From assembly GCF_003952505.1 (NCBI RefSeq), contig NZ_CP034450.1, positions 5,663,001 through 5,727,000 on the forward strand: a stretch of 64,000 nucleotides of DNA, given 5' to 3'. Of this stretch, positions 1-64,000 are shown piece after piece. Origin of the DNA: Mesorhizobium sp. M4B.F.Ca.ET.058.02.1.1. GTDB lineage: Bacteria > Pseudomonadota > Alphaproteobacteria > Rhizobiales > Rhizobiaceae. Each line of letters opens with the position of its first letter. Position 1 is the first letter of the stretch. A model generated the notes under the pieces. That model was not told the DNA's origin. It worked only from the letters and a program-made list of their open reading frames with translations, and searched no databases. A program made the position numbers and the translations under genes.

Positions 1-76
1 CCAGGGCCATGACCGGCCGGCGAATGAACAGCGCGGTGAAGCCGCTCTCGCTGGCGGTGTTGGCGCCGCCGCTCAT
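1..76 (-). CDS. RND efflux transporter permease, N-terminal fragment
   Basis: Only the first 25 codons lie in the window; the gene continues beyond base 1. The protein opens with about 12 polar residues and then FTALFIRRPVMAL, the usual entry into the first membrane helix of AcrB/MexB-type inner-membrane pumps (the FIRRPV motif). The ATG at 74-76 overlaps the TGA of the upstream adaptor gene as ATGA, so the two are translationally coupled as an adaptor-pump pair. Family assignment rests on this short motif plus the neighbour. Confidence 0.75.
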   Translation of the reverse strand, partial: MSGGANTASESGFTALFIRRPVMAL

Positions 77-1236
77 GGGCTGTCAGCTTCGGCGGCGCGC
101 TGCTGCTCGCCGGCGATGCGGACCTCGCCGCCCTCGCTGACGCTCTGGGTGCCTTCGGTCACCACCATGTCGCCGCTGACGATCGGCGCGTCGATTAGCA
201 CTGTCTCGGTGTTGCGCTGGATGATGCGCACGGGAACGCGTTTGGCCTTGCCGTCCGCGACCGCCCAGACATAGGCGCCGTCGGAACCCCACAGGATGGC
301 CAGCGGGCTAACCGCCGGATAGGAGTCGCCCGGAAATTTCATGCTGATCTGGAACGACATGCCGGCGCGCAGCGAATCCGCCGGGTTGGCGATTGTCGCC
401 TTGACCAGCAGCGTGCGGCTGGCCTCGTCGATATGGTTGTCGATGGCCGAGACGGTGCCGGTGTAGGCCTGGCTCGGATTGGCGATCGGCGTCGCCGACA
501 ATTGCGCGCCGACCTTGACGGCGGCGGCGAAGCGCTCGGGCACCAGGAAGTCGACCAGGATCGAGGAGCGATCGTCGAGCGTGGCGATGGCCGACTGGCT
601 GGTCACGTAATTGCCGGCGGAGATCGGCAGGATGCCGACCGTGCCCGCAATTGGGGCCACGATCGAGCGGCGCTGCAGGGCGAGCTCGGCGTCGCGCAGC
701 GCCAGCTTGGCGTTGGCCAGCGCCACTTCCGCATCGGCGACGGCGACCGGCGTCGCGGCATTCGAGGCGCGCAGCGACTTCACCCGGTCGAGCTTGTCCT
801 GAGCGTCCTGCAGGCCGACCTTGGCGCGGTCCTCGGCAATCACCTCGGTGTCGGAATCGAGGGTGGCGATGACCTGGCCCTTGTCGACATGGGTTCCGGA
901 GGCGACCAGAAATTCGACGAGACGGCCGGAACTGTAAGGGTTGACCGTGACCGAGGCGTTGGCTCGGCCGGTGCCGATCGCCTGCAGGCGGTCGTTGATG
1001 GCGGCCGTGCTCGCCGGCAACGCGACGACATTCGCCGGTTGTCGGTTGCTGTCGCGGCTGCTTGCCTGCTTCGCCGCGTCGACGGCGCCGGTCGTCTGTG
1101 CCGATGTCGCGGCGTCGGCCCATTCGATACCCCAGCGTGCCAGCACCTCATGCGCGCCGGGGAAAAAACTTATCCAGGCGGCCGCGGCGGCCACCAGGAT
1201 CACAAGCGCAAAAACGATCTGTTTCCAGGCGGCCAT
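73..1236 (-). CDS. RND efflux pump periplasmic adaptor (HlyD/MFP family)
   Basis: Predicted 387-residue membrane-fusion protein that would link an inner-membrane RND pump to an outer-membrane channel. From the chosen start there is a single N-terminal membrane anchor (about residues 5-22). A split lipoyl-like domain follows (first half about 96-130, with GRLVEF and DKGQVIATLDS; second half about 190-202, with RRSIVAPIAGTVG), separated by an alanine-rich coiled-coil hairpin (about 134-190), then beta-barrel and membrane-proximal domains. The ATG at 1236 is preferred because it puts the hydrophobic segment at the N terminus; an in-frame start 81 bases upstream would put a Cys-containing stretch before it. 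The gene overlaps the pump gene by 4 bases. Substrate cannot be told from sequence. Confidence 0.88.
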   Translation of the reverse strand: MAAWKQIVFALVILVAAAAAWISFFPGAHEVLARWGIEWADAATSAQTTGAVDAAKQASSRDSNRQPANVVALPASTAAINDRLQAIGTGRANASVTVNPYSSGRLVEFLVASGTHVDKGQVIATLDSDTEVIAEDRAKVGLQDAQDKLDRVKSLRASNAATPVAVADAEVALANAKLALRDAELALQRRSIVAPIAGTVGILPISAGNYVTSQSAIATLDDRSSILVDFLVPERFAAAVKVGAQLSATPIANPSQAYTGTVSAIDNHIDEASRTLLVKATIANPADSLRAGMSFQISMKFPGDSYPAVSPLAILWGSDGAYVWAVADGKAKRVPVRIIQRNTETVLIDAPIVSGDMVVTEGTQSVSEGGEVRIAGEQQRAAEADSP

Positions 1237-1406
1237 CGGCACTCCGGTCGGCAAAACGTCTACAGGTTTCCCCAAGCAAAAAACGCAGCAACGCACCCCG
1301 GCAATGTGCGAAGCCACGCGATATCATGGCTTTATGGCAATTCTGCCGCTGCCATGCACATTAAATCTGCGTAACGTTGGCGGCCGCCGGCACGGATACC
1401 GGGAGG

Positions 1407-2234
1407 TCAGCGCAAGCCTTCCAACTCGCGGATGCGCTTGGCGCCGTCAGCCTCAAGCTGTCTTGTGACGGCGCCGATCAGCGTCTCGGCGACGACGAAG
1501 AGGGCGGCCGAGGAATCCCAGGCCGAGGGCACAGCGGTGCGTCCGGCGATGACATGGCGGGCGAAGCGGGCGATCGGCGACAGCCATTGATCGGTGAACA
1601 GCACGATCTGAACGCCGCGCTGATGCGCGGTCTCGGCAAAGCGCACCAGACTGTCCTGGTAGCGCCTGATGTCGAAGATCACCAGCACGTCGCGCTTGCC
1701 CATGTCGATCAGCCGGTCGCGCCAGATGCTTTCCTGTCCGGCGAGGTGGTAGACGTCCGGCTGGACGATGGCGAGGTGCGCGGCCATGTAGCGCGCCAAC
1801 GGATCGGTGAAACGGCCGCCGATCAGGAAGGTCTTGCCGCGCCTGGCGGCGAGCAGTGCCCCGATGTCGGCAAGCTGCTTCTCAGACAGGTGCCTGAAGG
1901 TCTCGCGCATGTTCTCGAGCGTCGCCTCCAGCATCGGCGACACCGCGCCGCCGCCGGGCGAGGCCGGGTTGAGCGTGCGCGACGCCGGCGACTGCAATTG
2001 CGCCGCCAGTTCGTCCTGCAGCGCCGACTGGAATTCCGGATAGTTCTGGAAGCCGAGGCGGGCGACGAAACGCAGGATCGTCGGCGAGGACACGCCGGCT
2101 GCGGCCGAAAATTCGGCAACCGTCTTCAGCCCGATCAACGGATAGTTGGCGATCAGCGTCTGCGCCGCGCGCCGCTCGCCGGCCGGCATGGCGCCAATGC
2201 GGTCGGAAATCAGTTCGGCGATGCTGGAGATCAT
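1407..2234 (-). CDS. MurR/RpiR family transcriptional regulator
   Basis: 275-residue regulator with an N-terminal RpiR-type helix-turn-helix (about residues 1-77, including AGVSSPTILRFVARLGF) and a C-terminal SIS domain (about 105-235) of the type that binds phosphosugars or related ligands. The ATG at 2234 gives the usual N terminus (MISSIAEL); the frame stays open to a TTG at 2291, which is less likely. The gene diverges from the amidohydrolase gene at 2383 and is its obvious candidate regulator, together with the catabolic genes behind it. The ligand is unknown. A ligand derived from amine or amino-sugar catabolism would suit the context, but that is inference. Confidence 0.87.
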   Translation of the reverse strand: MISSIAELISDRIGAMPAGERRAAQTLIANYPLIGLKTVAEFSAAAGVSSPTILRFVARLGFQNYPEFQSALQDELAAQLQSPASRTLNPASPGGGAVSPMLEATLENMRETFRHLSEKQLADIGALLAARRGKTFLIGGRFTDPLARYMAAHLAIVQPDVYHLAGQESIWRDRLIDMGKRDVLVIFDIRRYQDSLVRFAETAHQRGVQIVLFTDQWLSPIARFARHVIAGRTAVPSAWDSSAALFVVAETLIGAVTRQLEADGAKRIRELEGLR

Positions 2235-2382
2235 GGTTTTCCCCCACCTATTTGCCCGGTCGACGCTATTCCCCGAAATCGCGTTTGACAAAGCCGGACA
2301 AACTGTATGAAATCATCCGCAAGGGCGCAATGAGACAAAATACGTAACATACGGTACATCGCTCTCCAGGGGACGACGGACT

Positions 2383-3201
2383 ATGGAGACAGCACGGCCC
2401 TCCAGCCATGCAGAGCCTGACACCGTGAGGGTGACCAACCCCGGCGGATCGAGCCCGTTTGTTCTGACTTGCGACCACGCCTCCAACTTCCTGCCGGCCG
2501 AATTCGGCACGCTCGGCCTGCCGGCGGAGGATCTTTCCCGGCACATCGCCTGGGATCCCGGCGCGCTGCCGGTCGCCCACCGCATGGCCGCCGCGCTCGA
2601 CGCCACGCTGGTCGAGACCGGCATCTCGCGCCTCGTCATCGACTGCAACCGGCCGCTCGATGCGCCGGACCTCGTGCCGCCGATAAGCGAGACCACGGTC
2701 ATTCCCGGCAATGCCGGTCTGTCGGACAAGCAGCGCGCCCGGCGCATCGACCTGTCGTGGCGGCCGTTCCACGACACGATCGCGCGCATCATCGACGAGC
2801 GGCTGGCGCGCGGACGGGAAACGCGGCTGGTGTCGGTGCATTCCTTCACGCCGGTCTACAAGGGCAAAAGCCGGCCCTGGCATATCGGCATCATCCATGA
2901 CGAGGACCGCCGGCTGGCGGTGCCCCTGATCGCGGCGCTCAAGCGGCTCGCCGGCGTCACCGTCGGCATCAACGAACCCTATTCGCCGGCCGACCGCGTC
3001 TATTTCACGCTGGAACGGCATGCGCGCTCGCGCGGCCTTGCCTGCGCGATGATCGAAATCCGCAACGACGAAATCTCCGGCGAGGCCGGGCAGCGGAAAT
3101 GGGCGGATCTGCTCACCGGCATTTTTTCTGATCTGGAGCCCGAGGAGGCCAGCGGCTCCCGACAACGCGCAGTGGGAAAGTCAGTACAATCGGCCAGCTA
3201 A
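2383..3201 (+). CDS. N-formylglutamate amidohydrolase-family hydrolase
   Basis: 272 residues resembling the predicted N-formylglutamate amidohydrolase group related to HutG. Visible family landmarks are PFVLTCDHASNFLP near residue 26, DCNRPLDAPD in the middle, VSVHSFTPVYKG (probable metal/substrate-binding histidine) and a late MIEIRNDE carrying a conserved acidic residue. It heads a run containing a permease, a glutamine-synthetase-like ligase and two dehydrogenases, so the likely job here is to hydrolyse a glutamyl- or acyl-glutamate-type amide made by that pathway rather than histidine breakdown; no hut genes are nearby. A second, more HutG-like paralogue lies at 37158-38099. The family call is firm, the substrate is inference. 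Confidence 0.82.
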   Translation: METARPSSHAEPDTVRVTNPGGSSPFVLTCDHASNFLPAEFGTLGLPAEDLSRHIAWDPGALPVAHRMAAALDATLVETGISRLVIDCNRPLDAPDLVPPISETTVIPGNAGLSDKQRARRIDLSWRPFHDTIARIIDERLARGRETRLVSVHSFTPVYKGKSRPWHIGIIHDEDRRLAVPLIAALKRLAGVTVGINEPYSPADRVYFTLERHARSRGLACAMIEIRNDEISGEAGQRKWADLLTGIFSDLEPEEASGSRQRAVGKSVQSAS

Positions 3202-3220
3202 GAACTAAAGGGGACTTCAA

Positions 3221-4777
3221 ATGACAGCACCGGGTTATACCGAAGTTGATAAGGCGGAGGACGTAAAGCACCTCCACAGCATGGGCTACGCCCAGGAACT
3301 GGAGCGGCGCCTCAGCCGCTTTTCGAATTTCGCGGTTTCGTTCTCGATCATCTGCATCCTGTCCGGCGGCATCAATTCGCTGGCGCAGGCCACCTCCGGC
3401 GCCGGCGGCATCGGCATCGGCATCGGCTGGCTGGTCGGCTGCTTCGTGTCGCTGACCTTCGCTGTCGCCATGTCGCAGATCAGCTCGGCCTATCCGACGG
3501 CCGGCGGCCTCTACCACTGGGGTTCGATCCTCGGCAATCGCGGCACCGGCTGGGTGACGGCCTGGCTCAACCTGCTCGGCCTGATCACTGTGCTCGGCGC
3601 CATCAATGTTGGCACCTGGACCTTCTTCGTCGGCGCCTTCGGACCGGCGCTGGGAATTGAAGGCAATCTGACCAACCAGATGATCTTCCTGATCATCATC
3701 ACCGGCGCCCAGGCACTGATTAACCATCTCGGCATCAAGCTGACGGCGAAGCTCACCGACTTCTCCGGCTATCTCATCTTCTTTGGCTCGATCCTGATCG
3801 CGATCGTCTGCCTTGCCGCCGCCGAGACCTGGGACGTCAGCCGTCTCTTCACCTTCCACAACTACTCGGGCGATGCCGGCGCCGGCGTCTGGCCGTCGGT
3901 GTCGAACGCCTGGGTGTTCGCGCTCGGCCTGCTGCTGCCGATCTACACCATCACCGGCTACGACGCCTCGGCGCACACCTCCGAGGAAACCATCAAGGCG
4001 GCCAGTTCCGTGCCGCGCGCGATGGTCATGTCGGTCATCTGGTCGGCCGTCTTCGGCTACCTGTTCCTGGCCGCCTTCATCCTGATGATCCCGAACATGG
4101 ACGATGCCGCCAAGCAGGGCTGGAACGTGTTCTTCTGGGCCTTCGACCAGCGTGTCAGCCCCGGCATCAAGGAGTTCGTCTACCTTGTGGTGTTTGTTGC
4201 CCAGCTGCTTTGCGGCCTGGCCACGGTGACCTCGGCTTCGCGCATGATCTTCGCCTTCTCGCGTGACGGCGGCCTGCCGGGTTCGGCGGCACTCGCCAAG
4301 GTCAGCCCGACCTATCGCACGCCGGTGGCGGCGATCTGGACGGCGTCGATCCTGTCGGTGCTGTTCGTCTGGGGCTCGACCCTGGTTTCGGTCGCCGGCA
4401 CCTCGGCCTACACCATCGTGGTGTCCTGCACGGTCATCTTCCTGTTCCTCTCCTTCACCGTGCCGATCGTGCTCGGCATGCTGGCCTGGGGCACGCCGAA
4501 GTGGGACAAGATGGGCCCGTGGAACATGGGGCGTGCGATCTTCATGCTGTTCGGCGTCCTCTCCATTCTGTCGATGATCCTGATCTTCGTCATCGGCATC
4601 CAGCCGCCGAACGACTGGGCGCTCTACATCACCGTCGGCTTCTTCATCCTGACGGCGATCGTGTGGTTCGCGTTCGAGCGCAACCGCTTCCAGGGCCCGC
4701 CGCTTGGCGACATCATCGCGGCGCGCCAGGCAGCGATCAAGGCAGCCGAACAGGCGGTCGGCGAGACCGGCCACTGA
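3221..4777 (+). CDS. APC-superfamily amino acid/amine permease
   Basis: 518-residue integral membrane protein with about 12 hydrophobic segments. The opening GYAQELERRLSRFSNFAVSF and the following SIICILSGG, then AYPTAGGLYHW in the second/third-helix region, are typical of the amino acid/choline transporter branch of the APC superfamily, whose known members carry GABA, choline, ethanolamine and amino acids. It starts 19 bases after the amidohydrolase gene with AAGGGGA upstream, so it is co-transcribed. The position next to a glutamine-synthetase-like ligase suggests uptake of an amine. The exact substrate cannot be read from sequence. Confidence 0.88.
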   Translation: MTAPGYTEVDKAEDVKHLHSMGYAQELERRLSRFSNFAVSFSIICILSGGINSLAQATSGAGGIGIGIGWLVGCFVSLTFAVAMSQISSAYPTAGGLYHWGSILGNRGTGWVTAWLNLLGLITVLGAINVGTWTFFVGAFGPALGIEGNLTNQMIFLIIITGAQALINHLGIKLTAKLTDFSGYLIFFGSILIAIVCLAAAETWDVSRLFTFHNYSGDAGAGVWPSVSNAWVFALGLLLPIYTITGYDASAHTSEETIKAASSVPRAMVMSVIWSAVFGYLFLAAFILMIPNMDDAAKQGWNVFFWAFDQRVSPGIKEFVYLVVFVAQLLCGLATVTSASRMIFAFSRDGGLPGSAALAKVSPTYRTPVAAIWTASILSVLFVWGSTLVSVAGTSAYTIVVSCTVIFLFLSFTVPIVLGMLAWGTPKWDKMGPWNMGRAIFMLFGVLSILSMILIFVIGIQPPNDWALYITVGFFILTAIVWFAFERNRFQGPPLGDIIAARQAAIKAAEQAVGETGH

Positions 4778-4792
4778 CGTCTATTTCCATGG

Positions 4793-4819
4793 CCATGGCC
4801 GGCCTGGCGCCGGCCATGG
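4793..4819 (+). terminator. intercistronic GC-rich hairpin after the permease gene
   Basis: Eleven-base perfect arms (4793-4803 and 4809-4819) around a 5-base loop, followed by TTTCGTT. It lies 15 bases after the permease stop and 45 bases before the ligase start. With only a weak T run it may be a partial terminator or an mRNA-stabilising stem between operon genes. Confidence 0.5.
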
Positions 4820-4864
4820 TTTCGTTCCCCCTCTCAAAAGACCAAGCGCTGGAGTGCCAAAGGA

Positions 4865-6235
4865 ATGGCCGGAAATTTCTCGTTCGATCAATTGAAGAAA
4901 GCGGTCTCCAATGGCGAGATCGACACGGTGCTGGCCTGCATCGTCGACATGCAGGGCCGGCTCGCGGGAAAGCGCTTCCTGGCCCAGTATTTCGTCGATT
5001 CCGCGCATGGCGAGACGCATGGCTGCAACTATCTGCTGGCCTGCGACATCGATATGGAGCCGGTGCCGGGCTACAAGGCGGCAAGCTGGTCGAAGGGCTA
5101 TGGCGACTTCGTCATGAAGCCGGACCTGGCGACGCTGCGGCGGCTGCCGTGGCTGGAAAAGACGGCGCTGGTGATCTGCGACGTGCTCGATCACCACGAC
5201 CATGAAGATCTGGCGCATTCGCCGCGCGCCATCCTGAAGAAGCAGGTCAAGCGGCTGAAGGATCGCGGCTATATCGGCTACTTCGCCTCCGAGCTCGAAT
5301 TCTACCTGTTCAACGAGACCTACGATTCCGCCCGCAAGAAGCACTGGCAGGGCCTCGACTCGGCCTCGCCCTACATCGGCGACTACCAGATCGGCATCAC
5401 CACCAAGGAAGAAGGCGTGATGCGCCGGCTGCGCAACGAGATGGAAGCCGCCGGCATTCCGATCGAGAACTCCAAGGGCGAATGGGGCCCGGGCCAGGAA
5501 GAGATCAACGTGCGCTACGCGGAAGCGCTCGATATGGCCGACCGCCATGTCATCCTGAAGAACGGCGCCAAGGAGATCGCCGATTCCGAGGGCAAGTCGA
5601 TCTCCTTCATGGCCAAGTACAATTACGGGCTCGCCGGCAACTCCAGCCACATCCACAATTCGCTGTGGAGCGCCGACGGCAAGACGCCCCTATTCTTCGA
5701 CAAAAGCGCCGAATGGACGTTGTCGACGCTCGGCCAGCACTGGGCGGCCGGCCAGATCAAATACGCCAAGGAGTTCACCTGGTTCCTGGCGCCCTACATC
5801 AATTCCTACAAGCGCTTCCAGGCCGGCACCTTCGCGCCGACCAAGATCATGTGGAGCGAGGACAACCGCACCGCCGGCTTCCGCCTGTGCGGCGAGGGCA
5901 CCAAGGGCATCCGCATGGAATGCCGGATAGGAGGCGCCGACCTCAACCCCTATCTCGCCTTCGCGGCGCTGATCGCATCCGGCCTTGCCGGCATCGACGA
6001 GAAGCTGGAACTGCAGAAGCCGTTCGTCGGTGACGCCTACCAGGCCTCGCGCCTGCCGGAGATTCCGAAGACGCTGCGCGACGCCACCGAGACGCTGTCG
6101 AAGTCGAAGATGCTGAAGCAGGCCTTCGGCGAGGATGTTGTCGAACACTATGTGCATACGGCCCGCTGGGAGCAGTTCGAATACGACCGCCGCATCACGG
6201 ATTGGGAACTGCACAGGGGGTTCGAGCGATACTAA
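4865..6235 (+). CDS. glutamine synthetase-family protein, probable gamma-glutamyl-amine ligase
   Basis: 456 residues with the full glutamine-synthetase fold: the metal-binding ExE (E143, E145 in ELEFYLF), GPGQEEINVRYAEAL (208-222), the ATP-region GNSSHIHNSLW (258-268), RTAGFR (335-340) and RMECRIGGADLNPYLAF (350-366). It is shorter at the N terminus than housekeeping GlnA and has no clear adenylylation loop. Homologues placed beside permeases and dehydrogenases (PuuA, IpuC, GlnA4 types) join glutamate to an amine in an ATP-dependent reaction. Its neighbours, an alcohol and an aldehyde dehydrogenase and an amidohydrolase, argue for that role over ammonia assimilation. The amine is unknown; ethanolamine or another amino-alcohol would explain the alcohol dehydrogenase. 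Confidence 0.85.
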   Translation: MAGNFSFDQLKKAVSNGEIDTVLACIVDMQGRLAGKRFLAQYFVDSAHGETHGCNYLLACDIDMEPVPGYKAASWSKGYGDFVMKPDLATLRRLPWLEKTALVICDVLDHHDHEDLAHSPRAILKKQVKRLKDRGYIGYFASELEFYLFNETYDSARKKHWQGLDSASPYIGDYQIGITTKEEGVMRRLRNEMEAAGIPIENSKGEWGPGQEEINVRYAEALDMADRHVILKNGAKEIADSEGKSISFMAKYNYGLAGNSSHIHNSLWSADGKTPLFFDKSAEWTLSTLGQHWAAGQIKYAKEFTWFLAPYINSYKRFQAGTFAPTKIMWSEDNRTAGFRLCGEGTKGIRMECRIGGADLNPYLAFAALIASGLAGIDEKLELQKPFVGDAYQASRLPEIPKTLRDATETLSKSKMLKQAFGEDVVEHYVHTARWEQFEYDRRITDWELHRGFERY

Positions 6236-6276
6236 AGCTGTAATCCGCGTTGACTGAACCTAACTAAAGCTGTAAT
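6231..6276. repeat. 14-bp direct repeat at the left edge of the toxin-antitoxin insert
   Basis: ACTAAAGCTGTAAT occurs at 6231-6244, spanning the stop codon of the ligase gene, and again exactly at 6263-6276, 18 bases further on. CCTAACT (6259-6265) also pairs with AGTTAGG (6282-6288). The duplication lies just before the DUF7662/PIN genes and may be a scar of their insertion or part of their operator. Confidence 0.6.
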
Positions 6277-6303
6277 TTCTCAGTTAGGCTCAAGGAGCGC
6301 GAA

Positions 6304-6816
6304 ATGGGAAAATATTCGCCTTTGCGTACGTATCTCATGGCTCAGACCCGTGAACGGATTCCGATGTCGTTCAAGGACATCGAGAGGCTGCTTGGCGAGA
6401 AGTTGCCGGCGTCCAAGCAATATCCGGCCTGGTGGAGCAACAATCCCAGCAACAATCCAATGACAAAGGAATGGCTGGCTGCGGGATTCCAGACGGAGTC
6501 GGTCAACATCGCAGGCGAGAATCTGATCTTTCGACGCTCTAAGGCAGATGCTTGGCAAGGAAGTGGTCAAGCATATGGCAAGTCTGCAGGCGGGCTAACC
6601 GAGGCAAGGAGTTCGGGGCGTCGTCCCGGCTTCATCGAGGACAAGGTGGATTTCAATAATGCTCCGCACATGAGCGGCGAGAACGAGGAATATATCGTGC
6701 CGCCACGCGGCGCCGATCCGTTGTTTGGATGCATGGCCGGGACGCTCACGCTTCTTCCGGACGTCGACTACACAGCTCCCGCGGATACGGACTGGGGCAA
6801 AGTGTATGACGATTGA
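6304..6816 (+). CDS. DUF7662-like protein, putative antitoxin for the PIN toxin
   Basis: 170 residues. The N-terminal half (about 1-80) reads like the small DUF7662 domain: KYSPLRTYL, then ERIPMSFKDIERLLG, PAWWSNNP and WLAAGF. A low-complexity linker follows. The tail (about 133-164, with PLFGCMAGTLTLLPDVDY) resembles the C terminus of Phd/VapB antitoxins that wraps a PIN toxin. AAGGAG at 6292-6297 supports the start. The stop overlaps the PIN gene by 11 bases, the usual antitoxin-toxin layout. Both genes look lower in GC than their neighbours, suggesting transfer. The domain name is from memory of the motif pattern and the antitoxin role is inference. Confidence 0.65.
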   Translation: MGKYSPLRTYLMAQTRERIPMSFKDIERLLGEKLPASKQYPAWWSNNPSNNPMTKEWLAAGFQTESVNIAGENLIFRRSKADAWQGSGQAYGKSAGGLTEARSSGRRPGFIEDKVDFNNAPHMSGENEEYIVPPRGADPLFGCMAGTLTLLPDVDYTAPADTDWGKVYDD

Positions 6817-7225
6817 CGGAGTGTTGCTGGACACGTGCTTCATGCTGTGGCTGTCGACCGAGCAGCCGGTTGCGAGAACGGCTGTTGATAGAGTGACCAG
6901 TGCGCGAAAAAATGGCGACGTGATCGCCGTTTCGATCATGTCGGCTTGGGAAATCGGCATGCTTGTGTCGAAGGGCCGGCTTCCATTCATCAAGTCGCCG
7001 CTCGGTTGGTTCGAAGGGTTCGTGCAAGCCGGTGCGACGAGCGTCGAGGGGATCGACAGCGAGCTTCTGGTGGAGTCCTCGTTTCTGCCCGGCGTCGTTC
7101 ACAACGATCCGACGGACCGGATCATCATAGCCACTGCCCGCTCGAAGAACCTCGCAATCATTACCCGCGATCGCGCCATCCTTGCTTATGGCGCGGCCGG
7201 CTTTGTCAAAACAGTCCCTTGTTGA
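6806..7225 (+). CDS. PIN-domain ribonuclease toxin (VapC-like)
   Basis: 139 residues forming a complete PIN domain with all four expected acidic residues: D9 (LLDTCFMLW), E49 (SIMSAWEIGML), D104 (HNDPTDRIIIATA) and D122 (IITRDRAIL). Such enzymes cleave RNA with Mg2+ or Mn2+ and are held in check by a cognate antitoxin. The ATG at 6806 is chosen over an in-frame start at 6725 because it gives the standard PIN N terminus and an 11-base overlap with the upstream gene. It ends 16 bases before the aldehyde dehydrogenase start. The pair splits an otherwise continuous catabolic operon. Confidence 0.85.
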   Translation: MTIDGVLLDTCFMLWLSTEQPVARTAVDRVTSARKNGDVIAVSIMSAWEIGMLVSKGRLPFIKSPLGWFEGFVQAGATSVEGIDSELLVESSFLPGVVHNDPTDRIIIATARSKNLAIITRDRAILAYGAAGFVKTVPC

Positions 7226-7241
7226 TTTTGGAGACGCCTTC

Positions 7242-8627
7242 TTGGAAACGGTCAAACTCAAATCCCCCATCGACGGCTCGATCTATGCGGAGCGGCCGAT
7301 CGCCACCGACCAGGCGATCAATGCCGCGGTCGAGCGCGCCAAGGCGGCGCAGGAGAAGTGGGCCGAAACACCGGTCGTCGAGCGCGGCAAGTACATGCTG
7401 GCGATGCTCGAAGCGCTGGTCGCCATGACTGACGAGATCGTGCCGGAGATCGCCTGGCAGATGGGCCGCCCGGTGCGCTATGGCGGCGAGTTCGGCGGCG
7501 TCAAGGAACGCGTCAACTACATGGTCGAGATCGCCGAGCAGGCGTTGAAGCCGGTCCTGGCCTCCAACCCGAAGGACGGCTTCCGCCGCTATGTGAAGAA
7601 GGTGCCGCTCGGCGTGGTCATGGTCATCGCGCCGTGGAACTACCCTTATCTCACCGCCGTCAACACCATCGTGCCGGCGCTGATGGCCGGCAGCGCCGTC
7701 ATCCTCAAGCACGCGGCGCAGACGCTTTTGGTCGGCGAGCGTTTTCAGCAGGCCTTCGACAGAGCTGGCCTGCCCAAGGGCCTGTTCCAGAACCTGGTCA
7801 TGAACCACGGCCAGACCGAGAAGCTGCTCGGCTCCGGCAAGATCGACCATGTCAACTTCACCGGCTCGGTCGCAGGCGGTCGCGCCATCGAGAAAGCCGC
7901 GGCCGGTACTTTCATGAGCCTCGGCCTCGAGCTCGGCGGCAAGGATCCGGCCTATGTGCTGCCCGACGCCAAGATGGATCATGCGGTCGCCAATCTGGTC
8001 GACGGCGCCTTTTTCAATTCCGGCCAGTGCTGCTGTGGCATCGAGCGCGTCTATGTTCACGAGAAGGTCTATGACGAGTTTGTCGAGGGCTTCATTGCCG
8101 AGACCAGGAACTATGTCGTCGGCAATCCGCTGGAGCAGGCGACGACGCTGGGGCCGATGGCGCAGGCACGCTTCGCCGACCTGATCCGCGAGCAGAAGGC
8201 CGAGGCGCTGCGCAAAGGCGCAACGGCGCATGTCAACATGAAGGTCGCCGAGGACAAGGCAGGCTCGCCCTATCTGGCGCCGGAAGTGCTGACCAATGTC
8301 GACCACCAGATGGGCGTCATGCGCGAGGAGAGCTTCGGGCCGATCGTCGGCATCATGAAGGTGCGCAACGACGAGGAGGCCATCGCGCTGATGAACGACA
8401 GTCCCTACGGGCTGACGGCATCTATCTGGACGCGCGACACCGAACGCGCTGTCGCGATCGGCGACCGCGTCGAGACCGGAACCGTATTCATGAACCGCTG
8501 CGACTATCTCGATCCGGCGCTGGTCTGGACCGGCGTCAAGGACACCGGCAAGGGCGCGGCGCTCTCGGCCATAGGGTACGACAATCTGACCCGGCCGAAA
8601 TCATTCCACCTGCGTGAAGCGATCTGA
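7242..8627 (+). CDS. NAD(P)-dependent aldehyde dehydrogenase, TTG start
   Basis: 461-residue aldehyde dehydrogenase. It shows APWNYPY in the cofactor domain, the general-base glutamate in GLELGGKDP (E230) and the catalytic thiol in NSGQCCCG (C264). The start is taken as TTG at 7242 because GGAG at 7230-7233 lies 8 bases upstream; the only ATG further upstream (7182) would lie inside the toxin gene. In the proposed pathway it would oxidise a gamma-glutamyl aldehyde to the acid. It is followed 20 bases later by the alcohol dehydrogenase. The start next to the toxin stop suggests the insertion left the gene functional but with a non-ATG start. Confidence 0.9.
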   Translation: METVKLKSPIDGSIYAERPIATDQAINAAVERAKAAQEKWAETPVVERGKYMLAMLEALVAMTDEIVPEIAWQMGRPVRYGGEFGGVKERVNYMVEIAEQALKPVLASNPKDGFRRYVKKVPLGVVMVIAPWNYPYLTAVNTIVPALMAGSAVILKHAAQTLLVGERFQQAFDRAGLPKGLFQNLVMNHGQTEKLLGSGKIDHVNFTGSVAGGRAIEKAAAGTFMSLGLELGGKDPAYVLPDAKMDHAVANLVDGAFFNSGQCCCGIERVYVHEKVYDEFVEGFIAETRNYVVGNPLEQATTLGPMAQARFADLIREQKAEALRKGATAHVNMKVAEDKAGSPYLAPEVLTNVDHQMGVMREESFGPIVGIMKVRNDEEAIALMNDSPYGLTASIWTRDTERAVAIGDRVETGTVFMNRCDYLDPALVWTGVKDTGKGAALSAIGYDNLTRPKSFHLREAI

Positions 8628-8647
8628 TTTTTTTCGAAAGACAAGCA

Positions 8648-9820
8648 ATGTCCAAGCTCATCTCCAAATGGAACTACCCGACCACCGTCCGCTTCGGCGC
8701 CGGCCGCATCAAGGAACTGCCAGACGTGTTGGCAGCCACAGGCATCAAGCAGCCGCTCTTCGTCACCGATCCTGGGCTGGCGAAATTGCCGGTCGTCGCC
8801 TCGACGCTGAAGATTCTCGACGACGCCAAAGTTCCGTATGGCGTGTTTTCCGAGGTGAAGCCGAACCCGGTCGATTCCAACCTGACCGCCGGGATCGCGG
8901 TGTTCAAGAAGGGCAAGCATGACGGCGTCATCGCCTTCGGCGGCGGCTCGGCGCTCGACCTCGGCAAGCTGATCGCCTTCCAGGCCGGGCAGACGCGGCC
9001 GGTGTGGGACTTCGAGGATGTCGGCGACTGGTGGACGAGAGCCGATTCCGACGCGATCGCGCCGATCATCGCGGTGCCGACCACCGCCGGCACCGGTTCG
9101 GAAGTCGGCCGCGCCGGCGTCATCACCAACGAGGCGACGCACACCAAGAAGGTCATCTTCCATCCGAAGCTCCTGCCGGCGATCGTGATCGCCGATCCGG
9201 AGCTGTCGGTCGGCATGCCGGGCTTCATCACCGCCGGCACCGGCATGGACGCGCTGGCGCACTGCCTCGAAGCCTATTGCGCGCCGGGCTATCATCCGAT
9301 GGCTGACGGCATCGCGGTGGAAGGCATTCGGCTGGTGTTCGAGAACCTGCCCAGGGCCTTCGCCAACGGCAAGGACCTGGTCGCCCGCGCCCATATGATG
9401 AGCGCCGCGGCGATGGGCGCGGCGGCCTTCCAGAAGGGGCTGGGCGCCATCCACTCGCTGTCGCACCCGATCGGCGCGCTCTACGACACCCATCACGGCA
9501 TGACCAACGCCGTGTTCATGCCCTACGTGCTGGCCTTCAACCGCGACGCCATCGACGAGCGCATCGCCCGGCTCGCCGCCTATTGCGGCATCAAGGGCGG
9601 CTTCGACGGTTTCGCCAAGGCGATCATCAAGCTGCGCAAGGAGCTCAAGGTGCCGCATGCGCTGCCCGGCCTGATCAAGGGCCTCGACATGGACAAGAAG
9701 CGCAAGGGGCTGATCGCCGACATGGCGGTGGTCGATCCGACCGCCAGCGGCAACCCGGTCAAGCTGACCAAGAAAGGGGCACTCACGCTGCTTGAAAACG
9801 CCATCGCCGGCGCGGTGTGA
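8648..9820 (+). CDS. iron-containing (group III) alcohol dehydrogenase
   Basis: 390 residues of the Fe-dependent alcohol dehydrogenase family. The nucleotide-binding region has FGGGSALDLGK (98-108) and PTTAGTGSEVG. Metal ligands match the family pattern: D201 and H205 (GTGMDALAHCLEAY), H269 and H283 (HSLSHPIG, then HHGMTNA, 14 residues apart as in FucO). It would oxidise a primary alcohol with NAD(P)+, supplying the aldehyde for the enzyme encoded just upstream. Pairing it with a glutamine-synthetase-like ligase suggests the alcohol is carried on a gamma-glutamyl-amide. Confidence 0.9.
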   Translation: MSKLISKWNYPTTVRFGAGRIKELPDVLAATGIKQPLFVTDPGLAKLPVVASTLKILDDAKVPYGVFSEVKPNPVDSNLTAGIAVFKKGKHDGVIAFGGGSALDLGKLIAFQAGQTRPVWDFEDVGDWWTRADSDAIAPIIAVPTTAGTGSEVGRAGVITNEATHTKKVIFHPKLLPAIVIADPELSVGMPGFITAGTGMDALAHCLEAYCAPGYHPMADGIAVEGIRLVFENLPRAFANGKDLVARAHMMSAAAMGAAAFQKGLGAIHSLSHPIGALYDTHHGMTNAVFMPYVLAFNRDAIDERIARLAAYCGIKGGFDGFAKAIIKLRKELKVPHALPGLIKGLDMDKKRKGLIADMAVVDPTASGNPVKLTKKGALTLLENAIAGAV

Positions 9821-10064
9821 GCGGCGATCGCGGCGCCGGAAATTGATCTTGAAACGAGGGGAAAGGGAAGGGGATAGGGCAAAAGGCAAGGAGCGGAATG
9901 CTTAGCCGGAAAAATAATCGCGGAGCGATTGCTACAACCGGTTAAAAAGAGTTTACTTTTTCGTACTGCGGCGTGCCGGTTTCACAAAGCTTTCATCTGG
10001 CTGTCACACGAAAACGATACCGCATCGCAGGCGTCCAACGGCGTCAGTTCAACGGAGAGAACAC

Positions 10065-11171
10065 ATGTTCAAATTCACGGGGAAAGTGCTTTCCCTTTCG
10101 GCCGCGACCCTGATGGTGTCGTCGGTGATTTCGTCCGCGGCTTCGCTGGATGAACTCGTCAAGGCGGCCAAGGCGGAGGGCGAGCTCACCACGATCGCGC
10201 TGCCGCATGACTGGTGCGGTTACGGCGCCGTCATCGATGGCTTCAAGGCGAAGTATCCGGAGATCAAGATCAACGAACTCAACCCGGATGCCGGCTCGGG
10301 CGACGAGATCGAGGCGATCAAGGCCAACAAGGACAACAAGGGCCCGCAGGCGCCTGACGTCATCGACGTCGGCCTGTCCTTCGGCCCGTCGGCAAAGGCT
10401 GATGGCCTGATCCAGGCCTACAAGGTGTCGACCTGGGACTCGATCCCGGACAGCGCCAAGGATGCGGATGGCTTCTGGACCGGCGACTATTACGGCGTGC
10501 TGTCCTTCCTGGTGAACAAGGATCTGGTCAAGGAAGCGCCGGCTGACTGGGCCGACCTCTTGAAGGCAGACTATGCCAACACGGTTGCCCTCGCCGGTGA
10601 CCCGCGCGCCTCGAACCAGGCCATCCAGGCCGTCTACGCCGCCGGCCTTTCCGGTGGCGCGGCCGCTGGTGAAGCCGCCGGCACCGCCGGTCTCGACTTC
10701 TTCAAGAAGCTCAACGCCGCCGGCAATTTCGTGCCGGTCATCGGCAAGCCGGCGACGCTCGCCCAGGGCCAGACGCCGATCCTGGTCACCTGGGATTACA
10801 ACGCGCTTGCCGGCCGCGACACGCTGAAGGGCAACCCGCCGGTCGATGTCGTCGTGCCGAAGACCGGCGTCGTCGCCGGCGTCTACGTGCAGGCGATCAG
10901 CGCCTACGCGCCGCACCCGAATGCTGCCAAGCTATGGCTCGAGTATCTCTACTCCGACGAAGGCCAGATCGGCTGGCTGAAGGGCTATTGCCACCCGATC
11001 CGCTTCAACGACCTCGCCAAGAACGGCAAACTCCCGGCCGACGTGATGGCCAAGCTGCCGCCGGCCGAGGCCTATGCATCGGCTGTCTTCCCGACCCTCG
11101 ACGAACAGGGCAAGGCCAAGGAAGCCATCACCAAGAACTGGGATGCCGTTGTCGGCGCCAACGTGAAGTAA
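10065..11171 (+). CDS. ABC transporter periplasmic substrate-binding protein
   Basis: 368 residues with a Sec signal peptide (about 1-25, positively charged start, hydrophobic core, cleavage near SSAAS). The mature part is a two-lobed binding protein of the type seen with iron, 2-aminoethylphosphonate, thiamine and polyamine importers (LDELVKAAKAEGELTT, later DVIDVGLSFGP). It leads a four-gene import operon (binding protein, two permeases, ATPase). A 244-base gap separates it from the alcohol dehydrogenase, so it may have its own promoter, but the proximity suggests uptake of the same amine-type substrate. Ligand is inference. Confidence 0.85.
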   Translation: MFKFTGKVLSLSAATLMVSSVISSAASLDELVKAAKAEGELTTIALPHDWCGYGAVIDGFKAKYPEIKINELNPDAGSGDEIEAIKANKDNKGPQAPDVIDVGLSFGPSAKADGLIQAYKVSTWDSIPDSAKDADGFWTGDYYGVLSFLVNKDLVKEAPADWADLLKADYANTVALAGDPRASNQAIQAVYAAGLSGGAAAGEAAGTAGLDFFKKLNAAGNFVPVIGKPATLAQGQTPILVTWDYNALAGRDTLKGNPPVDVVVPKTGVVAGVYVQAISAYAPHPNAAKLWLEYLYSDEGQIGWLKGYCHPIRFNDLAKNGKLPADVMAKLPPAEAYASAVFPTLDEQGKAKEAITKNWDAVVGANVK

Positions 11172-11183
11172 CACAATGTAAGG

Positions 11184-11207
11184 GCCGGGCGGCCTTGGCC
11201 GCCCGGC
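11184..11207 (+). other. stem-loop between the binding-protein and permease genes
   Basis: GCCGGGCGGCC (11184-11194) pairs with GGCCGCCCGGC (11197-11207), 12 bases after the binding-protein stop. There is no T run, so it is more likely a 3' stabilising stem that raises binding-protein mRNA over permease mRNA than a terminator. Confidence 0.6.
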
Positions 11208-11232
11208 TCCTCTCCAAGACGGTAGCCGGCGC

Positions 11233-12147
11233 ATGACCGATCTCTCGCTCTCCAACCAGGCCATTGCGGGGAAGACCGCGCCGCCCGCCGAGGGGCGAAG
11301 GCTGCGGCTGCCGACGCAGTGGCTCGGCGTCACGCCGTTCTTCGTCTTCGCGATCATGTTCCTGATCCTGCCCACGCTGTACCTGATGCTGGGCGCCTTC
11401 CAGAACGACGCAGGCGAGTTCACGCTCGAAAACATCGCGGCCCTGGCGCAGCCGTCGATCGTTGCCGCCTACTGGATTTCCATCAAGGTCAGCCTTGCCT
11501 CGGCTCTGATTGGCGCCTTCGCCGGGCTCGCCATCGCCATTGCCATCGTGCGTGGCGGCCTGCCGGACTGGATACGCTCGGCGACGCTGACATTTTCCGG
11601 TGTCGCTTCCAATTTCGCCGGCGTGCCGCTGGCCTTCGCCTTCCTTGCCACGCTGGGCCGGCTCGGGCTCGCCACCGTCATCCTGAACACCGTGTTCGGC
11701 CTGAACATCTACGCGCACGGCTTCAACATCCTGTCCTTCTGGGGCCTGACGCTGACTTATGTCTACTTCCAGATCCCACTGATGGTGGTCATCATCACGC
11801 CGGCTATCGACGGGCTGAAGAAGGAATGGGGTGAAGCTGCCGCGACGCTCGGCGCGACCACGGCGCAGTATTGGCGCATGGTGGTCATTCCGGTGATCTG
11901 GCCGAGCTTCCTCGGCACCGTGATCCTGCTCTTCGCCAACGCCTTCGGGGCGATCGCCACCGCCTATGCGCTGACTGGTTCCTCGCTCAACATCGTGCCG
12001 ATCCTGCTCTACGCGCAGATCCGTGGCGACGTATTGCACAACGCGCATCTCGGCTATGCGATCGCCTTCGGCATGATCGTCATCACCGGTCTCGCCAATG
12101 TCTTCTACATCTGGTTCCGGACCCGCTCGGAGAGGTGGCTCAAATGA
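11233..12147 (+). CDS. ABC transporter permease (PotB-like)
   Basis: 304-residue inner-membrane subunit with about six membrane segments and the EAA-type cytoplasmic loop for contact with the ATPase (EWGEAAATLGATTAQYWRMV, about 198-217). A polar N-terminal stretch of about 30 residues precedes the first helix. It belongs to the binding-protein-dependent permease family used by polyamine, iron and phosphonate importers. Its stop overlaps the next permease start as ATGA. Confidence 0.88.
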   Translation: MTDLSLSNQAIAGKTAPPAEGRRLRLPTQWLGVTPFFVFAIMFLILPTLYLMLGAFQNDAGEFTLENIAALAQPSIVAAYWISIKVSLASALIGAFAGLAIAIAIVRGGLPDWIRSATLTFSGVASNFAGVPLAFAFLATLGRLGLATVILNTVFGLNIYAHGFNILSFWGLTLTYVYFQIPLMVVIITPAIDGLKKEWGEAAATLGATTAQYWRMVVIPVIWPSFLGTVILLFANAFGAIATAYALTGSSLNIVPILLYAQIRGDVLHNAHLGYAIAFGMIVITGLANVFYIWFRTRSERWLK

Positions 12148-12935
12148 AGTCCGGCAGATTCTGGGCCTGGGTCGTCTTTGCGCTGGGCGCGGCCTATTTC
12201 TTCATTCCGCTGATCGCGACCGTCGAATTCTCGATGCGCATGCGGCGCGGCGCCTATTCGTTCGACGCCTATCAGATCGTGCTGGGGGACGAACGCTTCC
12301 AGGCCACCTTCATGTATTCGGTGGTCGCGGCGATCTTCACCATCATCCTCGGCGTGCTGATCGTGGTGCCCGCGGCCTACTGGATCCGGCTGCGTCTGCC
12401 GCAGATCAGGCCGGTGGTCGAGTTCATCACGCTGTTGCCGCTGGTCATTCCGGCCATCGTCATCGTCTTCGGCTACATCCGGATGTACGGCTCCAACTCG
12501 CCGCTGCCGTTCCTCGCCAGCGACACCGGCACCAACGCCCTGCTGGTCATCGGCTATGCGACGCTGGCGCTGCCCTACATGTACCGGGCGGTTGATACCG
12601 GGCTGCGCACCATCGATGTCAGGACGCTGACGGAAGCGGCGCAGATCCTCGGCGCCGGCTGGGGGACGATCATCACCCGTGTCATCCTGCCCAATGTGCT
12701 GATCGCGGTCTTGTCGGGCGCCTTCTTGACCTTCGCCATCGTCATCGGCGAATTCACCATGGCGAGCCTGCTCAATCGGCCGGCCTTCGGACCGTATCTG
12801 CAGAATATCGGCGCCAACCGCGCCTATGAGCCGGCGGCGCTTGCCATCATCGCCTTCGCCATTACCTGGGGCTGCATGTCGCTGATCCAGATCCTGTCCC
12901 GCTTCGCGCCGAAATCGGCGAACCGCCCCAATTGA
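12144..12935 (+). CDS. ABC transporter permease (PotC-like)
   Basis: 263-residue second permease with six predicted membrane helices and an EAA loop (TLTEAAQILGAGWGTIITRV). The ATG at 12144 overlaps the preceding stop by 4 bases, so translation is coupled; a much earlier in-frame ATG would run through the upstream gene and is rejected. It would form a heterodimeric channel with the product of 11233-12147. Confidence 0.88.
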   Translation: MKSGRFWAWVVFALGAAYFFIPLIATVEFSMRMRRGAYSFDAYQIVLGDERFQATFMYSVVAAIFTIILGVLIVVPAAYWIRLRLPQIRPVVEFITLLPLVIPAIVIVFGYIRMYGSNSPLPFLASDTGTNALLVIGYATLALPYMYRAVDTGLRTIDVRTLTEAAQILGAGWGTIITRVILPNVLIAVLSGAFLTFAIVIGEFTMASLLNRPAFGPYLQNIGANRAYEPAALAIIAFAITWGCMSLIQILSRFAPKSANRPN

Positions 12936-12960
12936 ACGACAAGCACTGAAAGTCAAAGCC

Positions 12961-14025
12961 ATGGCCGAGCCGTTCCTCTCCATCCAGCATGTGCGAAAGT
13001 CCTTCGGCGCCACGACTGTGGTCGAGGATTTCAACCTCGACGTTGCGCCGGGCGAGTTCGTCTCCTTCCTTGGCCCATCGGGCTGCGGCAAGACGACTGT
13101 GCTGCGCATGGTCGCCGGTTTCGAGGAGCCGAGCGCCGGCAAGATCGTCGTGGCTGGCAAGGACATCACGCGGCTGAAGCCCAACCAGCGCAATGTCGGC
13201 ATGGTGTTCCAGGCCTACGCGCTGTTCCCCAACCTGACGGTGGCGCAGAATATCGGCTTCGGGCTGAAGGTGGCGGGGATGCAGAAGGCCGCCATCGATT
13301 CCCGCGTTGCCGAGATGCTCGACATCATAAAGCTGCCGCAGATGGCCGACCGCTATCCCTACCAGCTTTCGGGTGGCCAGCAGCAGCGCATCGCGCTGGC
13401 GCGCGCGATCGCGCCGAAGCCGAAGCTCTTGCTGCTCGACGAGCCGCTGTCGGCGCTCGATGCAAAGGTGCGCGTGTCGCTGCGCGAGGAGATCCGCTCG
13501 ATCCAGAAGAAGCTCGGCATCACCACCATTTTCGTCACCCACGACCAGGAAGAAGCGCTGTCGATCTCCGACCGCATCGCGGTCATGTATGGCGGCAAGG
13601 CCGAGCAAGTCGGCACGCCGTTCGAGATCTACAACCGGCCGGCGACCAAGTTCGTCGCCAATTTCGTCGGCACACTCAACGTGCTGGAAGGCAAGGTCAC
13701 CGACCCGGCATCTGGCAAAGTGCAGGTCAACACGCAGGAAGTCTCGCTCAAGGGCAAGCTCAACGGTTCGAAATCCGGCGACACGCTGTCGCTGGCGCTC
13801 AGGCCCGAGGCGATTTCGCTGGGGCGGCAACCCGGCCATGACACCAGCCTTTCCGGCGAGATCGCCGAAGTGCACTTCCTCGGCTCGGTCATCCGGGTGC
13901 GCGTCGGCATTGGCGGCAACACGGTGTCGCTCGACACGTTCAACAACTCGACGACGCCACCGCCCGTGGTCGGCGAGAAGGCGGACATCTCGTTCTCGTC
14001 CGGCGACATGCTGGTGCTGCACTAG
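12961..14025 (+). CDS. ABC transporter ATP-binding protein (PotA-like)
   Basis: 354 residues. The ATPase domain has Walker A GPSGCGKTT, the signature LSGGQQQRIALARA, Walker B LLLLDEPLSALD and the switch histidine in FVTHDQEEAL. A C-terminal TOBE-type beta domain (about 275-350) is typical of importer ATPases such as PotA and FbpC. It is the last gene of the import operon and starts 25 bases after the permease stop. The ligand is unknown. Confidence 0.9.
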   Translation: MAEPFLSIQHVRKSFGATTVVEDFNLDVAPGEFVSFLGPSGCGKTTVLRMVAGFEEPSAGKIVVAGKDITRLKPNQRNVGMVFQAYALFPNLTVAQNIGFGLKVAGMQKAAIDSRVAEMLDIIKLPQMADRYPYQLSGGQQQRIALARAIAPKPKLLLLDEPLSALDAKVRVSLREEIRSIQKKLGITTIFVTHDQEEALSISDRIAVMYGGKAEQVGTPFEIYNRPATKFVANFVGTLNVLEGKVTDPASGKVQVNTQEVSLKGKLNGSKSGDTLSLALRPEAISLGRQPGHDTSLSGEIAEVHFLGSVIRVRVGIGGNTVSLDTFNNSTTPPPVVGEKADISFSSGDMLVLH

Positions 14026-14179
14026 CAAAGCGGCAGGAGCGCAATTTCGAGCCGGTGCATCACCTCCCATAGCGATCAGCGTGGGACGATCCGACCCTCA
14101 TCGCTAACGCGCCAGACAATCAACAGCATCCCGACACGGGGGTACTGCCAACCGTCGCGCTTCATCGCTACGATGAGGT

Positions 14180-15730
14180 ATGGCCCTGTTCGAACTGACC
14201 CTCGTCCTGCTTTTGATTGCCGTCGCGCTGGCGGCGCTGTCGCGGCGGCTGGAGGTCCCTTATCCTTCGCTGCTGGCCCTGGCCGGGGTTGGGATTGCCT
14301 TTGTGCCCGGCGCGCCAACGATCGAGATCGATCCGGAACTGGCGCTTGCGCTGTTCATAGCGCCGGTGCTTCTCGATGCTGCCTATGACACCTCGCTGCG
14401 CGACCTGAAGCGCTACCGGCTGTCGCTGGCGATGCTGGCGCTCGGCGCGGTTGTTTTCACCACCGTGGTTGTTGCCTTCGTCGGCTGGAAGATGGCCGGC
14501 CTGCCGATCGCGGCGGCGATCGCGCTCGGCGCCATCGTCGCGCCGCCCGATGCCGTGGCCGCGAGCGCCGTGCTCGGCCAGTTCAAGGTGCCGCACCGCA
14601 TCACGGCCATCCTGCAGGGCGAGAGCCTGCTCAACGATGCGACAGCGCTGCTGATCTACAGGATTGCGGTTTCGGCCGCGATCGGTTCGGTCATGCTGAA
14701 GGACGCGGTGCCGGTGATCCTGCTGTCGACGGTCGGCAGCGTTGTCGCCGGCTATCTGTTCGGCCGCTTCTCTCTGCTGACGCTCACGCGGATCGAGGAT
14801 GCGGCAAGCAGTACAGTGGTGCAGTTCGCCGGTACATTCGGTGTCTGGATACTTGCCGACAGGCTCGGGCTGTCGGCCATCATCACCATCGTCGTCTATG
14901 CCATGACCATCGCGCGCACCGCGCCGCGCCTGATGTCGGCGCGGAGGCGCGTCAGCACCTATTCGGTCTGGGAGTCGGCGGTGTTCGTCCTCAACGTGCT
15001 GGCTTTCGTTCTGATGGGCCTGCAGGCACGCTCGATCGTCGGCCGGCTCTCCGGCGACGGGCAAGGCGATGCGTTTCTCTTCGCCGCGACGGTGCTGGCC
15101 GTGGTCATCGTGGCTCGCCTCGTCTGGGTCGCGAGCTACGTTGCGGTCATGCGATGGCTTGCCCGCTTCGACAGCGAAGACAAAAGGCGGGATGCACCGA
15201 CGTTCCGCGGTGCCGTGCTCGTCGGCTGGTGCGGCATGCGGGGACTGGTGACGCTGGTGGTGGCGATTGCGCTGCCGGCCGGCTTCCCGGGCCGTGACCC
15301 CATCGTGCTTGCCGCCTTCGCGGTCGTTCTCGGCACGCTGGTGCTGCAAGGCATGAGTCTGAAGCCGCTGCTGCGGATACTCAATTTCGAACGGGACACG
15401 ACGATCGACCGCGAGGTGGCGGAGGCGCGCGTTGCCGTCATGCAGGCCGCGCTCGACGTCCTGAACCACAAGACGTCGGCCGCGGCGGCGGTGGTGCGCG
15501 AGCAGTATGAGGCGCAGCGCCGGATCGCCGAGGACCCTGAGGACGCCCAGGCGGCGACCGAATACGATCGCCTGCGCCTCTATGCCATCAAGCGCCAGCG
15601 CGACGCGCTGGAGGAACTGCGCCGCAACGGCACGATCGGCGACGAGGCCTATCACCGGCTGGAGGAGGAGATCGACTGGTCGGAACTGGCGGCGTCGCCG
15701 GCGGGGCGGTTCCAGCCGCTGACGACGTAG
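14180..15730 (+). CDS. CPA1-family Na+/H+ antiporter
   Basis: 516 residues: about 12 membrane helices over the first 400 residues and a charged, partly helical cytoplasmic tail. The core has the ion-binding PPDAVAASAVLG motif and the following GESLLNDATALLIYRIA, both hallmarks of NhaP/NhaK-type antiporters that swap cytoplasmic Na+ or K+ for external H+. It starts 154 bases after the ABC operon. A small hairpin overlaps the ribosome-binding region. No functional link to the preceding operon is evident. Confidence 0.88.
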   Translation: MALFELTLVLLLIAVALAALSRRLEVPYPSLLALAGVGIAFVPGAPTIEIDPELALALFIAPVLLDAAYDTSLRDLKRYRLSLAMLALGAVVFTTVVVAFVGWKMAGLPIAAAIALGAIVAPPDAVAASAVLGQFKVPHRITAILQGESLLNDATALLIYRIAVSAAIGSVMLKDAVPVILLSTVGSVVAGYLFGRFSLLTLTRIEDAASSTVVQFAGTFGVWILADRLGLSAIITIVVYAMTIARTAPRLMSARRRVSTYSVWESAVFVLNVLAFVLMGLQARSIVGRLSGDGQGDAFLFAATVLAVVIVARLVWVASYVAVMRWLARFDSEDKRRDAPTFRGAVLVGWCGMRGLVTLVVAIALPAGFPGRDPIVLAAFAVVLGTLVLQGMSLKPLLRILNFERDTTIDREVAEARVAVMQAALDVLNHKTSAAAAVVREQYEAQRRIAEDPEDAQAATEYDRLRLYAIKRQRDALEELRRNGTIGDEAYHRLEEEIDWSELAASPAGRFQPLTT

Positions 15731-15828
15731 GAAGACGGTCCTCTGGCCCAGCCCCGTTGCTGTTGCGGTCCATTGCCACGCTATCGGTGAAACGCTACTG
15801 CCATCACCGGAACTGAGCCGGATAACCA

Positions 15829-16746
15829 ATGAAGCTCGTCAGCTACAACATCCAGTACGGGTTCGGCGGCGACGGCCGCTACGATCTCGCGCGCGCCGCG
15901 CGCGTCGTCGAAGGCGCCGACATCATCGCCTTACAGGAGGTGGAGCGGCACTGGCAGCGGACAAACGAGGACGACCAGCCGGAAATCCTGTCGCGGCTGC
16001 TGCCTGACTACCACTGGGTTTACGGGCCGGCCTTCGACATGGACGCCAGCGAGCGGCGCGACGGCCGCGTCGTCAACCGCCGCAGGCAGTTCGGCACCAT
16101 GGTGCTGTCGAGGCTGCCGATCGTCTGGTCGCGCTTGCACTCCCTGCCGCTGCGCCGCACGGTGCGCCCGCTCAACACGCGCAACGCCGCGCTTGAATGC
16201 ATGATCCGCACGCCAGCCGGTCCAGTGCGGGTGTTCTCCCTGCATCTCGCGCACATCGCCGTCGAGGAGCGGCTGGAGCAGATCGACTATCTCCTCAACG
16301 AACATCGCCGGGCGCCGTCCGACGGCGGCCCCTGGAGCGGCGCCGACGACGAACCGCAGCGCAACTGGAGCAATGGCGGGCCGGAGCCGGAGAACCCACT
16401 GGCGGCGATCTGGCTGGGCGACTTCAACATGGAGCCGGGGAGCGCCGAATACCGGCGCATCGTCGGCAGCACGCCCTACCATCGGGGTGCGGTCTATCGC
16501 GACGGCTTCATCGATGCCGCCGCCGCTGCAAGCGAGCCGGTGGCCGATTTCCACACCCATGAAAAAATCATCGACGGCGGGCTGTCAAAGCGTCGGCTCG
16601 ACCATTGCTTCGTCGGCGGCATGCTCGCCACGCGCGTGCGCTCGGTCGGCGCCGACATTGGCGAGATCGCGTCCGACCATTTTCCGCTGAGGGTCGATAT
16701 TGACCTCGAAACGCCCTGCCTTGCCGCAGTCTCCGGAGGCGGATGA
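15829..16746 (+). CDS. endonuclease/exonuclease/phosphatase-family hydrolase
   Basis: 305 residues of the EEP fold, which cleaves phosphodiester bonds in nucleic acids, phospholipids or inositol phosphates with Mg2+. The expected catalytic landmarks are all visible: SYNIQYG at the start, LQEVE near residue 36, SLHLAH in the middle, GDFNMEPG near 202 and SDHFPLRVDI near the end. There is no signal peptide, so it acts in the cytoplasm. Substrate cannot be assigned. The EamA transporter gene follows 7 bases later. Confidence 0.85.
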   Translation: MKLVSYNIQYGFGGDGRYDLARAARVVEGADIIALQEVERHWQRTNEDDQPEILSRLLPDYHWVYGPAFDMDASERRDGRVVNRRRQFGTMVLSRLPIVWSRLHSLPLRRTVRPLNTRNAALECMIRTPAGPVRVFSLHLAHIAVEERLEQIDYLLNEHRRAPSDGGPWSGADDEPQRNWSNGGPEPENPLAAIWLGDFNMEPGSAEYRRIVGSTPYHRGAVYRDGFIDAAAAASEPVADFHTHEKIIDGGLSKRRLDHCFVGGMLATRVRSVGADIGEIASDHFPLRVDIDLETPCLAAVSGGG

Positions 16747-16753
16747 AGCGGGC

Positions 16754-17599
16754 ATGACGCTTTTCGTCTTCTTCGCGGTTCTTAGCGCGGCCGCCATGCA
16801 CGCGATCTGGAACGCACTGGTCAAGGTGCATCTCGACCGTTTCCTGTCGATCACGCTGATGACATTGGGCATGGGATTTGCCGCGCTGTTCGTGCTGCCC
16901 TTCGTCGAGTTCCCGAAGGCCGAAGTGTGGCCATTCATTCTCGCCTCGGTCTTCTTTCACATGGGCTACCGGACCTTCCTGATCGGCGCCTACAAGGCCG
17001 GCGATTTCGCCCAGACCTATCCGCTGGCGCGCGGTACTGCACCGCTGCTCTCCGCCCTTGGCGGTATGGTGGTGGTGCGGGAGGTTCCCGCGTCGCTCGC
17101 CATTCTCGGTATCCTGCTGTTGTCGGCCGGCACGCTGGTAATGTCGTTTCGCGGCGGCGTCCATCTGGAGCGGTTCAACCTGCGCGCGGTCAGCTTCGCG
17201 CTGGGCACGTCGATCTTCATCGCCAGCTATACGCTGTCCGACGGTAGCGGCGCGCGGCTGGCGGCGAACGCGCTGAGCTATGCCGCCTGGCTGTTCGTCT
17301 GCGACGCCGCGTGGGCGCTGGTGCTGTGTCTCATCTTCCGGGGGCCACAATCGCTGCCAGTGTTGGCGCGCGACTGGAAGGCCGGGCTGTTCACCGGCGT
17401 GCTCAGCGGCGCCGCCTACTGGATCGTCATGTGGGCGATGACCAAGGCGCCGATCGCCTCGGTGGCATCGCTGCGCGAGACCTCGATCCTGTTCGCCATG
17501 CTGATCTCGGTCGTCGCGCTGGGCGAGAAGATGACGCGCTGGCGCGGCGCCGCGGCGCTCAGCATCGTCGCCGGCGTCGTCGCATTGCGTCTGGGGTAA
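16754..17599 (+). CDS. EamA/DMT-family transporter
   Basis: 281-residue membrane protein with about ten hydrophobic helices arranged as two EamA repeats, as in drug/metabolite exporters. The ATG at 16754 is preferred over one 54 bases upstream, which would overlap the EEP gene and add a polar, membrane-unlike stretch. It contains YPLARGTAPLLSALGG in the first repeat and SVASLRETSILFAML in the second. It ends at convergent genes with the Dabb protein. Substrate unknown. Confidence 0.85.
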   Translation: MTLFVFFAVLSAAAMHAIWNALVKVHLDRFLSITLMTLGMGFAALFVLPFVEFPKAEVWPFILASVFFHMGYRTFLIGAYKAGDFAQTYPLARGTAPLLSALGGMVVVREVPASLAILGILLLSAGTLVMSFRGGVHLERFNLRAVSFALGTSIFIASYTLSDGSGARLAANALSYAAWLFVCDAAWALVLCLIFRGPQSLPVLARDWKAGLFTGVLSGAAYWIVMWAMTKAPIASVASLRETSILFAMLISVVALGEKMTRWRGAAALSIVAGVVALRLG

Positions 17600-17625
17600 T
17601 TTCTCGGCCGGTCAGTCGAGAATTT
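17598..17625. terminator. hairpin across the convergent EamA/Dabb ends
   Basis: AATTTCTCG (17598-17606) pairs with CGAGAATTT (17617-17625), eight of nine positions. Each arm ends in an A/T stretch that gives a short U run in either direction. It overlaps both stop regions and could serve both genes. This is a weak call. Confidence 0.4.
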
Positions 17626-17926
17626 CCAGATCGACCACCATCAGCCCGTCGGTGCCGCCTTCGAGGGCGGCGACCAGCCGGGCGCCGGCACGCTGATGCG
17701 CCTCGTGCACCAGATAGGCGTCGCGGGCGGCGGCGTCGCGGAAGTCGATGGTGAAGCCATGGCTGAAGCCGCGCGCGAACGGTTCCGGACTGACATTGGC
17801 GCTGAACTGGACCTTGTCCATCCCTTCGATCGCCCAGCGCAAGGCTTCCAGATCGGCATGGATCGCCGCGCGTTCGGAGGCGTCGACGTCGTGGCGGAAT
17901 CTGACAAAGACGCAGTGCCGGATCAT
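17612..17926 (-). CDS. Dabb-family (stress-responsive A/B barrel) protein
   Basis: 104-residue ferredoxin-like alpha/beta-barrel protein. The opening IRHCVFVRFRHDVD and the later HGFTIDFRDAAARDAYLVHEAH are the typical Dabb pattern, with a conserved histidine in the last segment. Family members include stress proteins and small cyclases or isomerases acting on polyketide-like or sugar-derived substrates. The ATG at 17926 gives the standard N terminus. It is the last gene of the LacI-linked run and starts 10 bases after the GMC oxidoreductase stop, so an accessory catabolic role is plausible but unproven. Confidence 0.82.
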   Translation of the reverse strand: MIRHCVFVRFRHDVDASERAAIHADLEALRWAIEGMDKVQFSANVSPEPFARGFSHGFTIDFRDAAARDAYLVHEAHQRAGARLVAALEGGTDGLMVVDLEILD

Positions 17927-17936
17927 GGCTCTCTCC

Positions 17937-19564
17937 TCAAGCGGCGCGGTTGCCGGAGAAAACGGCCGGCGGCAGAGGTTCGCGGCCAAGGATCAGGTCG
18001 GCGCCCTTTTCGCCGACCATGATGGTCGGCGCATTGGTGTTGGAGGAGGGAACGCGCGGCATCACCGAGGCGTCGCAGATGCGCAAGCCCTCGATGCCGC
18101 GCAGTCTCAGATCCGGCGTCACCACGGCCATTTCGTCATGCCCCATGCGGCAGGTGCCGACCGGATGATGGTCGGTCTTGGAACTGCGGCAGGCGTAGTC
18201 GAACAGGTCGCCGTCGCTCTGCAGGGCAGGGCCCGGAAGCACCTCGCGCAGCACGTAGGGGGCAAGCGCCTTCTGGCGCATGATCTCGCGCGCCAGCCGC
18301 AGCCCTTTGATCGACATGTCGCGATCGTAGGGATCGGACCAATAGTTCGGATCGATCAGCGGATGGTCGGCCGGGTCGGCGCTCTTCAACCGCACCGTGC
18401 CGCGCGAGCGCGGGCGCAGGAAGGCGGAATTCAAGGTGAGGCCCGGATTCTTCAGCTTCTCGACACCGGCCTCGATGCCGGAGCCGAGGCCGAGATGGAA
18501 CTGGATGTCGGGCGAAGCGGCGGTCGGGTCGGCGTACCAGAAGCCGCCGGTCTCGAACAGGCTGGAGGCCACCGGCCCCTTCTTCAGCAGCAGATATTGC
18601 AGGCCGGCCCACATCGTGCGGTGCAGCTTGGCATAGTTGTCATAGGTGTGGTCGCCGGTGCATTCGGCGATGACGAACAGGTCGAGATGGTCCTGCATGT
18701 TGGAGCCAACGCCGGGCAGGTCATGGATAGGCGTCACGCCGACCGACTTCAGATGATCGGCCGGTCCGATGCCCGACTGCATGAGAAGCTTGGGCGAGCC
18801 GATGGCGCCGGAGGAGACGACCACCTCGCGCTCGGCGCGCAGGATCGCAGGCTGACCGCCCGGTTTGTCGACGACCTCGACACCAACGGCGCGGCCCTTC
18901 TCGACGACGATGCGGGTGACCAGCACGTCTGTCCTGACGCTCAGGTTCCTGCGGGCGCGGATCGGCTTCAGATAGGCGACCGATGCGGACGAGCGCCGCG
19001 CATCCTTCTGGGTCAGCTGGTAGTAGCCGACGCCCTCCTGGCTGGCGCCATTGAAGTCCGGGTTGAAGGGGATGCCCATCTCCTGGCCGGCGCGGAAATA
19101 GGCCTCGCAGATCGGCAGCGGCGAGATCGGGTTGGAGACGCCGAGGGCCCCTGGTCGCCATGGAAGTCGTTGGCGTAGCGCTGGTTGTTCTCGGCGCGCT
19201 TGAAATAGGGCAGCACGTCGCGATAGGCCCATCCAGCGAGGCCCTCTTCCTTCTCCCACGCGTCGTAGTCGCGGGCATTGCCGCGCGTGTAGATCTGGGC
19301 GTTGATCGAGGAGCCGCCGCCGACCACCTTGGCCTGCGTGTACCAGAAGACGCGGTCCTTCATGTGCTTCTGCGGCACGGTCGACCAGCCCCAGGAGGCG
19401 ATGCCCTTGGTCATCTTGGCGAAGCCGGCCGGCATGTGGATCAGCGGATGCCAGTCCTTGCCGCCGGCTTCCAGCAGCAGCACCGAATTCGAGGGATCCT
19501 CGCTGAGCCGGTTGGCGAGAACGCAGCCGGCGGGACCGGCCCCAACGATGATGTAATCGGTCAT
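17937..19564 (-). pseudogene. GMC-family flavin oxidoreductase with one-base frameshift
   Basis: Choline-dehydrogenase-like gene. The first 140 or so codons (from ATG 19564) encode the FAD-binding GAGPAGCVLANRLSED and the VVGGGSSINAQIYTRGNARD signature. The remaining roughly 400 codons are in another frame and encode SSGAIGSPKLLMQSGIGP and HPVGTCRMG with the C-terminal CDASVMPRVPSSNTNAP. The break is at 19145-19151 in a GGGCCCC run; adding one base there joins the frames without loss and gives about 542 residues, the normal length. It may be a real recent inactivation or a homopolymer sequencing error. It belongs to the operon after the SDR gene. Confidence 0.85.
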
Positions 19565-19576
19565 TGTCTCATCCGT

Positions 19577-20338
19577 TCAGAGCCGCGGTATGGAGAGCGC
19601 ACCGTCGACATTGATGATCGAGCCGGTCGAAAAGCCGAACTTGCCGCTGGCAAGCGCGGCCACCACGGCGCCGATATCCGATGCCTCGCCCCAGCGTCTG
19701 GCTGGCACCAGACCGCCTTCGATCAGCGCCTCATATTTGGCGGCAACGCCTGATGTCATGTCGGTGCGGATGATGCCAGGCCGCACCTCGAACACGCTGA
19801 TCCCTTCGGCAGCGAGTCGCAGCGCCAGGGTTTTCACCCACATCGACAGGCCGGCTTTCGAGACGCAGTAGTCGGCGCGTTCCGGCGAGGCCGCTTCGGC
19901 GCTGACGGAAGTGATTGTGACGATCGATTTCGGGTGCTCGCCGAGTGTGCCAAGCATGGCCTTGGCGACGGCCTGGCTGAGGAACACCGTACCGCGCAGA
20001 TTGATGCCGAGGGCGCGATCGAAGTTCTCCGGTTTCAGGTCCAGCAGATCACCGCGCACGACGGCGCCGACGCCGGCGTTGTTGACCAGGCAATCGATGC
20101 GGCCGAAGGCGCTCTTCGCGGTTTTGATCAACGCCGCGTGGCCCGCGAGACCGGCGATATCACAGCTTGCGTAGGCGAACTTCGAACCGCGCGCGGTGAT
20201 ATTCTTGGCAAGGCCATCGGCAGGCTTGTCGGCCAAGTCGGCGACGAGGATGTCGAAGCCGGCATCGGCCAATGCCTCGGCGCAGGCCAGTCCGATGCCC
20301 CGCGCGCCGCCCGTGATGATGGCCGCCGGGCGGGTCAT
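19577..20338 (-). CDS. short-chain dehydrogenase/reductase
   Basis: 253-residue classical SDR. The Rossmann motif is TGGARGIG (9-16); NNAG is at 86-89 and the catalytic S144, Y157 and K161 (YCVSK) are present. An acidic residue after the second strand (VADLAD) favours NAD+. The ATG at 20338 overlaps the TGA of the preceding GMC gene as ATGA. The open frame extends far upstream through that gene, but nothing supports a longer protein. A likely role is oxidation of a sugar or polyol hydroxyl within the LacI-linked pathway. Confidence 0.88.
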   Translation of the reverse strand: MTRPAAIITGGARGIGLACAEALADAGFDILVADLADKPADGLAKNITARGSKFAYASCDIAGLAGHAALIKTAKSAFGRIDCLVNNAGVGAVVRGDLLDLKPENFDRALGINLRGTVFLSQAVAKAMLGTLGEHPKSIVTITSVSAEAASPERADYCVSKAGLSMWVKTLALRLAAEGISVFEVRPGIIRTDMTSGVAAKYEALIEGGLVPARRWGEASDIGAVVAALASGKFGFSTGSIINVDGALSIPRL

Positions 20339-21837
20339 GCGGCAAGCTCCGTCTTGCGGATGTGCTCGGCCACGCGCAGCGCCTGCGCCGCGATCGACAG
20401 CGCCGGGTTGACCGCGGCCGAGGTCGGCAGGAAGCCGCCATCGACGACGAACAGGTTCTGGTGGTCGTAAGCGCGGCAGAAGGGGTCGAGCGGCGAGGTT
20501 GCTGGGTCGTTGCCCATCTTCACCGTGCCGCACTGGTGCGAGGGCGTGCGCTTGTCGAAGGGACGCGACAGCACGATCGGATAGCCGCAGGCGCGGAAAT
20601 TCTCGCGCATCACCCTGGTCAGGCCTTCCAGCGACTGCATGTTGGAGCGCCGCCACTGCATGACGATGTCCTTGCCGTCGACCATGATGCGGCTCTCGGG
20701 GTCGGGCAGGTCCTCGCACATCAGATACCAGTCGACGGCATGGCCGGCCATGAAGTCGAGCGCGAATTTCGGCACCGTCTTCACATTGGCCCTCAGCATG
20801 TTGCCGTCGATCTTGCCGAGCAGTTGCACATTGCCGAGCGGTTTGCCACCCCTGCCGTCCGACAGGTAGTAGTCGTTGAGAATCAGAGTCTTCTGGTAGA
20901 CGGCGTCGTTGCGGCGGCGCGGATCGATCGCCAGCATGGCGCTCGAATTGTGGTTCATGAAGTTGCGGCCGACCTGGTCGGAACTGTTGGCAAGGCCCTT
21001 GCCCTTCGCGGAGGGCGAGCGCAGCAGAATGACGGCGGAATTGACCGCTCCGGCCGAAAGAATGACCAGCTTCGGCGACAGCTTCTTTTGCGAGCCGCTC
21101 TGGGTGTAGTGGATGGTGGCGATCGACTTGCCGTCCGGCGCTGCCTCCAGATAGTCGACATGGGCGCCGGTCTCGAGACGGATGTTCTGGTCCGCAAGGG
21201 CCGCCGCCAGCGGTCCGGTCTGGGCATCGACCTTGCCCTGGCCGGTGTTGGGGAAGGCGTCCCACCCCGTCCTGCCGTCCTTCAGCCAGGCGTCGATGTC
21301 GACGCCGAGCGGCAGCGACGCCGGATGCAGGCCGAGTCCCTTCAACTCGGCACGGGCGCGCGCGATGGGCGCCTCGTCGGCGACCGGCTTGAAGGCATAG
21401 GGGATCGAATGGAACGGCTCGGTCGGGTCTTCACCCAGCGTCCCACGCACGCGAAAGAGCTGCTCGGCCTCCGAATACCACGGTTCGAACTCGTCATAGG
21501 AGAAGGGCCATGCCGGCGAGACGCCGCCGAAATGCTCCATGGCGGAAAAGTCCTCCTTGCGGTAGCGGATCAGCACCGCGCCATAGAATTTCGAATTGCC
21601 GCCAACATAGTAGTAGTTGCCTGGGTTGAAGGCGGCGCCGCCCGCTTCGCGCCACATCTCCTTCGGCCGGTAGTGGCCATTGACGAAAATGGCGCGGGTG
21701 TCGCGCGTCTCGGGCGTCGCAGGCAGAGGTTCGCCGCGCTCCAGGATCAGGATCGAGGCGCCACTGCCAGCCAGACCGGAGGCGATCGTGGCGCCGCCGA
21801 TGCCGGAGCCGATGATGACGATATCCGGGTTTGCCAT
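20335..21837 (-). CDS. GMC-family oxidoreductase (sugar dehydrogenase-like)
   Basis: 500-residue flavoprotein. The FAD-binding VIIGSGIGGATIASGL sits at the N terminus. The C-terminal half holds SHQCGTVKMG and the closing FVVDGGFLPTSAAVNPALS with the conserved active-site His/Asn region. It resembles the large subunits of gluconate, sorbitol and fructose dehydrogenases more than choline dehydrogenase. There is no Tat or Sec signal, so it appears cytoplasmic. It lies between the ABC ATPase gene and the SDR, which it overlaps by 4 bases. The intergenic gap on its upstream side carries a palindromic repeat. Confidence 0.87.
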   Translation of the reverse strand: MANPDIVIIGSGIGGATIASGLAGSGASILILERGEPLPATPETRDTRAIFVNGHYRPKEMWREAGGAAFNPGNYYYVGGNSKFYGAVLIRYRKEDFSAMEHFGGVSPAWPFSYDEFEPWYSEAEQLFRVRGTLGEDPTEPFHSIPYAFKPVADEAPIARARAELKGLGLHPASLPLGVDIDAWLKDGRTGWDAFPNTGQGKVDAQTGPLAAALADQNIRLETGAHVDYLEAAPDGKSIATIHYTQSGSQKKLSPKLVILSAGAVNSAVILLRSPSAKGKGLANSSDQVGRNFMNHNSSAMLAIDPRRRNDAVYQKTLILNDYYLSDGRGGKPLGNVQLLGKIDGNMLRANVKTVPKFALDFMAGHAVDWYLMCEDLPDPESRIMVDGKDIVMQWRRSNMQSLEGLTRVMRENFRACGYPIVLSRPFDKRTPSHQCGTVKMGNDPATSPLDPFCRAYDHQNLFVVDGGFLPTSAAVNPALSIAAQALRVAEHIRKTELAA

Positions 21838-21858
21838 GGCCTAAAGATCTTCGTTTGG

Positions 21859-21906
21859 ATGCATGTCGTTGGCCCAAAACCGGAGCCACTTTTGGGCGAC
21901 ATGCAT
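21859..21906. repeat. palindromic intergenic repeat, family A, copy 1
   Basis: Imperfect palindrome bounded by ATGCATGTCG and CGACATGCAT with CCCAAAA/TTTTGGG inside. It begins 21 bases upstream of the GMC gene and its last base touches the ABC ATPase stop codon. A degenerate copy lies at 56474-56518. This element type is abundant between genes in Mesorhizobium-like genomes. Confidence 0.8.
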
Positions 21907-23021
21907 CAGAGAATGCGCTTCTCGGTCGCCGGGTCGAAGAACACAGCCTTGGTCAGGTTGAAGGCGAGCGGCGTCACGGTGCCAGGCTGGATCTTGGCAT
22001 CGGCGCGCAACCGTGCCACCACCGCCTTGCCGCCGAGATTGGTGACGGCGAAGGTGTCGGAGCCGGCCGGCTCGATCACCTCGATATGGCAGTCCGCTGT
22101 GGCGATGTTGGAGGCATTGCGTTCGGCGCCTTCCGGATCGGTCAGCGACTCCGGGCGGACGCCGAAGATGACTGGCTTGCCCTGGAAGGCCGAAAGGCCC
22201 GTCGGCGCGTTGCTGAGCGGCAGCAAGATCGGCTCGCGCCCGTCGCGCTGCAGCACCACGGACAACCCACTGCCATTGCCGCCGATCGTCGCCGGCACCA
22301 GGTTCATCGCCGGCGAGCCCATGAAATCGGCGACGAAGATGTTGGTCGGGTTGTTGTAGATTTCGGCCGGCGTGCCGAACTGCTGCACCTCTCCGTCGCG
22401 CATCACGGCGATCTTGGTGGCCAGCGTCATCGCCTCGATCTGGTCATGGGTGACGTAGACGATCGTCGTCCCGGTGTTGGCGTGCAGGCGCTTGATCTCG
22501 ATACGCATGTCGACGCGCAGCTTGGCGTCGAGGTTGGAGAGCGGCTCGTCGAACAGGAACAGTTTCGGGTCGCGCACCAGCGCCCGGCCCATGGCGACGC
22601 GCTGGCGCTGGCCGCCGGAGAGCTGGCTTGGCTTGCGCTGCAGGAGGTGGCCGATCTGCAGCACCTTGGCCACCTTGTCGATTGCCTTCTGGCGCTCGTC
22701 GGCCGGCACGCCGCGCATCTCCATGCCGAAAGAGATGTTTCCGGCCACCGTCATGTTCGGATAGAGCGCGTAGCTCTGGAACACCATGGCGATGTCGCGC
22801 TTGGACGGATGGAGATCGTTGATAGCGCGTCCATCGACGCGGATCTCGCCCTCGGTGATGTTCTCCAGCCCGGCGATGGTGTTGAGCAGCGTGGACTTGC
22901 CGCAGCCGGACGGACCGACCAGCACGAGGAAGCCGCCCTTCTCCAACTCGACATTGATGCCCTTCAGGATCTCGACATTCCCGAAGCGCTTCTTCAGCCC
23001 ATCAATTTCAAGAAAAGCCAT
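21906..23021 (-). CDS. sugar ABC transporter ATP-binding protein (UgpC/MalK-like)
   Basis: 371 residues. It has Walker A VGPSGCGKSTLLN, signature LSGGQRQRVAMGRALVRDP, Walker B FLFDEPLSNLDA, switch YVTHDQIEAMTLATKI and a C-terminal regulatory (TOBE) domain with GVRPESL, all typical of the MalK/UgpC/MsmX group that powers CUT1 carbohydrate importers. The ATG at 23021 is preferred to one 21 bases upstream because it gives the normal start (MAFLEIDGL). It follows the permease pair in the operon. Confidence 0.9.
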   Translation of the reverse strand: MAFLEIDGLKKRFGNVEILKGINVELEKGGFLVLVGPSGCGKSTLLNTIAGLENITEGEIRVDGRAINDLHPSKRDIAMVFQSYALYPNMTVAGNISFGMEMRGVPADERQKAIDKVAKVLQIGHLLQRKPSQLSGGQRQRVAMGRALVRDPKLFLFDEPLSNLDAKLRVDMRIEIKRLHANTGTTIVYVTHDQIEAMTLATKIAVMRDGEVQQFGTPAEIYNNPTNIFVADFMGSPAMNLVPATIGGNGSGLSVVLQRDGREPILLPLSNAPTGLSAFQGKPVIFGVRPESLTDPEGAERNASNIATADCHIEVIEPAGSDTFAVTNLGGKAVVARLRADAKIQPGTVTPLAFNLTKAVFFDPATEKRIL

Positions 23022-23025
23022 CAGA

Positions 23026-23970
23026 TTATCCTTTGACCGCACCGGCCATCAGCCCGCGCACAAAATAGCGGCCGGCGACGACATAGACGAGAAGGGTGGG
23101 AAGGGCGGCGATCATCGCCGCCGCCATGTTGACGTTGTACTCGACCACGCCGGTCGAGGTGTTGACGACATTGTTCAGCGCCACCGTCATCGGCATGACG
23201 TCGCCGGTGCCGGCATAGGCGGAAGCGAACAGGAAGTCGTTCCAGATGTTGGTGAACTGGTAGATCACGGTGACGACGAAGATCGGCATCGAGTTCGGCA
23301 GCATGATGCGGCGGAAGATCTGGAAGAAGGAGGCGCCGTCGACCTGCGCCGCCTTGATCAGTTCGGTCGGAAAGGCCTCGTAGTAATTGCGGAAGAACAG
23401 CGTGGTGAAGCCGAGGCCGTAGACGACATGGACGAAGACCAGGTTCACCGTCGAATTGCCGAGGCCGAAATTGAACCCGGTCGCGTTCTGCAATGTGACG
23501 CCGAAGCGGCCGATGCTGCCGAGGATCGTCGCCATCGGCAGCAGCACCGACTGGAACGGGATGAAGCAGGCGAACAGCATCATCGCGAAGACCAGCGTGT
23601 GGCCGCGGAAGCGCCATTTGGTCAGCACGTAGCCGTTGAGGGCGCCGAGCAGCGTCGAGATCAGCACTGCCGGAACCACCATCTTGATGGAGTTCCAGAA
23701 GTAGCCCTTGATGCCGGCGCAGGTGAGACCGACGCAGGCCTCGCCCCAGGCTTTCCACCACGGGTCGAACGTCGGCGCTTGCGGCAGTGCCAGCATGTTG
23801 CCGTTCTGAATCTCGTCCATGGTCTTGAACGAGGTGACAAGCATGACGAAGAGCGGCATCAGGTAGAAGATCGCGAAGAGCGCGAGCAGCCCGTAGATGA
23901 CGATCCGGTTGATCGTCCTGGCGCTGATGCCGCCGGTGGCCGGGCGGGTCGGTGAGGCAACGGCGCTCAT
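23026..23970 (-). CDS. sugar ABC transporter permease (MalG-like)
   Basis: 314-residue CUT1 permease with six membrane helices and the EAA loop in the form EAFPTELIKAAQVDGASFFQ. A periplasmic loop of about 50 residues after the first helix (FKTMDEIQNGN onward) is usual for MalG-type subunits. It overlaps the upstream permease gene by 4 bases and stops 4 bases before the ATPase start, so the three genes are tightly coupled. Confidence 0.9.
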   Translation of the reverse strand: MSAVASPTRPATGGISARTINRIVIYGLLALFAIFYLMPLFVMLVTSFKTMDEIQNGNMLALPQAPTFDPWWKAWGEACVGLTCAGIKGYFWNSIKMVVPAVLISTLLGALNGYVLTKWRFRGHTLVFAMMLFACFIPFQSVLLPMATILGSIGRFGVTLQNATGFNFGLGNSTVNLVFVHVVYGLGFTTLFFRNYYEAFPTELIKAAQVDGASFFQIFRRIMLPNSMPIFVVTVIYQFTNIWNDFLFASAYAGTGDVMPMTVALNNVVNTSTGVVEYNVNMAAAMIAALPTLLVYVVAGRYFVRGLMAGAVKG

Positions 23971-24926
23971 CGCGGCTTCTCCCTGAGCTCGGAATAGAGA
24001 TAAGGCACAATGATCGCGGTCAGCGTCATCAGCATGATCACGGCGCTCGCCGAGCCGACGGCCATCTCGTTGCGCTTGAAGGTGAACTCGTACATGAAGT
24101 TGGACGGCAGCCAGGCCGAACCGCCCGGTCCGCCGCTGGTCAGCGCCACCACCAGGTCATAGGACTTGATGGCGAGGTGGGCGAGCACGATGAAGGCCGA
24201 CAGGAACACTGGCCGCAGCAGCGGAATGACGATGCGGCGGTAGAGCTGGAAGGTGGTGGCGCCGTCGATCTGCGCCGCCTTCATGATCTCACCGTCGATG
24301 CCGCGCAAGCCGGCCAGGAACATCGCCATGATGAAGCCGGAGGCCTGCCAGACTCCAGCGATGACCACGGTGTAGATGACGAAATCCTTGTTCTTGATCC
24401 AGTCGAAATGGAAGCTCGTCCAGCCCCACTGGTGCAGCGTCTGCTCGAGGCCGAGGCCGGGATCGAGGAACCATTTCCAGGCGACGCCGGTGACGATGAA
24501 GGAGAGCGCCATCGGGTAGAGGTAGATCGGCCTGAGCATGCCTTCGCCGCGGATCTTCTGGTCGAGCAGGATGGCCAGGAACAGGCCGAGCGCCAGGCAG
24601 ATGAAGATATAGAGGAAGCCGAAAATGCCCATGTTGGTGATCGAGGTGTACCAGCTCGAGGGCGGATCGCTCTCGAAGGTCCAGCGCCACAGCCGCTGAT
24701 AGGCGCGAGCACCGGTGATGGCATAGGACGGGAAGGTCTTGGAGTTGGTAAAGGACAGATAGATCGTCCACAGGATGAAGCCATAGACGAAGACGATCGT
24801 CGCAGCGAAGCTCGGCGCCAGCACGATCTTCGGCAACAGATCCTGCAGTCGCGAGCGAACGGACGCTCCTGGGCGGGCGTCGTGCTCCGGTGTCAGCTTC
24901 GCGGTGGTTTCGGCTACTGTGCTCAT
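23967..24926 (-). CDS. sugar ABC transporter permease (MalF-like)
   Basis: 319-residue CUT1 permease with six predicted helices. The EAA-type loop is visible as GIDGEIMKAAQIDGATTFQ near residue 220. A polar stretch of about 40 residues precedes the first helix. The ATG at 24926 is used; an in-frame extension upstream would read through the hairpin before it. It pairs with the product of 23026-23970. Confidence 0.9.
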   Translation of the reverse strand: MSTVAETTAKLTPEHDARPGASVRSRLQDLLPKIVLAPSFAATIVFVYGFILWTIYLSFTNSKTFPSYAITGARAYQRLWRWTFESDPPSSWYTSITNMGIFGFLYIFICLALGLFLAILLDQKIRGEGMLRPIYLYPMALSFIVTGVAWKWFLDPGLGLEQTLHQWGWTSFHFDWIKNKDFVIYTVVIAGVWQASGFIMAMFLAGLRGIDGEIMKAAQIDGATTFQLYRRIVIPLLRPVFLSAFIVLAHLAIKSYDLVVALTSGGPGGSAWLPSNFMYEFTFKRNEMAVGSASAVIMLMTLTAIIVPYLYSELREKPR

Positions 24927-25008
24927 CGGCTCATCCAGTACCGGTTCGTCGGGGGCCGGCCGGCGCAAAGCGCCAGCCCGGGCAATCCCGGACCTTGCCT
25001 CGTTAGAA

Positions 25009-25032
25009 ACCTCCCCGCCAGGGCGGGGAGGT
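25009..25032 (-). other. stem-loop between the binding-protein and permease genes
   Basis: ACCTCCCCGCC (25009-25019) pairs perfectly with GGCGGGGAGGT (25022-25032), an 11-bp GC-rich stem 15 bases after the binding-protein stop on the minus strand. Only TTTCT follows. As in the other ABC operon here it is best read as a stabilising or attenuating stem that favours binding-protein mRNA. Confidence 0.65.
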
Positions 25033-25047
25033 CGTTTCAAGCATCGC

Positions 25048-26301
25048 TTACTTGGCGTCGTCGATCGCCTTGACCAGCTCGGTCACGGCCTCGTCCGAGG
25101 TCTTGATCTGGCCATGGACGAACTTCGAGACGACGTCCTTGTAGGCGTTGGCGACGGCGGGCGGGGCGCCATAGCCCTGGGCCAGCGAACCGAACAGCGT
25201 GCCGCCCTCGTTGGCCGCCTTCAGGTCGGCGATACCCTTCTTGCCGCAAGCGTCGAAGTCGGTGTCAGGCACGTCGGTGCGGGCCGGAACCGAACCCTTG
25301 ACGACGTTGAAGGCCGACTGGAAGCTCTTCGACAGCGTGGCGGTGGCAAGCGCTGCCTGGGCGGCCTTACGGTCGTCCGGAACGTTGAACATGCCGAACA
25401 TGTCGGAGTTGTAGATCACCGAGCCGTCGGTGCCCGGGAAGCGATAGCAGAGGAAGTCGGTGCCCGGGGTCTTCTTGGCGGCGTGGAACTCGCCCTTGGC
25501 CCAGTCGCCCATGACCTGAACCAGCGCGTCACCCTTGATGACCATGGCGGTAGCGAGGTTCCAGTCGCGGCCCGAGAAGTTCGGGTCGACATAGGTGACC
25601 AGCTTGGCGAGGTTGTCGAACGACTTCTTCATCGTGTCGGACTTCAGCGATTCCTCGTCGAGGTCGTTGAAGGCTTTCTTGTAGAACTCCGGCCCGCCAG
25701 TCGACAGCACGACGGAGTCGAACATCGTAGCTTCCTGCCAGTTCTGACCGCCGAGCGCGAGCGGGATGACGCCCGCGGCCTTGGCCTTGTCGAGCAAGGC
25801 GACGAAGTCATCGAAGGTCTTCGGCTCGGCGCCGCCGATCTTGTCCATCACCGCCTTGTTGATCCACAGCCAGTTGACCGAGTGGACGTTGACCGGAGCC
25901 GCGACCCACTTGCCGTCGTAGACCGAGAATTTCTGCAGGGCTGCCGGAACCGACTTGTCCCAGCCTTCCTTCTTGGCGGTCTCGGTCAGATCGCCCATGA
26001 CGCCGGCAGCGGCATAGTCGAGCACGGTATAGCCGAGCATCTGCGAGGCGGTCGGATAGTTGCCGGCCGCGACCATGGCTTTCAGCGCCGTCATGGCGGC
26101 GTCGCCGCCGCCGCCGGCCACCGGCACGTCCTTCCAGGCATAGCCTTCCTTGGACAGATCCTCCTTGAGGACGTTCAGAGCAGCCGCTTCGCCGCCCGAC
26201 GTCCACCAATGCAGCATCTGCACTTCCTTGACGTCGGCGGCATGCGCCGAAAACGCAAAGGTCGACGCAAGAGCCGTTCCGATAAGCAGTTTGCGCAACA
26301 T
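25048..26301 (-). CDS. sugar ABC transporter substrate-binding protein
   Basis: 417 residues with a clear Sec signal peptide (1-21, ending AHA) and a mature start [17 protein letters not shown], the usual opening of family 1 carbohydrate-binding proteins (glucose, glycoside or polyol type). The ATG at 26301 is preferred because it puts the signal peptide at the very N terminus. It is the first transport gene after the aldehyde dehydrogenase in the LacI-linked run. The sugar ligand is not predictable here. Confidence 0.9.
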
Positions 26302-26361
26302 GTGGTTCCTCCCTTGTTGCAATGCACACAACCGACGGATGTCCGCCGGGGTCTTCCCAAC

Positions 26362-27873
26362 TCAGCCGACCCACCAACCGGTGCGCTGGCCGCGATGAAA
26401 CTGGATTGTCTTTTCCTCTGTATAGTCCTCGACAGCGCGCTTGCCGAGTTCACGTCCGAGACCGGACTGTTTGTAGCCCCCGAACGGCAGCTCGGGGTAA
26501 CCTTCCATGAACGTGTTCACCCAAACAGTCCCCGAACGCACACTCCGCGCCACCGACATGCAGGTGTCGATGCTGGCGCTCCACACACCCGCCGACAAAC
26601 CATAGGGCGTGTTGTTGGCGATGTGCAACGCCCTTTCAATCGAGTCAAAGGTTAGCGCGGAGAGCACGGGCCCGAACACTTCCTCGCGTGCGATCGCCAT
26701 GTCCTCGGTCACGCCGCGAATGATGGTCGGATCGAGATATTGGCCGGCATTTGAGGCGAGCTGGCTGCCGCCCGCATAAACAGAGCCGCCGTCTCCGGCC
26801 GCCGCCGTTACATAGCCGGCTACCTTGGTCAGATGGTCGGTGGAAATCATTGCGCCGACCTTGGTGCGGTCGTCGAGCGGATCGCCAACCGTCACCCTGG
26901 CGGTCAACGCCTTGACGGTCGCGAGGAAGTCGTCGGCGATCGCCTCATGTACGATCAGCCGGCTGCCGGCGTTGCAGCATTCGCCGGCGTTAAAGAAGCC
27001 GCCGAACACCGCGGCATCCGCCGCCGCTTCCAGATCGGCGTCGGGGAAGACGATCTGGCCGTTCTTGCCACCGAGCTCCATCGACACCTTCTTCAGGGAG
27101 TTCGAGGCGGCAGCCATCGTCATCTTGCCGACGCGGGTGGAGCCCGTGAAAGACACCATCTCGACCAGCGGATGGTTGACCATCGGCGCGCCGACATCGC
27201 TGCCCAGGCCGGCCAGGATGTTGACGGCACCGGCGGGGAGGCCTGCTTCGAGCAGGATGTCGCCGAGCACGAACGTCGAGGCCGAGGTCATCTCGCTTGG
27301 CTTCACCACCGCCGTGCAGCCGGCGGCGAGCGCGAAGGGCAGTTTCTGGCTGACGATCAGGAAGGGGAAATTCCACGGCGTGATGATCGAGACGACACCG
27401 ATCGGCTCGCGCAGCACGACGCCGAGCATCGCGTCGCCGAGATTGGCATAGCTCTCGCCGTGCAGCGTGCGGGCGAGCGAGGCGGCATAGCGCCAGATGT
27501 CGACGGCGCCGCCGATCTCGCCGCGCGCCTGGGCGATCGGCTTGCCGGATTCCAGCGCGTCGAGCCTGGCGATCTCTTCCAGCCGGACCTCGATCAGGTC
27601 GGCCGCCTTGAGCAGGATGGCGGCGCGCTCGGATGCCTTCATGCGCGGCCAGGGGCCGGCCTCGAAGGCCCTGTGCGCGGCGGTCACCGCGGTCTCGACT
27701 TCCGCTTCGCCGGCCTGAGCATAGTGCGAGACGGTAAAGCCGTGGCCGGGGCTTCTGCGCTCCAGCACGCGGCCGTCGCGGGCCCCGACATGCTTGCCGT
27801 CGATCAGCAGCTTGTAGGTCTTCGGCGCCGCGGACGCCTCGGCCGGCATGGAAATCTTGAGGGGTGCGTTCAT
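26362..27873 (-). CDS. NAD-dependent aldehyde dehydrogenase
   Basis: 503-residue aldehyde dehydrogenase with TPWNFPF (165-171), cofactor lysine in VVKPSE (189-194), SFTGSTRVGK (241-250), the base E266 (MELGGKNG) and nucleophile C300 (NAGECCNAG). The closing ELPFGGYKQSG motif is present. It resembles betaine-aldehyde and gamma-aminobutyraldehyde-type enzymes, but the context of a sugar ABC importer, CoA-transferase and hydratase suggests it oxidises a sugar- or polyol-derived aldehyde. It is separated by 60 bases from the binding-protein gene. Confidence 0.9.
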   Translation of the reverse strand: MNAPLKISMPAEASAAPKTYKLLIDGKHVGARDGRVLERRSPGHGFTVSHYAQAGEAEVETAVTAAHRAFEAGPWPRMKASERAAILLKAADLIEVRLEEIARLDALESGKPIAQARGEIGGAVDIWRYAASLARTLHGESYANLGDAMLGVVLREPIGVVSIITPWNFPFLIVSQKLPFALAAGCTAVVKPSEMTSASTFVLGDILLEAGLPAGAVNILAGLGSDVGAPMVNHPLVEMVSFTGSTRVGKMTMAAASNSLKKVSMELGGKNGQIVFPDADLEAAADAAVFGGFFNAGECCNAGSRLIVHEAIADDFLATVKALTARVTVGDPLDDRTKVGAMISTDHLTKVAGYVTAAAGDGGSVYAGGSQLASNAGQYLDPTIIRGVTEDMAIAREEVFGPVLSALTFDSIERALHIANNTPYGLSAGVWSASIDTCMSVARSVRSGTVWVNTFMEGYPELPFGGYKQSGLGRELGKRAVEDYTEEKTIQFHRGQRTGWWVG

Positions 27874-27882
27874 CGGATTCCT

Positions 27883-28651
27883 CTAGGACCTCGAAAAGGC
27901 CGGCTTCTGCTTGGCCTTGAAGGCATCGACGCCGGCCTTGAGGTCGCCGGTCAGCGCGATGAAGCCGCTGGCCAGCGCTTCCGTGGCTGCAGCACTCTCC
28001 TCGCCTTCGGCGACCGCGATCATCAGCTTTGCAGCTTCGATCGCCAGCGGTCCGCGCTCGGCGATCTTTTCTCCCCATATCTTGGCGTCGGCGAGCGCTT
28101 TGCCGGTCTCGACGACGCGGTCGACAACGCCGAGCGCAAGCGCTTCGCTCGCCAGCAGGACTTCGCCTCCGATGGCCATGCGCCGCACCGTCTGCGCGCC
28201 GAAGCGGCGCACGGCGCGCTGCGTGCCAGACCAACCGGGAACGACGCCGATCGAGGTTTCGGGAAAGCCGAGCTTCACCTGTGTCTCCGCGACGCGGAAA
28301 TCGCAGGCCACCGCCAGCTCCAGCCCGCCGCCCAGCGCATGGCCGGACAGCACGGCGATGGTCGGCTGCCTGAGCCGCGCCAGCCGGTCGAAGACACGGT
28401 GGCCATAGCGGACCCATTGCACCTGGAAATCGGCGGCGCTCAATTGTGCCCAGGCCTCGACGTCGCCGCCGGCGCAAAAGCCCTTGCCTTCGCCACGGAC
28501 GAGCACGACACGCACGCCCTCAGCCAGCTCCGCCTCGTCAAGCGCCGCTTCGAGCGCGCGCAGCATCGGAATGTCCAGCGCGTTGAACTTTTCCGGCCGG
28601 CGCAGCGTGACGAAGCCGATGGCGCCGTCCTGTTCGAAGCTGACGAGACGT

Positions 28652-28659
<8 letters not shown>
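27883..28659 (-). CDS. enoyl-CoA hydratase/isomerase family protein
   Basis: 258-residue crotonase-fold protein. The oxyanion-hole segments GFCAGGD (60-66) and HALGGGLEL (107-115) are intact. Both glutamates used by hydratases are present (E114 and E134, the latter in PETSIGVVPGWSGTQR). The ATG at 28659 overlaps the end of the CoA-transferase gene by 8 bases. The product would hydrate or isomerise an acyl-CoA formed by the transferase. The acyl chain is unknown. Confidence 0.9.
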
Positions 28660-32303
<3,644 letters not shown>

Positions 32304-32336
32304 CCAGATCGCTCCTCCCCAACTGGTCAAATCTAT

Positions 32337-32372
32337 TGGAACGTTCTAATCATGAGGCGCGAGGAGAGTCAA
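32337..32372 (-). promoter_or_regulatory. lacI-operon promoter with operator copy O1
   Basis: Reading the minus strand, TTGACT (32367-32372) and TAGAAC (32343-32348) are spaced by 18 bases. The imperfect palindrome TGGAACGTTCTA (32337-32348) covers the -10 element. It differs by one base from the perfect copy 164 bases away, giving a classical autorepression layout. Confidence 0.6.
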
Positions 32373-32491
32373 TCCGGATTTCTGAAAAACGAAAAAATCG
32401 ACAATTCGACCGTGTCAACACCTTATGCGACAAGGGAAATCGTGTTGCGATGCAGCATTTCGGCGTGCCAGAGCAAAAATCATAAAGCTTC

Positions 32492-32520
32492 TTGATTTAT
32501 TGGAACGTTCCATCTATAGG
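32492..32520 (+). promoter_or_regulatory. DUF993 promoter with operator copy O2 in the spacer
   Basis: TTGATT (32492-32497) and TATAGG (32515-32520) are exactly 17 bases apart. The perfect 12-bp palindrome TGGAACGTTCCA (32501-32512) fills the spacer, where a bound LacI-type repressor would block polymerase. The transcript would begin just before the GGGAGA ribosome-binding site of the gene at 32542. Confidence 0.7.
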
Positions 32521-32541
32521 CGCTGCCAAAGGGAGAGTTTC

Positions 32542-33696
32542 ATGGACATCACCTTGCCCGAGGAGGGTGGCCGCCGCGCCAGCTACCGGCTTGTCGGTCG
32601 GCCCGCGCAGCCGGTTGCCGGGGCGCGGTTTTCGCGCGTCGCCTATGCCGCCGCCCATGTCGTCGCCGACCCCCTCGCCATGACCGACCCGTGGTCGCTG
32701 CCCGTCGTCGACTGGGACAGGACGATGGCGTTCCGCCATCACCTGTGGCGGCTCGGCTTCCGCATCGCCGAGGCGATGGACACCTCGCAGCGCGGCATGG
32801 GTTTCGACTGGGCAAACGCAAAGGAATTGATCCGCCGCTCGATTGCAGAGGCGCGGACCGTCGAAGGGGCCGATCTCGCTTCGGGGGCCGGCACCGATCA
32901 TCTGGCGCCTTCCGCGGCGAGCACGCTCGACGATGTGATTGCCGCCTATGAGGAGCAGTTCGGCTTCATCGAGGGGCAGGGCGGCAAGGCGATCATGATG
33001 GCGAGCCGCGCGCTGGCGGCGGTCGCCAGGGGCCCGGACGACTATTCCAGCATCTACGACCGGATCCTCTCGCAGGCGTCAGGCAAAGTGATCCTGCACT
33101 GGCTGGGCGACATGTTCGATCCGGCCCTGAAGGGATACTGGGGCAGTGGCGATTTCGAGACGGCGCTCGATACGGTCGTGGCCATCATCGAGCGGCATGC
33201 CGGCAAGGTCGAAGGCATAAAAATATCGCTGCTCGATGCCAGCAAGGAGGTGGCGCTGCGGGATCGGTTGCCGGAAGGCGTCGTCATGTTCACCGGCGAC
33301 GACTTCAACTACCCCGAGTTGATCGCCGGCGACGGCAGGAGGCACTCGCATGCGCTGCTCGGCATTTTCGACGCCATCGCGCCGGTCGCCAACGCGGCGC
33401 TGGCCAGGCTCACCGATGGCGACCGCGCCGGCTATGACGCACTGATGGCGCCGACGGTGCCGCTGTCGCGCAAGATCTTCGAGGCGCCGACCGAATATTA
33501 CAAGGCCGGCATCGTCTTCATGGCATGGCTGAATGGCCATCAGGAGCATTTCGCGATGGTCGGCGGCATGCAGTCGGCGCGCGGCATCCTGCATTATGCC
33601 GATGTGTTCCGGCTGGCCGACCAGGCGGGATTGCTGGCCGATCCCGAGCTTGCGGTGGCCCGAATGAAGAGCCTCTGCGCCGTCGCAGGCGTTTGA
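32542..33696 (+). CDS. DUF993 family protein (dihydrodipicolinate synthase-like aldolase)
   Basis: 384 residues matching the DUF993 group, related to the DapA/N-acetylneuraminate-lyase TIM barrels. Visible segments include MTDPWSLPVVDWDRTMAFR, GMGFDWANAKELI, VILHWLGDMFDPALKGYW and the lysine-bearing VEGIKISLLD, the best candidate for the Schiff-base residue. The ATG at 32542 is preceded by GGGAGA; the open frame upstream runs through the promoter and is rejected. Expression from a LacI operator shared with the sugar-type cluster suggests it cleaves or dehydrates a keto-sugar acid of that pathway, which is inference. Confidence 0.8.
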   Translation: MDITLPEEGGRRASYRLVGRPAQPVAGARFSRVAYAAAHVVADPLAMTDPWSLPVVDWDRTMAFRHHLWRLGFRIAEAMDTSQRGMGFDWANAKELIRRSIAEARTVEGADLASGAGTDHLAPSAASTLDDVIAAYEEQFGFIEGQGGKAIMMASRALAAVARGPDDYSSIYDRILSQASGKVILHWLGDMFDPALKGYWGSGDFETALDTVVAIIERHAGKVEGIKISLLDASKEVALRDRLPEGVVMFTGDDFNYPELIAGDGRRHSHALLGIFDAIAPVANAALARLTDGDRAGYDALMAPTVPLSRKIFEAPTEYYKAGIVFMAWLNGHQEHFAMVGGMQSARGILHYADVFRLADQAGLLADPELAVARMKSLCAVAGV

Positions 33697-33732
33697 CCTC
33701 GACCACCGATCGGTTCCGTTCGAAGACCATAA

Positions 33733-33760
33733 ATTTGCCTTGGCCGGGCAAATCTGTTTT
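33733..33760 (+). terminator. Rho-independent terminator after the DUF993 gene
   Basis: ATTTGCC (33733-33739) pairs with GGCAAAT (33747-33753) around a 7-base loop, followed by CTGTTTT. It lies 36 bases after the stop and 36 bases before gmd. Confidence 0.6.
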
Positions 33761-33795
33761 CCCTGTTTCTCCCGAGGGGCGGGCGAAGACGGACA

Positions 33796-34881
33796 ATGAC
33801 GGGCAAAGTGGCGCTCATCACCGGCGTGACCGGGCAGGACGGAGCCTATCTGGCGCAATTGCTGCTTGAGAAGGGTTATGTCGTCCACGGCGTCAAACGC
33901 CGCTCGTCCTCATCAAACACCGGGCGTATCGAAGACCTCTATGTCGATCCGCATGAGCGCGACGCACGCCTCTTCCTGCACTATGGCGATCTGACCGACG
34001 CGGCCAACCTGATCCGCCTCGTGCAGGAGACGCGACCCGCCGAAATCTACAATCTCGGCGCCCAGAGCCATGTCCAGGTGAGTTTCGAGAACCCGGAATA
34101 TACGGGCAATGCCAATGCGCTGGGGACGCTGCGGCTGCTGGAGGCGATCCGTATCCTCGGCCTCGAAAGGTCGGTGCGCTTCTATCAGGCGTCGACCTCG
34201 GAACTCTACGGCAAGGCGTCGGTGGCGCCGCAGAACGAGACGACGCCCTTCCGTCCGCGCTCGCCCTATGCGGCGGCCAAGCTCTACGCCTACTGGACGA
34301 CGGTCAACTACCGCGAGGCCTATGGCATGTTCGCGGCCAACGGCATCCTGTTTAACCACGAGAGTCCATGCCGTGGCGAGACCTTCGTCACCCGCAAGAT
34401 CACGCGCGCGGTGGCCGCGATCCATCACGGGCGGCAAGATGTGCTCTATCTCGGCAATATCGACGCCAGACGCGACTGGGGCCATGCGCGCGACTATGTC
34501 GAGGGCATGTGGCGCATCCTCCAGCACGACGAGGCCGACGATTTCGTGCTGGCGACGGGCGAGACGCATTCGGTGCGCGAATTCGTCGAACTGGCCTTCG
34601 CCGAGACGGGGCGCACCGTGCTCTGGCAAGGCCATGACGCAGACGAAGTGGGTATCGACGCCGTTTCGGGCGCGGTCCTGGTGCGCATCGACCCACGCTA
34701 TTTCCGGCCAACCGAGGTCGACCTCCTGGTCGGCGACGCGTCCAAGGCGAGAGCCGTGCTGGGCTGGTCGCACAGGACCGGCTTCAGGGATCTGGTGGCG
34801 GAAATGGTGCAGGCCGACCTCGCGGATTTTGACGATGCAGCCATGGCAGGGCGGACGTTCCGCCCGGGGGTGGGCCGATGA
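33796..34881 (+). CDS. gmd: GDP-mannose 4,6-dehydratase
   Basis: 361 residues of the extended SDR family. It converts GDP-mannose to GDP-4-keto-6-deoxymannose. NADP-binding [11 protein letters not shown] (10-20) with [26 protein letters not shown] (133-139) and the catalytic Y158/K162 (YAAAK) are all present, and length is normal. It overlaps fcl by 4 bases, so the pair makes GDP-fucose. In rhizobia this sugar goes to lipopolysaccharide, exopolysaccharide or fucosylated Nod factors; no glycosyltransferase is nearby to decide. Confidence 0.95.
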
Positions 34882-35840
34882 CTTTCGATTTGAAGGGCAA
34901 ACGGGTCTTCGTTGCCGGGCACCGCGGCATGGTCGGCTCGGCTGTCGCGCGCCGACTGGCAGGCGAGGATTGCGAAATCCTGACGGTCGCGCGCAGCGAG
35001 CTCGACCTTCTCGACCAGGCCGGCGTGCGGCGCTGGATGGCCGAGCACAGGCCGGACGCAGTGGTAATGGCGGCCGCAAAGGTCGGCGGCATCCTGGCCA
35101 ACGACACGCTTCCGGTCGACTTTCTCCACGAGAACCTGGTGGTGCAGACCAATGTCATGGAGAGCGCCTTCCGCTGCGAGGTGCGGAAGCTCCTGTTCCT
35201 CGGCTCGTCCTGCATTTATCCGAAGCTCGCGCCGCAGCCGATCCCCGAAGACGCGCTGTTGACCGGTCCGCTCGAGCCCACCAATGAATGGTACGCGGTC
35301 GCCAAGATCGCCGGGCTGAAACTCTGCCAGGCCTACCGGCGTCAGTATGGCGTGGACTACATCTCCGCCATGCCGACCAACCTCTATGGTCCGGGCGACA
35401 ATTTCGACCTCACCAGCAGCCATGTCGTGCCGGCCCTCATGCGCAAGGCGCATGAGGTCAAGCGTGCCGGCGGGAAGCAGCTGGAGGTCTGGGGATCGGG
35501 CAGGCCAATGCGCGAGTTCCTGCATGTCGACGACGCCGCCGATGCGCTTGTCTGGCTGCTGAAGAACTATTCCGGCGACGGCCACGTCAATGTCGGCTCG
35601 GGAGAAGACATCAGCATTGGCAAGCTTGCCCGCACGATCCTGTCCGTGGTCGGCGTCGAAGCCACGGTAACCTTCGACGCGACAAAGCCGGACGGCACGC
35701 CGCGCAAGCTGCTGGACGTGTCGCGCCTGTTTGCAACGGGCTGGCGGCCGCGCTGCTCGCTGCGCGATGGATTGGAACAGACTTATGGGTGGTTTCTGCG
35801 GCATGTCGAGACAGGCGACGTTCGCCTCGGCGCGGGCTGA
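34878..35840 (+). CDS. fcl: GDP-L-fucose synthase
   Basis: 320 residues; an epimerase-reductase that turns GDP-4-keto-6-deoxymannose into GDP-L-fucose with NADPH. The N-terminal [14 protein letters not shown], the SSCIYP segment (111-116) and the catalytic Y139/K143 ([11 protein letters not shown]) match the family. It is translationally coupled to gmd. No transcript end is obvious in the following 290 bases. Confidence 0.95.
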
Positions 35841-36132
35841 GCCGCAATCGACGCTGATTGCCGCAGCATGAGGGGATGGGCTGGGCAGCCACCTTCTGGC
35901 AATGGCCAACGCAAAGTCGGTCGTGGACGCGTTCGGCTACAGGCGCAATCGTGTCGTCGATGGAAGAGCGGTTCCACGCCACACGCGCCACTCGCTCACC
36001 AGCGGCAACGGCGCCTTGTTCGCCGGCGCATGGCGAAAGGCTTCGCAGAAATTTTCCGATTCGTTTGAACCAATCCTTGGAGGGACGCGACCCAGCGCTG
36101 CGTAACAAACGCGGTCCACAAGGAGAACGTCC
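35841..36132. other. intergenic stretch without a recognisable gene
   Basis: 292 bases between fcl and the small lipoprotein gene. Several frames stay open for 60-120 codons, but none has a convincing ribosome-binding site or recognisable composition. AAGGAG at 36120-36125 belongs to the next gene. No repeat or terminator was seen. Confidence 0.4.
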
Positions 36133-36341
36133 ATGCCTATTCTTTCGAGAAACGCCTTGCTTGCCATCGCCGCCGCTTCAGTGGTGGCGGGCTGTAAGAC
36201 GACCACCCCCGGGATTGCGATAACCTCAAGCCGAACGTCACCTATCACGGCAAATGCTGCGGCATTGGCGATGCGCCGTGCCGCGAAGGCAAGAACGGCA
36301 ACCACGACAGGCCCAACAGACCCGACCCTCGGCCGCAATGA
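36133..36341 (+). CDS. small Cys-rich lipoprotein, reading frame broken by one base
   Basis: Begins with a lipoprotein signal (positively charged, hydrophobic, lipobox VAGC at residues 18-21) after a good AAGGAG site (36120-36125). After about 25 codons the frame loses protein-like character, whereas the adjacent frame gives a hydrophilic Cys-rich tail (DCDNLKPNVTYHGKCCGIGD, then DAPCREGKNG) ending at TGA 36339-36341. One missing base in the CCCCCGGG run at 36206-36213 would join them into a protein of about 69 residues. As written, the first frame stops at 36363 after 76 residues. I do not recognise the family. Confidence 0.55.
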
Positions 36342-36362
36342 GTGTAGGAGAGTAAGCCAGTG

Positions 36363-36423
36363 AGAGAGCAGGGCTGATTAGGCAGCGGCAAGATCCTGCT
36401 GCCGTATTGCCCTACTCTCTTGT
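36363..36423 (+). terminator. two-tier hairpin after the small lipoprotein gene
   Basis: AGAGAG-C-AGGGC (36363-36374) pairs with GCCCT-A-CTCTCT (36409-36420), with GGCAGC/GCTGCC (36381-36386 and 36398-36403) as an inner stem, then TTGTT. It lies between the lipoprotein gene and the converging tRNA gene and may serve either strand. Confidence 0.5.
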
Positions 36424-36445
36424 TCCCGTGGGGATTTGTTAGGAT

Positions 36446-36520
36446 GGTGGGCGTGACAAGGATTGAACTTGTGACCCCTGCAATGTCAATGCAGTGCTCT
36501 CCCGCTGAGCTACACGCCCA
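36446..36520 (-). tRNA. tRNA-Val (GAC anticodon)
   Basis: Complete cloverleaf on the minus strand: acceptor GGGCGTG/CACGCCC, D-arm GCTC-GAGC with AGCGGGA loop, anticodon stem CTGCA/TGCAG with loop TTGACAT (anticodon GAC, valine), and T-arm ACAAG/CTTGT with TTCAATC. The discriminator is A and the 3' CCA is encoded (36446-36448). No intron and no integrated element at its 3' end. Confidence 0.95.
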
Positions 36521-36631
36521 TCCGATGCCGCGCATACACCATTTTTGATCCGGCGCGTCAATAGGTGGAAAAACGAAAGAAGGGCTCGTTTTGTCGCGCC
36601 CGAAGGCGCGCCGGGATCAAGCTGGAACGCC

Positions 36632-36994
36632 TCACGCCGCCTGCAGCATCTTCTCGACCTCGTTGACGAGGTCACGCAGGTGGAACGGCTTCGACAGTAC
36701 CTTGGCGTCCTTCGGCGCCTTGGAATCAGGGTTGAGCGCTACTGCGGCGAAACCGGTGATGAACATGACCTTGAGGTCGGGATCGATCTCGGTGGCGCGG
36801 CGTGCAAGCTCGATGCCGTCCATCTCCGGCATGACGATATCGGTCAAAAGCAGCGAGAACGGTTCCTCGCGCAGCCGCTCATAGGCGCTGGCGCCATTGT
36901 CGAAATCGCTCACCTGATAGCCGGCGCGCTCCAATGCCTTGACGAGGAACCGGCGCATATCATCATCGTCTTCCGCCAGCAGAATGCGTGCCAT
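36632..36994 (-). CDS. cpdR: CpdR single-domain response regulator
   Basis: 120-residue receiver domain with no output domain. The acidic pocket (E8, D9, D10), phosphoacceptor D52 (LLTDIVMPEMDG), T/S position in FITGFAA and K102 (LSKPFHL) are intact. The sequence matches the CpdR pattern throughout, including VALNPDSKAPKDAKVLSKPF. In Caulobacter and Sinorhizobium, unphosphorylated CpdR brings ClpXP to substrates such as CtrA regulators and is controlled by the CckA-ChpT relay. Either of two adjacent ATGs (36997, 36994) could be used; the second gives the usual MARILLAEDD start. It diverges from the amidohydrolase gene. Confidence 0.92.
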   Translation of the reverse strand: MARILLAEDDDDMRRFLVKALERAGYQVSDFDNGASAYERLREEPFSLLLTDIVMPEMDGIELARRATEIDPDLKVMFITGFAAVALNPDSKAPKDAKVLSKPFHLRDLVNEVEKMLQAA

Positions 36995-37157
36995 CATGTC
37001 CCGTCCGAATCACCCGCCCGATGTTGATGCCGGGCAAGCCCGTTAACCATCCTGTATATGAGGAGGTGTCGGTAAACATCAAGTGAACGTTGGGCGCATA
37101 AGCCCGACTTTGACAACGGGGACAGAGCGCTGAAATGCTGGACATGCGGCCGGGGAG

Positions 37158-38099
37158 ATGGCAGTTTTAGACCATGATGCAGTGCTGTTTCCTGGTTCGT
37201 TCACATTGAAGACGGCAGCCGAGGATTTTTCGGTCGTTCCACCCTTCGAAATCCGATCGGGCGCCGAGCAGCGCGTTCCCTTCCTCTTCAATTCGCCGCA
37301 TAGCGGCCGCTACTATCCCGAGCGTTTTTTGGCCATGGCCAAGCTCGACAGCAACGCCATCCGCCGGTCGGAGGATTGCTATGTCGACGAATTGTTCGGC
37401 GGCGCCGTGGTGCTCGGCGCGCCCATGCTGGCGGCGAATTTCCCGCGCGCCTATCTCGACGTCAATCGGGAGCCCTGGGAGCTCGACCCGCGCATGTTCG
37501 CCGAGCCGGTGCCGGCCTTCTGCAACATCCGCTCCGCGCGGGTGGCGGGCGGGCTCGGCACCGTGCCGAAGCTGGTGGGGGAGGGGCTCGACATCTACTC
37601 CGGCCGCTTGCCACTGGCCGAGGCGGTGGCGCGCATCGAGACCGTCTACAAGCCCTATCACGAGACGCTGAAACGGCTGTTGACAAGAACCCATGCCAGG
37701 TTCGGCTATGCGGTGCTGATCGACTGCCATTCGATGCCGGCCAGCATAAGGGTCGGCGACAATGGCGTGCGGCCGGATTTCATCATTGGCGACCGTTTCG
37801 GGATTTCCGCAACGGCGGCGCTGACCGAGACGGCGATCGCCCTGCTCACCGGCATGGGCTACACGGTGGCCCACAACAAGCCCTATGCCGGGGGCTTCAT
37901 CACCGAGCATTACGGCCGTCCGGCGCGCCATCTGCATGCGCTGCAGATCGAGGTCAATCGCGGGCTCTACATGAACGAGCGGACGTTCCAGAAATCGCCC
38001 GGCTTCGACGCGCTTGCCGACGACCTCACGCGCTTCTCGGCCGATCTGATGGCGATGCCGGACCATCATTTCGTCGATCTGCCGCTGGCCGCCGAGTAA
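37158..38099 (+). CDS. N-formylglutamate amidohydrolase
   Basis: 313 residues of the HutG-type N-formylglutamate amidohydrolase family, which releases glutamate and formate from N-formylglutamate using a metal ion. Conserved segments are PFLFNSPHSGRYYP near residue 40, DVNREPWELD, LIDCHSMP, and QIEVNRGLYM near the end. The ATG at 37158 has GGGGAG just upstream. The order cpdR, this gene, hisN is, as I recall it, a conserved block in Hyphomicrobiales and is not part of a hut operon here. It differs clearly from the paralogue at 2383-3201. Confidence 0.88.
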   Translation: MAVLDHDAVLFPGSFTLKTAAEDFSVVPPFEIRSGAEQRVPFLFNSPHSGRYYPERFLAMAKLDSNAIRRSEDCYVDELFGGAVVLGAPMLAANFPRAYLDVNREPWELDPRMFAEPVPAFCNIRSARVAGGLGTVPKLVGEGLDIYSGRLPLAEAVARIETVYKPYHETLKRLLTRTHARFGYAVLIDCHSMPASIRVGDNGVRPDFIIGDRFGISATAALTETAIALLTGMGYTVAHNKPYAGGFITEHYGRPARHLHALQIEVNRGLYMNERTFQKSPGFDALADDLTRFSADLMAMPDHHFVDLPLAAE

Positions 38100-38134
38100 C
38101 GCCGGCACACCCGATCAGCGCCGCGAGCCGCGTG

Positions 38135-38222
38135 AAAAAAAGACCGCATCGTTTTCACGACACGGTCGAAGTCTAGGGAGGAAACGCCCAAGGAGGGCAT
38201 GGACAGGAAAACCTGTCCGAGA
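38135..38222 (-). ncRNA. MmgR/suhB-family (alpha-r8) small RNA, putative
   Basis: On the minus strand, a 7-bp hairpin (GGACAGG/CCTGTCC, 38201-38218) is followed by the single-stranded CCTCC-rich stretch containing TTTCCTCCCT (about 38172-38183). A terminator hairpin follows (GACCG/CGGTC, 38142-38167) and ends in seven T. This order of parts and the TTTCCTCCCT core match the MmgR sRNA of Sinorhizobium meliloti (Rfam suhB family), and the element sits upstream of an inositol-monophosphatase-family gene, as the family name implies. The anti-ribosome-binding-site motif suggests base-pairing to mRNAs. Ends are approximate. Confidence 0.65.
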
Positions 38223-38416
38223 ACAAATCTATTGTGCGATGCACAAATGTCAATCGACTTCAGGCTTTTTTAATTCACTCTGATTGGGAAATTGCGTTTC
38301 GGTGGCGTTTGCGTGACATTCAGGCAACAGTTGCCGCGGTGCTAAATGATCCATGCCCCTTGTTCAGGCAGGAAATCATCGGCAAAGCACGGCATGCTGC
38401 AACGCGGGAGAATCAG

Positions 38417-39190
38417 TTGGACATCAGCATCGACTTCATGCGGCGCATCGCGCATGCCGCCGCCGCCGAGACCTTGCCGCGCTTCCGCAGCCAGGGCGCG
38501 GTCGTCAACAAGGAGGCGGGTAGCTTCGATCCGGTCACCGAGGCCGACCGCGAGGCCGAGCGGGTGATCCGGGCGCTGATATCGACGGAGTATCCCGAGC
38601 ACGGCATTCTCGGCGAGGAGCACGGCAGCTCGAACATCTCCAGCCGGCATGTCTGGGTGATCGATCCGATCGACGGCACGCGCGCCTTCATCTCCGGCCT
38701 GCCGGTCTGGGGAACGCTGGTCGGATTGACGGTCGACGGCGAGGCCGTCGCCGGGCTGATGTCGCAGCCTTTCACCGGTGAGCTGTTCTATGCCAACGCA
38801 TCCGGGTCCCACTATGAAGGTCCTGGCGGGCCGCGCAAGCTTGCGACGCGCAAGACCACCGACCTCGCCAGGGCGACGCTGTTCACCACCACGCCGGCGC
38901 TGTTTAAGGGCGAGGCGCGCTCGCGCTACGATCAGTTCGAAAAGCAGGTCCAGCTCGCCCGCTACGGCACCGATTGCTATGCCTTCGCCATGGTCGCGGC
39001 GGGAAGCGTCGACATCGTCGCCGATCCCGGGCTGAAACCCTACGATATCGTGGCGCTGATCCCGATCATCGAGAAGGCGGGCGGCGTCGTCACCACGTTC
39101 GAGGGCGGTCCGGCGGAGAAGGGCGGGGATATCCTGGCGGCGGCGACGCCTGAGCTGCACGCGGCGGCGATGGCTGCTCTGCGCGGCTGA
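38417..39190 (+). CDS. hisN: histidinol-phosphatase, inositol monophosphatase family
   Basis: 257 residues. The IMPase metal site is complete: GEEHG (66-70) and DPIDGTRAF (83-91), with a C-terminal DPGLKPYDIVALIPII. Members beside cpdR in rhizobia are annotated as HisN, which removes phosphate from histidinol phosphate in histidine synthesis. The start is taken as TTG at 38417 because GGGAG (38406-38410) lies 6 bases upstream and this gives the normal length. An in-frame ATG at 38234 would add 61 non-conserved residues. Confidence 0.85.
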   Translation: MDISIDFMRRIAHAAAAETLPRFRSQGAVVNKEAGSFDPVTEADREAERVIRALISTEYPEHGILGEEHGSSNISSRHVWVIDPIDGTRAFISGLPVWGTLVGLTVDGEAVAGLMSQPFTGELFYANASGSHYEGPGGPRKLATRKTTDLARATLFTTTPALFKGEARSRYDQFEKQVQLARYGTDCYAFAMVAAGSVDIVADPGLKPYDIVALIPIIEKAGGVVTTFEGGPAEKGGDILAAATPELHAAAMAALRG

Positions 39191-39269
39191 GCCCCGCGAT
39201 CGGTCCCTGGGGCGCGGCCAAGGATGCCGATCCTGGCAGCAGGCTGTCAGCCCGGTGGCCGTGCACCGG

Positions 39270-40226
39270 TCAGGGCGCGTCGCCGGTTCCGGGAATGAAG
39301 GCGTCGAAGGCGGCGAGGAGTTGCTCGCGATAGAGGTCTTTCTCCTGCAGGATCTCATGGTGGGCGCCGTCGATCATCAGCAGTGAGCCAAGGCGCAGGC
39401 GCCTGGCGTAGGCTTCCACCGCCTTGGTCGAGACGACCTGGTCGGCACCGGCGGCGATCACCAGCATCGGAACCTGGATCGCGCTCATGAAGTCCGGATC
39501 GCTGATCGTCTCGGACGCCTCGGCCGCAGCCTTCAGCCAGCGGATCGTCGGTCCGCCAAGCGCCAGCTGCGGCCAGGCTTCGTAGATGCCGGTGTTGCGC
39601 CGGTAACGCACGGGATCCGACGTCACCTTGTTGAGCTCAAACGGCGTCGTCTCCTTCGGCCGCGGTCCGATGGCGGCATAGAGCCGGCCAAGGCCGATCG
39701 CGCAGAACGCCGCGCAGACGCGGCGGACCGTGCTTATCGAGACAGGCAAATCGGGCAAGGTCAGGAAAGGCGCAATCAGCACCATGCGCCGCACCCGGTT
39801 GACCATCGACGGCGAAGCGAGCAGCGCGACCACCGCTCCGGCCGAATGGGCGAGGATGTAGTATGGTCCGCGACAGTCGGGCAGCACCACCTCCTCGAAG
39901 AACTGCTCGAGATCGCTGGCGTAGTCGCGGAAGCTGCGGACATAACCACGCTGCGGGTCGCCGGTCAGCCGGTCGGAAGCACCCTGGCCGCGCCAGTCGA
40001 GCGTTGCGACGCTGAAGCCGCGGCCGCAAAGATCGCGGATGGTCTCGAAATATTTCTCGGCGCACTCGTTGCGGCCGGTGAGCAGGACCACGGTGCCCTT
40101 GAGAGGGCGGGTGGTGGCGGCAAAGACGCCGTAGCGGATCTTCTTGCGGTCACGCGTGGTGAAGAAGCCGCCGGCGGCATTTTCCGGCGGCGGATTGTCC
40201 GGCGTCTGATAAAAAAGGTCCGTCAT
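39270..40226 (-). CDS. alpha/beta hydrolase, lysophospholipase-like
   Basis: 318 residues of the serine aminopeptidase/monoglyceride-lipase type (PldB-like). The nucleophile S128 lies in LAHSAGA; GRNECAEKYF (51-60) and LDWRGQGAS mark the oxyanion-hole and family signature; the acid and base are in AAGADQVVS and DGAHHEIL near the C terminus. No signal peptide. The ATG at 40226 gives the usual length; an upstream in-frame start adds a polar tail. It converges with hisN. Confidence 0.87.
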   Translation of the reverse strand: MTDLFYQTPDNPPPENAAGGFFTTRDRKKIRYGVFAATTRPLKGTVVLLTGRNECAEKYFETIRDLCGRGFSVATLDWRGQGASDRLTGDPQRGYVRSFRDYASDLEQFFEEVVLPDCRGPYYILAHSAGAVVALLASPSMVNRVRRMVLIAPFLTLPDLPVSISTVRRVCAAFCAIGLGRLYAAIGPRPKETTPFELNKVTSDPVRYRRNTGIYEAWPQLALGGPTIRWLKAAAEASETISDPDFMSAIQVPMLVIAAGADQVVSTKAVEAYARRLRLGSLLMIDGAHHEILQEKDLYREQLLAAFDAFIPGTGDAP

Positions 40227-40547
40227 TCGGCGTTTCGTTCTTTGCTCTGCCGCCGCGGCTGGCGAGGTGTCGCACGGTGATAGACGGCCATGCGCCAAAA
40301 GCAAAGGCGTCGCGGAGATGGTGGAAGGCCAACCAACGAGGCCGGAAGCAGCCTTTGGCTGCTTCCGGCCCTTGTCGATCCGGGAGGAAGGGACGTTAAC
40401 ACCCGGCTCGGCCTCGTCGCGGCGTCTGTTGGGCGCGCCGCCTGGTCCTTGATCCTGGCAGCATCCTAACGCCGCCTGGCTGAACGCCGGCCGAAGCCGC
40501 GGTTCATCTGACGTTCATCGAGGCTCGAATGTTCCGTCGGCGAAAAT
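40227..40547. other. intergenic region upstream of the hydrolase and hsp20 genes
   Basis: Part of a 455-base divergent gap. It holds a strong hairpin at 40340-40370 (separate entry) and a direct repeat GTTCATC (40502-40508 and 40513-40519). No open frame with protein-like features was seen. Promoters for both flanking genes must lie here, but only the heat-shock type one next to hsp20 is recognisable. Confidence 0.45.
40340..40370. other. isolated perfect 14-bp hairpin
   Basis: GGCCGGAAGCAGCC (40340-40353), loop TTT, then GGCTGCTTCCGGCC (40357-40370). It lies more than 100 bases from either gene and is not followed by a T run on either strand. It could be the end of an unannotated small transcript or part of the hydrolase leader. 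Confidence 0.55.
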
Positions 40548-40576
40548 CTTGAAATGCCCTTTTGCGCTTCCCAAAT
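40548..40576 (+). promoter_or_regulatory. putative RpoH (sigma-32) heat-shock promoter
   Basis: CTTGAAA (40548-40554) followed by TCCCAAAT (40569-40576) at about 15 bases, close to the heat-shock consensus CTTGAAA and CCCCATnT. It lies about 105 bases before the hsp20 start, leaving room for the structured leader. Confidence 0.55.
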
Positions 40577-40582
40577 GTCTGG

Positions 40583-40681
40583 AGCGGTCGCCAATGTCGG
40601 GACCGCTGGTCCATCCGAAACGCCGTTCCGGGTTTCGCAGCGGCCAAACGCAAACTCTGTTGCTCAATAGGAGAACACCCT
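40583..40681 (+). promoter_or_regulatory. ROSE-like RNA thermometer in the hsp20 leader
   Basis: The leader has a perfect 7-bp stem AGCGGTC/GACCGCT (40583-40607). Just before the gene, TTGCT (40660-40664) is followed by AGGAG (40669-40673). UUGCU paired over AGGA is the hallmark of the last hairpin of ROSE elements, which hide the ribosome-binding site of rhizobial small heat-shock genes until temperature rises. The rest of the fold was not computed. Confidence 0.6.
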
Positions 40682-41149
40682 ATGCGTCACGTTGATTTTT
40701 CCCCGCTCTATCGTTCGACCGTCGGTTTCGACCGTCTCTTCACCATGCTCGACTCGCTCGGCCAGCCCGACGGCGCGCAGACCTATCCGCCCTACAATAT
40801 CGAGCGCACAGGCGAGAACGCCTATCGCATCTCGATGGCGGTTGCCGGCTTCTCGGAAGACGAGATCTCAATCGAGGCCCACCGCAACGTGCTGACCGTC
40901 AAGGGTGAGCGCAAGGAAGAGGGCAACGGCGAAGGCTCCGAGCTGCTCTATCGCGGCATTGCCTCGAGGGCTTTCGAGCGCCGCTTCCAGCTCGCCGACC
41001 ATGTCGAGGTCGAGGGCGCCACGCTGAAGAACGGCCTGCTCTTCGTCGACCTCAAGCGCAACATTCCCGAGGAGCTGAAGCCGCGCAAGATCGCGATCAC
41101 CCAGTCCTCGGACAAGGCCAGGCAGATCGAGGCCAAAGCGGCCGCGTAA
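40682..41149 (+). CDS. Hsp20-family small heat-shock protein
   Basis: 155-residue alpha-crystallin-type chaperone of the IbpA/HspA kind; holds unfolded proteins in the cytoplasm. The core domain (about 38-130) includes YPPYNIERTGENAYRISMAV, SIEAHRNVLTVKGER and GATLKNGLLFVDLKR; an IAI motif (RKIAITQ) near the C terminus mediates oligomer contacts. The ATG at 40682 has AGGAG 8 bases upstream; a longer frame would read through the ROSE-like leader. A strong terminator follows. Heat control at both promoter and leader level is likely. Confidence 0.93.
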   Translation: MRHVDFSPLYRSTVGFDRLFTMLDSLGQPDGAQTYPPYNIERTGENAYRISMAVAGFSEDEISIEAHRNVLTVKGERKEEGNGEGSELLYRGIASRAFERRFQLADHVEVEGATLKNGLLFVDLKRNIPEELKPRKIAITQSSDKARQIEAKAAA

Positions 41150-41190
41150 TCCGCGAGCACCATCCGTAAGACCAGTCTCCTCCCGAGACG

Positions 41191-41218
41191 AAAGCGGCGC
41201 CGAGAGGCGCCGCTTTTT
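41191..41218 (+). terminator. Rho-independent terminator of hsp20
   Basis: AAAGCGGCGCC (41191-41201), loop GAGA, GGCGCCGCTTT (41206-41216), ending in a five-T run. This is an 11-bp stem and the clearest intrinsic terminator on the plus strand here. Confidence 0.9.
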
Positions 41219-41297
41219 GTTTGCGCGGATTTCTGTGCCATCCGCAACAAAGGCTTCTGGCCCTTTTGAAGCAGGCGCCGGCCCAGCATGAAGGGCG

Positions 41298-42050
41298 ATG
41301 TCCGATTTTTCCCTGGCGCTGACGGCAACCATCGCCATCACCTTCCTGCCGGCCGGCGTCGTCAAGGGCGTGACCGGCATGGGCTTGCCGACGCTGGCGA
41401 TGGGACTTCTGGGCACCGCTATGCCGCCTGTCACCGCGGCCTCGCTGCTGATCGTGCCGTCCTTCGTCACCAATGTCTGGCAGCTGTTCGCCGGCCCGAG
41501 CTTCGCGTCGATCCTGCGTCGGCTGTGGCTGATGATGGCCGGCATCATGGTCGGCACGATTGCCGGCGCGCGGTTGCTCGCCAGCGACAACGTCAAATGG
41601 ACGACCGCCGGCCTCGGCGCCGCCCTTGTCCTCTACGCCACCTACACACTCCTGGCGCGGCGGCCCGGCATTCCGGCCAGGGCCGAGCGCTGGCTGTCGC
41701 CCATCATCGGCGTCCTCACCGGCCTCGTCACCGGCGGCACCGGCGTCTTCGTGGTGCCGGCCGTGCCCTACATCCAGGCGCTGGGGCCCGGCAGGGACGA
41801 CCTGATCCAGGCGCTCGGCCTTTCCTTCACCGTGTCCACCATCGCGCTGGCGCTTGGCCTCGCCTCGCACGGAGCGTTCGAGGTCGAGCATCTCGCGATG
41901 TCGTCACTGGCGGTGCTGCCGGCCCTGCTCGGCATGTGGCTCGGCCAGCTGCTCAGGCAGCGCATCAGCCCGGCGACCTTCCGGCGCTGGTTTCTGATCT
42001 TCCTGATCGTGCTTGGCCTGGAACTGCTGGCGCGGCCGTTCCTGGGCTAG
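41298..42050 (+). CDS. TauE/SafE-family anion exporter
   Basis: 250 residues with about eight membrane helices in two repeats. Each repeat begins with a family-typical segment: FLPAGVVKGVTGMGLPTLAMG near residue 15 and IGVLTGLVTGGTGVFVVP near 138. Members export sulfite, sulfonates or sulfur-containing organic acids. No sulfonate genes adjoin it. It converges with the MBL-fold gene, with stop codons 3 bases apart. Confidence 0.87.
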   Translation: MSDFSLALTATIAITFLPAGVVKGVTGMGLPTLAMGLLGTAMPPVTAASLLIVPSFVTNVWQLFAGPSFASILRRLWLMMAGIMVGTIAGARLLASDNVKWTTAGLGAALVLYATYTLLARRPGIPARAERWLSPIIGVLTGLVTGGTGVFVVPAVPYIQALGPGRDDLIQALGLSFTVSTIALALGLASHGAFEVEHLAMSSLAVLPALLGMWLGQLLRQRISPATFRRWFLIFLIVLGLELLARPFLG

Positions 42051-42053
42051 CCC

Positions 42054-42944
42054 TTAGCCCTTTGCCGCCAGCGCAGCCTCGACATTTTGTCGGTGAACGG
42101 CTTCGTATGGCGCGAAATACTCGACGGCCGTCGAGGCAAACATATCCGCGCCGAAGGTTCTCAGATCCTGCTTGGCCAGGTCAGGCTCTTGCCGGCAGGC
42201 AAGCAGTTTTCGAACATAGGCCTGGGTCGCGGCGATAAGGCTTCTGTCATAGCCACCTGCTGCAATTGTTTCGCAGGAACCGTGGTTGGGCAGGATGCGA
42301 TCGAACCGCCAGCCGGCCATGCGCTCCAGGTCGATCAGATGTTCGGCAAGACGCTCCGGTTCGGAGACATAGGTGATCGAGTCCTCCAGCGTGTCGCCCG
42401 CCAGCAACAGGCCGGCATCGGGCATCAGCAGGACCGTGCCGTCATGGCTGTGGATTTCGACCTGGCGGAGTTCGACGGGGATCGCTCCGACGGTCAGATG
42501 GAGGTTGTTGTCGAATATCCTGTTGGGGAGCACGAGCGGCCTGATCGGCGGATTGCCGCCTTCGATCTCGGCCCGGCCACGTTCAAGGGCCGAGGCTGTG
42601 AGGCGGTTGGCGATGATCTCGCAATCATGGAACATCTCGTTCCCGGCAATATGATCGTCATGCCAGTGGCTGAGCACGACGCGGATCGAGGTCACGCCCA
42701 TCTCTTCGAGCGTCCGCCGGACAAGGCGGGCGTGGGGCAGGGATATATGCGTGTCATAGACAAGCGCTTGCGATCCATCGACGATCGCATAAGTGCAAAT
42801 GCCCAGCGAATAGGCGCCGTCGTCGAGCCAGTTCGGCTCCTCCGACCAGATGCGAACGCCATCGAGGCGGCCATCGTAGAAGCCGACAACGTTTGGCGCC
42901 GGACGAACCAGCCGCATGGTCGAGCCGAGAGAGGGCCTGGTCAT
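42054..42944 (-). CDS. MBL-fold metallohydrolase
   Basis: 296 residues of the metallo-beta-lactamase fold. The metal-binding HxHxDH is seen as SHWHDDHIAGN; a later histidine lies in IEIHSHDGTV, the aspartate in DAGLLLAGDTLEDS and the last histidine in LPNHGS, so the dinuclear zinc site looks complete. The start has GGGAGGA 5 bases upstream. There is no signal peptide. It lies downstream of the threonine aldolase gene (24-base gap), probably in one transcript. Substrate unknown. Confidence 0.85.
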   Translation of the reverse strand: MTRPSLGSTMRLVRPAPNVVGFYDGRLDGVRIWSEEPNWLDDGAYSLGICTYAIVDGSQALVYDTHISLPHARLVRRTLEEMGVTSIRVVLSHWHDDHIAGNEMFHDCEIIANRLTASALERGRAEIEGGNPPIRPLVLPNRIFDNNLHLTVGAIPVELRQVEIHSHDGTVLLMPDAGLLLAGDTLEDSITYVSEPERLAEHLIDLERMAGWRFDRILPNHGSCETIAAGGYDRSLIAATQAYVRKLLACRQEPDLAKQDLRTFGADMFASTAVEYFAPYEAVHRQNVEAALAAKG

Positions 42945-42968
42945 CTGGTTCCTCCCGATGTCGCGAGC

Positions 42969-44018
42969 TCAAGCGAGCAACTGGCCGAGACGCTCGATCT
43001 CCTGCTTCGTCGTCGCGAAGCTGGCGACGAAGCGGTAGATCGCCTCGTTGTCGCCGAGATGGCCGTCAAAGCCCAGCGGCACGCCCCATTCATAGAATTT
43101 GGCGCCGGCGGCTTGCATCTTCTCGGCAGCGGCACGGTCGAGGATCGCGAACACCTCGTTTGCCTGTGGTAGCCAGGCCAGCCTGCCGGTCGGCGCATCC
43201 TCGATCGTCTCGGCCAGACGCGCGGCCATCGCATTGGCGTGGCCTGCCATTCTCAGCCAAAGGTCATCGGTGAAATAGGCTTCGAACTGAGCCGAGATGA
43301 AGCGCGCCTTGGAGAATGTCTGCCCGGCGCGTTGGCGAAGCAGGCGCAGGTCCTTGCCGACCTCCTGATTGAAGATCACGACAGCGTCGGCCATCCAGCA
43401 GCCGTTCTTGGTGGCGCCGAAGGAGATGATGTCGACGCCGCTCTTCCAGGTCATCTCGGCCGGCGTGACGCCGGTCGCGGCGATGGCGTTGGCGAAACGG
43501 GCACCGTCCATGTGGAGCGGCAGGCCGTGGCGACGGCTGACCTCGGCGATCGCCTTGACGTCGTCGACGGTGTAGACCGTGCCGACTTCGGTCGCCTGGG
43601 TGATGGTCACGGCCATCGGCTGGCCGCCGGGCGCGAGGTCCCGCGAATAGCGCTGGATGGCCTTGTCCAGCGGCTGCGGGTTGATGCGACCCAGAGGCCC
43701 GGGCACCGGCATCACGCGCGCGCCGCCAGTGTAGAAACCCATCGCGCCGAACTCATCGACATTGATATGCGCTTCGGAATGGCAAAGCGCGATGCCGCCG
43801 ATACGGTTCAACGCTGCCATCGACAATGCGTTCGCCGCTGTGCCGGTCGCGACGAAGAACACCTGGACGTCGCTTTCGAAGATCTCGCTGAAACGGCGAT
43901 AGACGGCGCGGTCGAGGTCGCCGTCGCCATAGGCGGTGGCGATGCCCGCCGCGTGCCGGGATAGGTTGGCCGAGATGTCGGGATGGACGCCCGCCCAGTT
44001 GTCGGATGCAAAGAACAT
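42969..44018 (-). CDS. low-specificity L-threonine aldolase family protein
   Basis: 349-residue PLP-dependent fold-type I enzyme. The cofactor lysine is K204 in SFGATKNG, with the D171 partner in HMDGARFANA and H84 in HINVDEFGA. Family members split L-threonine or beta-hydroxy amino acids into glycine and an aldehyde. Length is normal. It diverges from gltB across a 481-base gap. Confidence 0.87.
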   Translation of the reverse strand: MFFASDNWAGVHPDISANLSRHAAGIATAYGDGDLDRAVYRRFSEIFESDVQVFFVATGTAANALSMAALNRIGGIALCHSEAHINVDEFGAMGFYTGGARVMPVPGPLGRINPQPLDKAIQRYSRDLAPGGQPMAVTITQATEVGTVYTVDDVKAIAEVSRRHGLPLHMDGARFANAIAATGVTPAEMTWKSGVDIISFGATKNGCWMADAVVIFNQEVGKDLRLLRQRAGQTFSKARFISAQFEAYFTDDLWLRMAGHANAMAARLAETIEDAPTGRLAWLPQANEVFAILDRAAAEKMQAAGAKFYEWGVPLGFDGHLGDNEAIYRFVASFATTKQEIERLGQLLA

Positions 44019-44499
44019 CGAGAGGTCCGTAGCTGATTTGCAGAAGCCGGCGCGACTTGACCGTTTTGGTCTTGCAAGTGCAAGGGGCCAATTGCCGGGA
44101 AAGCGGTGATGCCAGCCGACGCCGAAATCGGCAGCGACCGAAGCTTACGCTTTGTCGCCCTCTGGCGAAATTTTGTGTCGCGGCGCGGCCAAGATTTTTG
44201 TGAATCGGTCTTGTGCGCGCGCCTGATTTCTGCCATAAAAAATTTAGGACAGTAGTGCTGTCTTATTTTGTCGCACAAAACAGGCTGGACTGGCGTATCA
44301 TGTGGGCCATTCCGGCCGTTGCCGCGAGCGACGGGTAGACGGCTCGGCTCTGGCCTGTACGATACCGGATACGAACCGGGCGGCGCACCGCATGGTTCGG
44401 CAACGATTTCGCAAGACGTGCAGCAAGGATGAGGGGGAAGCATCGCGCTTCCCAAGGCAAACCAGCGCCTCAAAGGGGCGCGGAACGGAGGACGGGACG
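44019..44499. other. long divergent leader between threonine aldolase and gltB
   Basis: 481 bases without a gene I can support. The gltB frame stays open back to 44302, but no protein-like features precede the ATG at 44500. The region includes an A/T-rich island (about 44235-44280) with a conspicuous palindrome, listed separately. Promoters for both flanking genes must lie here, though no clear -35/-10 pair was found. Confidence 0.5.
44243..44269. promoter_or_regulatory. palindrome upstream of gltB
   Basis: TTTAGGACAG, spacer TAGTG, CTGTCTTATTTT: inverted repeat centred at 44255 within an A/T-rich island about 245 bases before the gltB start. It could be an operator for a dimeric nitrogen-responsive regulator or, with the trailing T-rich tract, an attenuator-like hairpin for an unseen leader transcript. 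Confidence 0.45.
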
Positions 44500-49221
<4,722 letters not shown>

Positions 49222-49231
49222 GCATTGGACG

Positions 49232-49255
49232 GGCCGGAGAGATGGATCTCCGGCC
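49232..49255 (+). other. stem-loop between gltB and gltD
   Basis: GGCCGGAGA (49232-49240), loop GATGGA, TCTCCGGCC (49247-49255), 10 bases after the gltB stop. No T run follows. Probably an mRNA-processing or partial termination stem within the operon. Confidence 0.5.
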
Positions 49256-49363
49256 GCCATCCTCACCAACAATCCTGACCCCGGACTGCGGTTGCCATGG
49301 CGGCCTTATGGGGTTAACGGGTGCGCCGACAAGTGCGTGCCTTCGGACAGCAGGGACTGGACT

Positions 49364-50818
49364 ATGGGCAAGGTAACAGGGTTTCTTGAGATCGACCGGC
49401 AGGTGCACAAGTACCAGCCGGCCTCCGACCGCATCCGGCATTTCCGCGAATTCACGCTGCCGATGTCGGACAAGGAGGTCGAGAAGCAGGCCGCGCGCTG
49501 CATGGATTGCGGCATTCCGTTCTGCCACGGGCCGACCGGCTGCCCGATTCACAACCAGATCCCCGACTGGAACGACCTCGTCTACAATGGCGACTGGGAC
49601 AATGCGATCCGCAACCTGCATTCGACCAACAACTTCCCGGAATTCACCGGCCGCATCTGCCCGGCGCCTTGCGAGGAAGCCTGCACGCTGAACCTCGAGG
49701 ACATTCCGGTCGCCATCAAGACGGTCGAGCAGGCGATCGCCGACAAGGCCTACGAAACCGGCCATATCCGGCCCTATCCGCCGGAGAAGAAGACCGGCAA
49801 GCGCGTCGCCGTCATCGGCTCCGGCCCGGCCGGCATGGCGGCGGCCCAGCAGCTCGGCCGCGCCGGCCATGACGTGCACGTCTACGAGCGCGAGAGTCGT
49901 CCGGGCGGGCTGATGCGTTACGGCATCCCGGACTTCAAGATCGAGAAGCACTATATCGACCGGCGCATCGAGCAGATGCAGGGCGAGGGCGTCACCTTCC
50001 ACTGCGGCGTCAATGTCGGCGTCGACAAGCCCGTGGCCGAACTGCTCGCCGAATATGACGCGGTGCTCTATTGCGGCGGCTCGGAAATGCCGCGCGCCGC
50101 CAACATACCGGGCGACGACCTCGGCGGCGTGCATGACGCCATGCCCTATCTGGTGCAGCAGAACCGCCGTGTCGGCGGCGAGCCGATCCAGTCGGTGGCG
50201 TGGCCCTCGCATCCGATCATCGCCAGCGGCCAGCATGTCGTCGTCGTCGGTGGCGGCGACACCGCGTCCGACTGCGTCGGCACCGCCTTCCGCCAAGGCG
50301 CGGTGCGCGTCACCCAGCTCGACATCCGCCCGCAGCCGCCGGAGAAGGAAGACAAGCTCGCCGTCTGGCCCTACTGGGCGACCAAGATGCGCACCTCGTC
50401 CTCGCAGGCCGAGGGCGCCGAGCGCGAATTCCAGGTGGCGACGCTTGAATTCATCGGCGAGGACGGCCAGCTGACCGGCGTCCGCTGCTGTGAGGTCGAC
50501 GAGAAGCGCAAGCCGATCGCCGGCACCGAATTCGTCATCCGCGCCGATCTCGCCTTCATCGCCATCGGCTTTGCCGGGCCGGCCGCCACCGGCGTGGCGA
50601 GCGAGCTGGATGGACAGATGAGGATCGTCACCGACAGCCGCCGCTCGAAGAATGTCGAGGCCAATGACCGCGACTACAAGACCAGCGTCGAAAGGCTTTA
50701 CGCGGCGGGCGACGTGCGCCGTGGCCAGTCGCTGGTGGTGTGGGCGATCCGCGAGGGCCGCCAGGCGGCGCGCTCGATCGACGAGGCGCTGATGGGATCG
50801 AGCGTTTTACCTCGTTAA
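49364..50818 (+). CDS. gltD: glutamate synthase (NADPH) small subunit
   Basis: 484 residues. Beta subunit that passes electrons from NADPH through FAD and iron-sulfur centres to GltB. The N-terminal cluster region has C46, C49, C54 and C60 ([11 protein letters not shown] then [15 protein letters not shown]). The FAD fold is [20 protein letters not shown] and the NADPH fold [13 protein letters not shown]. The ATG at 49364 is used rather than one 72 bases upstream, because [12 protein letters not shown] is the normal start. Its stop overlaps that of the convergent DUF459 gene. Confidence 0.96.
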
Positions 50819-52041
50819 GGGTTGATAGCCGTCGTCGTATCCGGTGTCGCGGCTGACGTTGCGGGCTGGGTTTTCGGCGGCCAGGAGAAATCGTCGGCGC
50901 GGCCGGGCGAGGCAGCGGGCGCCTTGCCCTCGATGACGAGTTTCTCGCCAGGTAAATTCGGATTCGCCTTGGCGGGCGCCGCCGCGCCGAGAAGCTCGGA
51001 GCCGCCGTCCAGCGCCGGATCGCCGAGCAGCATCGGCACGGTGCGGTCGATCACGATCGGAGCGGCATTGGCCGCCGGCGCTTCGACCGGGGCGCCGGCC
51101 GGCGCGGAGACCGTTGTCACGCTTCCGGGCGCGGCCAGCCCGAGGATCTTGGCCAGCGGCTTTTCGGTGTAGAAGGCAAGCTTGCGCTTGCCGGCCTTCG
51201 AGACATTGATGCCGTCGTCCGAGCGCAGCCGCACAGCCTGGCCGTTGATGTCGGGGCCGGTGGTGACGAAAGCGCCGTTCTCGTCGACGAAACCGTCCCA
51301 GACATCGACGAACTCGCCGCCATGCTTTTCGGCGGCCGAGCGGTAGATGTCGTTGAAGGCCAGCATGTCCGAAGTCATCTTCGGCAACCGGAAGGCCGGC
51401 ATGCCGACCCACAGGAACGGCACCTTGGCCTCCGCAATGGCCTTGCCCAGCGCATCGGTGCGGCGCTCATATTCCTTGGTCCAGTTCTCGGATCGCGGCT
51501 GTTCGCGCACGTCGCCGACCTTCATCTGCTGGCGGTCGTTGGAGCCGAGCATGACGACGACGACCGATGGTTTCTCGGTCTCGATCAGCGTTTTGATCTG
51601 TTCTGGCCAGTTGTAGAAATCATCGCGCACGAAGCCGGAAGAGCCGTTGCTGCGCACCGCGATCCTGACGCCGGCGTTTTCGGCGAAGGCGGTGTCCAGG
51701 CCCTCGCCGAGACCGCTCGCCATGAAATCGCCGACCACAAGCACGACGCGGGCATCCGGCGTCTTCTCGACGATCGGCGTCTGTGGCACTGCCGGGAGGC
51801 GCGGCTTGGATTTCCTGGTCTTTGCCTTCGGCCTTGCCTTCTGGATGTCGAGCGGCGGCTCGATGCGCTCGCTGCGGCGCGGGAACAGCAAGTCACGCAG
51901 CGACCAGCCGCGGCTCTGCTCCTCCTGCGCCATGGCGGGCGTGTGGAAGGCGCTGGCCGCGGCCACCATCAGGACGCCAAGGGCCAGGATCAGGATCGGC
52001 GTGCGACGAACGATCGCCCGTATGCGCCCAGCCGAAACCAA
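50815..52041 (-). CDS. SGNH-fold DUF459 protein, probably non-catalytic
   Basis: 408 residues with a signal peptide or N-terminal anchor (1-39, ending AMA), a basic linker, a SGNH-like domain (about 97-290) and a Pro/Ala-rich tail of about 110 residues. The fold is shown by VVGDFMASGL (102-111), LGSNDRQ (165-171) and DDGINVSKAG (275-284). In active SGNH hydrolases the first motif carries the nucleophile serine (GDS) and the last a histidine (DxxH); here they are F106 and N279. It may therefore bind, not cleave, envelope carbohydrate. It lies 26 bases downstream of the lytic transglycosylase gene, suggesting a cell-wall role. Confidence 0.8.
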   Translation of the reverse strand: MVSAGRIRAIVRRTPILILALGVLMVAAASAFHTPAMAQEEQSRGWSLRDLLFPRRSERIEPPLDIQKARPKAKTRKSKPRLPAVPQTPIVEKTPDARVVLVVGDFMASGLGEGLDTAFAENAGVRIAVRSNGSSGFVRDDFYNWPEQIKTLIETEKPSVVVVMLGSNDRQQMKVGDVREQPRSENWTKEYERRTDALGKAIAEAKVPFLWVGMPAFRLPKMTSDMLAFNDIYRSAAEKHGGEFVDVWDGFVDENGAFVTTGPDINGQAVRLRSDDGINVSKAGKRKLAFYTEKPLAKILGLAAPGSVTTVSAPAGAPVEAPAANAAPIVIDRTVPMLLGDPALDGGSELLGAAAPAKANPNLPGEKLVIEGKAPAASPGRADDFSWPPKTQPATSAATPDTTTAINP

Positions 52042-52067
52042 TCACTTCCTCCGTCCCTGAAGCGGTC

Positions 52068-53291
52068 CTATTTCTTGCGGAGCCATTTGAGCACTTCCAT
52101 GCTCGGATAGCCATCCTGGGTCAAGCCGGCCTTCGCCTGGAAGGCCATGATGGCGGCTTTCGATCCCTCGCCGATCTTGCCGTCGAACTTGCCGTCATAG
52201 TAGCCGTGCTCGGAAAGCCGTTGCTGCAGTTCCTGCCGCTCCTCGAAGCTCAGCTTGGTGAAGGGCCGTTTCCAGTCCTGCACCAGGCCGCTGCCACCAG
52301 CGATCTCGTCGGCAAGAAGGCCCACGGCGAGCGCGTATTTGTCGGCGTTGTTGTAGGCCTTGATGACCGAGAAATTCTTGATCATCAGGAAGGCTGGCCC
52401 ACCGCGGCCGTCGGGCACTTTCAGCGTCGCCTTGTCGGAGCCGTTCTTGAACGGCTTGCCGTTGGCCCTGACGACGCCAAGCGCCTGCCATTGCGCCAGC
52501 GTCTTCGAGCCGGCGGGAAGCTTGCCGGCCGGCAGGACGACCTCGTAGCCCCAGGTCTTGCCGGCCTGCCAGCCGTTCTTCCTCAGCAGATTGGCGGCCG
52601 TCGCCAGCGCATCGGGGATCGAGTTCCAGATGTCGCGCTTGCCGTTGCCGTCCATGTCGACGGCATAATGCTGGTAGCTGGTCGGGATGAACTGGGTGTG
52701 GCCCATGGCGCCGGCCCACGAGCCGCTGAGATGGCTTTCGTCGATGTCGCCGCTCTGCAGGATCTTCAACGCCGCGATCAGCTGGGTGCGGGCGAATTTC
52801 GAACGCCGCGGGTCGGCATAGCCAAGTGTCGCCAGCGAGCGGATGACATTGCGCATGATGTCGTTGCGCTTGAGGATCTCGCCATAGTTCGATTCCATCG
52901 ACCAGATGGCGAGCAGGATGTTGCGGTCGACGCCGAACCGCGCCTCGATCCTGTCCAGCCACGGCTTCCATTTCCTGGCCATCTGCTGGCCGACGGCGAC
53001 CGACTGGTCGTGCACGCGGTTGTCGAAATAGTCCCAGGCGGGTGCCGTGAACTCGGGCTGGGTGCGGGCCTTTTCCAGCACCACCGGATCGACATCGGTG
53101 ATGTTCCTGAAGGCCTGGTCGTAGATCGCACCGGAGACGCCGCTCTGCACCGCCGTGGCGCGGAAGCTGGCAACCCATTGCCGGAATCCGGCATCGGCGA
53201 AAGCAGGTCCCGCGGGCATCAGCAGGGTAAGCGACAGGCTGGCCGCCGTCACGACGCTTGCGAGGCGCTTTGCGGTGCTGCGAACGGACAT
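52068..53291 (-). CDS. lytic murein transglycosylase with peptidoglycan-binding domain
   Basis: 407 residues: signal peptide (1-33, ending FADA), an MltB-type catalytic domain with E133 in SMESNYGEI, and a C-terminal PG_binding_1 domain (about 340-405, QRLSEHGYYDGKFDGKIGEG). It cleaves the MurNAc-GlcNAc bond to give 1,6-anhydro ends in the periplasm. There is no lipobox, so it is soluble, unlike E. coli MltB. The ATG at 53291 is set by AAGGAGG 5 bases upstream; two earlier ATGs in frame are rejected. It precedes the DUF459 gene on the same strand. Confidence 0.92.
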   Translation of the reverse strand: MSVRSTAKRLASVVTAASLSLTLLMPAGPAFADAGFRQWVASFRATAVQSGVSGAIYDQAFRNITDVDPVVLEKARTQPEFTAPAWDYFDNRVHDQSVAVGQQMARKWKPWLDRIEARFGVDRNILLAIWSMESNYGEILKRNDIMRNVIRSLATLGYADPRRSKFARTQLIAALKILQSGDIDESHLSGSWAGAMGHTQFIPTSYQHYAVDMDGNGKRDIWNSIPDALATAANLLRKNGWQAGKTWGYEVVLPAGKLPAGSKTLAQWQALGVVRANGKPFKNGSDKATLKVPDGRGGPAFLMIKNFSVIKAYNNADKYALAVGLLADEIAGGSGLVQDWKRPFTKLSFEERQELQQRLSEHGYYDGKFDGKIGEGSKAAIMAFQAKAGLTQDGYPSMEVLKWLRKK

Positions 53292-53501
53292 CTGTTCCTC
53301 CTTCTTCATGTCAGGAAGATCATTCATCGCCGAACCCGGTTAGTATTTAGTTTACCATAGGTGGGGTCGGGAACGAAAAGACGCGACGATGCTTTACGCA
53401 CTGCAAGTTTTGTAACCCGGTGTTCTTTACGTCTCGATTCCGGCGCGAAAATGTCTCAGAACGGGATTGCGGAGCAGGCAATCAAACGGATAATTGGCAG
53501 C

Positions 53502-54407
53502 ATGAAGAGAGTTCGCAAGGCAGTCTTCCCGGTCGCTGGTCTCGGCACGCGGTTCCTTCCCGCCACCAAGGCAATTCCCAAGGAAATGCTGACGGTCGTC
53601 GACCGGCCGGTCATCCAGTATGTGGTCGATGAAGCCCGGGATGCCGGCATTGAGCATTTCATTTTCGTCACCGGCCGCAACAAGGCGGTCATCGAAGACC
53701 ATTTCGACGTCCAGTTCGAGCTCTACGACACGCTTGCCCAACGCGGCAAGGACGACCAGCTTGCCCGACTGCAGCGGCTGCAGCCGGCGCCGGGCCAGAC
53801 CAGCTTCACTCGCCAGCAGGTACCGATGGGGCTTGGCCATGCCGTCTGGTGCGCGCGCGAACTGGTCGGCGACGAACCGTTTGCGCTCCTCCTGCCCGAC
53901 ATGATCATGCAGTCGGAAAAGAGCTGCATGAAGGACATGGTCGAGCTCTATGCCGAGACCGGCAACAACATCATCGCGGTGCAGGAGTGCGATCCGGCCG
54001 AAGCGCATAAATACGGCATCGTCGGCCGCGGCGAGGACACGCATCACGGCTTCCGCATCACCGGCATGGTCGAGAAGCCGAAGGCGGGCACCGCGCCCTC
54101 GAACCTGTTCATCAACGGCCGCTATATCCTGCAGCCGGAGATTTTCGGCATCCTCGAAGGCCAGGAACGCGGCGCCGGCAACGAGATCCAGCTCACCGAC
54201 GCGATGCTGAGGTTGGAGAAGCGGCAGCCCTTCTACGGCTACCACTACCGGGGCCGAACCTTCGATTGCGGCTCGCCGGAAGGCTTCGTCGAGGCCAATG
54301 TCGCCTTCGCGCTGTGGCGCAACGACATGAATGCCAGCATGGCCGGCGTCATCCGCACGCTGCTGGATGAGGTGCAGCCGTCGGCGCGGCGCGGCGCCGC
54401 ATTCTAG
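53502..54407 (+). CDS. galU: UTP-glucose-1-phosphate uridylyltransferase
   Basis: 301 residues. Makes UDP-glucose for exopolysaccharide, lipopolysaccharide and cyclic glucans. Nucleotide-binding [19 protein letters not shown] (9-27) with [14 protein letters not shown], the LPDMIM loop, GMVEKPKAG and the NEIQLTDAM segment are all canonical. The ATG at 53502 is preferred over one 51 bases upstream, which would add non-conserved residues. It diverges from the transglycosylase gene. The 3' end faces the outer-membrane protein gene across a palindrome. Confidence 0.95.
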
Positions 54408-54452
54408 GGCGTATCGATATTCAGGCCGGCCTGGCCTGAATTCCGGCACGTC
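54408..54452. repeat. palindromic intergenic repeat, family B, copy 1
   Basis: ATTCAGGCC (54419-54427) and GGCCTGAAT (54433-54441) form a perfect 9-bp stem between the convergent galU and outer-membrane protein genes, flanked by GGGCGTATCGAT. The flanks and core recur in expanded form at 57574-57715. It may act as a two-way terminator, though no T run is present. Confidence 0.65.
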
Positions 54453-54453
54453 C

Positions 54454-56262
54454 TCAGCGCTGCACCTTCAGCCCCAGGAAGACGCTGTTGGCGACATAGT
54501 CGCGGCCGGGCAGGTTGCTGGTCAACTTCTCCGTCCTGACCCTTGTGGTGAGGCCGGCATAGCGGTTGAGCCACCATGTCAGCCCGGCCTCGGCGCTCAA
54601 GATCAGGTCATGGCCGTCGGATCCGGTATAGTCGCGCCAGTCGAGGCCAAGCGCTGAATTCGCCGTCAGATTGGCGCGGATCCGCCGCTCACCGGTAAGC
54701 CGGCCCGAGTAGAGGACATCGCCACTTTCCCCAGCCGTCGTCGTGCTCTCGATGGTGGTCCTGCCCGTGAGCCCGACGATGGTGCCGCGCTCGGGCGACC
54801 ATTTGAGATCGGCGTTGACGTACGGTCCCGCGTTGGCCGGCAGACGGTCGTCATCGATCGCTTCGCGCAGCCAGCCGACGGAGAATTCGCCCGACAGCTT
54901 GTCGTCCATGTCGAGTTCGAGGCCGGCGCGCGCGCCGAGCCTGGTCGAGGAGCGTTCGTACAAGTTGCTGTCGAGGCGCAGATCATATATCCGTCGCCCG
55001 GCCTCCACCTCGACAAAAGGCGTGATGGCCGGTGAAACCTCGTAGCCGGTACGCAAGGTAGCGCTGTAGAGCGTCGAATCGCGGTCCCTCTGCGACAGCG
55101 TGGTGCCGTCCGAAAGGTTGGCGTCGCCGAAGAAGTCATGCGTGATCGCGCCAGTCAGCGCGTAGCGCATCTTGCCGGCATCCTTCTCGATGGCGAGGCT
55201 GCCGTCGACGGTCTGTCGCAGCGGCTGCGAGGTGACGCCGGCGATGGCATCCGGCGAGGAGGCTGATTCAGGCACCGCCTCGTAGCCGAGCTTGGCGATG
55301 GCGCGCAGCTCGTTGTCGAGGTCGACGTTGAGCTGGCCTTCGATGCGGCCTTGCGCATCGTTGATCTTCTGGCCCGAGACCGTGTTGCGGAAAATGCCGT
55401 AGCCGTCGATTGTGGCCGAGTTCTCGCGCCAGTCGGACGCAGCGGTGAAGCGCAGCGCCGTCTCCGACAGCAGCGCCGATTTGCCGCCGCTACTGGCATC
55501 GGCGTTGGACGTCGCGGTGAGGCCCTGCTCGAGCGTCGGCTTGAACACGAAGGTGCCGACCTTGATGCCTGTGGCGGCGAAGGGGTCGTCCTCGGGCTTG
55601 ATTTTCTGGCCTTCGATCGATGCGGTGCGCTCCGCGCCCGGATCGAGCTTCTGCCTGTCGACGCTGTCGACGGTGACCGCGCGGCGGTTGGCGCCGTCCT
55701 GGTCCTCTGCGGTGAGGCCGGTGTCGTCGGCAGTGGCCCTGGTCGTCGTTGCGTCGGTCTGCTGCTTGGTCTTCTTCTTGTCGGCGGCGTTTGTCTTGTT
55801 CTTTTTAGCCGTATCCTTGTCGTCCGCCTTCTTGCCCGTGGCGTCGGCGCGCTGCCTGGCGGTCGGGGTCCGGCGCGGCTTGGGCGGAGCTGGGTTGTCG
55901 GCGAACGGATCGTCGGTGGCGGCAGGCTGCTCGAAGATGCTTTCGTCGGCGGCTGCCGCATCAGTATCGTCCGGCACCGCGCCGGAACTTGCCGGCGAAT
56001 AGGCGTCGGCCGGGGCGTCGGCGGTCGCAGTCTGCGGCGTGTCCTGATCCTGGGCGCGAGCCCTGCTCATCTGCCTGACCTTGCGCTGCTGGTCCGACAG
56101 GATCGCTGATTCCGAAACCTCGCCGCGCAGTTCGGTTTCCTGGGCCTGGAGCGGCATCGGCCGCAGCAAGGCAAGAACGCTCGCCGCCAGCAGCAGCGTG
56201 CTGACGGCCTTGCCCGTTCGACCTCTTTTCGTTTCAGGCTGGGCCCCAGTCATCGTCACCAC
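54454..56262 (-). CDS. outer-membrane beta-barrel protein with disordered N-terminal region
   Basis: 602 residues. A signal peptide (about 1-40, ending LQAQ) leads into a long region rich in Ala, Asp, Thr and Lys (about 45-210, with runs such as KKADDKDTAKKNKTNAADKK), then a beta-rich domain of about 370 residues with alternating hydrophobic strands ending in FLGLKVQR, as in BBP2-type outer-membrane porin families. The strong Asp/Lys patterning suggests a periplasmic or surface spacer. The closing aromatic residue typical of barrels is not at the very end, so the barrel call is moderate. Function unknown. Either ATG (56262, 56253) may be used. Confidence 0.75.
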   Translation of the reverse strand: MVTMTGAQPETKRGRTGKAVSTLLLAASVLALLRPMPLQAQETELRGEVSESAILSDQQRKVRQMSRARAQDQDTPQTATADAPADAYSPASSGAVPDDTDAAAADESIFEQPAATDDPFADNPAPPKPRRTPTARQRADATGKKADDKDTAKKNKTNAADKKKTKQQTDATTTRATADDTGLTAEDQDGANRRAVTVDSVDRQKLDPGAERTASIEGQKIKPEDDPFAATGIKVGTFVFKPTLEQGLTATSNADASSGGKSALLSETALRFTAASDWRENSATIDGYGIFRNTVSGQKINDAQGRIEGQLNVDLDNELRAIAKLGYEAVPESASSPDAIAGVTSQPLRQTVDGSLAIEKDAGKMRYALTGAITHDFFGDANLSDGTTLSQRDRDSTLYSATLRTGYEVSPAITPFVEVEAGRRIYDLRLDSNLYERSSTRLGARAGLELDMDDKLSGEFSVGWLREAIDDDRLPANAGPYVNADLKWSPERGTIVGLTGRTTIESTTTAGESGDVLYSGRLTGERRIRANLTANSALGLDWRDYTGSDGHDLILSAEAGLTWWLNRYAGLTTRVRTEKLTSNLPGRDYVANSVFLGLKVQR

Positions 56263-56473
56263 TGCTAGCGCGGCGCAGGCGCGCCATACTTACCGAACCG
56301 TAAATGGGGATGGTTAACGGAGGGTTGAGGCGGGCGGTTCTCTCACGCATGCGGTGTCCTGGATTTCGGGGCTGGCGCCATTGGATATTGGGCCACGGGC
56401 AAAGACCGGGATCGAACCTAAAGCGCGGCGAGTGGAAACGGATTCAGGCGACGCGCTTCAGGTTTTTTGCTTT
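56263..56473. other. divergent intergenic region, nothing recognised
   Basis: Part of the 309-base gap between the outer-membrane protein gene and kdsD. Frames remain open but none has a ribosome-binding site or recognisable protein. A family A repeat follows at 56474-56518. Confidence 0.4.
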
Positions 56474-56518
56474 ATGCATGTTTCCCAAAACCGCCGCCCA
56501 CTTTTGGGCGACCTGCAT
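56474..56518. repeat. palindromic intergenic repeat, family A, copy 2
   Basis: Degenerate copy of the element at 21859-21906: ATGCATG, CCCAAAACC, CACTTTTGGGCGAC, TGCAT in the same order, with mismatches in the left arm (TTT in place of TCG). It lies 53 bases upstream of kdsD. Confidence 0.75.
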
Positions 56519-56571
56519 CAGGTGCCATTTCTGTTGGACAGGCGGGCGGCAAAGCGCTAAGCGCATCAGCC

Positions 56572-57573
56572 ATGCATGCGGGGTCCCCAGAAAAGAAGCG
56601 CCCGGACAGGCAGGCTTCGATCGATTCGGCGCTGAGAACCGTGGCGACCGAGCAGGCTGGCATGGCTGCTTTTGCCGCCGCGCTCGAGAACGGGCTGGCC
56701 GCGCCATTCGCGCGCGCCGTCGAGCTGATTTCGGGCATCGAGGGCCGCGTCATCGTCACCGGCGTCGGCAAAAGCGGCCATATCGGCTCCAAGATCGCCG
56801 CCACGCTCGCCTCGACCGGCACGCCCGCCTTCTTCGTCCATCCGGCGGAAGCCAATCATGGCGATCTCGGCATGATCGCCAAGGATGATGCCATCATCGC
56901 CATGTCGTGGTCGGGCGAGAGCAAGGAATTGATGGGCATCGTCGCCTATGCAAAGCGATTTGCGATCCCGCTTATCGCCATCACGTCCGGCGAGACCTCG
57001 GCGCTGGCGCGCGCAGCCGACGTGGTGCTGCTTTTGCCGCCCGCGCCGGAGGCCTGTCCGCACGGGCTTGCGCCGACGACATCGGCGCTGCTGCAACTGG
57101 TAACGGGCGATGCGCTGGCCATTGCGCTGCTCGAGGCGCGGGGCTTCACACCAGACCATTTCCGCACCTTCCACCCGGGCGGACAGCTCGGCGCCAATCT
57201 TACGCAGCTGCGCGAGATCATGCATGTCGGCGAGCGTCTGCCGCTGGTGCCGTCGGGCACCGGCATGAGCGAGGCGATCGTCGAACTCTCGCGCAAGGGC
57301 TTCGGCTGCGTGGCGATCACCGGCACCGATGGTGCGCTGATCGGCATCATCACCGACGGCGATATCCGCCGTCATATCGCCAACGACCTTCTGGCAATGA
57401 GCGTCGATCAGGTGATGACCAAGAAACCGAAGACGGCGACGCCGGACACGCTGGTGGCGACTGCCCTGCAGACAATCAACGCCTCCGCTATCACAAGCCT
57501 GATGGTGGTGGAGGGCGGACGCCCCGTCGGGCTCGTCCACCTGCATGATCTGCTGCGTATCGGCGCGGCTTAG
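56572..57573 (+). CDS. kdsD: D-arabinose-5-phosphate isomerase (KpsF/GutQ family)
   Basis: 333 residues. Converts ribulose 5-phosphate to arabinose 5-phosphate, the first step to Kdo in lipopolysaccharide. An SIS domain (about 50-180) holds VTGVGKSGHIGSKIAATLAS and SWSGESKEL; two CBS domains follow (about 215-270 and 280-333). The histidine expected in the active site is in KSGH, and HPGGQLGANL closes the SIS part. The ATG at 56572 gives the usual length. The neighbours galU and an outer-membrane protein fit envelope synthesis. Confidence 0.92.
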   Translation: MHAGSPEKKRPDRQASIDSALRTVATEQAGMAAFAAALENGLAAPFARAVELISGIEGRVIVTGVGKSGHIGSKIAATLASTGTPAFFVHPAEANHGDLGMIAKDDAIIAMSWSGESKELMGIVAYAKRFAIPLIAITSGETSALARAADVVLLLPPAPEACPHGLAPTTSALLQLVTGDALAIALLEARGFTPDHFRTFHPGGQLGANLTQLREIMHVGERLPLVPSGTGMSEAIVELSRKGFGCVAITGTDGALIGIITDGDIRRHIANDLLAMSVDQVMTKKPKTATPDTLVATALQTINASAITSLMVVEGGRPVGLVHLHDLLRIGAA

Positions 57574-57715
57574 GGGTATGTCGATATACAGGCGATGAGC
57601 ACCGGAAGCGCAGGACGTCCGCGTCGCAGGCCGGCTTTCGAGTACGCTCCGCTCCGGTTCTCCGAAGTTGGCGTTCCCGACTCGGCCTGACCTGAATCTC
57701 AACACGCCCTGACCA
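57574..57715. repeat. expanded intergenic palindromic element, family B, copy 2
   Basis: Starts with GTATGTCGATATACAGGC and ends with GCCTGACCTGAATCTCAACACGCCC; the two ends form complementary arms around an inner region of about 100 bases containing further inverted pieces (CCGGAAGC and GCTCCGGTT). The ends resemble the shorter copy at 54408-54452. It fills the gap between the convergent kdsD and NfeD genes. Confidence 0.6.
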
Positions 57716-57725
57716 GGGTCTCGCC

Positions 57726-58190
57726 TCAGATCGCCTCGACGGTCAGTTCCAGATCGGTATCGGCCGCGCCGGTGACGCGCACTTGCGTGCCGACCGGTAG
57801 ATCCGGGCCGGAGACGCGCCACAGGGTGTCGCCCAGCCGGATGCGGCCGCGGCCGTTCTTGATCGGCTCGGCCAGCGTCGCGGTGCGGCCGACCATCTGC
57901 GCGCCGCGGCGGTTGAGCAGCGGCTGATCGGCGTCGTCATGACGACCGCCGACCAGTTTCTTGCCGACGAAGGCCGAGATCAGCGACAGGACCAGGAAGA
58001 CCAGAACCTGGAGCTGCCAGGTCCAGAAGGCGGCGTCCCAGATGAGCAGCGACACCGCGCCGACGATCAGGGCGGCGATGCCGATCCACAGCATGAAGAC
58101 GCCGGGCGCGACGACTTCCATCACCAGCAGCACGAAGCCCAGGACCATCCAGTTCCAAGGGCCGAGTTCGGAAATGATGCGATCAATCAT
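57726..58190 (-). CDS. NfeD-family membrane protein
   Basis: 154 residues: three hydrophobic segments in the first 80 residues, then a small beta-barrel (OB-fold) domain (about 95-154, GRTATLAEPIKNGRGRIRLGD). This is the short NfeD form without a protease domain, normally encoded beside an SPFH protein. Here it follows the SPFH gene by 41 bases on the same strand, so the two likely form a membrane-microdomain complex. Confidence 0.9.
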   Translation of the reverse strand: MIDRIISELGPWNWMVLGFVLLVMEVVAPGVFMLWIGIAALIVGAVSLLIWDAAFWTWQLQVLVFLVLSLISAFVGKKLVGGRHDDADQPLLNRRGAQMVGRTATLAEPIKNGRGRIRLGDTLWRVSGPDLPVGTQVRVTGAADTDLELTVEAI

Positions 58191-58231
58191 GTGCGCTCTC
58201 CCAGAGCGGAGACATCAAATCGTGGAGACCA

Positions 58232-59179
58232 TCAATTGTCGCCGGGGCGCACGACCGGCGGCCGCGAGCCTCGCTGCGTACCGGACGGGCCGTCTGCCTT
58301 GAAGACTTCCCTGGCGATCTCGCCGATGCCGCCCAGCGTGCCGATCAGCGACGACGCCTCCAGCGGCATCAGCACGATCTTGCTGTTCGAGGCCGAACCG
58401 ATCCTGGTCAAGGCCTCAGTGTATTTCTGGGCGACAAAGTAGTTGAGCGCCTGCACGTCGCCCTTGGAGATGGCTTCGGACACGACCTGGGTCGCCTTGG
58501 CTTCGGCCTCGGCCGAACGCTCGCGCGCCTCGGCATCGCGGAAGGCTGCTTCCTTGCGGCCCTCCGCCTCGAGGATCTGCGACTGCTTGAGGCCCTCGGC
58601 GGCCAGGATCTGGGCGCGCTTGTCGCGCTCGGCCATCATCTGGCGGCCCATCGATTCAACCAGGTTGGCTGGCGGGTTGATGTCCTTGATCTCGACACGG
58701 GTGATCTTGATGCCCCAGGGATGCGCCGCCTCGTCGACGACGCGCAGCAGGCGCTCGTTGATGGCGTCGCGGTTGGACAGCAATTCGTCGAGGTCCATCG
58801 AGCCCATGACGGTGCGGATGTTGGTCATCGTCAGGTTGAGGATGGCGTTCTGCAGCCCGGCGACCTGATAGGCCGCCTGCGGGGCGTTGAGGACCTGGTA
58901 GAAGGCGACGCCGTCGACGCCGACGATGGCGTTGTCGCGGGTGATGATCTCCTGCGTGGGGACATCAAGCACCTGCTCCATCATGTTCATCTTGGCACCG
59001 ATGCGCTCGAAGATGGGGTTGATGATGTTGAGACCCGGCGTCAGTGTCTTGGTGTAACGGCCGAAACGCTCCACCGTGTAGTTGTAACCCTGCGGCACCG
59101 TCCTGATGCCTTTGAAAAGAAGGATGATGACCAGGAAGACAAGAACAATGATGGCAATATCGAAACCGCTGAAGCCCAT
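58232..59179 (-). CDS. SPFH/band-7 membrane protein (QmcA/stomatin-like)
   Basis: 315 residues. An N-terminal membrane helix (4-22) and the short [20 protein letters not shown] lead into the band-7 domain with VDGVAFYQV and [20 protein letters not shown], followed by an Ala/Glu-rich coiled coil (about 185-245, [20 protein letters not shown]). Such proteins form large ring oligomers and modulate membrane proteases. The ATG at 59179 places the helix at the N terminus; an earlier start adds a polar stretch. Operon with NfeD. Confidence 0.92.
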
Positions 59180-59316
59180 TTCGTTTTCTCCCTCAATAGG
59201 CGCCGACTTCACGAAATCACTTAAGTGTGTTTCCGCAGCGTTACAATCAGGTGATCACGAATATTGAATGGCGGAGGCTTTTGCGCACCGGTTTCAAGCT
59301 GTGGCGGCGAGGCGGG

Positions 59317-60381
59317 TCACACCCAGCCGGACAGCTCGCGCCGCACCATCGCCTCGATCACGGCCATGCCCTCGTCGCTGTCGTTGAGGCAGGGGATGTG
59401 GGCGAAGTTCCTGCCGCCGGCATGGTGGAAGGTTTCGGCTGCCTCGCGGCCGATCTCGTCCAGCGTCTCGATACAGTCGACAGAAAAGCCGGGATTGACG
59501 ATGGCGATCGACTTGACGCCCTCCCTGGCGAGCTTCTCGACCGTCACATCGGTGTAGGGCTGCAGCCATTCCTGCGCGCCGAAGCGCGACTGGAAGGTGG
59601 TGATCAGCTTCTTCTCGTCCCAGCTAAGCTTCTCGCGCAGCAGCCTCGTCGTCTCCAGGCAATGGGCCCGATAGGGATCGCCCTTGTCGGAATAGGGTTT
59701 CGGGATGCCGTGATAAGAGGCGATGACCACTTCCGGCTCGAAGTCGAGGCTCGCCAGATGCCGTTCGATCGAGCGGGCAAGGGCCTCGATGTAGACGGGC
59801 TCGTCATAGTAGGGCGGCACGCTGCGGATCGCCGGCGCGCGCCTGATCTTCATCAGCGCGCGGAACAGTTGATCGTTGGCGGTCGCGGTGGTTGTCGCCG
59901 AATATTGCGGGTAGAGCGGAAAGGAAAGGATGCGGTCGCAGCCCTGCTCGACCAGTCCTCGGGCGACGCTCGCGGTCGAGGGGTTGCCGTAGCGCATCGC
60001 CCAGTCGACCATGACATCCGGCAGGTCGCCAAGCGCCTTGGCGAGCTTCTCCGCCTGGGCGCGCGTAAAGGTGCGCAGCGGCGACTCGTTCTTCTCCCGG
60101 TTCCAGATCCTGGCGTAGTTGGCGCCCGATTTCTTCGGCCGTGTCGTCAGCACCAGCCCGTAGAGGATCGGATACCAGATCGCCTTATTGAGCTCGATGA
60201 CGCGCGGGTCGGAGAGGAATTCCCTGAGGTAGCGCCACATCGGGTTGAACTCGGTGCCGTCGGGCGTGCCGAGATTGATCAGCATGACGCCGACCTTGCC
60301 GGCCTTGACCCGCACGGAACCCGCCGGCAGCGGGCCGGCGGTCTTCGCGGCTTTGGGGTCGAGTGGGCTGGACAGCGTCAT
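59317..60381 (-). CDS. hemH: ferrochelatase
   Basis: 354 residues. Inserts Fe2+ into protoporphyrin IX in the last step of haem synthesis. The ferrochelatase signature ASYHGIPKPY with the metal-handling H224, the NLGTPDG opening (36-42), FPLYPQYSA (154-162) and the later NPGFSVDCIETLDEIG with the acidic patch are all present. No C-terminal cysteine cluster is visible, so it probably lacks the 2Fe-2S centre. The ATG at 60381 gives the normal length. Confidence 0.95.
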   Translation of the reverse strand: MTLSSPLDPKAAKTAGPLPAGSVRVKAGKVGVMLINLGTPDGTEFNPMWRYLREFLSDPRVIELNKAIWYPILYGLVLTTRPKKSGANYARIWNREKNESPLRTFTRAQAEKLAKALGDLPDVMVDWAMRYGNPSTASVARGLVEQGCDRILSFPLYPQYSATTTATANDQLFRALMKIRRAPAIRSVPPYYDEPVYIEALARSIERHLASLDFEPEVVIASYHGIPKPYSDKGDPYRAHCLETTRLLREKLSWDEKKLITTFQSRFGAQEWLQPYTDVTVEKLAREGVKSIAIVNPGFSVDCIETLDEIGREAAETFHHAGGRNFAHIPCLNDSDEGMAVIEAMVRRELSGWV

Positions 60382-60541
60382 CAGGATCTCCGGGAACCGC
60401 GAAACCGGCGGGTGGCGCGGCGAAACTAACGATGCGGCGGCGGTTTTCAATGCTGCGTCTGGCCGCACCTCGCGGCGCCCTGGCCCGAAAGCAGAAGCCC
60501 GTCCGTTGCCCGGGCGGGTCTCCGACCTGCCGCGGCAGGAG

Positions 60542-62503
60542 CTATTTCGCCGCGGGCGGGATGGTGAGCGTCCCGCCGATCGGCAGCCGATGCGGCTCGT
60601 AATCCTTGTTGGCGCCCGAGATCAGCTTCCACTTGGTGGCGTCGCCATAGGCCTTCTTCGCCAAATCCCAGAAGGTGTCGCCGGCGACGATGACATGGCT
60701 GGCTTCTGCAGGCGTCGCCTCGGCCGGCTTTGCCGGCTCGGCAGCCGGGGCAGGGGCCGCTTCCGCGGGCTTGGCGGGTTCCGCCGCAGGCGCGGCAGGG
60801 GCCGTTTCCGCCGGAACCGTCGGCGGTGTCGTGGCGATGTCGCCCGAATTGGCAGGCAAGGCGGGCATCTCGGCGGGCGCCGCCGCGACGGTCGCGGCGA
60901 TCTCGGTGATGCGGCCGTCGAGCTTCGGTGTATAGGGCCGATGCGCGCCGAGATAGTCGGCGACGACCTGCTCCAGGCCCGGGCCGTAGTCATAGGCGTT
61001 CTTGGCCTTCTCGGCGAAGACCTTGTAGCCGTCGCCGCCCTGGCGGACATAGTTGTTGGTGGCGACCAGATAGTCCTTGTCGGGATTGATCGGCGCCCAG
61101 GCGCCGTTCTCCATCACCTCGACCGACTTGACGCGTCCGGCGTTGGGCGCGACCGATTTGTCGAAGGAATATTTCAGGCCGGCGACCTGCGGGAAGCGCC
61201 CGGCGCCGTCCTCGATCTGGCTGAGGCCGCTTTCGAGCCCGGCGACGAGGTCCTTACCCGAGATCTGGAAGGTCGCCAGCGTGTTCTGGAACGGCAGCAC
61301 GGTCAGCACCTCGCCCATGGTCACGGTGCCTTGGTCGATCGAGGCGCGCAGGCCGCCGCCATTCGAGATGACGATCTCGACGCCCTGGCCCTTGACGCGG
61401 TCGAGGATGGCATCGGAGACGAGGTTGCCCATCTCGCATTCGCGGGCGCGGCAGTTGTCGCGGCTGCCGTCGATGGCCTTAGTGGTCTCAGCCACTTCCT
61501 TGTTCTTCAATTCCTCGATCGGGGCGCCGAGCTCCTTGATGCGGGCGAGCACGGCCGGATCGGGCGTGATCGACTTGTCGAGGAAGATCGGGTCGCCGCT
61601 CGCTTGCTTGACGACGCCGTTGTCGTCGAACACGACCTTGAACTCGCCGAGATATTTCGAATAGGACGCCGCCTGCACCACCGGCACCTTGTAGCCATCG
61701 GGGTTGTCGACCATCGTCGGATAGGGGCCGGCCGCCTTCGGGTCGGTGTTCGACAGAAGCGTGTGGCTGTGGCCGCCGACCACCACGTCGATGCCGGGGA
61801 TTTTCGCGATGACATCGCGCTCGCGGTTGTAGCCGATATGGGTCACCGCGATGATCTTGTTGACGCCTTGCGCCTTCAGCTTCTCGACCTCGGCCGTGAT
61901 CGACTTGACGTCGTCTTCGATGGCGATGTTGGGGCCGGGCGAGGCAAGCTCCGGCGTATCATTGGTGACCGCGCCGACAATGCCGATCTTCTGGCCGCCG
62001 ACCTCAAGCACGACCGACGGTTTGATCTTGCCCGCGGCGCCCGACTTGTCGTTGGGCACGACATTGGCGCTGATGATCGGGAACTTCGCCTTGTCCAGGT
62101 AAGGCACCAGCGCGCTCTCGCCGTCGTCGAATTCGTGGTTGCCGAGCGTCACCGCGTCGGGCTTGATCTGGTTGAGGAATTCCTCCTCCGCGGCACCCTT
62201 GTAGGTGATGTAGAAGAGCGAGCCCTGGAAGCTGTCGCCCGCATTGAGCAGTAGCACGTTCTGACCGTCGAGCTTCTTGCGTTCCTGCGCGATCGCGGTA
62301 ACCAGCCGGCCGGCGCCGCCAATGCATTCGCCTTTGGTTTCTTCCTCGGCGGAGCATGTCGACTCGTATTTGTTGTTGCCTTCAATGCGGCTGTGCCAAT
62401 CATTAAAATGCAGGATGTTCAATGTGTAGTCGGCAAAGGATGATCCGGCGGACAGGCCAAGCGCGGATGCTGAAAGAGCGGCAATGGCGGCGATCTTCTT
62501 CAT
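60542..62503 (-). CDS. periplasmic 5'-nucleotidase/metallophosphatase with C-terminal LysM
   Basis: 653 residues: signal peptide (1-24), a UshA-type metallophosphatase domain (LNILHFNDWHSR at the start, LGNHEFDDG and GGHSHTLL for the two-metal site), a 5'-nucleotidase C-terminal substrate domain (about 340-520), a Pro/Ala/Glu-rich linker (about 555-600) and a LysM module (602-653, VIVAGDTFWDLAKKAYGDAT). The enzyme would hydrolyse nucleotides in the periplasm, and LysM would tether it to peptidoglycan. The ATG at 62503 is chosen because it begins the signal peptide. The LysM tail is not typical of UshA. Confidence 0.9.
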   Translation of the reverse strand: MKKIAAIAALSASALGLSAGSSFADYTLNILHFNDWHSRIEGNNKYESTCSAEEETKGECIGGAGRLVTAIAQERKKLDGQNVLLLNAGDSFQGSLFYITYKGAAEEEFLNQIKPDAVTLGNHEFDDGESALVPYLDKAKFPIISANVVPNDKSGAAGKIKPSVVLEVGGQKIGIVGAVTNDTPELASPGPNIAIEDDVKSITAEVEKLKAQGVNKIIAVTHIGYNRERDVIAKIPGIDVVVGGHSHTLLSNTDPKAAGPYPTMVDNPDGYKVPVVQAASYSKYLGEFKVVFDDNGVVKQASGDPIFLDKSITPDPAVLARIKELGAPIEELKNKEVAETTKAIDGSRDNCRARECEMGNLVSDAILDRVKGQGVEIVISNGGGLRASIDQGTVTMGEVLTVLPFQNTLATFQISGKDLVAGLESGLSQIEDGAGRFPQVAGLKYSFDKSVAPNAGRVKSVEVMENGAWAPINPDKDYLVATNNYVRQGGDGYKVFAEKAKNAYDYGPGLEQVVADYLGAHRPYTPKLDGRITEIAATVAAAPAEMPALPANSGDIATTPPTVPAETAPAAPAAEPAKPAEAAPAPAAEPAKPAEATPAEASHVIVAGDTFWDLAKKAYGDATKWKLISGANKDYEPHRLPIGGTLTIPPAAK

Positions 62504-62664
62504 TCTCGTCTCCCGGATGACCTTGAACCAGAGGCGCTTAACGCCCTTGCACTGAACGGGACATAGCAGCCAGATCCCGACCATGTTCCCATCGCGTTTT
62601 CATCGATGCAAGCGGAATCGGGCCAGCATTGCCGGGAGCAAAAAACGGCGGGTCGCCGGCCGCC

Positions 62665-62686
62665 GTCTTCCGAAAAGCGAAGGATG
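62665..62686. repeat. partial family C palindrome
   Basis: CTTCCGAAAAGCGAAGG matches, in inverse orientation, part of the family C elements at 63088 and 63244. It lies just after the omp10 stop. Confidence 0.4.
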
Positions 62687-62694
62687 TACCGGCT

Positions 62695-63069
62695 TCAGGC
62701 GCGCCGCGTCAGCACGAAGTTCTGGCCCGACGCGCTGGTGCAATTGAGCTGGCTGGTGGAGATCATCAGGCAGTTGAAGCTGATCGGTGTCTGGCGGATC
62801 AGCGAGGTGCCGTGGATCTCGACCGAAGTCGCCCCGGTCATGGTGTAGCTGCCTTCGGCGAGCTTCTGGCCGGTGTCCGTGGCGACGGTGGTGAAGGTGC
62901 CGGCGGTGAAGCTCGACAGGCCGGTGCCCTTGGCGTCGATCCAGGAACCCTCGACGCCTTTCGGTCCGGCTGCGATCGGTGGCTCGGAAGGGCCGACGGT
63001 GGTGCAGGCAGAAGCGGCGAGCAGACTTGCCGCCGCAACTGCCGAAAGCAATTTGCGCGCAATGGTCAT
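62695..63069 (-). CDS. omp10: Omp10-type outer-membrane lipoprotein
   Basis: 124 residues with a lipoprotein signal peptide and lipidated C22 (LLAASAC). The mature part shows the pattern I know from Brucella Omp10: VEGSWIDAKG, a central FTAGTFTTVATDTGQKLAEG, and a C-terminal segment with NCLMISTSQLNCTSASGQNF ending in LTRR. The ATG at 63069 places the lipobox correctly; a longer frame would read through the repeat upstream. Function of the family is unknown; it is a conserved outer-membrane component in Brucella and relatives. Confidence 0.82.
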   Translation of the reverse strand: MTIARKLLSAVAAASLLAASACTTVGPSEPPIAAGPKGVEGSWIDAKGTGLSSFTAGTFTTVATDTGQKLAEGSYTMTGATSVEIHGTSLIRQTPISFNCLMISTSQLNCTSASGQNFVLTRRA

Positions 63070-63087
63070 TTGAAATCCTCTCCTCTC

Positions 63088-63131
63088 GCATCGGCCGGAA
63101 AACCGCTTTCGATTTTCGGAAGGCACGAGGC
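63088..63131. repeat. palindromic intergenic repeat, family C, copy 1
   Basis: GCATCGGCC, then GAAAACC, CGATTTTCGGAAGGC and a closing CGAGGC. It aligns with copy 2 over about 37 bases with one indel. It lies 19 bases upstream of the omp10 start, so it would be in its leader or promoter. Confidence 0.65.
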
Positions 63132-63243
63132 GTACATCAAAGTGCTGGAGCGTACTTTCCAATGGATGCACGTCGCTCCAGGCCGCACCCCTTCAATCGC
63201 CCGATTTCCGGGCGATTGCAAGGCATCGCGGCATGCCGGCGCC

Positions 63244-63288
63244 GCATCGGCCCGAAAATCGAAGATCGATCTTCGGAAGGCGTGATGC
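63244..63288. repeat. palindromic intergenic repeat, family C, copy 2
   Basis: GCATC and GATGC ends, CGAAAATCG/CGATCTTCG inner arms and the exact inner palindrome GAAGATCGATCTTC. It lies 62 bases after the homospermidine synthase stop on the minus strand. Confidence 0.7.
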
Positions 63289-63350
63289 ACGCAATTTCAA
63301 TGGCTTAAAGCCCTCTTGCAGGTCCGAAGGAGCGCGCGCGCTGCAACCCG

Positions 63351-64000
63351 CTATCGCACCAGGATGTTGCGGAATTGCCACGGGTCGTTCTTGTCGAGAT
63401 CCTCGAGGAAAAGCCCCGGCCGGTGATCGAGCGGAGTCCAGTCGGTATAATAGCCCTTGACCGGCCCGAGATAGGGGAACTGCACTTCCAGGCAGCGCTT
63501 GTAGTCCATCTCGTCGGCCTCGACGATGCCGGCTTGCGGGTTTTCCAGCGCCCAGACCATGCCGGCAAGCACCGCCGAGGTGACCTGCAGGCCGGTGGCG
63601 TTCTGGTAGGGAGCGAGCTTACGCGCCTCGGCCAGCGACAGCTGCGAACCGTACCAGTAGGCGTTCTTGTCGTGGCCGTAGAGCAGCACCCCGAGCTCGT
63701 CGATACCGTCGACCAACTCGTTCTCGTCAAGCACGTGATGGACAGGTTGCGCCTTGCCAGCCGCGCCGAACATCTCGTGCAGCGACAGCACCGCGTCATT
63801 GCACGGATGGTAGGCATAGTGGCAGGTCGGGCGGTAGTGGACCTTACCCTTCTTGCCGCGCAAGGTGAAGAAGTCGGAGATCGAGATCGCTTCGTTGTGG
63901 GTCACCAGGAAGCCATATTGCGCGCCGGGCGTCGGGCACCACGAGCGCACGCGGGTGTTGGCGCCGGCCTGCTCCAGATAGATCGCCGCCTGCGAGCCGT
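63351..64000 (-). CDS. hss: homospermidine synthase, C-terminal part
   Basis: The last 216 codons of a gene that continues beyond base 64000. The sequence reads as the C-terminal domain of the NAD+-dependent homospermidine synthase of rhizobia, which makes sym-homospermidine from putrescine: GAQYGFLVTHNEAISISDFF, RPTCHYAYHPCNDAV and the closing WTPLDHRPGLFLEDLDKNDP are characteristic. The 280-base gap to omp10 carries two family C repeats. Confidence 0.88.
   Translation of the reverse strand, partial: GSQAAIYLEQAGANTRVRSWCPTPGAQYGFLVTHNEAISISDFFTLRGKKGKVHYRPTCHYAYHPCNDAVLSLHEMFGAAGKAQPVHHVLDENELVDGIDELGVLLYGHDKNAYWYGSQLSLAEARKLAPYQNATGLQVTSAVLAGMVWALENPQAGIVEADEMDYKRCLEVQFPYLGPVKGYYTDWTPLDHRPGLFLEDLDKNDPWQFRNILVR

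Follow-up and report, generated by a model that had tools for sequence, protein, structure and literature searches.

Among the described systems closest to the locus studied here is the catabolism of 1,5-anhydrofructose in Sinorhizobium morelense, in which 1,5-anhydrofructose is converted to 1,5-anhydromannitol and then to mannose (Kuhn, Yu and Giffhorn 2006, as reported in the review PMC12441222). For the second step, a P450-like enzyme is described as hydroxylating C1; the accessible text of the review assigns no gene to it (PMC12441222). Among the matches listed, one structure paper (PMC5969746) contains the name of the reductase. The same review attributes an anaerobic route for 1,5-anhydroglucitol and anhydromannitol 6-phosphate to glycyl radical enzymes and a PTS (Ma et al., via the accessible text of PMC12441222).

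The window analysed here, a stretch of 64,000 nucleotides from Mesorhizobium sp. M4B.F.Ca.ET.058.02.1.1, contains a cluster of 14 genes. Like the S. morelense system, as far as the accessible text describes it, this cluster is rhizobial and aerobic and has an orthologous first enzyme. However, it contains no P450 gene and has instead two GMC oxidoreductases, an aldehyde dehydrogenase, a CoA-transferase, a crotonase and a DUF993 protein; the P450 matches of the genome lie >1 Mb away from the unit. With the anaerobic route, as summarized in the review, it would share the substrate class, whereas neither a PTS nor radical enzymes were detected by Pfam scan in the 14 genes.

Tentatively, and with somewhat less than even confidence, we propose that the cluster is a regulon, repressed by LacI, for the catabolism of 1,5-anhydro sugars (1,5-anhydrofructose, 1,5-anhydromannitol and possibly 1,5-anhydroglucitol), which would proceed via a uronyl-CoA and a cleavage by DUF993. 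As a substrate class, 1,5-anhydro sugars are moderately supported. The cluster is a candidate for the remainder of anhydrofructose or anhydrohexitol catabolism, without the published P450 step. It would represent a concrete gene set for the aerobic breakdown of anhydro sugars, relatives of 1,5-anhydroglucitol, and it supplies candidates for the steps that have no assigned enzyme in the accessible text of the review (PMC12441222). Among the matches listed, no named pathway with the full gene set was found in the open-licence PMC literature. The sequence-only reading had claimed as much, and for the set as a whole this stands; however, the orthology of the reductase ties the cluster to the described anhydrofructose pathway and, where the earlier guess was a cyclitol, a glycoside or a natural product, puts anhydro sugars first among the candidates.

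Organization and conservation of the cluster

Thirteen genes on the minus strand (17612-32330) and the divergent DUF993 gene on the plus strand make up the set. Intergenic spacing in the minus-strand run ranges from -53 to +30 bp, with a single larger gap of 68 bp, and an identical operator-like palindrome lies at both divergent promoters, TTGGAACGTTCTA before the lacI operon (32336-32348) and TTGGAACGTTCCA before DUF993 (32500-32512). Because the gaps are small and the operator is the same at both promoters, the 14 genes constitute one regulon and not unrelated transcription units, an outcome that the sequence-only reading had named as fatal to its proposal. On the same evidence, that proposal of a LacI-controlled regulon in which CoA-thioester enzymes are combined with the import and dehydrogenation of sugars holds, and all the genes it had named were recovered close to their predicted positions in the Pfam scan and among the ORFs.

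The regulator gene (31263-32330, minus strand, likely start at 32303) encodes LacI and Peripla_BP_3 domains. A CG-centred palindrome is expected of a local LacI sugar regulon, and the two sites, present at both promoters, are the only exact matches in the 6.46-Mb genome. At least one palindrome with up to two mismatches occurs in 79 of the 82 LacI/DUF993 stretches of relatives, and at least two sites in 56; in the three stretches without the palindrome, the two genes are collinear. We regard the palindromes as putative LacI-type operators of the lacI operon and of DUF993. SMc04401 is given as a regulator, with no pathway attached, in the accessible text of PMC4560400, and this tag was not found in the accessible text of the LacI regulon paper PMC4052901.

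Gene order is kept in 74 of the 76 related loci of sufficient length, and this conservation, together with the operator common to both promoters, makes a chance order unlikely. The S. meliloti locus L111 has the same order, an annotated 1,5-anhydro-D-fructose reductase and a glycerate kinase gene at its end, which argues for an anhydro-sugar regulon; glycerate kinase is also found in loci L123, L115 and L151. The end of the unit was placed at DUF993, and the next gene, for a GDP-mannose 4,6-dehydratase, was dropped as a member, since it adjoins the cluster in just 16 of 80 related loci (some contigs end early). Myo-inositol catabolism was likewise discarded, IolB, IolC, IolD and IolE being absent from the Pfam-scanned pieces (n = 15) of the 14 genes.

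Anhydrofructose reductase and sugar uptake

The Gfo/Idh/MocA gene (30250-31266, minus strand) matches PDB entries 2glx (465 bits over residues 4-331) and 4koa (461 bits), the next family reaching 110 bits, and its product carries the motifs EKP at 94 and DITVH at 177. The product resembles the characterised enzyme of S. morelense over its full length and stands well apart from other Gfo/Idh families. By sequence, the gene encodes an orthologue of 1,5-anhydro-D-fructose reductase, with a predicted NADPH-dependent conversion of 1,5-anhydrofructose to 1,5-anhydromannitol. Assignments as inositol, xylose or levoglucosan dehydrogenase were rejected, as the scores fall far under the NCBIfam cut-offs (146 bits against 355 for the IolG model) and the anhydrofructose reductase match is far stronger.

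Of 80 related loci, 11 lack the reductase but retain the other genes of the cluster, with at least four losses on the CoA-transferase gene tree, and the 12 genes or gene parts tested around it are under purifying selection (dN/dS medians of 0.05-0.14). This rules out the reductase as the committed step and suggests that it is an entry step; moreover, its dispensability leaves room for a natural substrate other than anhydrofructose. Among 119 same-genus genomes, our own included, 99 contain both DUF993 and the reductase (at least 79% identity), 11 DUF993 only, nine neither and none the reductase only.

The importer is, from its domains, of the CUT1 type and consists of a MalK/UgpC-type ATPase with ABC_tran and OB_MalK domains (21906-23042), two BPD_transp_1 permeases (permease 2 at 23026-23970 and permease 1 at 23967-25040) and an SBP_bac_1 sugar-binding protein (25048-26331), all on the minus strand. 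The binding protein matches 4r2b (551 bits), the ABC sugar-binding component 5dvf (370 bits) and the glucose-binding protein 2b3b (135 bits); it is thus of the monosaccharide-binding kind, which counts for anhydro sugars as substrates. We take smc04396 to be the counterpart of this binding protein in S. meliloti. It is reported to be induced by dextrin, and alpha-1,4-glucans can give rise to anhydrofructose, according to the accessible text of PMC12441222. Dextrin induction may instead reflect glucose or maltose.

The loss of the reductase from otherwise retained clusters also lends weight to a doubtful alternative, in which another pyranose or a glycoside, handled for instance by 3-keto-sugar chemistry, is the true substrate and the reductase merely salvages a by-product. 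The resemblance of the second GMC enzyme to sugar-oxidising GMC dehydrogenases would fit such a scheme, as would the company of DUF993 elsewhere, where it has a xylose-isomerase-like TIM barrel as neighbour together with, in four of six loci examined, a Gfo/Idh-domain protein, as in keto-sugar chemistry. However, the 14 genes include neither a glycosidase nor a lyase, the binding protein is of the monosaccharide type, and the reductase adjoins the CoA-transferase from Rhizobiales to Paraburkholderia. This adjacency, like the identical palindrome at both promoters, also weighs against a separation of functions within the operon, by which only the reductase end would handle anhydrofructose, an unlinked P450-like enzyme would make mannose and the CoA genes would serve a separate acid pathway. 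Although the C1-oxygenation scheme in the accessible text of PMC12441222 and the P450 genes elsewhere in the genome agree with it, we consider such a separation very unlikely.

A possible route through a uronyl-CoA

If 1,5-anhydro sugars are the substrates, we infer the order of steps, the substrate range, the elimination and the DUF993 reaction as follows. The importer would bring in a pyranose, and the reductase, perhaps also the second GMC enzyme or the SDR, would interconvert 2-keto and 2-hydroxy forms, with 1,5-anhydromannitol as the common intermediate. Oxidation at C6 by the first GMC enzyme and the aldehyde dehydrogenase would yield a 1,5-anhydro-uronate, which the CoA-transferase would convert to a thioester, so that H5 would be acidified and the C4 hydroxyl would become a beta-hydroxyl. 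The crotonase could then remove this hydroxyl by beta-elimination, and hydrolysis of the enol ether would open the ring to a 2-keto-3-deoxy-hexonate, the CoA being passed on by the CoA-transferase. With the manno configuration, ring opening would give 2-keto-3-deoxy-D-gluconate. As an aldolase, DUF993 would finally cleave the 2-keto-3-deoxy-hexonate to pyruvate and glyceraldehyde, and the latter would exit through glycerate.

Parts of this chemistry have precedents. The alginate route opens an unsaturated manno-uronate to 2-keto-3-deoxy-D-gluconate, a 2-keto-3-deoxy acid, by the ring-opening chemistry proposed here, but it relies on polysaccharide lyases and uses no CoA. In the carnitine system, the CoA-transferase CaiB feeds the crotonase CaiD, which adds or removes water at C2-C3, and the CoA is recycled; however, CaiB belongs to a different transferase class and its substrate is not a sugar acid. 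If the proposal is true, CoA activation would do the job of a uronate lyase, an unusual use of CoA thioesters to act on a sugar ring. Its most specific form is improbable as a whole: an aerobic route, free of P450 and of phosphate, from 1,5-anhydrohexitols through a C6 uronyl-CoA to 2-keto-3-deoxy-D-gluconate, with DUF993 as a new aldolase family and a modular ring-opening core. Were it true, the core of CoA-transferase, crotonase, SDR and DUF993 would be a general sugar ring opener, common to at least one other cluster type.

The class I CoA-transferase (28652-30253, minus strand; CoA_trans) is YdiF/FadX-like, aligning with YdiF 2ahu over residues 4-522 (376 bits), and contains an IEQGAVGG motif, with EQG at 327, whose Glu we take to be catalytic. 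The enoyl-CoA hydratase (crotonase) family protein (27883-28686, minus strand; ECH_1) has 3-hydroxypropionyl-CoA dehydratase 5zai as its best PDB match (174 bits). The Glu of GGLELAVACD and that of LGFPETSIG both align with Glu in three PDB alignments; they are presumably the catalytic residues, and their presence, as expected for a hydratase or dehydratase, predicts such an activity. The aldehyde dehydrogenase (26362-27873, minus strand; Aldedh, 544 bits) has GECC and MELGGK motifs.

Both GMC flavoenzymes announced by the sequence-only reading are present (PF00732/PF05199 twice), but the first is frameshifted and does not form one open frame. This choline-dehydrogenase-like gene (17937-19564, minus strand; GMC_oxred_N/C, below the betA cut-off) is split into ORFs 19013-19564 and 17937-19259, with a frame change near 19145. 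The two halves were found in 75 related loci, and in just two of these do they lie in different frames; the split is therefore due either to an error in sequencing or to a defect of the genome analysed here. The second GMC gene (20335-21837, minus strand; GMC_oxred) resembles glucose dehydrogenase (105 bits) and fructose dehydrogenase (87 bits) best among PDB entries, with a weak match to pyranose oxidase (36 bits). It is kept where the reductase is lost, which weakens an obligatory relay between the two enzymes; the pair also co-occurs, without the core genes, on Bradyrhizobium and Arthrobacter plasmids.

The SDR dehydrogenase (19577-20338, minus strand) belongs to the PRK12745 family (NF009386, 357.5 bits against a cut-off of 250; PDB 4da9, 294 bits), and the Dabb-domain gene (17612-17926, minus strand; PF07876, 68 bits) starts with MIRHCVF at 17926 in an ORF open to 17989. 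Neither has a firm role in the anhydro-sugar scheme; other loci, among them L120, L123 and L163, also have a Dabb gene near some of these enzymes.

DUF993 and related clusters

The DUF993 gene (32542-33696, plus strand; PF06187, 608 bits) lies in an ORF open from 32425, with a likely start at 32542, and its product matches PDB 4dnh, an 'Uncharacterized protein', with 510 bits. Among the best 120 of 8000 protein matches the names are 'dihydrodipicolinate synthase family', 'DUF993' or hypothetical, and no paper on DUF993 was found in open-licence PMC. The cluster gives this unknown family a regulon and a predicted reaction. In hhalign comparisons with DHDPS, the probability was 7% with five DHDPS-family proteins of the same genome and 27% with 34, against 24% for an unrelated crotonase control and at most 1.3% for the other six unrelated control profiles. 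One of the seven controls was thus on a par with DHDPS, which counts against taking DUF993 for an established DHDPS-type aldolase. In both of these alignments (7% and 27%, control 24%), the DHDPS Lys falls on the Lys of GIKISLL, which is invariant in ten aligned DUF993 sequences, while the DHDPS Tyr falls on the invariant Tyr of GYWG in the 7% alignment and on an invariant His in the 27% alignment.

In 38 of 60 other loci, DUF993 neighbours an isomerase-like TIM barrel and no CoA-transferase is present; this counts against the proposed regulon and makes a thioester an improbable substrate of DUF993. The latter point argues against a different, rather unlikely fate of the same anhydro sugars, in which a beta-oxidation-like route would have the SDR oxidise the uronyl-CoA, a 3-hydroxyacyl-CoA at C4, to a 3-keto thioester, DUF993 would be a C-C lyase of that thioester, and the crotonase would either process a side product or serve as a hydrolase. 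The name of the SDR family, 3-ketoacyl-ACP reductase, would suit this route, but the cluster has no thiolase and the crotonase is left without explanation. Acyl-CoA dehydrogenase genes in three sister clusters, of the S. meliloti plasmid pSymA (L117), Paracoccus (L115) and Sagittula (L120), with ETF in L115 and L117, are in its favour, since together with the other genes they form a beta-oxidation set.

These sister clusters share with the Mesorhizobium regulon a CoA-transferase (67-69% identical), a crotonase, a GMC1-like enzyme, an aldehyde dehydrogenase, an SDR and DUF993, and additionally a glycerate kinase (L115, L117) or a Dabb protein (L120). They differ in having a CUT2-type importer, aldo/keto reductases and a sugar isomerase besides the acyl-CoA dehydrogenase and, in two of the three, ETF, and they show no match to the reductase or to the second GMC enzyme. 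No paper was found in open-licence PMC for the tags of the pSymA cluster.

Relatives of the CoA-transferase in G551 and G523 have little gene context. Genes related to the CoA-transferase and the crotonase also occur at locus L183. Their neighbours there include a TRAP transporter, an enolase-superfamily protein and an SDR, and neither a GMC nor an aldehyde dehydrogenase match was found; such a context is expected if the substrate of the two enzymes is a sugar acid.

Organization and conservation of the cluster

The host genome is a single contig of 6.46 Mb and, judged by the cluster, its nearest named relatives belong to Mesorhizobium, the top CoA-transferase match (98% identity) being from Mesorhizobium sp. 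M4B.F.Ca.ET.203.01.1.1. Thirteen minus-strand genes (32330 to 17612) encode, in order of transcription, a LacI regulator, a Gfo/Idh/MocA protein (30250-31266), a CoA-transferase (28652-30253), an enoyl-CoA hydratase, an aldehyde dehydrogenase, a sugar-binding protein, two permeases, an ATPase, the flavoenzyme GMC2 (20335-21837), an SDR, GMC1 (17937-19564) and a Dabb protein; the DUF993 gene (32542-33696) diverges from lacI. Intergenic gaps within the run do not exceed 30 bp, with the sole exception of 68 bp before GMC2, and several genes overlap by 4 bp. The same-strand run with a divergent DUF993 gene proposed in the sequence-only reading is thus present, and its occurrence is more than chance. 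In this genome GMC1 is split by a frameshift near 19145, which is either a sequencing error or a recent loss; among related loci with both halves seen, these share a frame in 73 of 75 and lie in different frames in 2. A GDP-mannose 4,6-dehydratase and another nucleotide-sugar epimerase-like gene lie 3' of DUF993 (33796-35840), and among 80 related loci the former adjoins the cluster in 16.

A contig scan with the CoA-transferase retained the best 80 of at least 578 relatives, all from Mesorhizobium or near kin. LacI and the hydratase accompanied it in 80/80 loci, DUF993 in 77 (one contig being too short) and the Gfo/Idh/MocA reductase in 69. The full order from LacI to GMC1 is kept in 74 of the 76 loci reaching far enough (72 by automatic check, plus L104 and L106, where an extra upstream ATPase-like match upset the check); the exceptions are L102, without SDR and GMC1 within the stretch, and L109, without the aldehyde dehydrogenase. 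In S. meliloti Ak57 the order is identical and a glycerate kinase follows GMC1, on a 3.7-Mb record labelled pSymB. Paraburkholderia sp. PGU19 has a similar order, in which DUF993 follows GMC1 on the same strand and GMC2 has no match; Roseibium carries the portion from the reductase through CoA-transferase, hydratase, aldehyde dehydrogenase and importer to GMC2, at a record edge. Among 385 genomes of the class (own included), the reductase was found in at least 5 (E 1e-60), the CoA-transferase at ≥60% identity in at least 8 and DUF993 in at least 35, all lower bounds as scoring took the best few candidates per genome. Outside the genus, reductase and core occur together in five genomes (G158, G167, G185, G197 and G361).

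A putative operator shared by lacI and DUF993

A LacI-type palindrome pattern, derived from the LacI/DUF993 intergenic stretch itself, has two exact matches in the whole genome, at 32336-32348 (lacI operon promoter) and 32500-32512 (DUF993 promoter). Allowing one mismatch gave 6 forward and 4 reverse matches, corresponding to six places, against 1 and 3 for the control. The one-mismatch copies outside the cluster lie near 536658, 1070534, 1360313 and 1665944 of the contig, and these four may be further regulon members or chance occurrences. In relatives, sites with up to two mismatches occur in 79 of 82 LacI/DUF993 stretches, 56 of which have at least two; in the 3 without a site, LacI and DUF993 are collinear and 16-26 bp apart. 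The 80 loci, 1,674 kb in all, contain 184 such sites, so that most are located at the LacI/DUF993 stretch. The presence of the palindrome at both promoters in this genome, and of similar sites in relatives, ties DUF993 to the operon; the two appear to form one regulon, with the palindromes as putative operators.

The reductase is an entry step

The Gfo/Idh/MocA protein matches 1,5-anhydro-D-fructose reductase (2glx, from S. morelense) over its full length with 465 bits, the next family reaching 110 bits. According to the review PMC12441222, rhizobia reduce 1,5-anhydrofructose to 1,5-anhydromannitol, and the second step, to mannose, is ascribed to a P450-like, still unidentified enzyme. In contrast to this route, the cluster has no P450 nearby: such genes are present in the genome, the nearest being >1 Mb away.

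The reductase is missing or reduced to a remnant in 11 of the 80 loci; that of M. ciceri WSM1271 retains residues 1-30 and 288-336. Decay between LacI and the CoA-transferase is seen in L087, L063, L072, L073, L080, L086, L092, L094, L095, L096 and L099, in stages from a 79-residue remnant to full removal, on four branches of a Mesorhizobium gene tree. With loss taken as irreversible, the CoA-transferase tree requires four losses, a number that strain-to-strain exchange could alter. Median pairwise dN/dS in the reductase-less genomes was 0.05-0.14 for twelve genes or parts (GMC1 as its first 138 residues, Dabb left out), and 0.06-0.17 in every fifth reductase-keeping genome. These values favour intact copies, as sequences that contained a stop or matched <90% of the query were dropped beforehand; of 11, this left 4 for DUF993 (query start overlong), 5 for one of the permeases and 8-11 for the rest. 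Across 119 genomes of the genus (own included), 99 have DUF993 and the reductase (≥79% identity, one partial gene), 11 DUF993 alone, 9 neither and 0 the reductase alone (Fisher P 1.7e-8, kinship ignored). The reductase is an entry step and not part of the core. On Bradyrhizobium and Arthrobacter plasmids (L114 and L119), an anhydrofructose-reductase-like gene and a GMC2-like gene lie near each other with no CoA core.

Modularity of the core

A further 60 DUF993 loci were drawn from the class, the order and second copies within the genus. A CoA-transferase of the family lies within the stretch in 13 (11 at 53-78% identity, 2 at 40%) and just outside it in 3 more, 1 has an acyl-CoA dehydrogenase set and 5 have none of these contexts. 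In the remaining 38 (among L121-L173, e.g. L122, L125, L136 and L153) DUF993 adjoins a xylose-isomerase-like TIM barrel and the CoA-transferase is absent, a third context; a Gfo/Idh-domain protein adjoins DUF993 in 4 of 6 such loci inspected (20 proteins submitted, a subset of the neighbours).

The second CoA-type cluster (S. meliloti pSymA, Paracoccus, Sagittula) contains relatives of GMC1, aldehyde dehydrogenase, CoA-transferase, hydratase, SDR and DUF993, but differs in its CUT2-type importer and acyl-CoA dehydrogenase. This sister cluster, which also has aldo/keto reductases, is seen in L115, L117, L120 and L175-L179, on pSymA and other replicons; a literature search under six S. meliloti pSymA locus tags found no paper. 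The neighbours of the CoA-transferase relative (60%) and hydratase relative (42%) in G345 include a TRAP transporter, an SDR and an enolase-superfamily protein, and neither a GMC enzyme nor an aldehyde dehydrogenase gave a match there. The core is modular in gene content. From these contexts we read the CoA-transferase substrate as a sugar acid, which GMC1 and the aldehyde dehydrogenase would produce where the imported sugar is neutral.

A possible route and its novelty

The cluster had been read as a candidate undescribed route for a cyclitol, glycoside or sugar-like natural product; this reading is sharpened from an anonymous route to one anchored by 1,5-anhydrofructose reductase. It is best described as a probable sugar catabolic regulon with this anchor and a CoA-dependent core. 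The smc04396 product is presumably the sugar-binding protein of the S. meliloti cluster. Its induction by dextrin, reported in PMC4960864, agrees indirectly with an anhydro-sugar. In the open-licence literature, among the first results of longer searches, no described pathway with this gene set was found. As a sugar catabolic operon the cluster is of a known kind; that it represents a new way of opening sugar rings is less likely and, if true, would be much more interesting.

By established chemistry, C6 of 1,5-anhydromannitol would be oxidised to the acid and converted to the CoA thioester. As H5 would then be acidic and the C4 hydroxyl a beta-hydroxyl, the crotonase could eliminate water; its nearest PDB match is 3-hydroxypropionyl-CoA dehydratase, and both acidic residues are kept. 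The resulting enol ether would open on hydrolysis to a 2-keto-3-deoxy-hexonate, which from the manno configuration would be 2-keto-3-deoxy-D-gluconate, the product that the alginate route likewise yields. This would explain why the reductase product is the manno rather than the gluco epimer.

DUF993 would then cleave the product by aldol cleavage to pyruvate and glyceraldehyde, the weak part of the scheme. Public records name DUF993 a 'dihydrodipicolinate synthase family' protein, and both profile alignments, each low-scoring, pair the DHDPS Lys with the invariant Lys of DUF993 (GIKISLL). The probabilities were 7% (5 DHDPS-family proteins) and 27% (34 proteins), against 24% for crotonase and ≤1.3% for the other six of seven unrelated control profiles. 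The two alignments place the DHDPS Tyr differently, one on the invariant Tyr of GYWG, the other on an invariant His. The putative aldolase role is therefore based on annotation and motif, without a significant profile match. S. meliloti and G361 carry a glycerate kinase next to the cluster.
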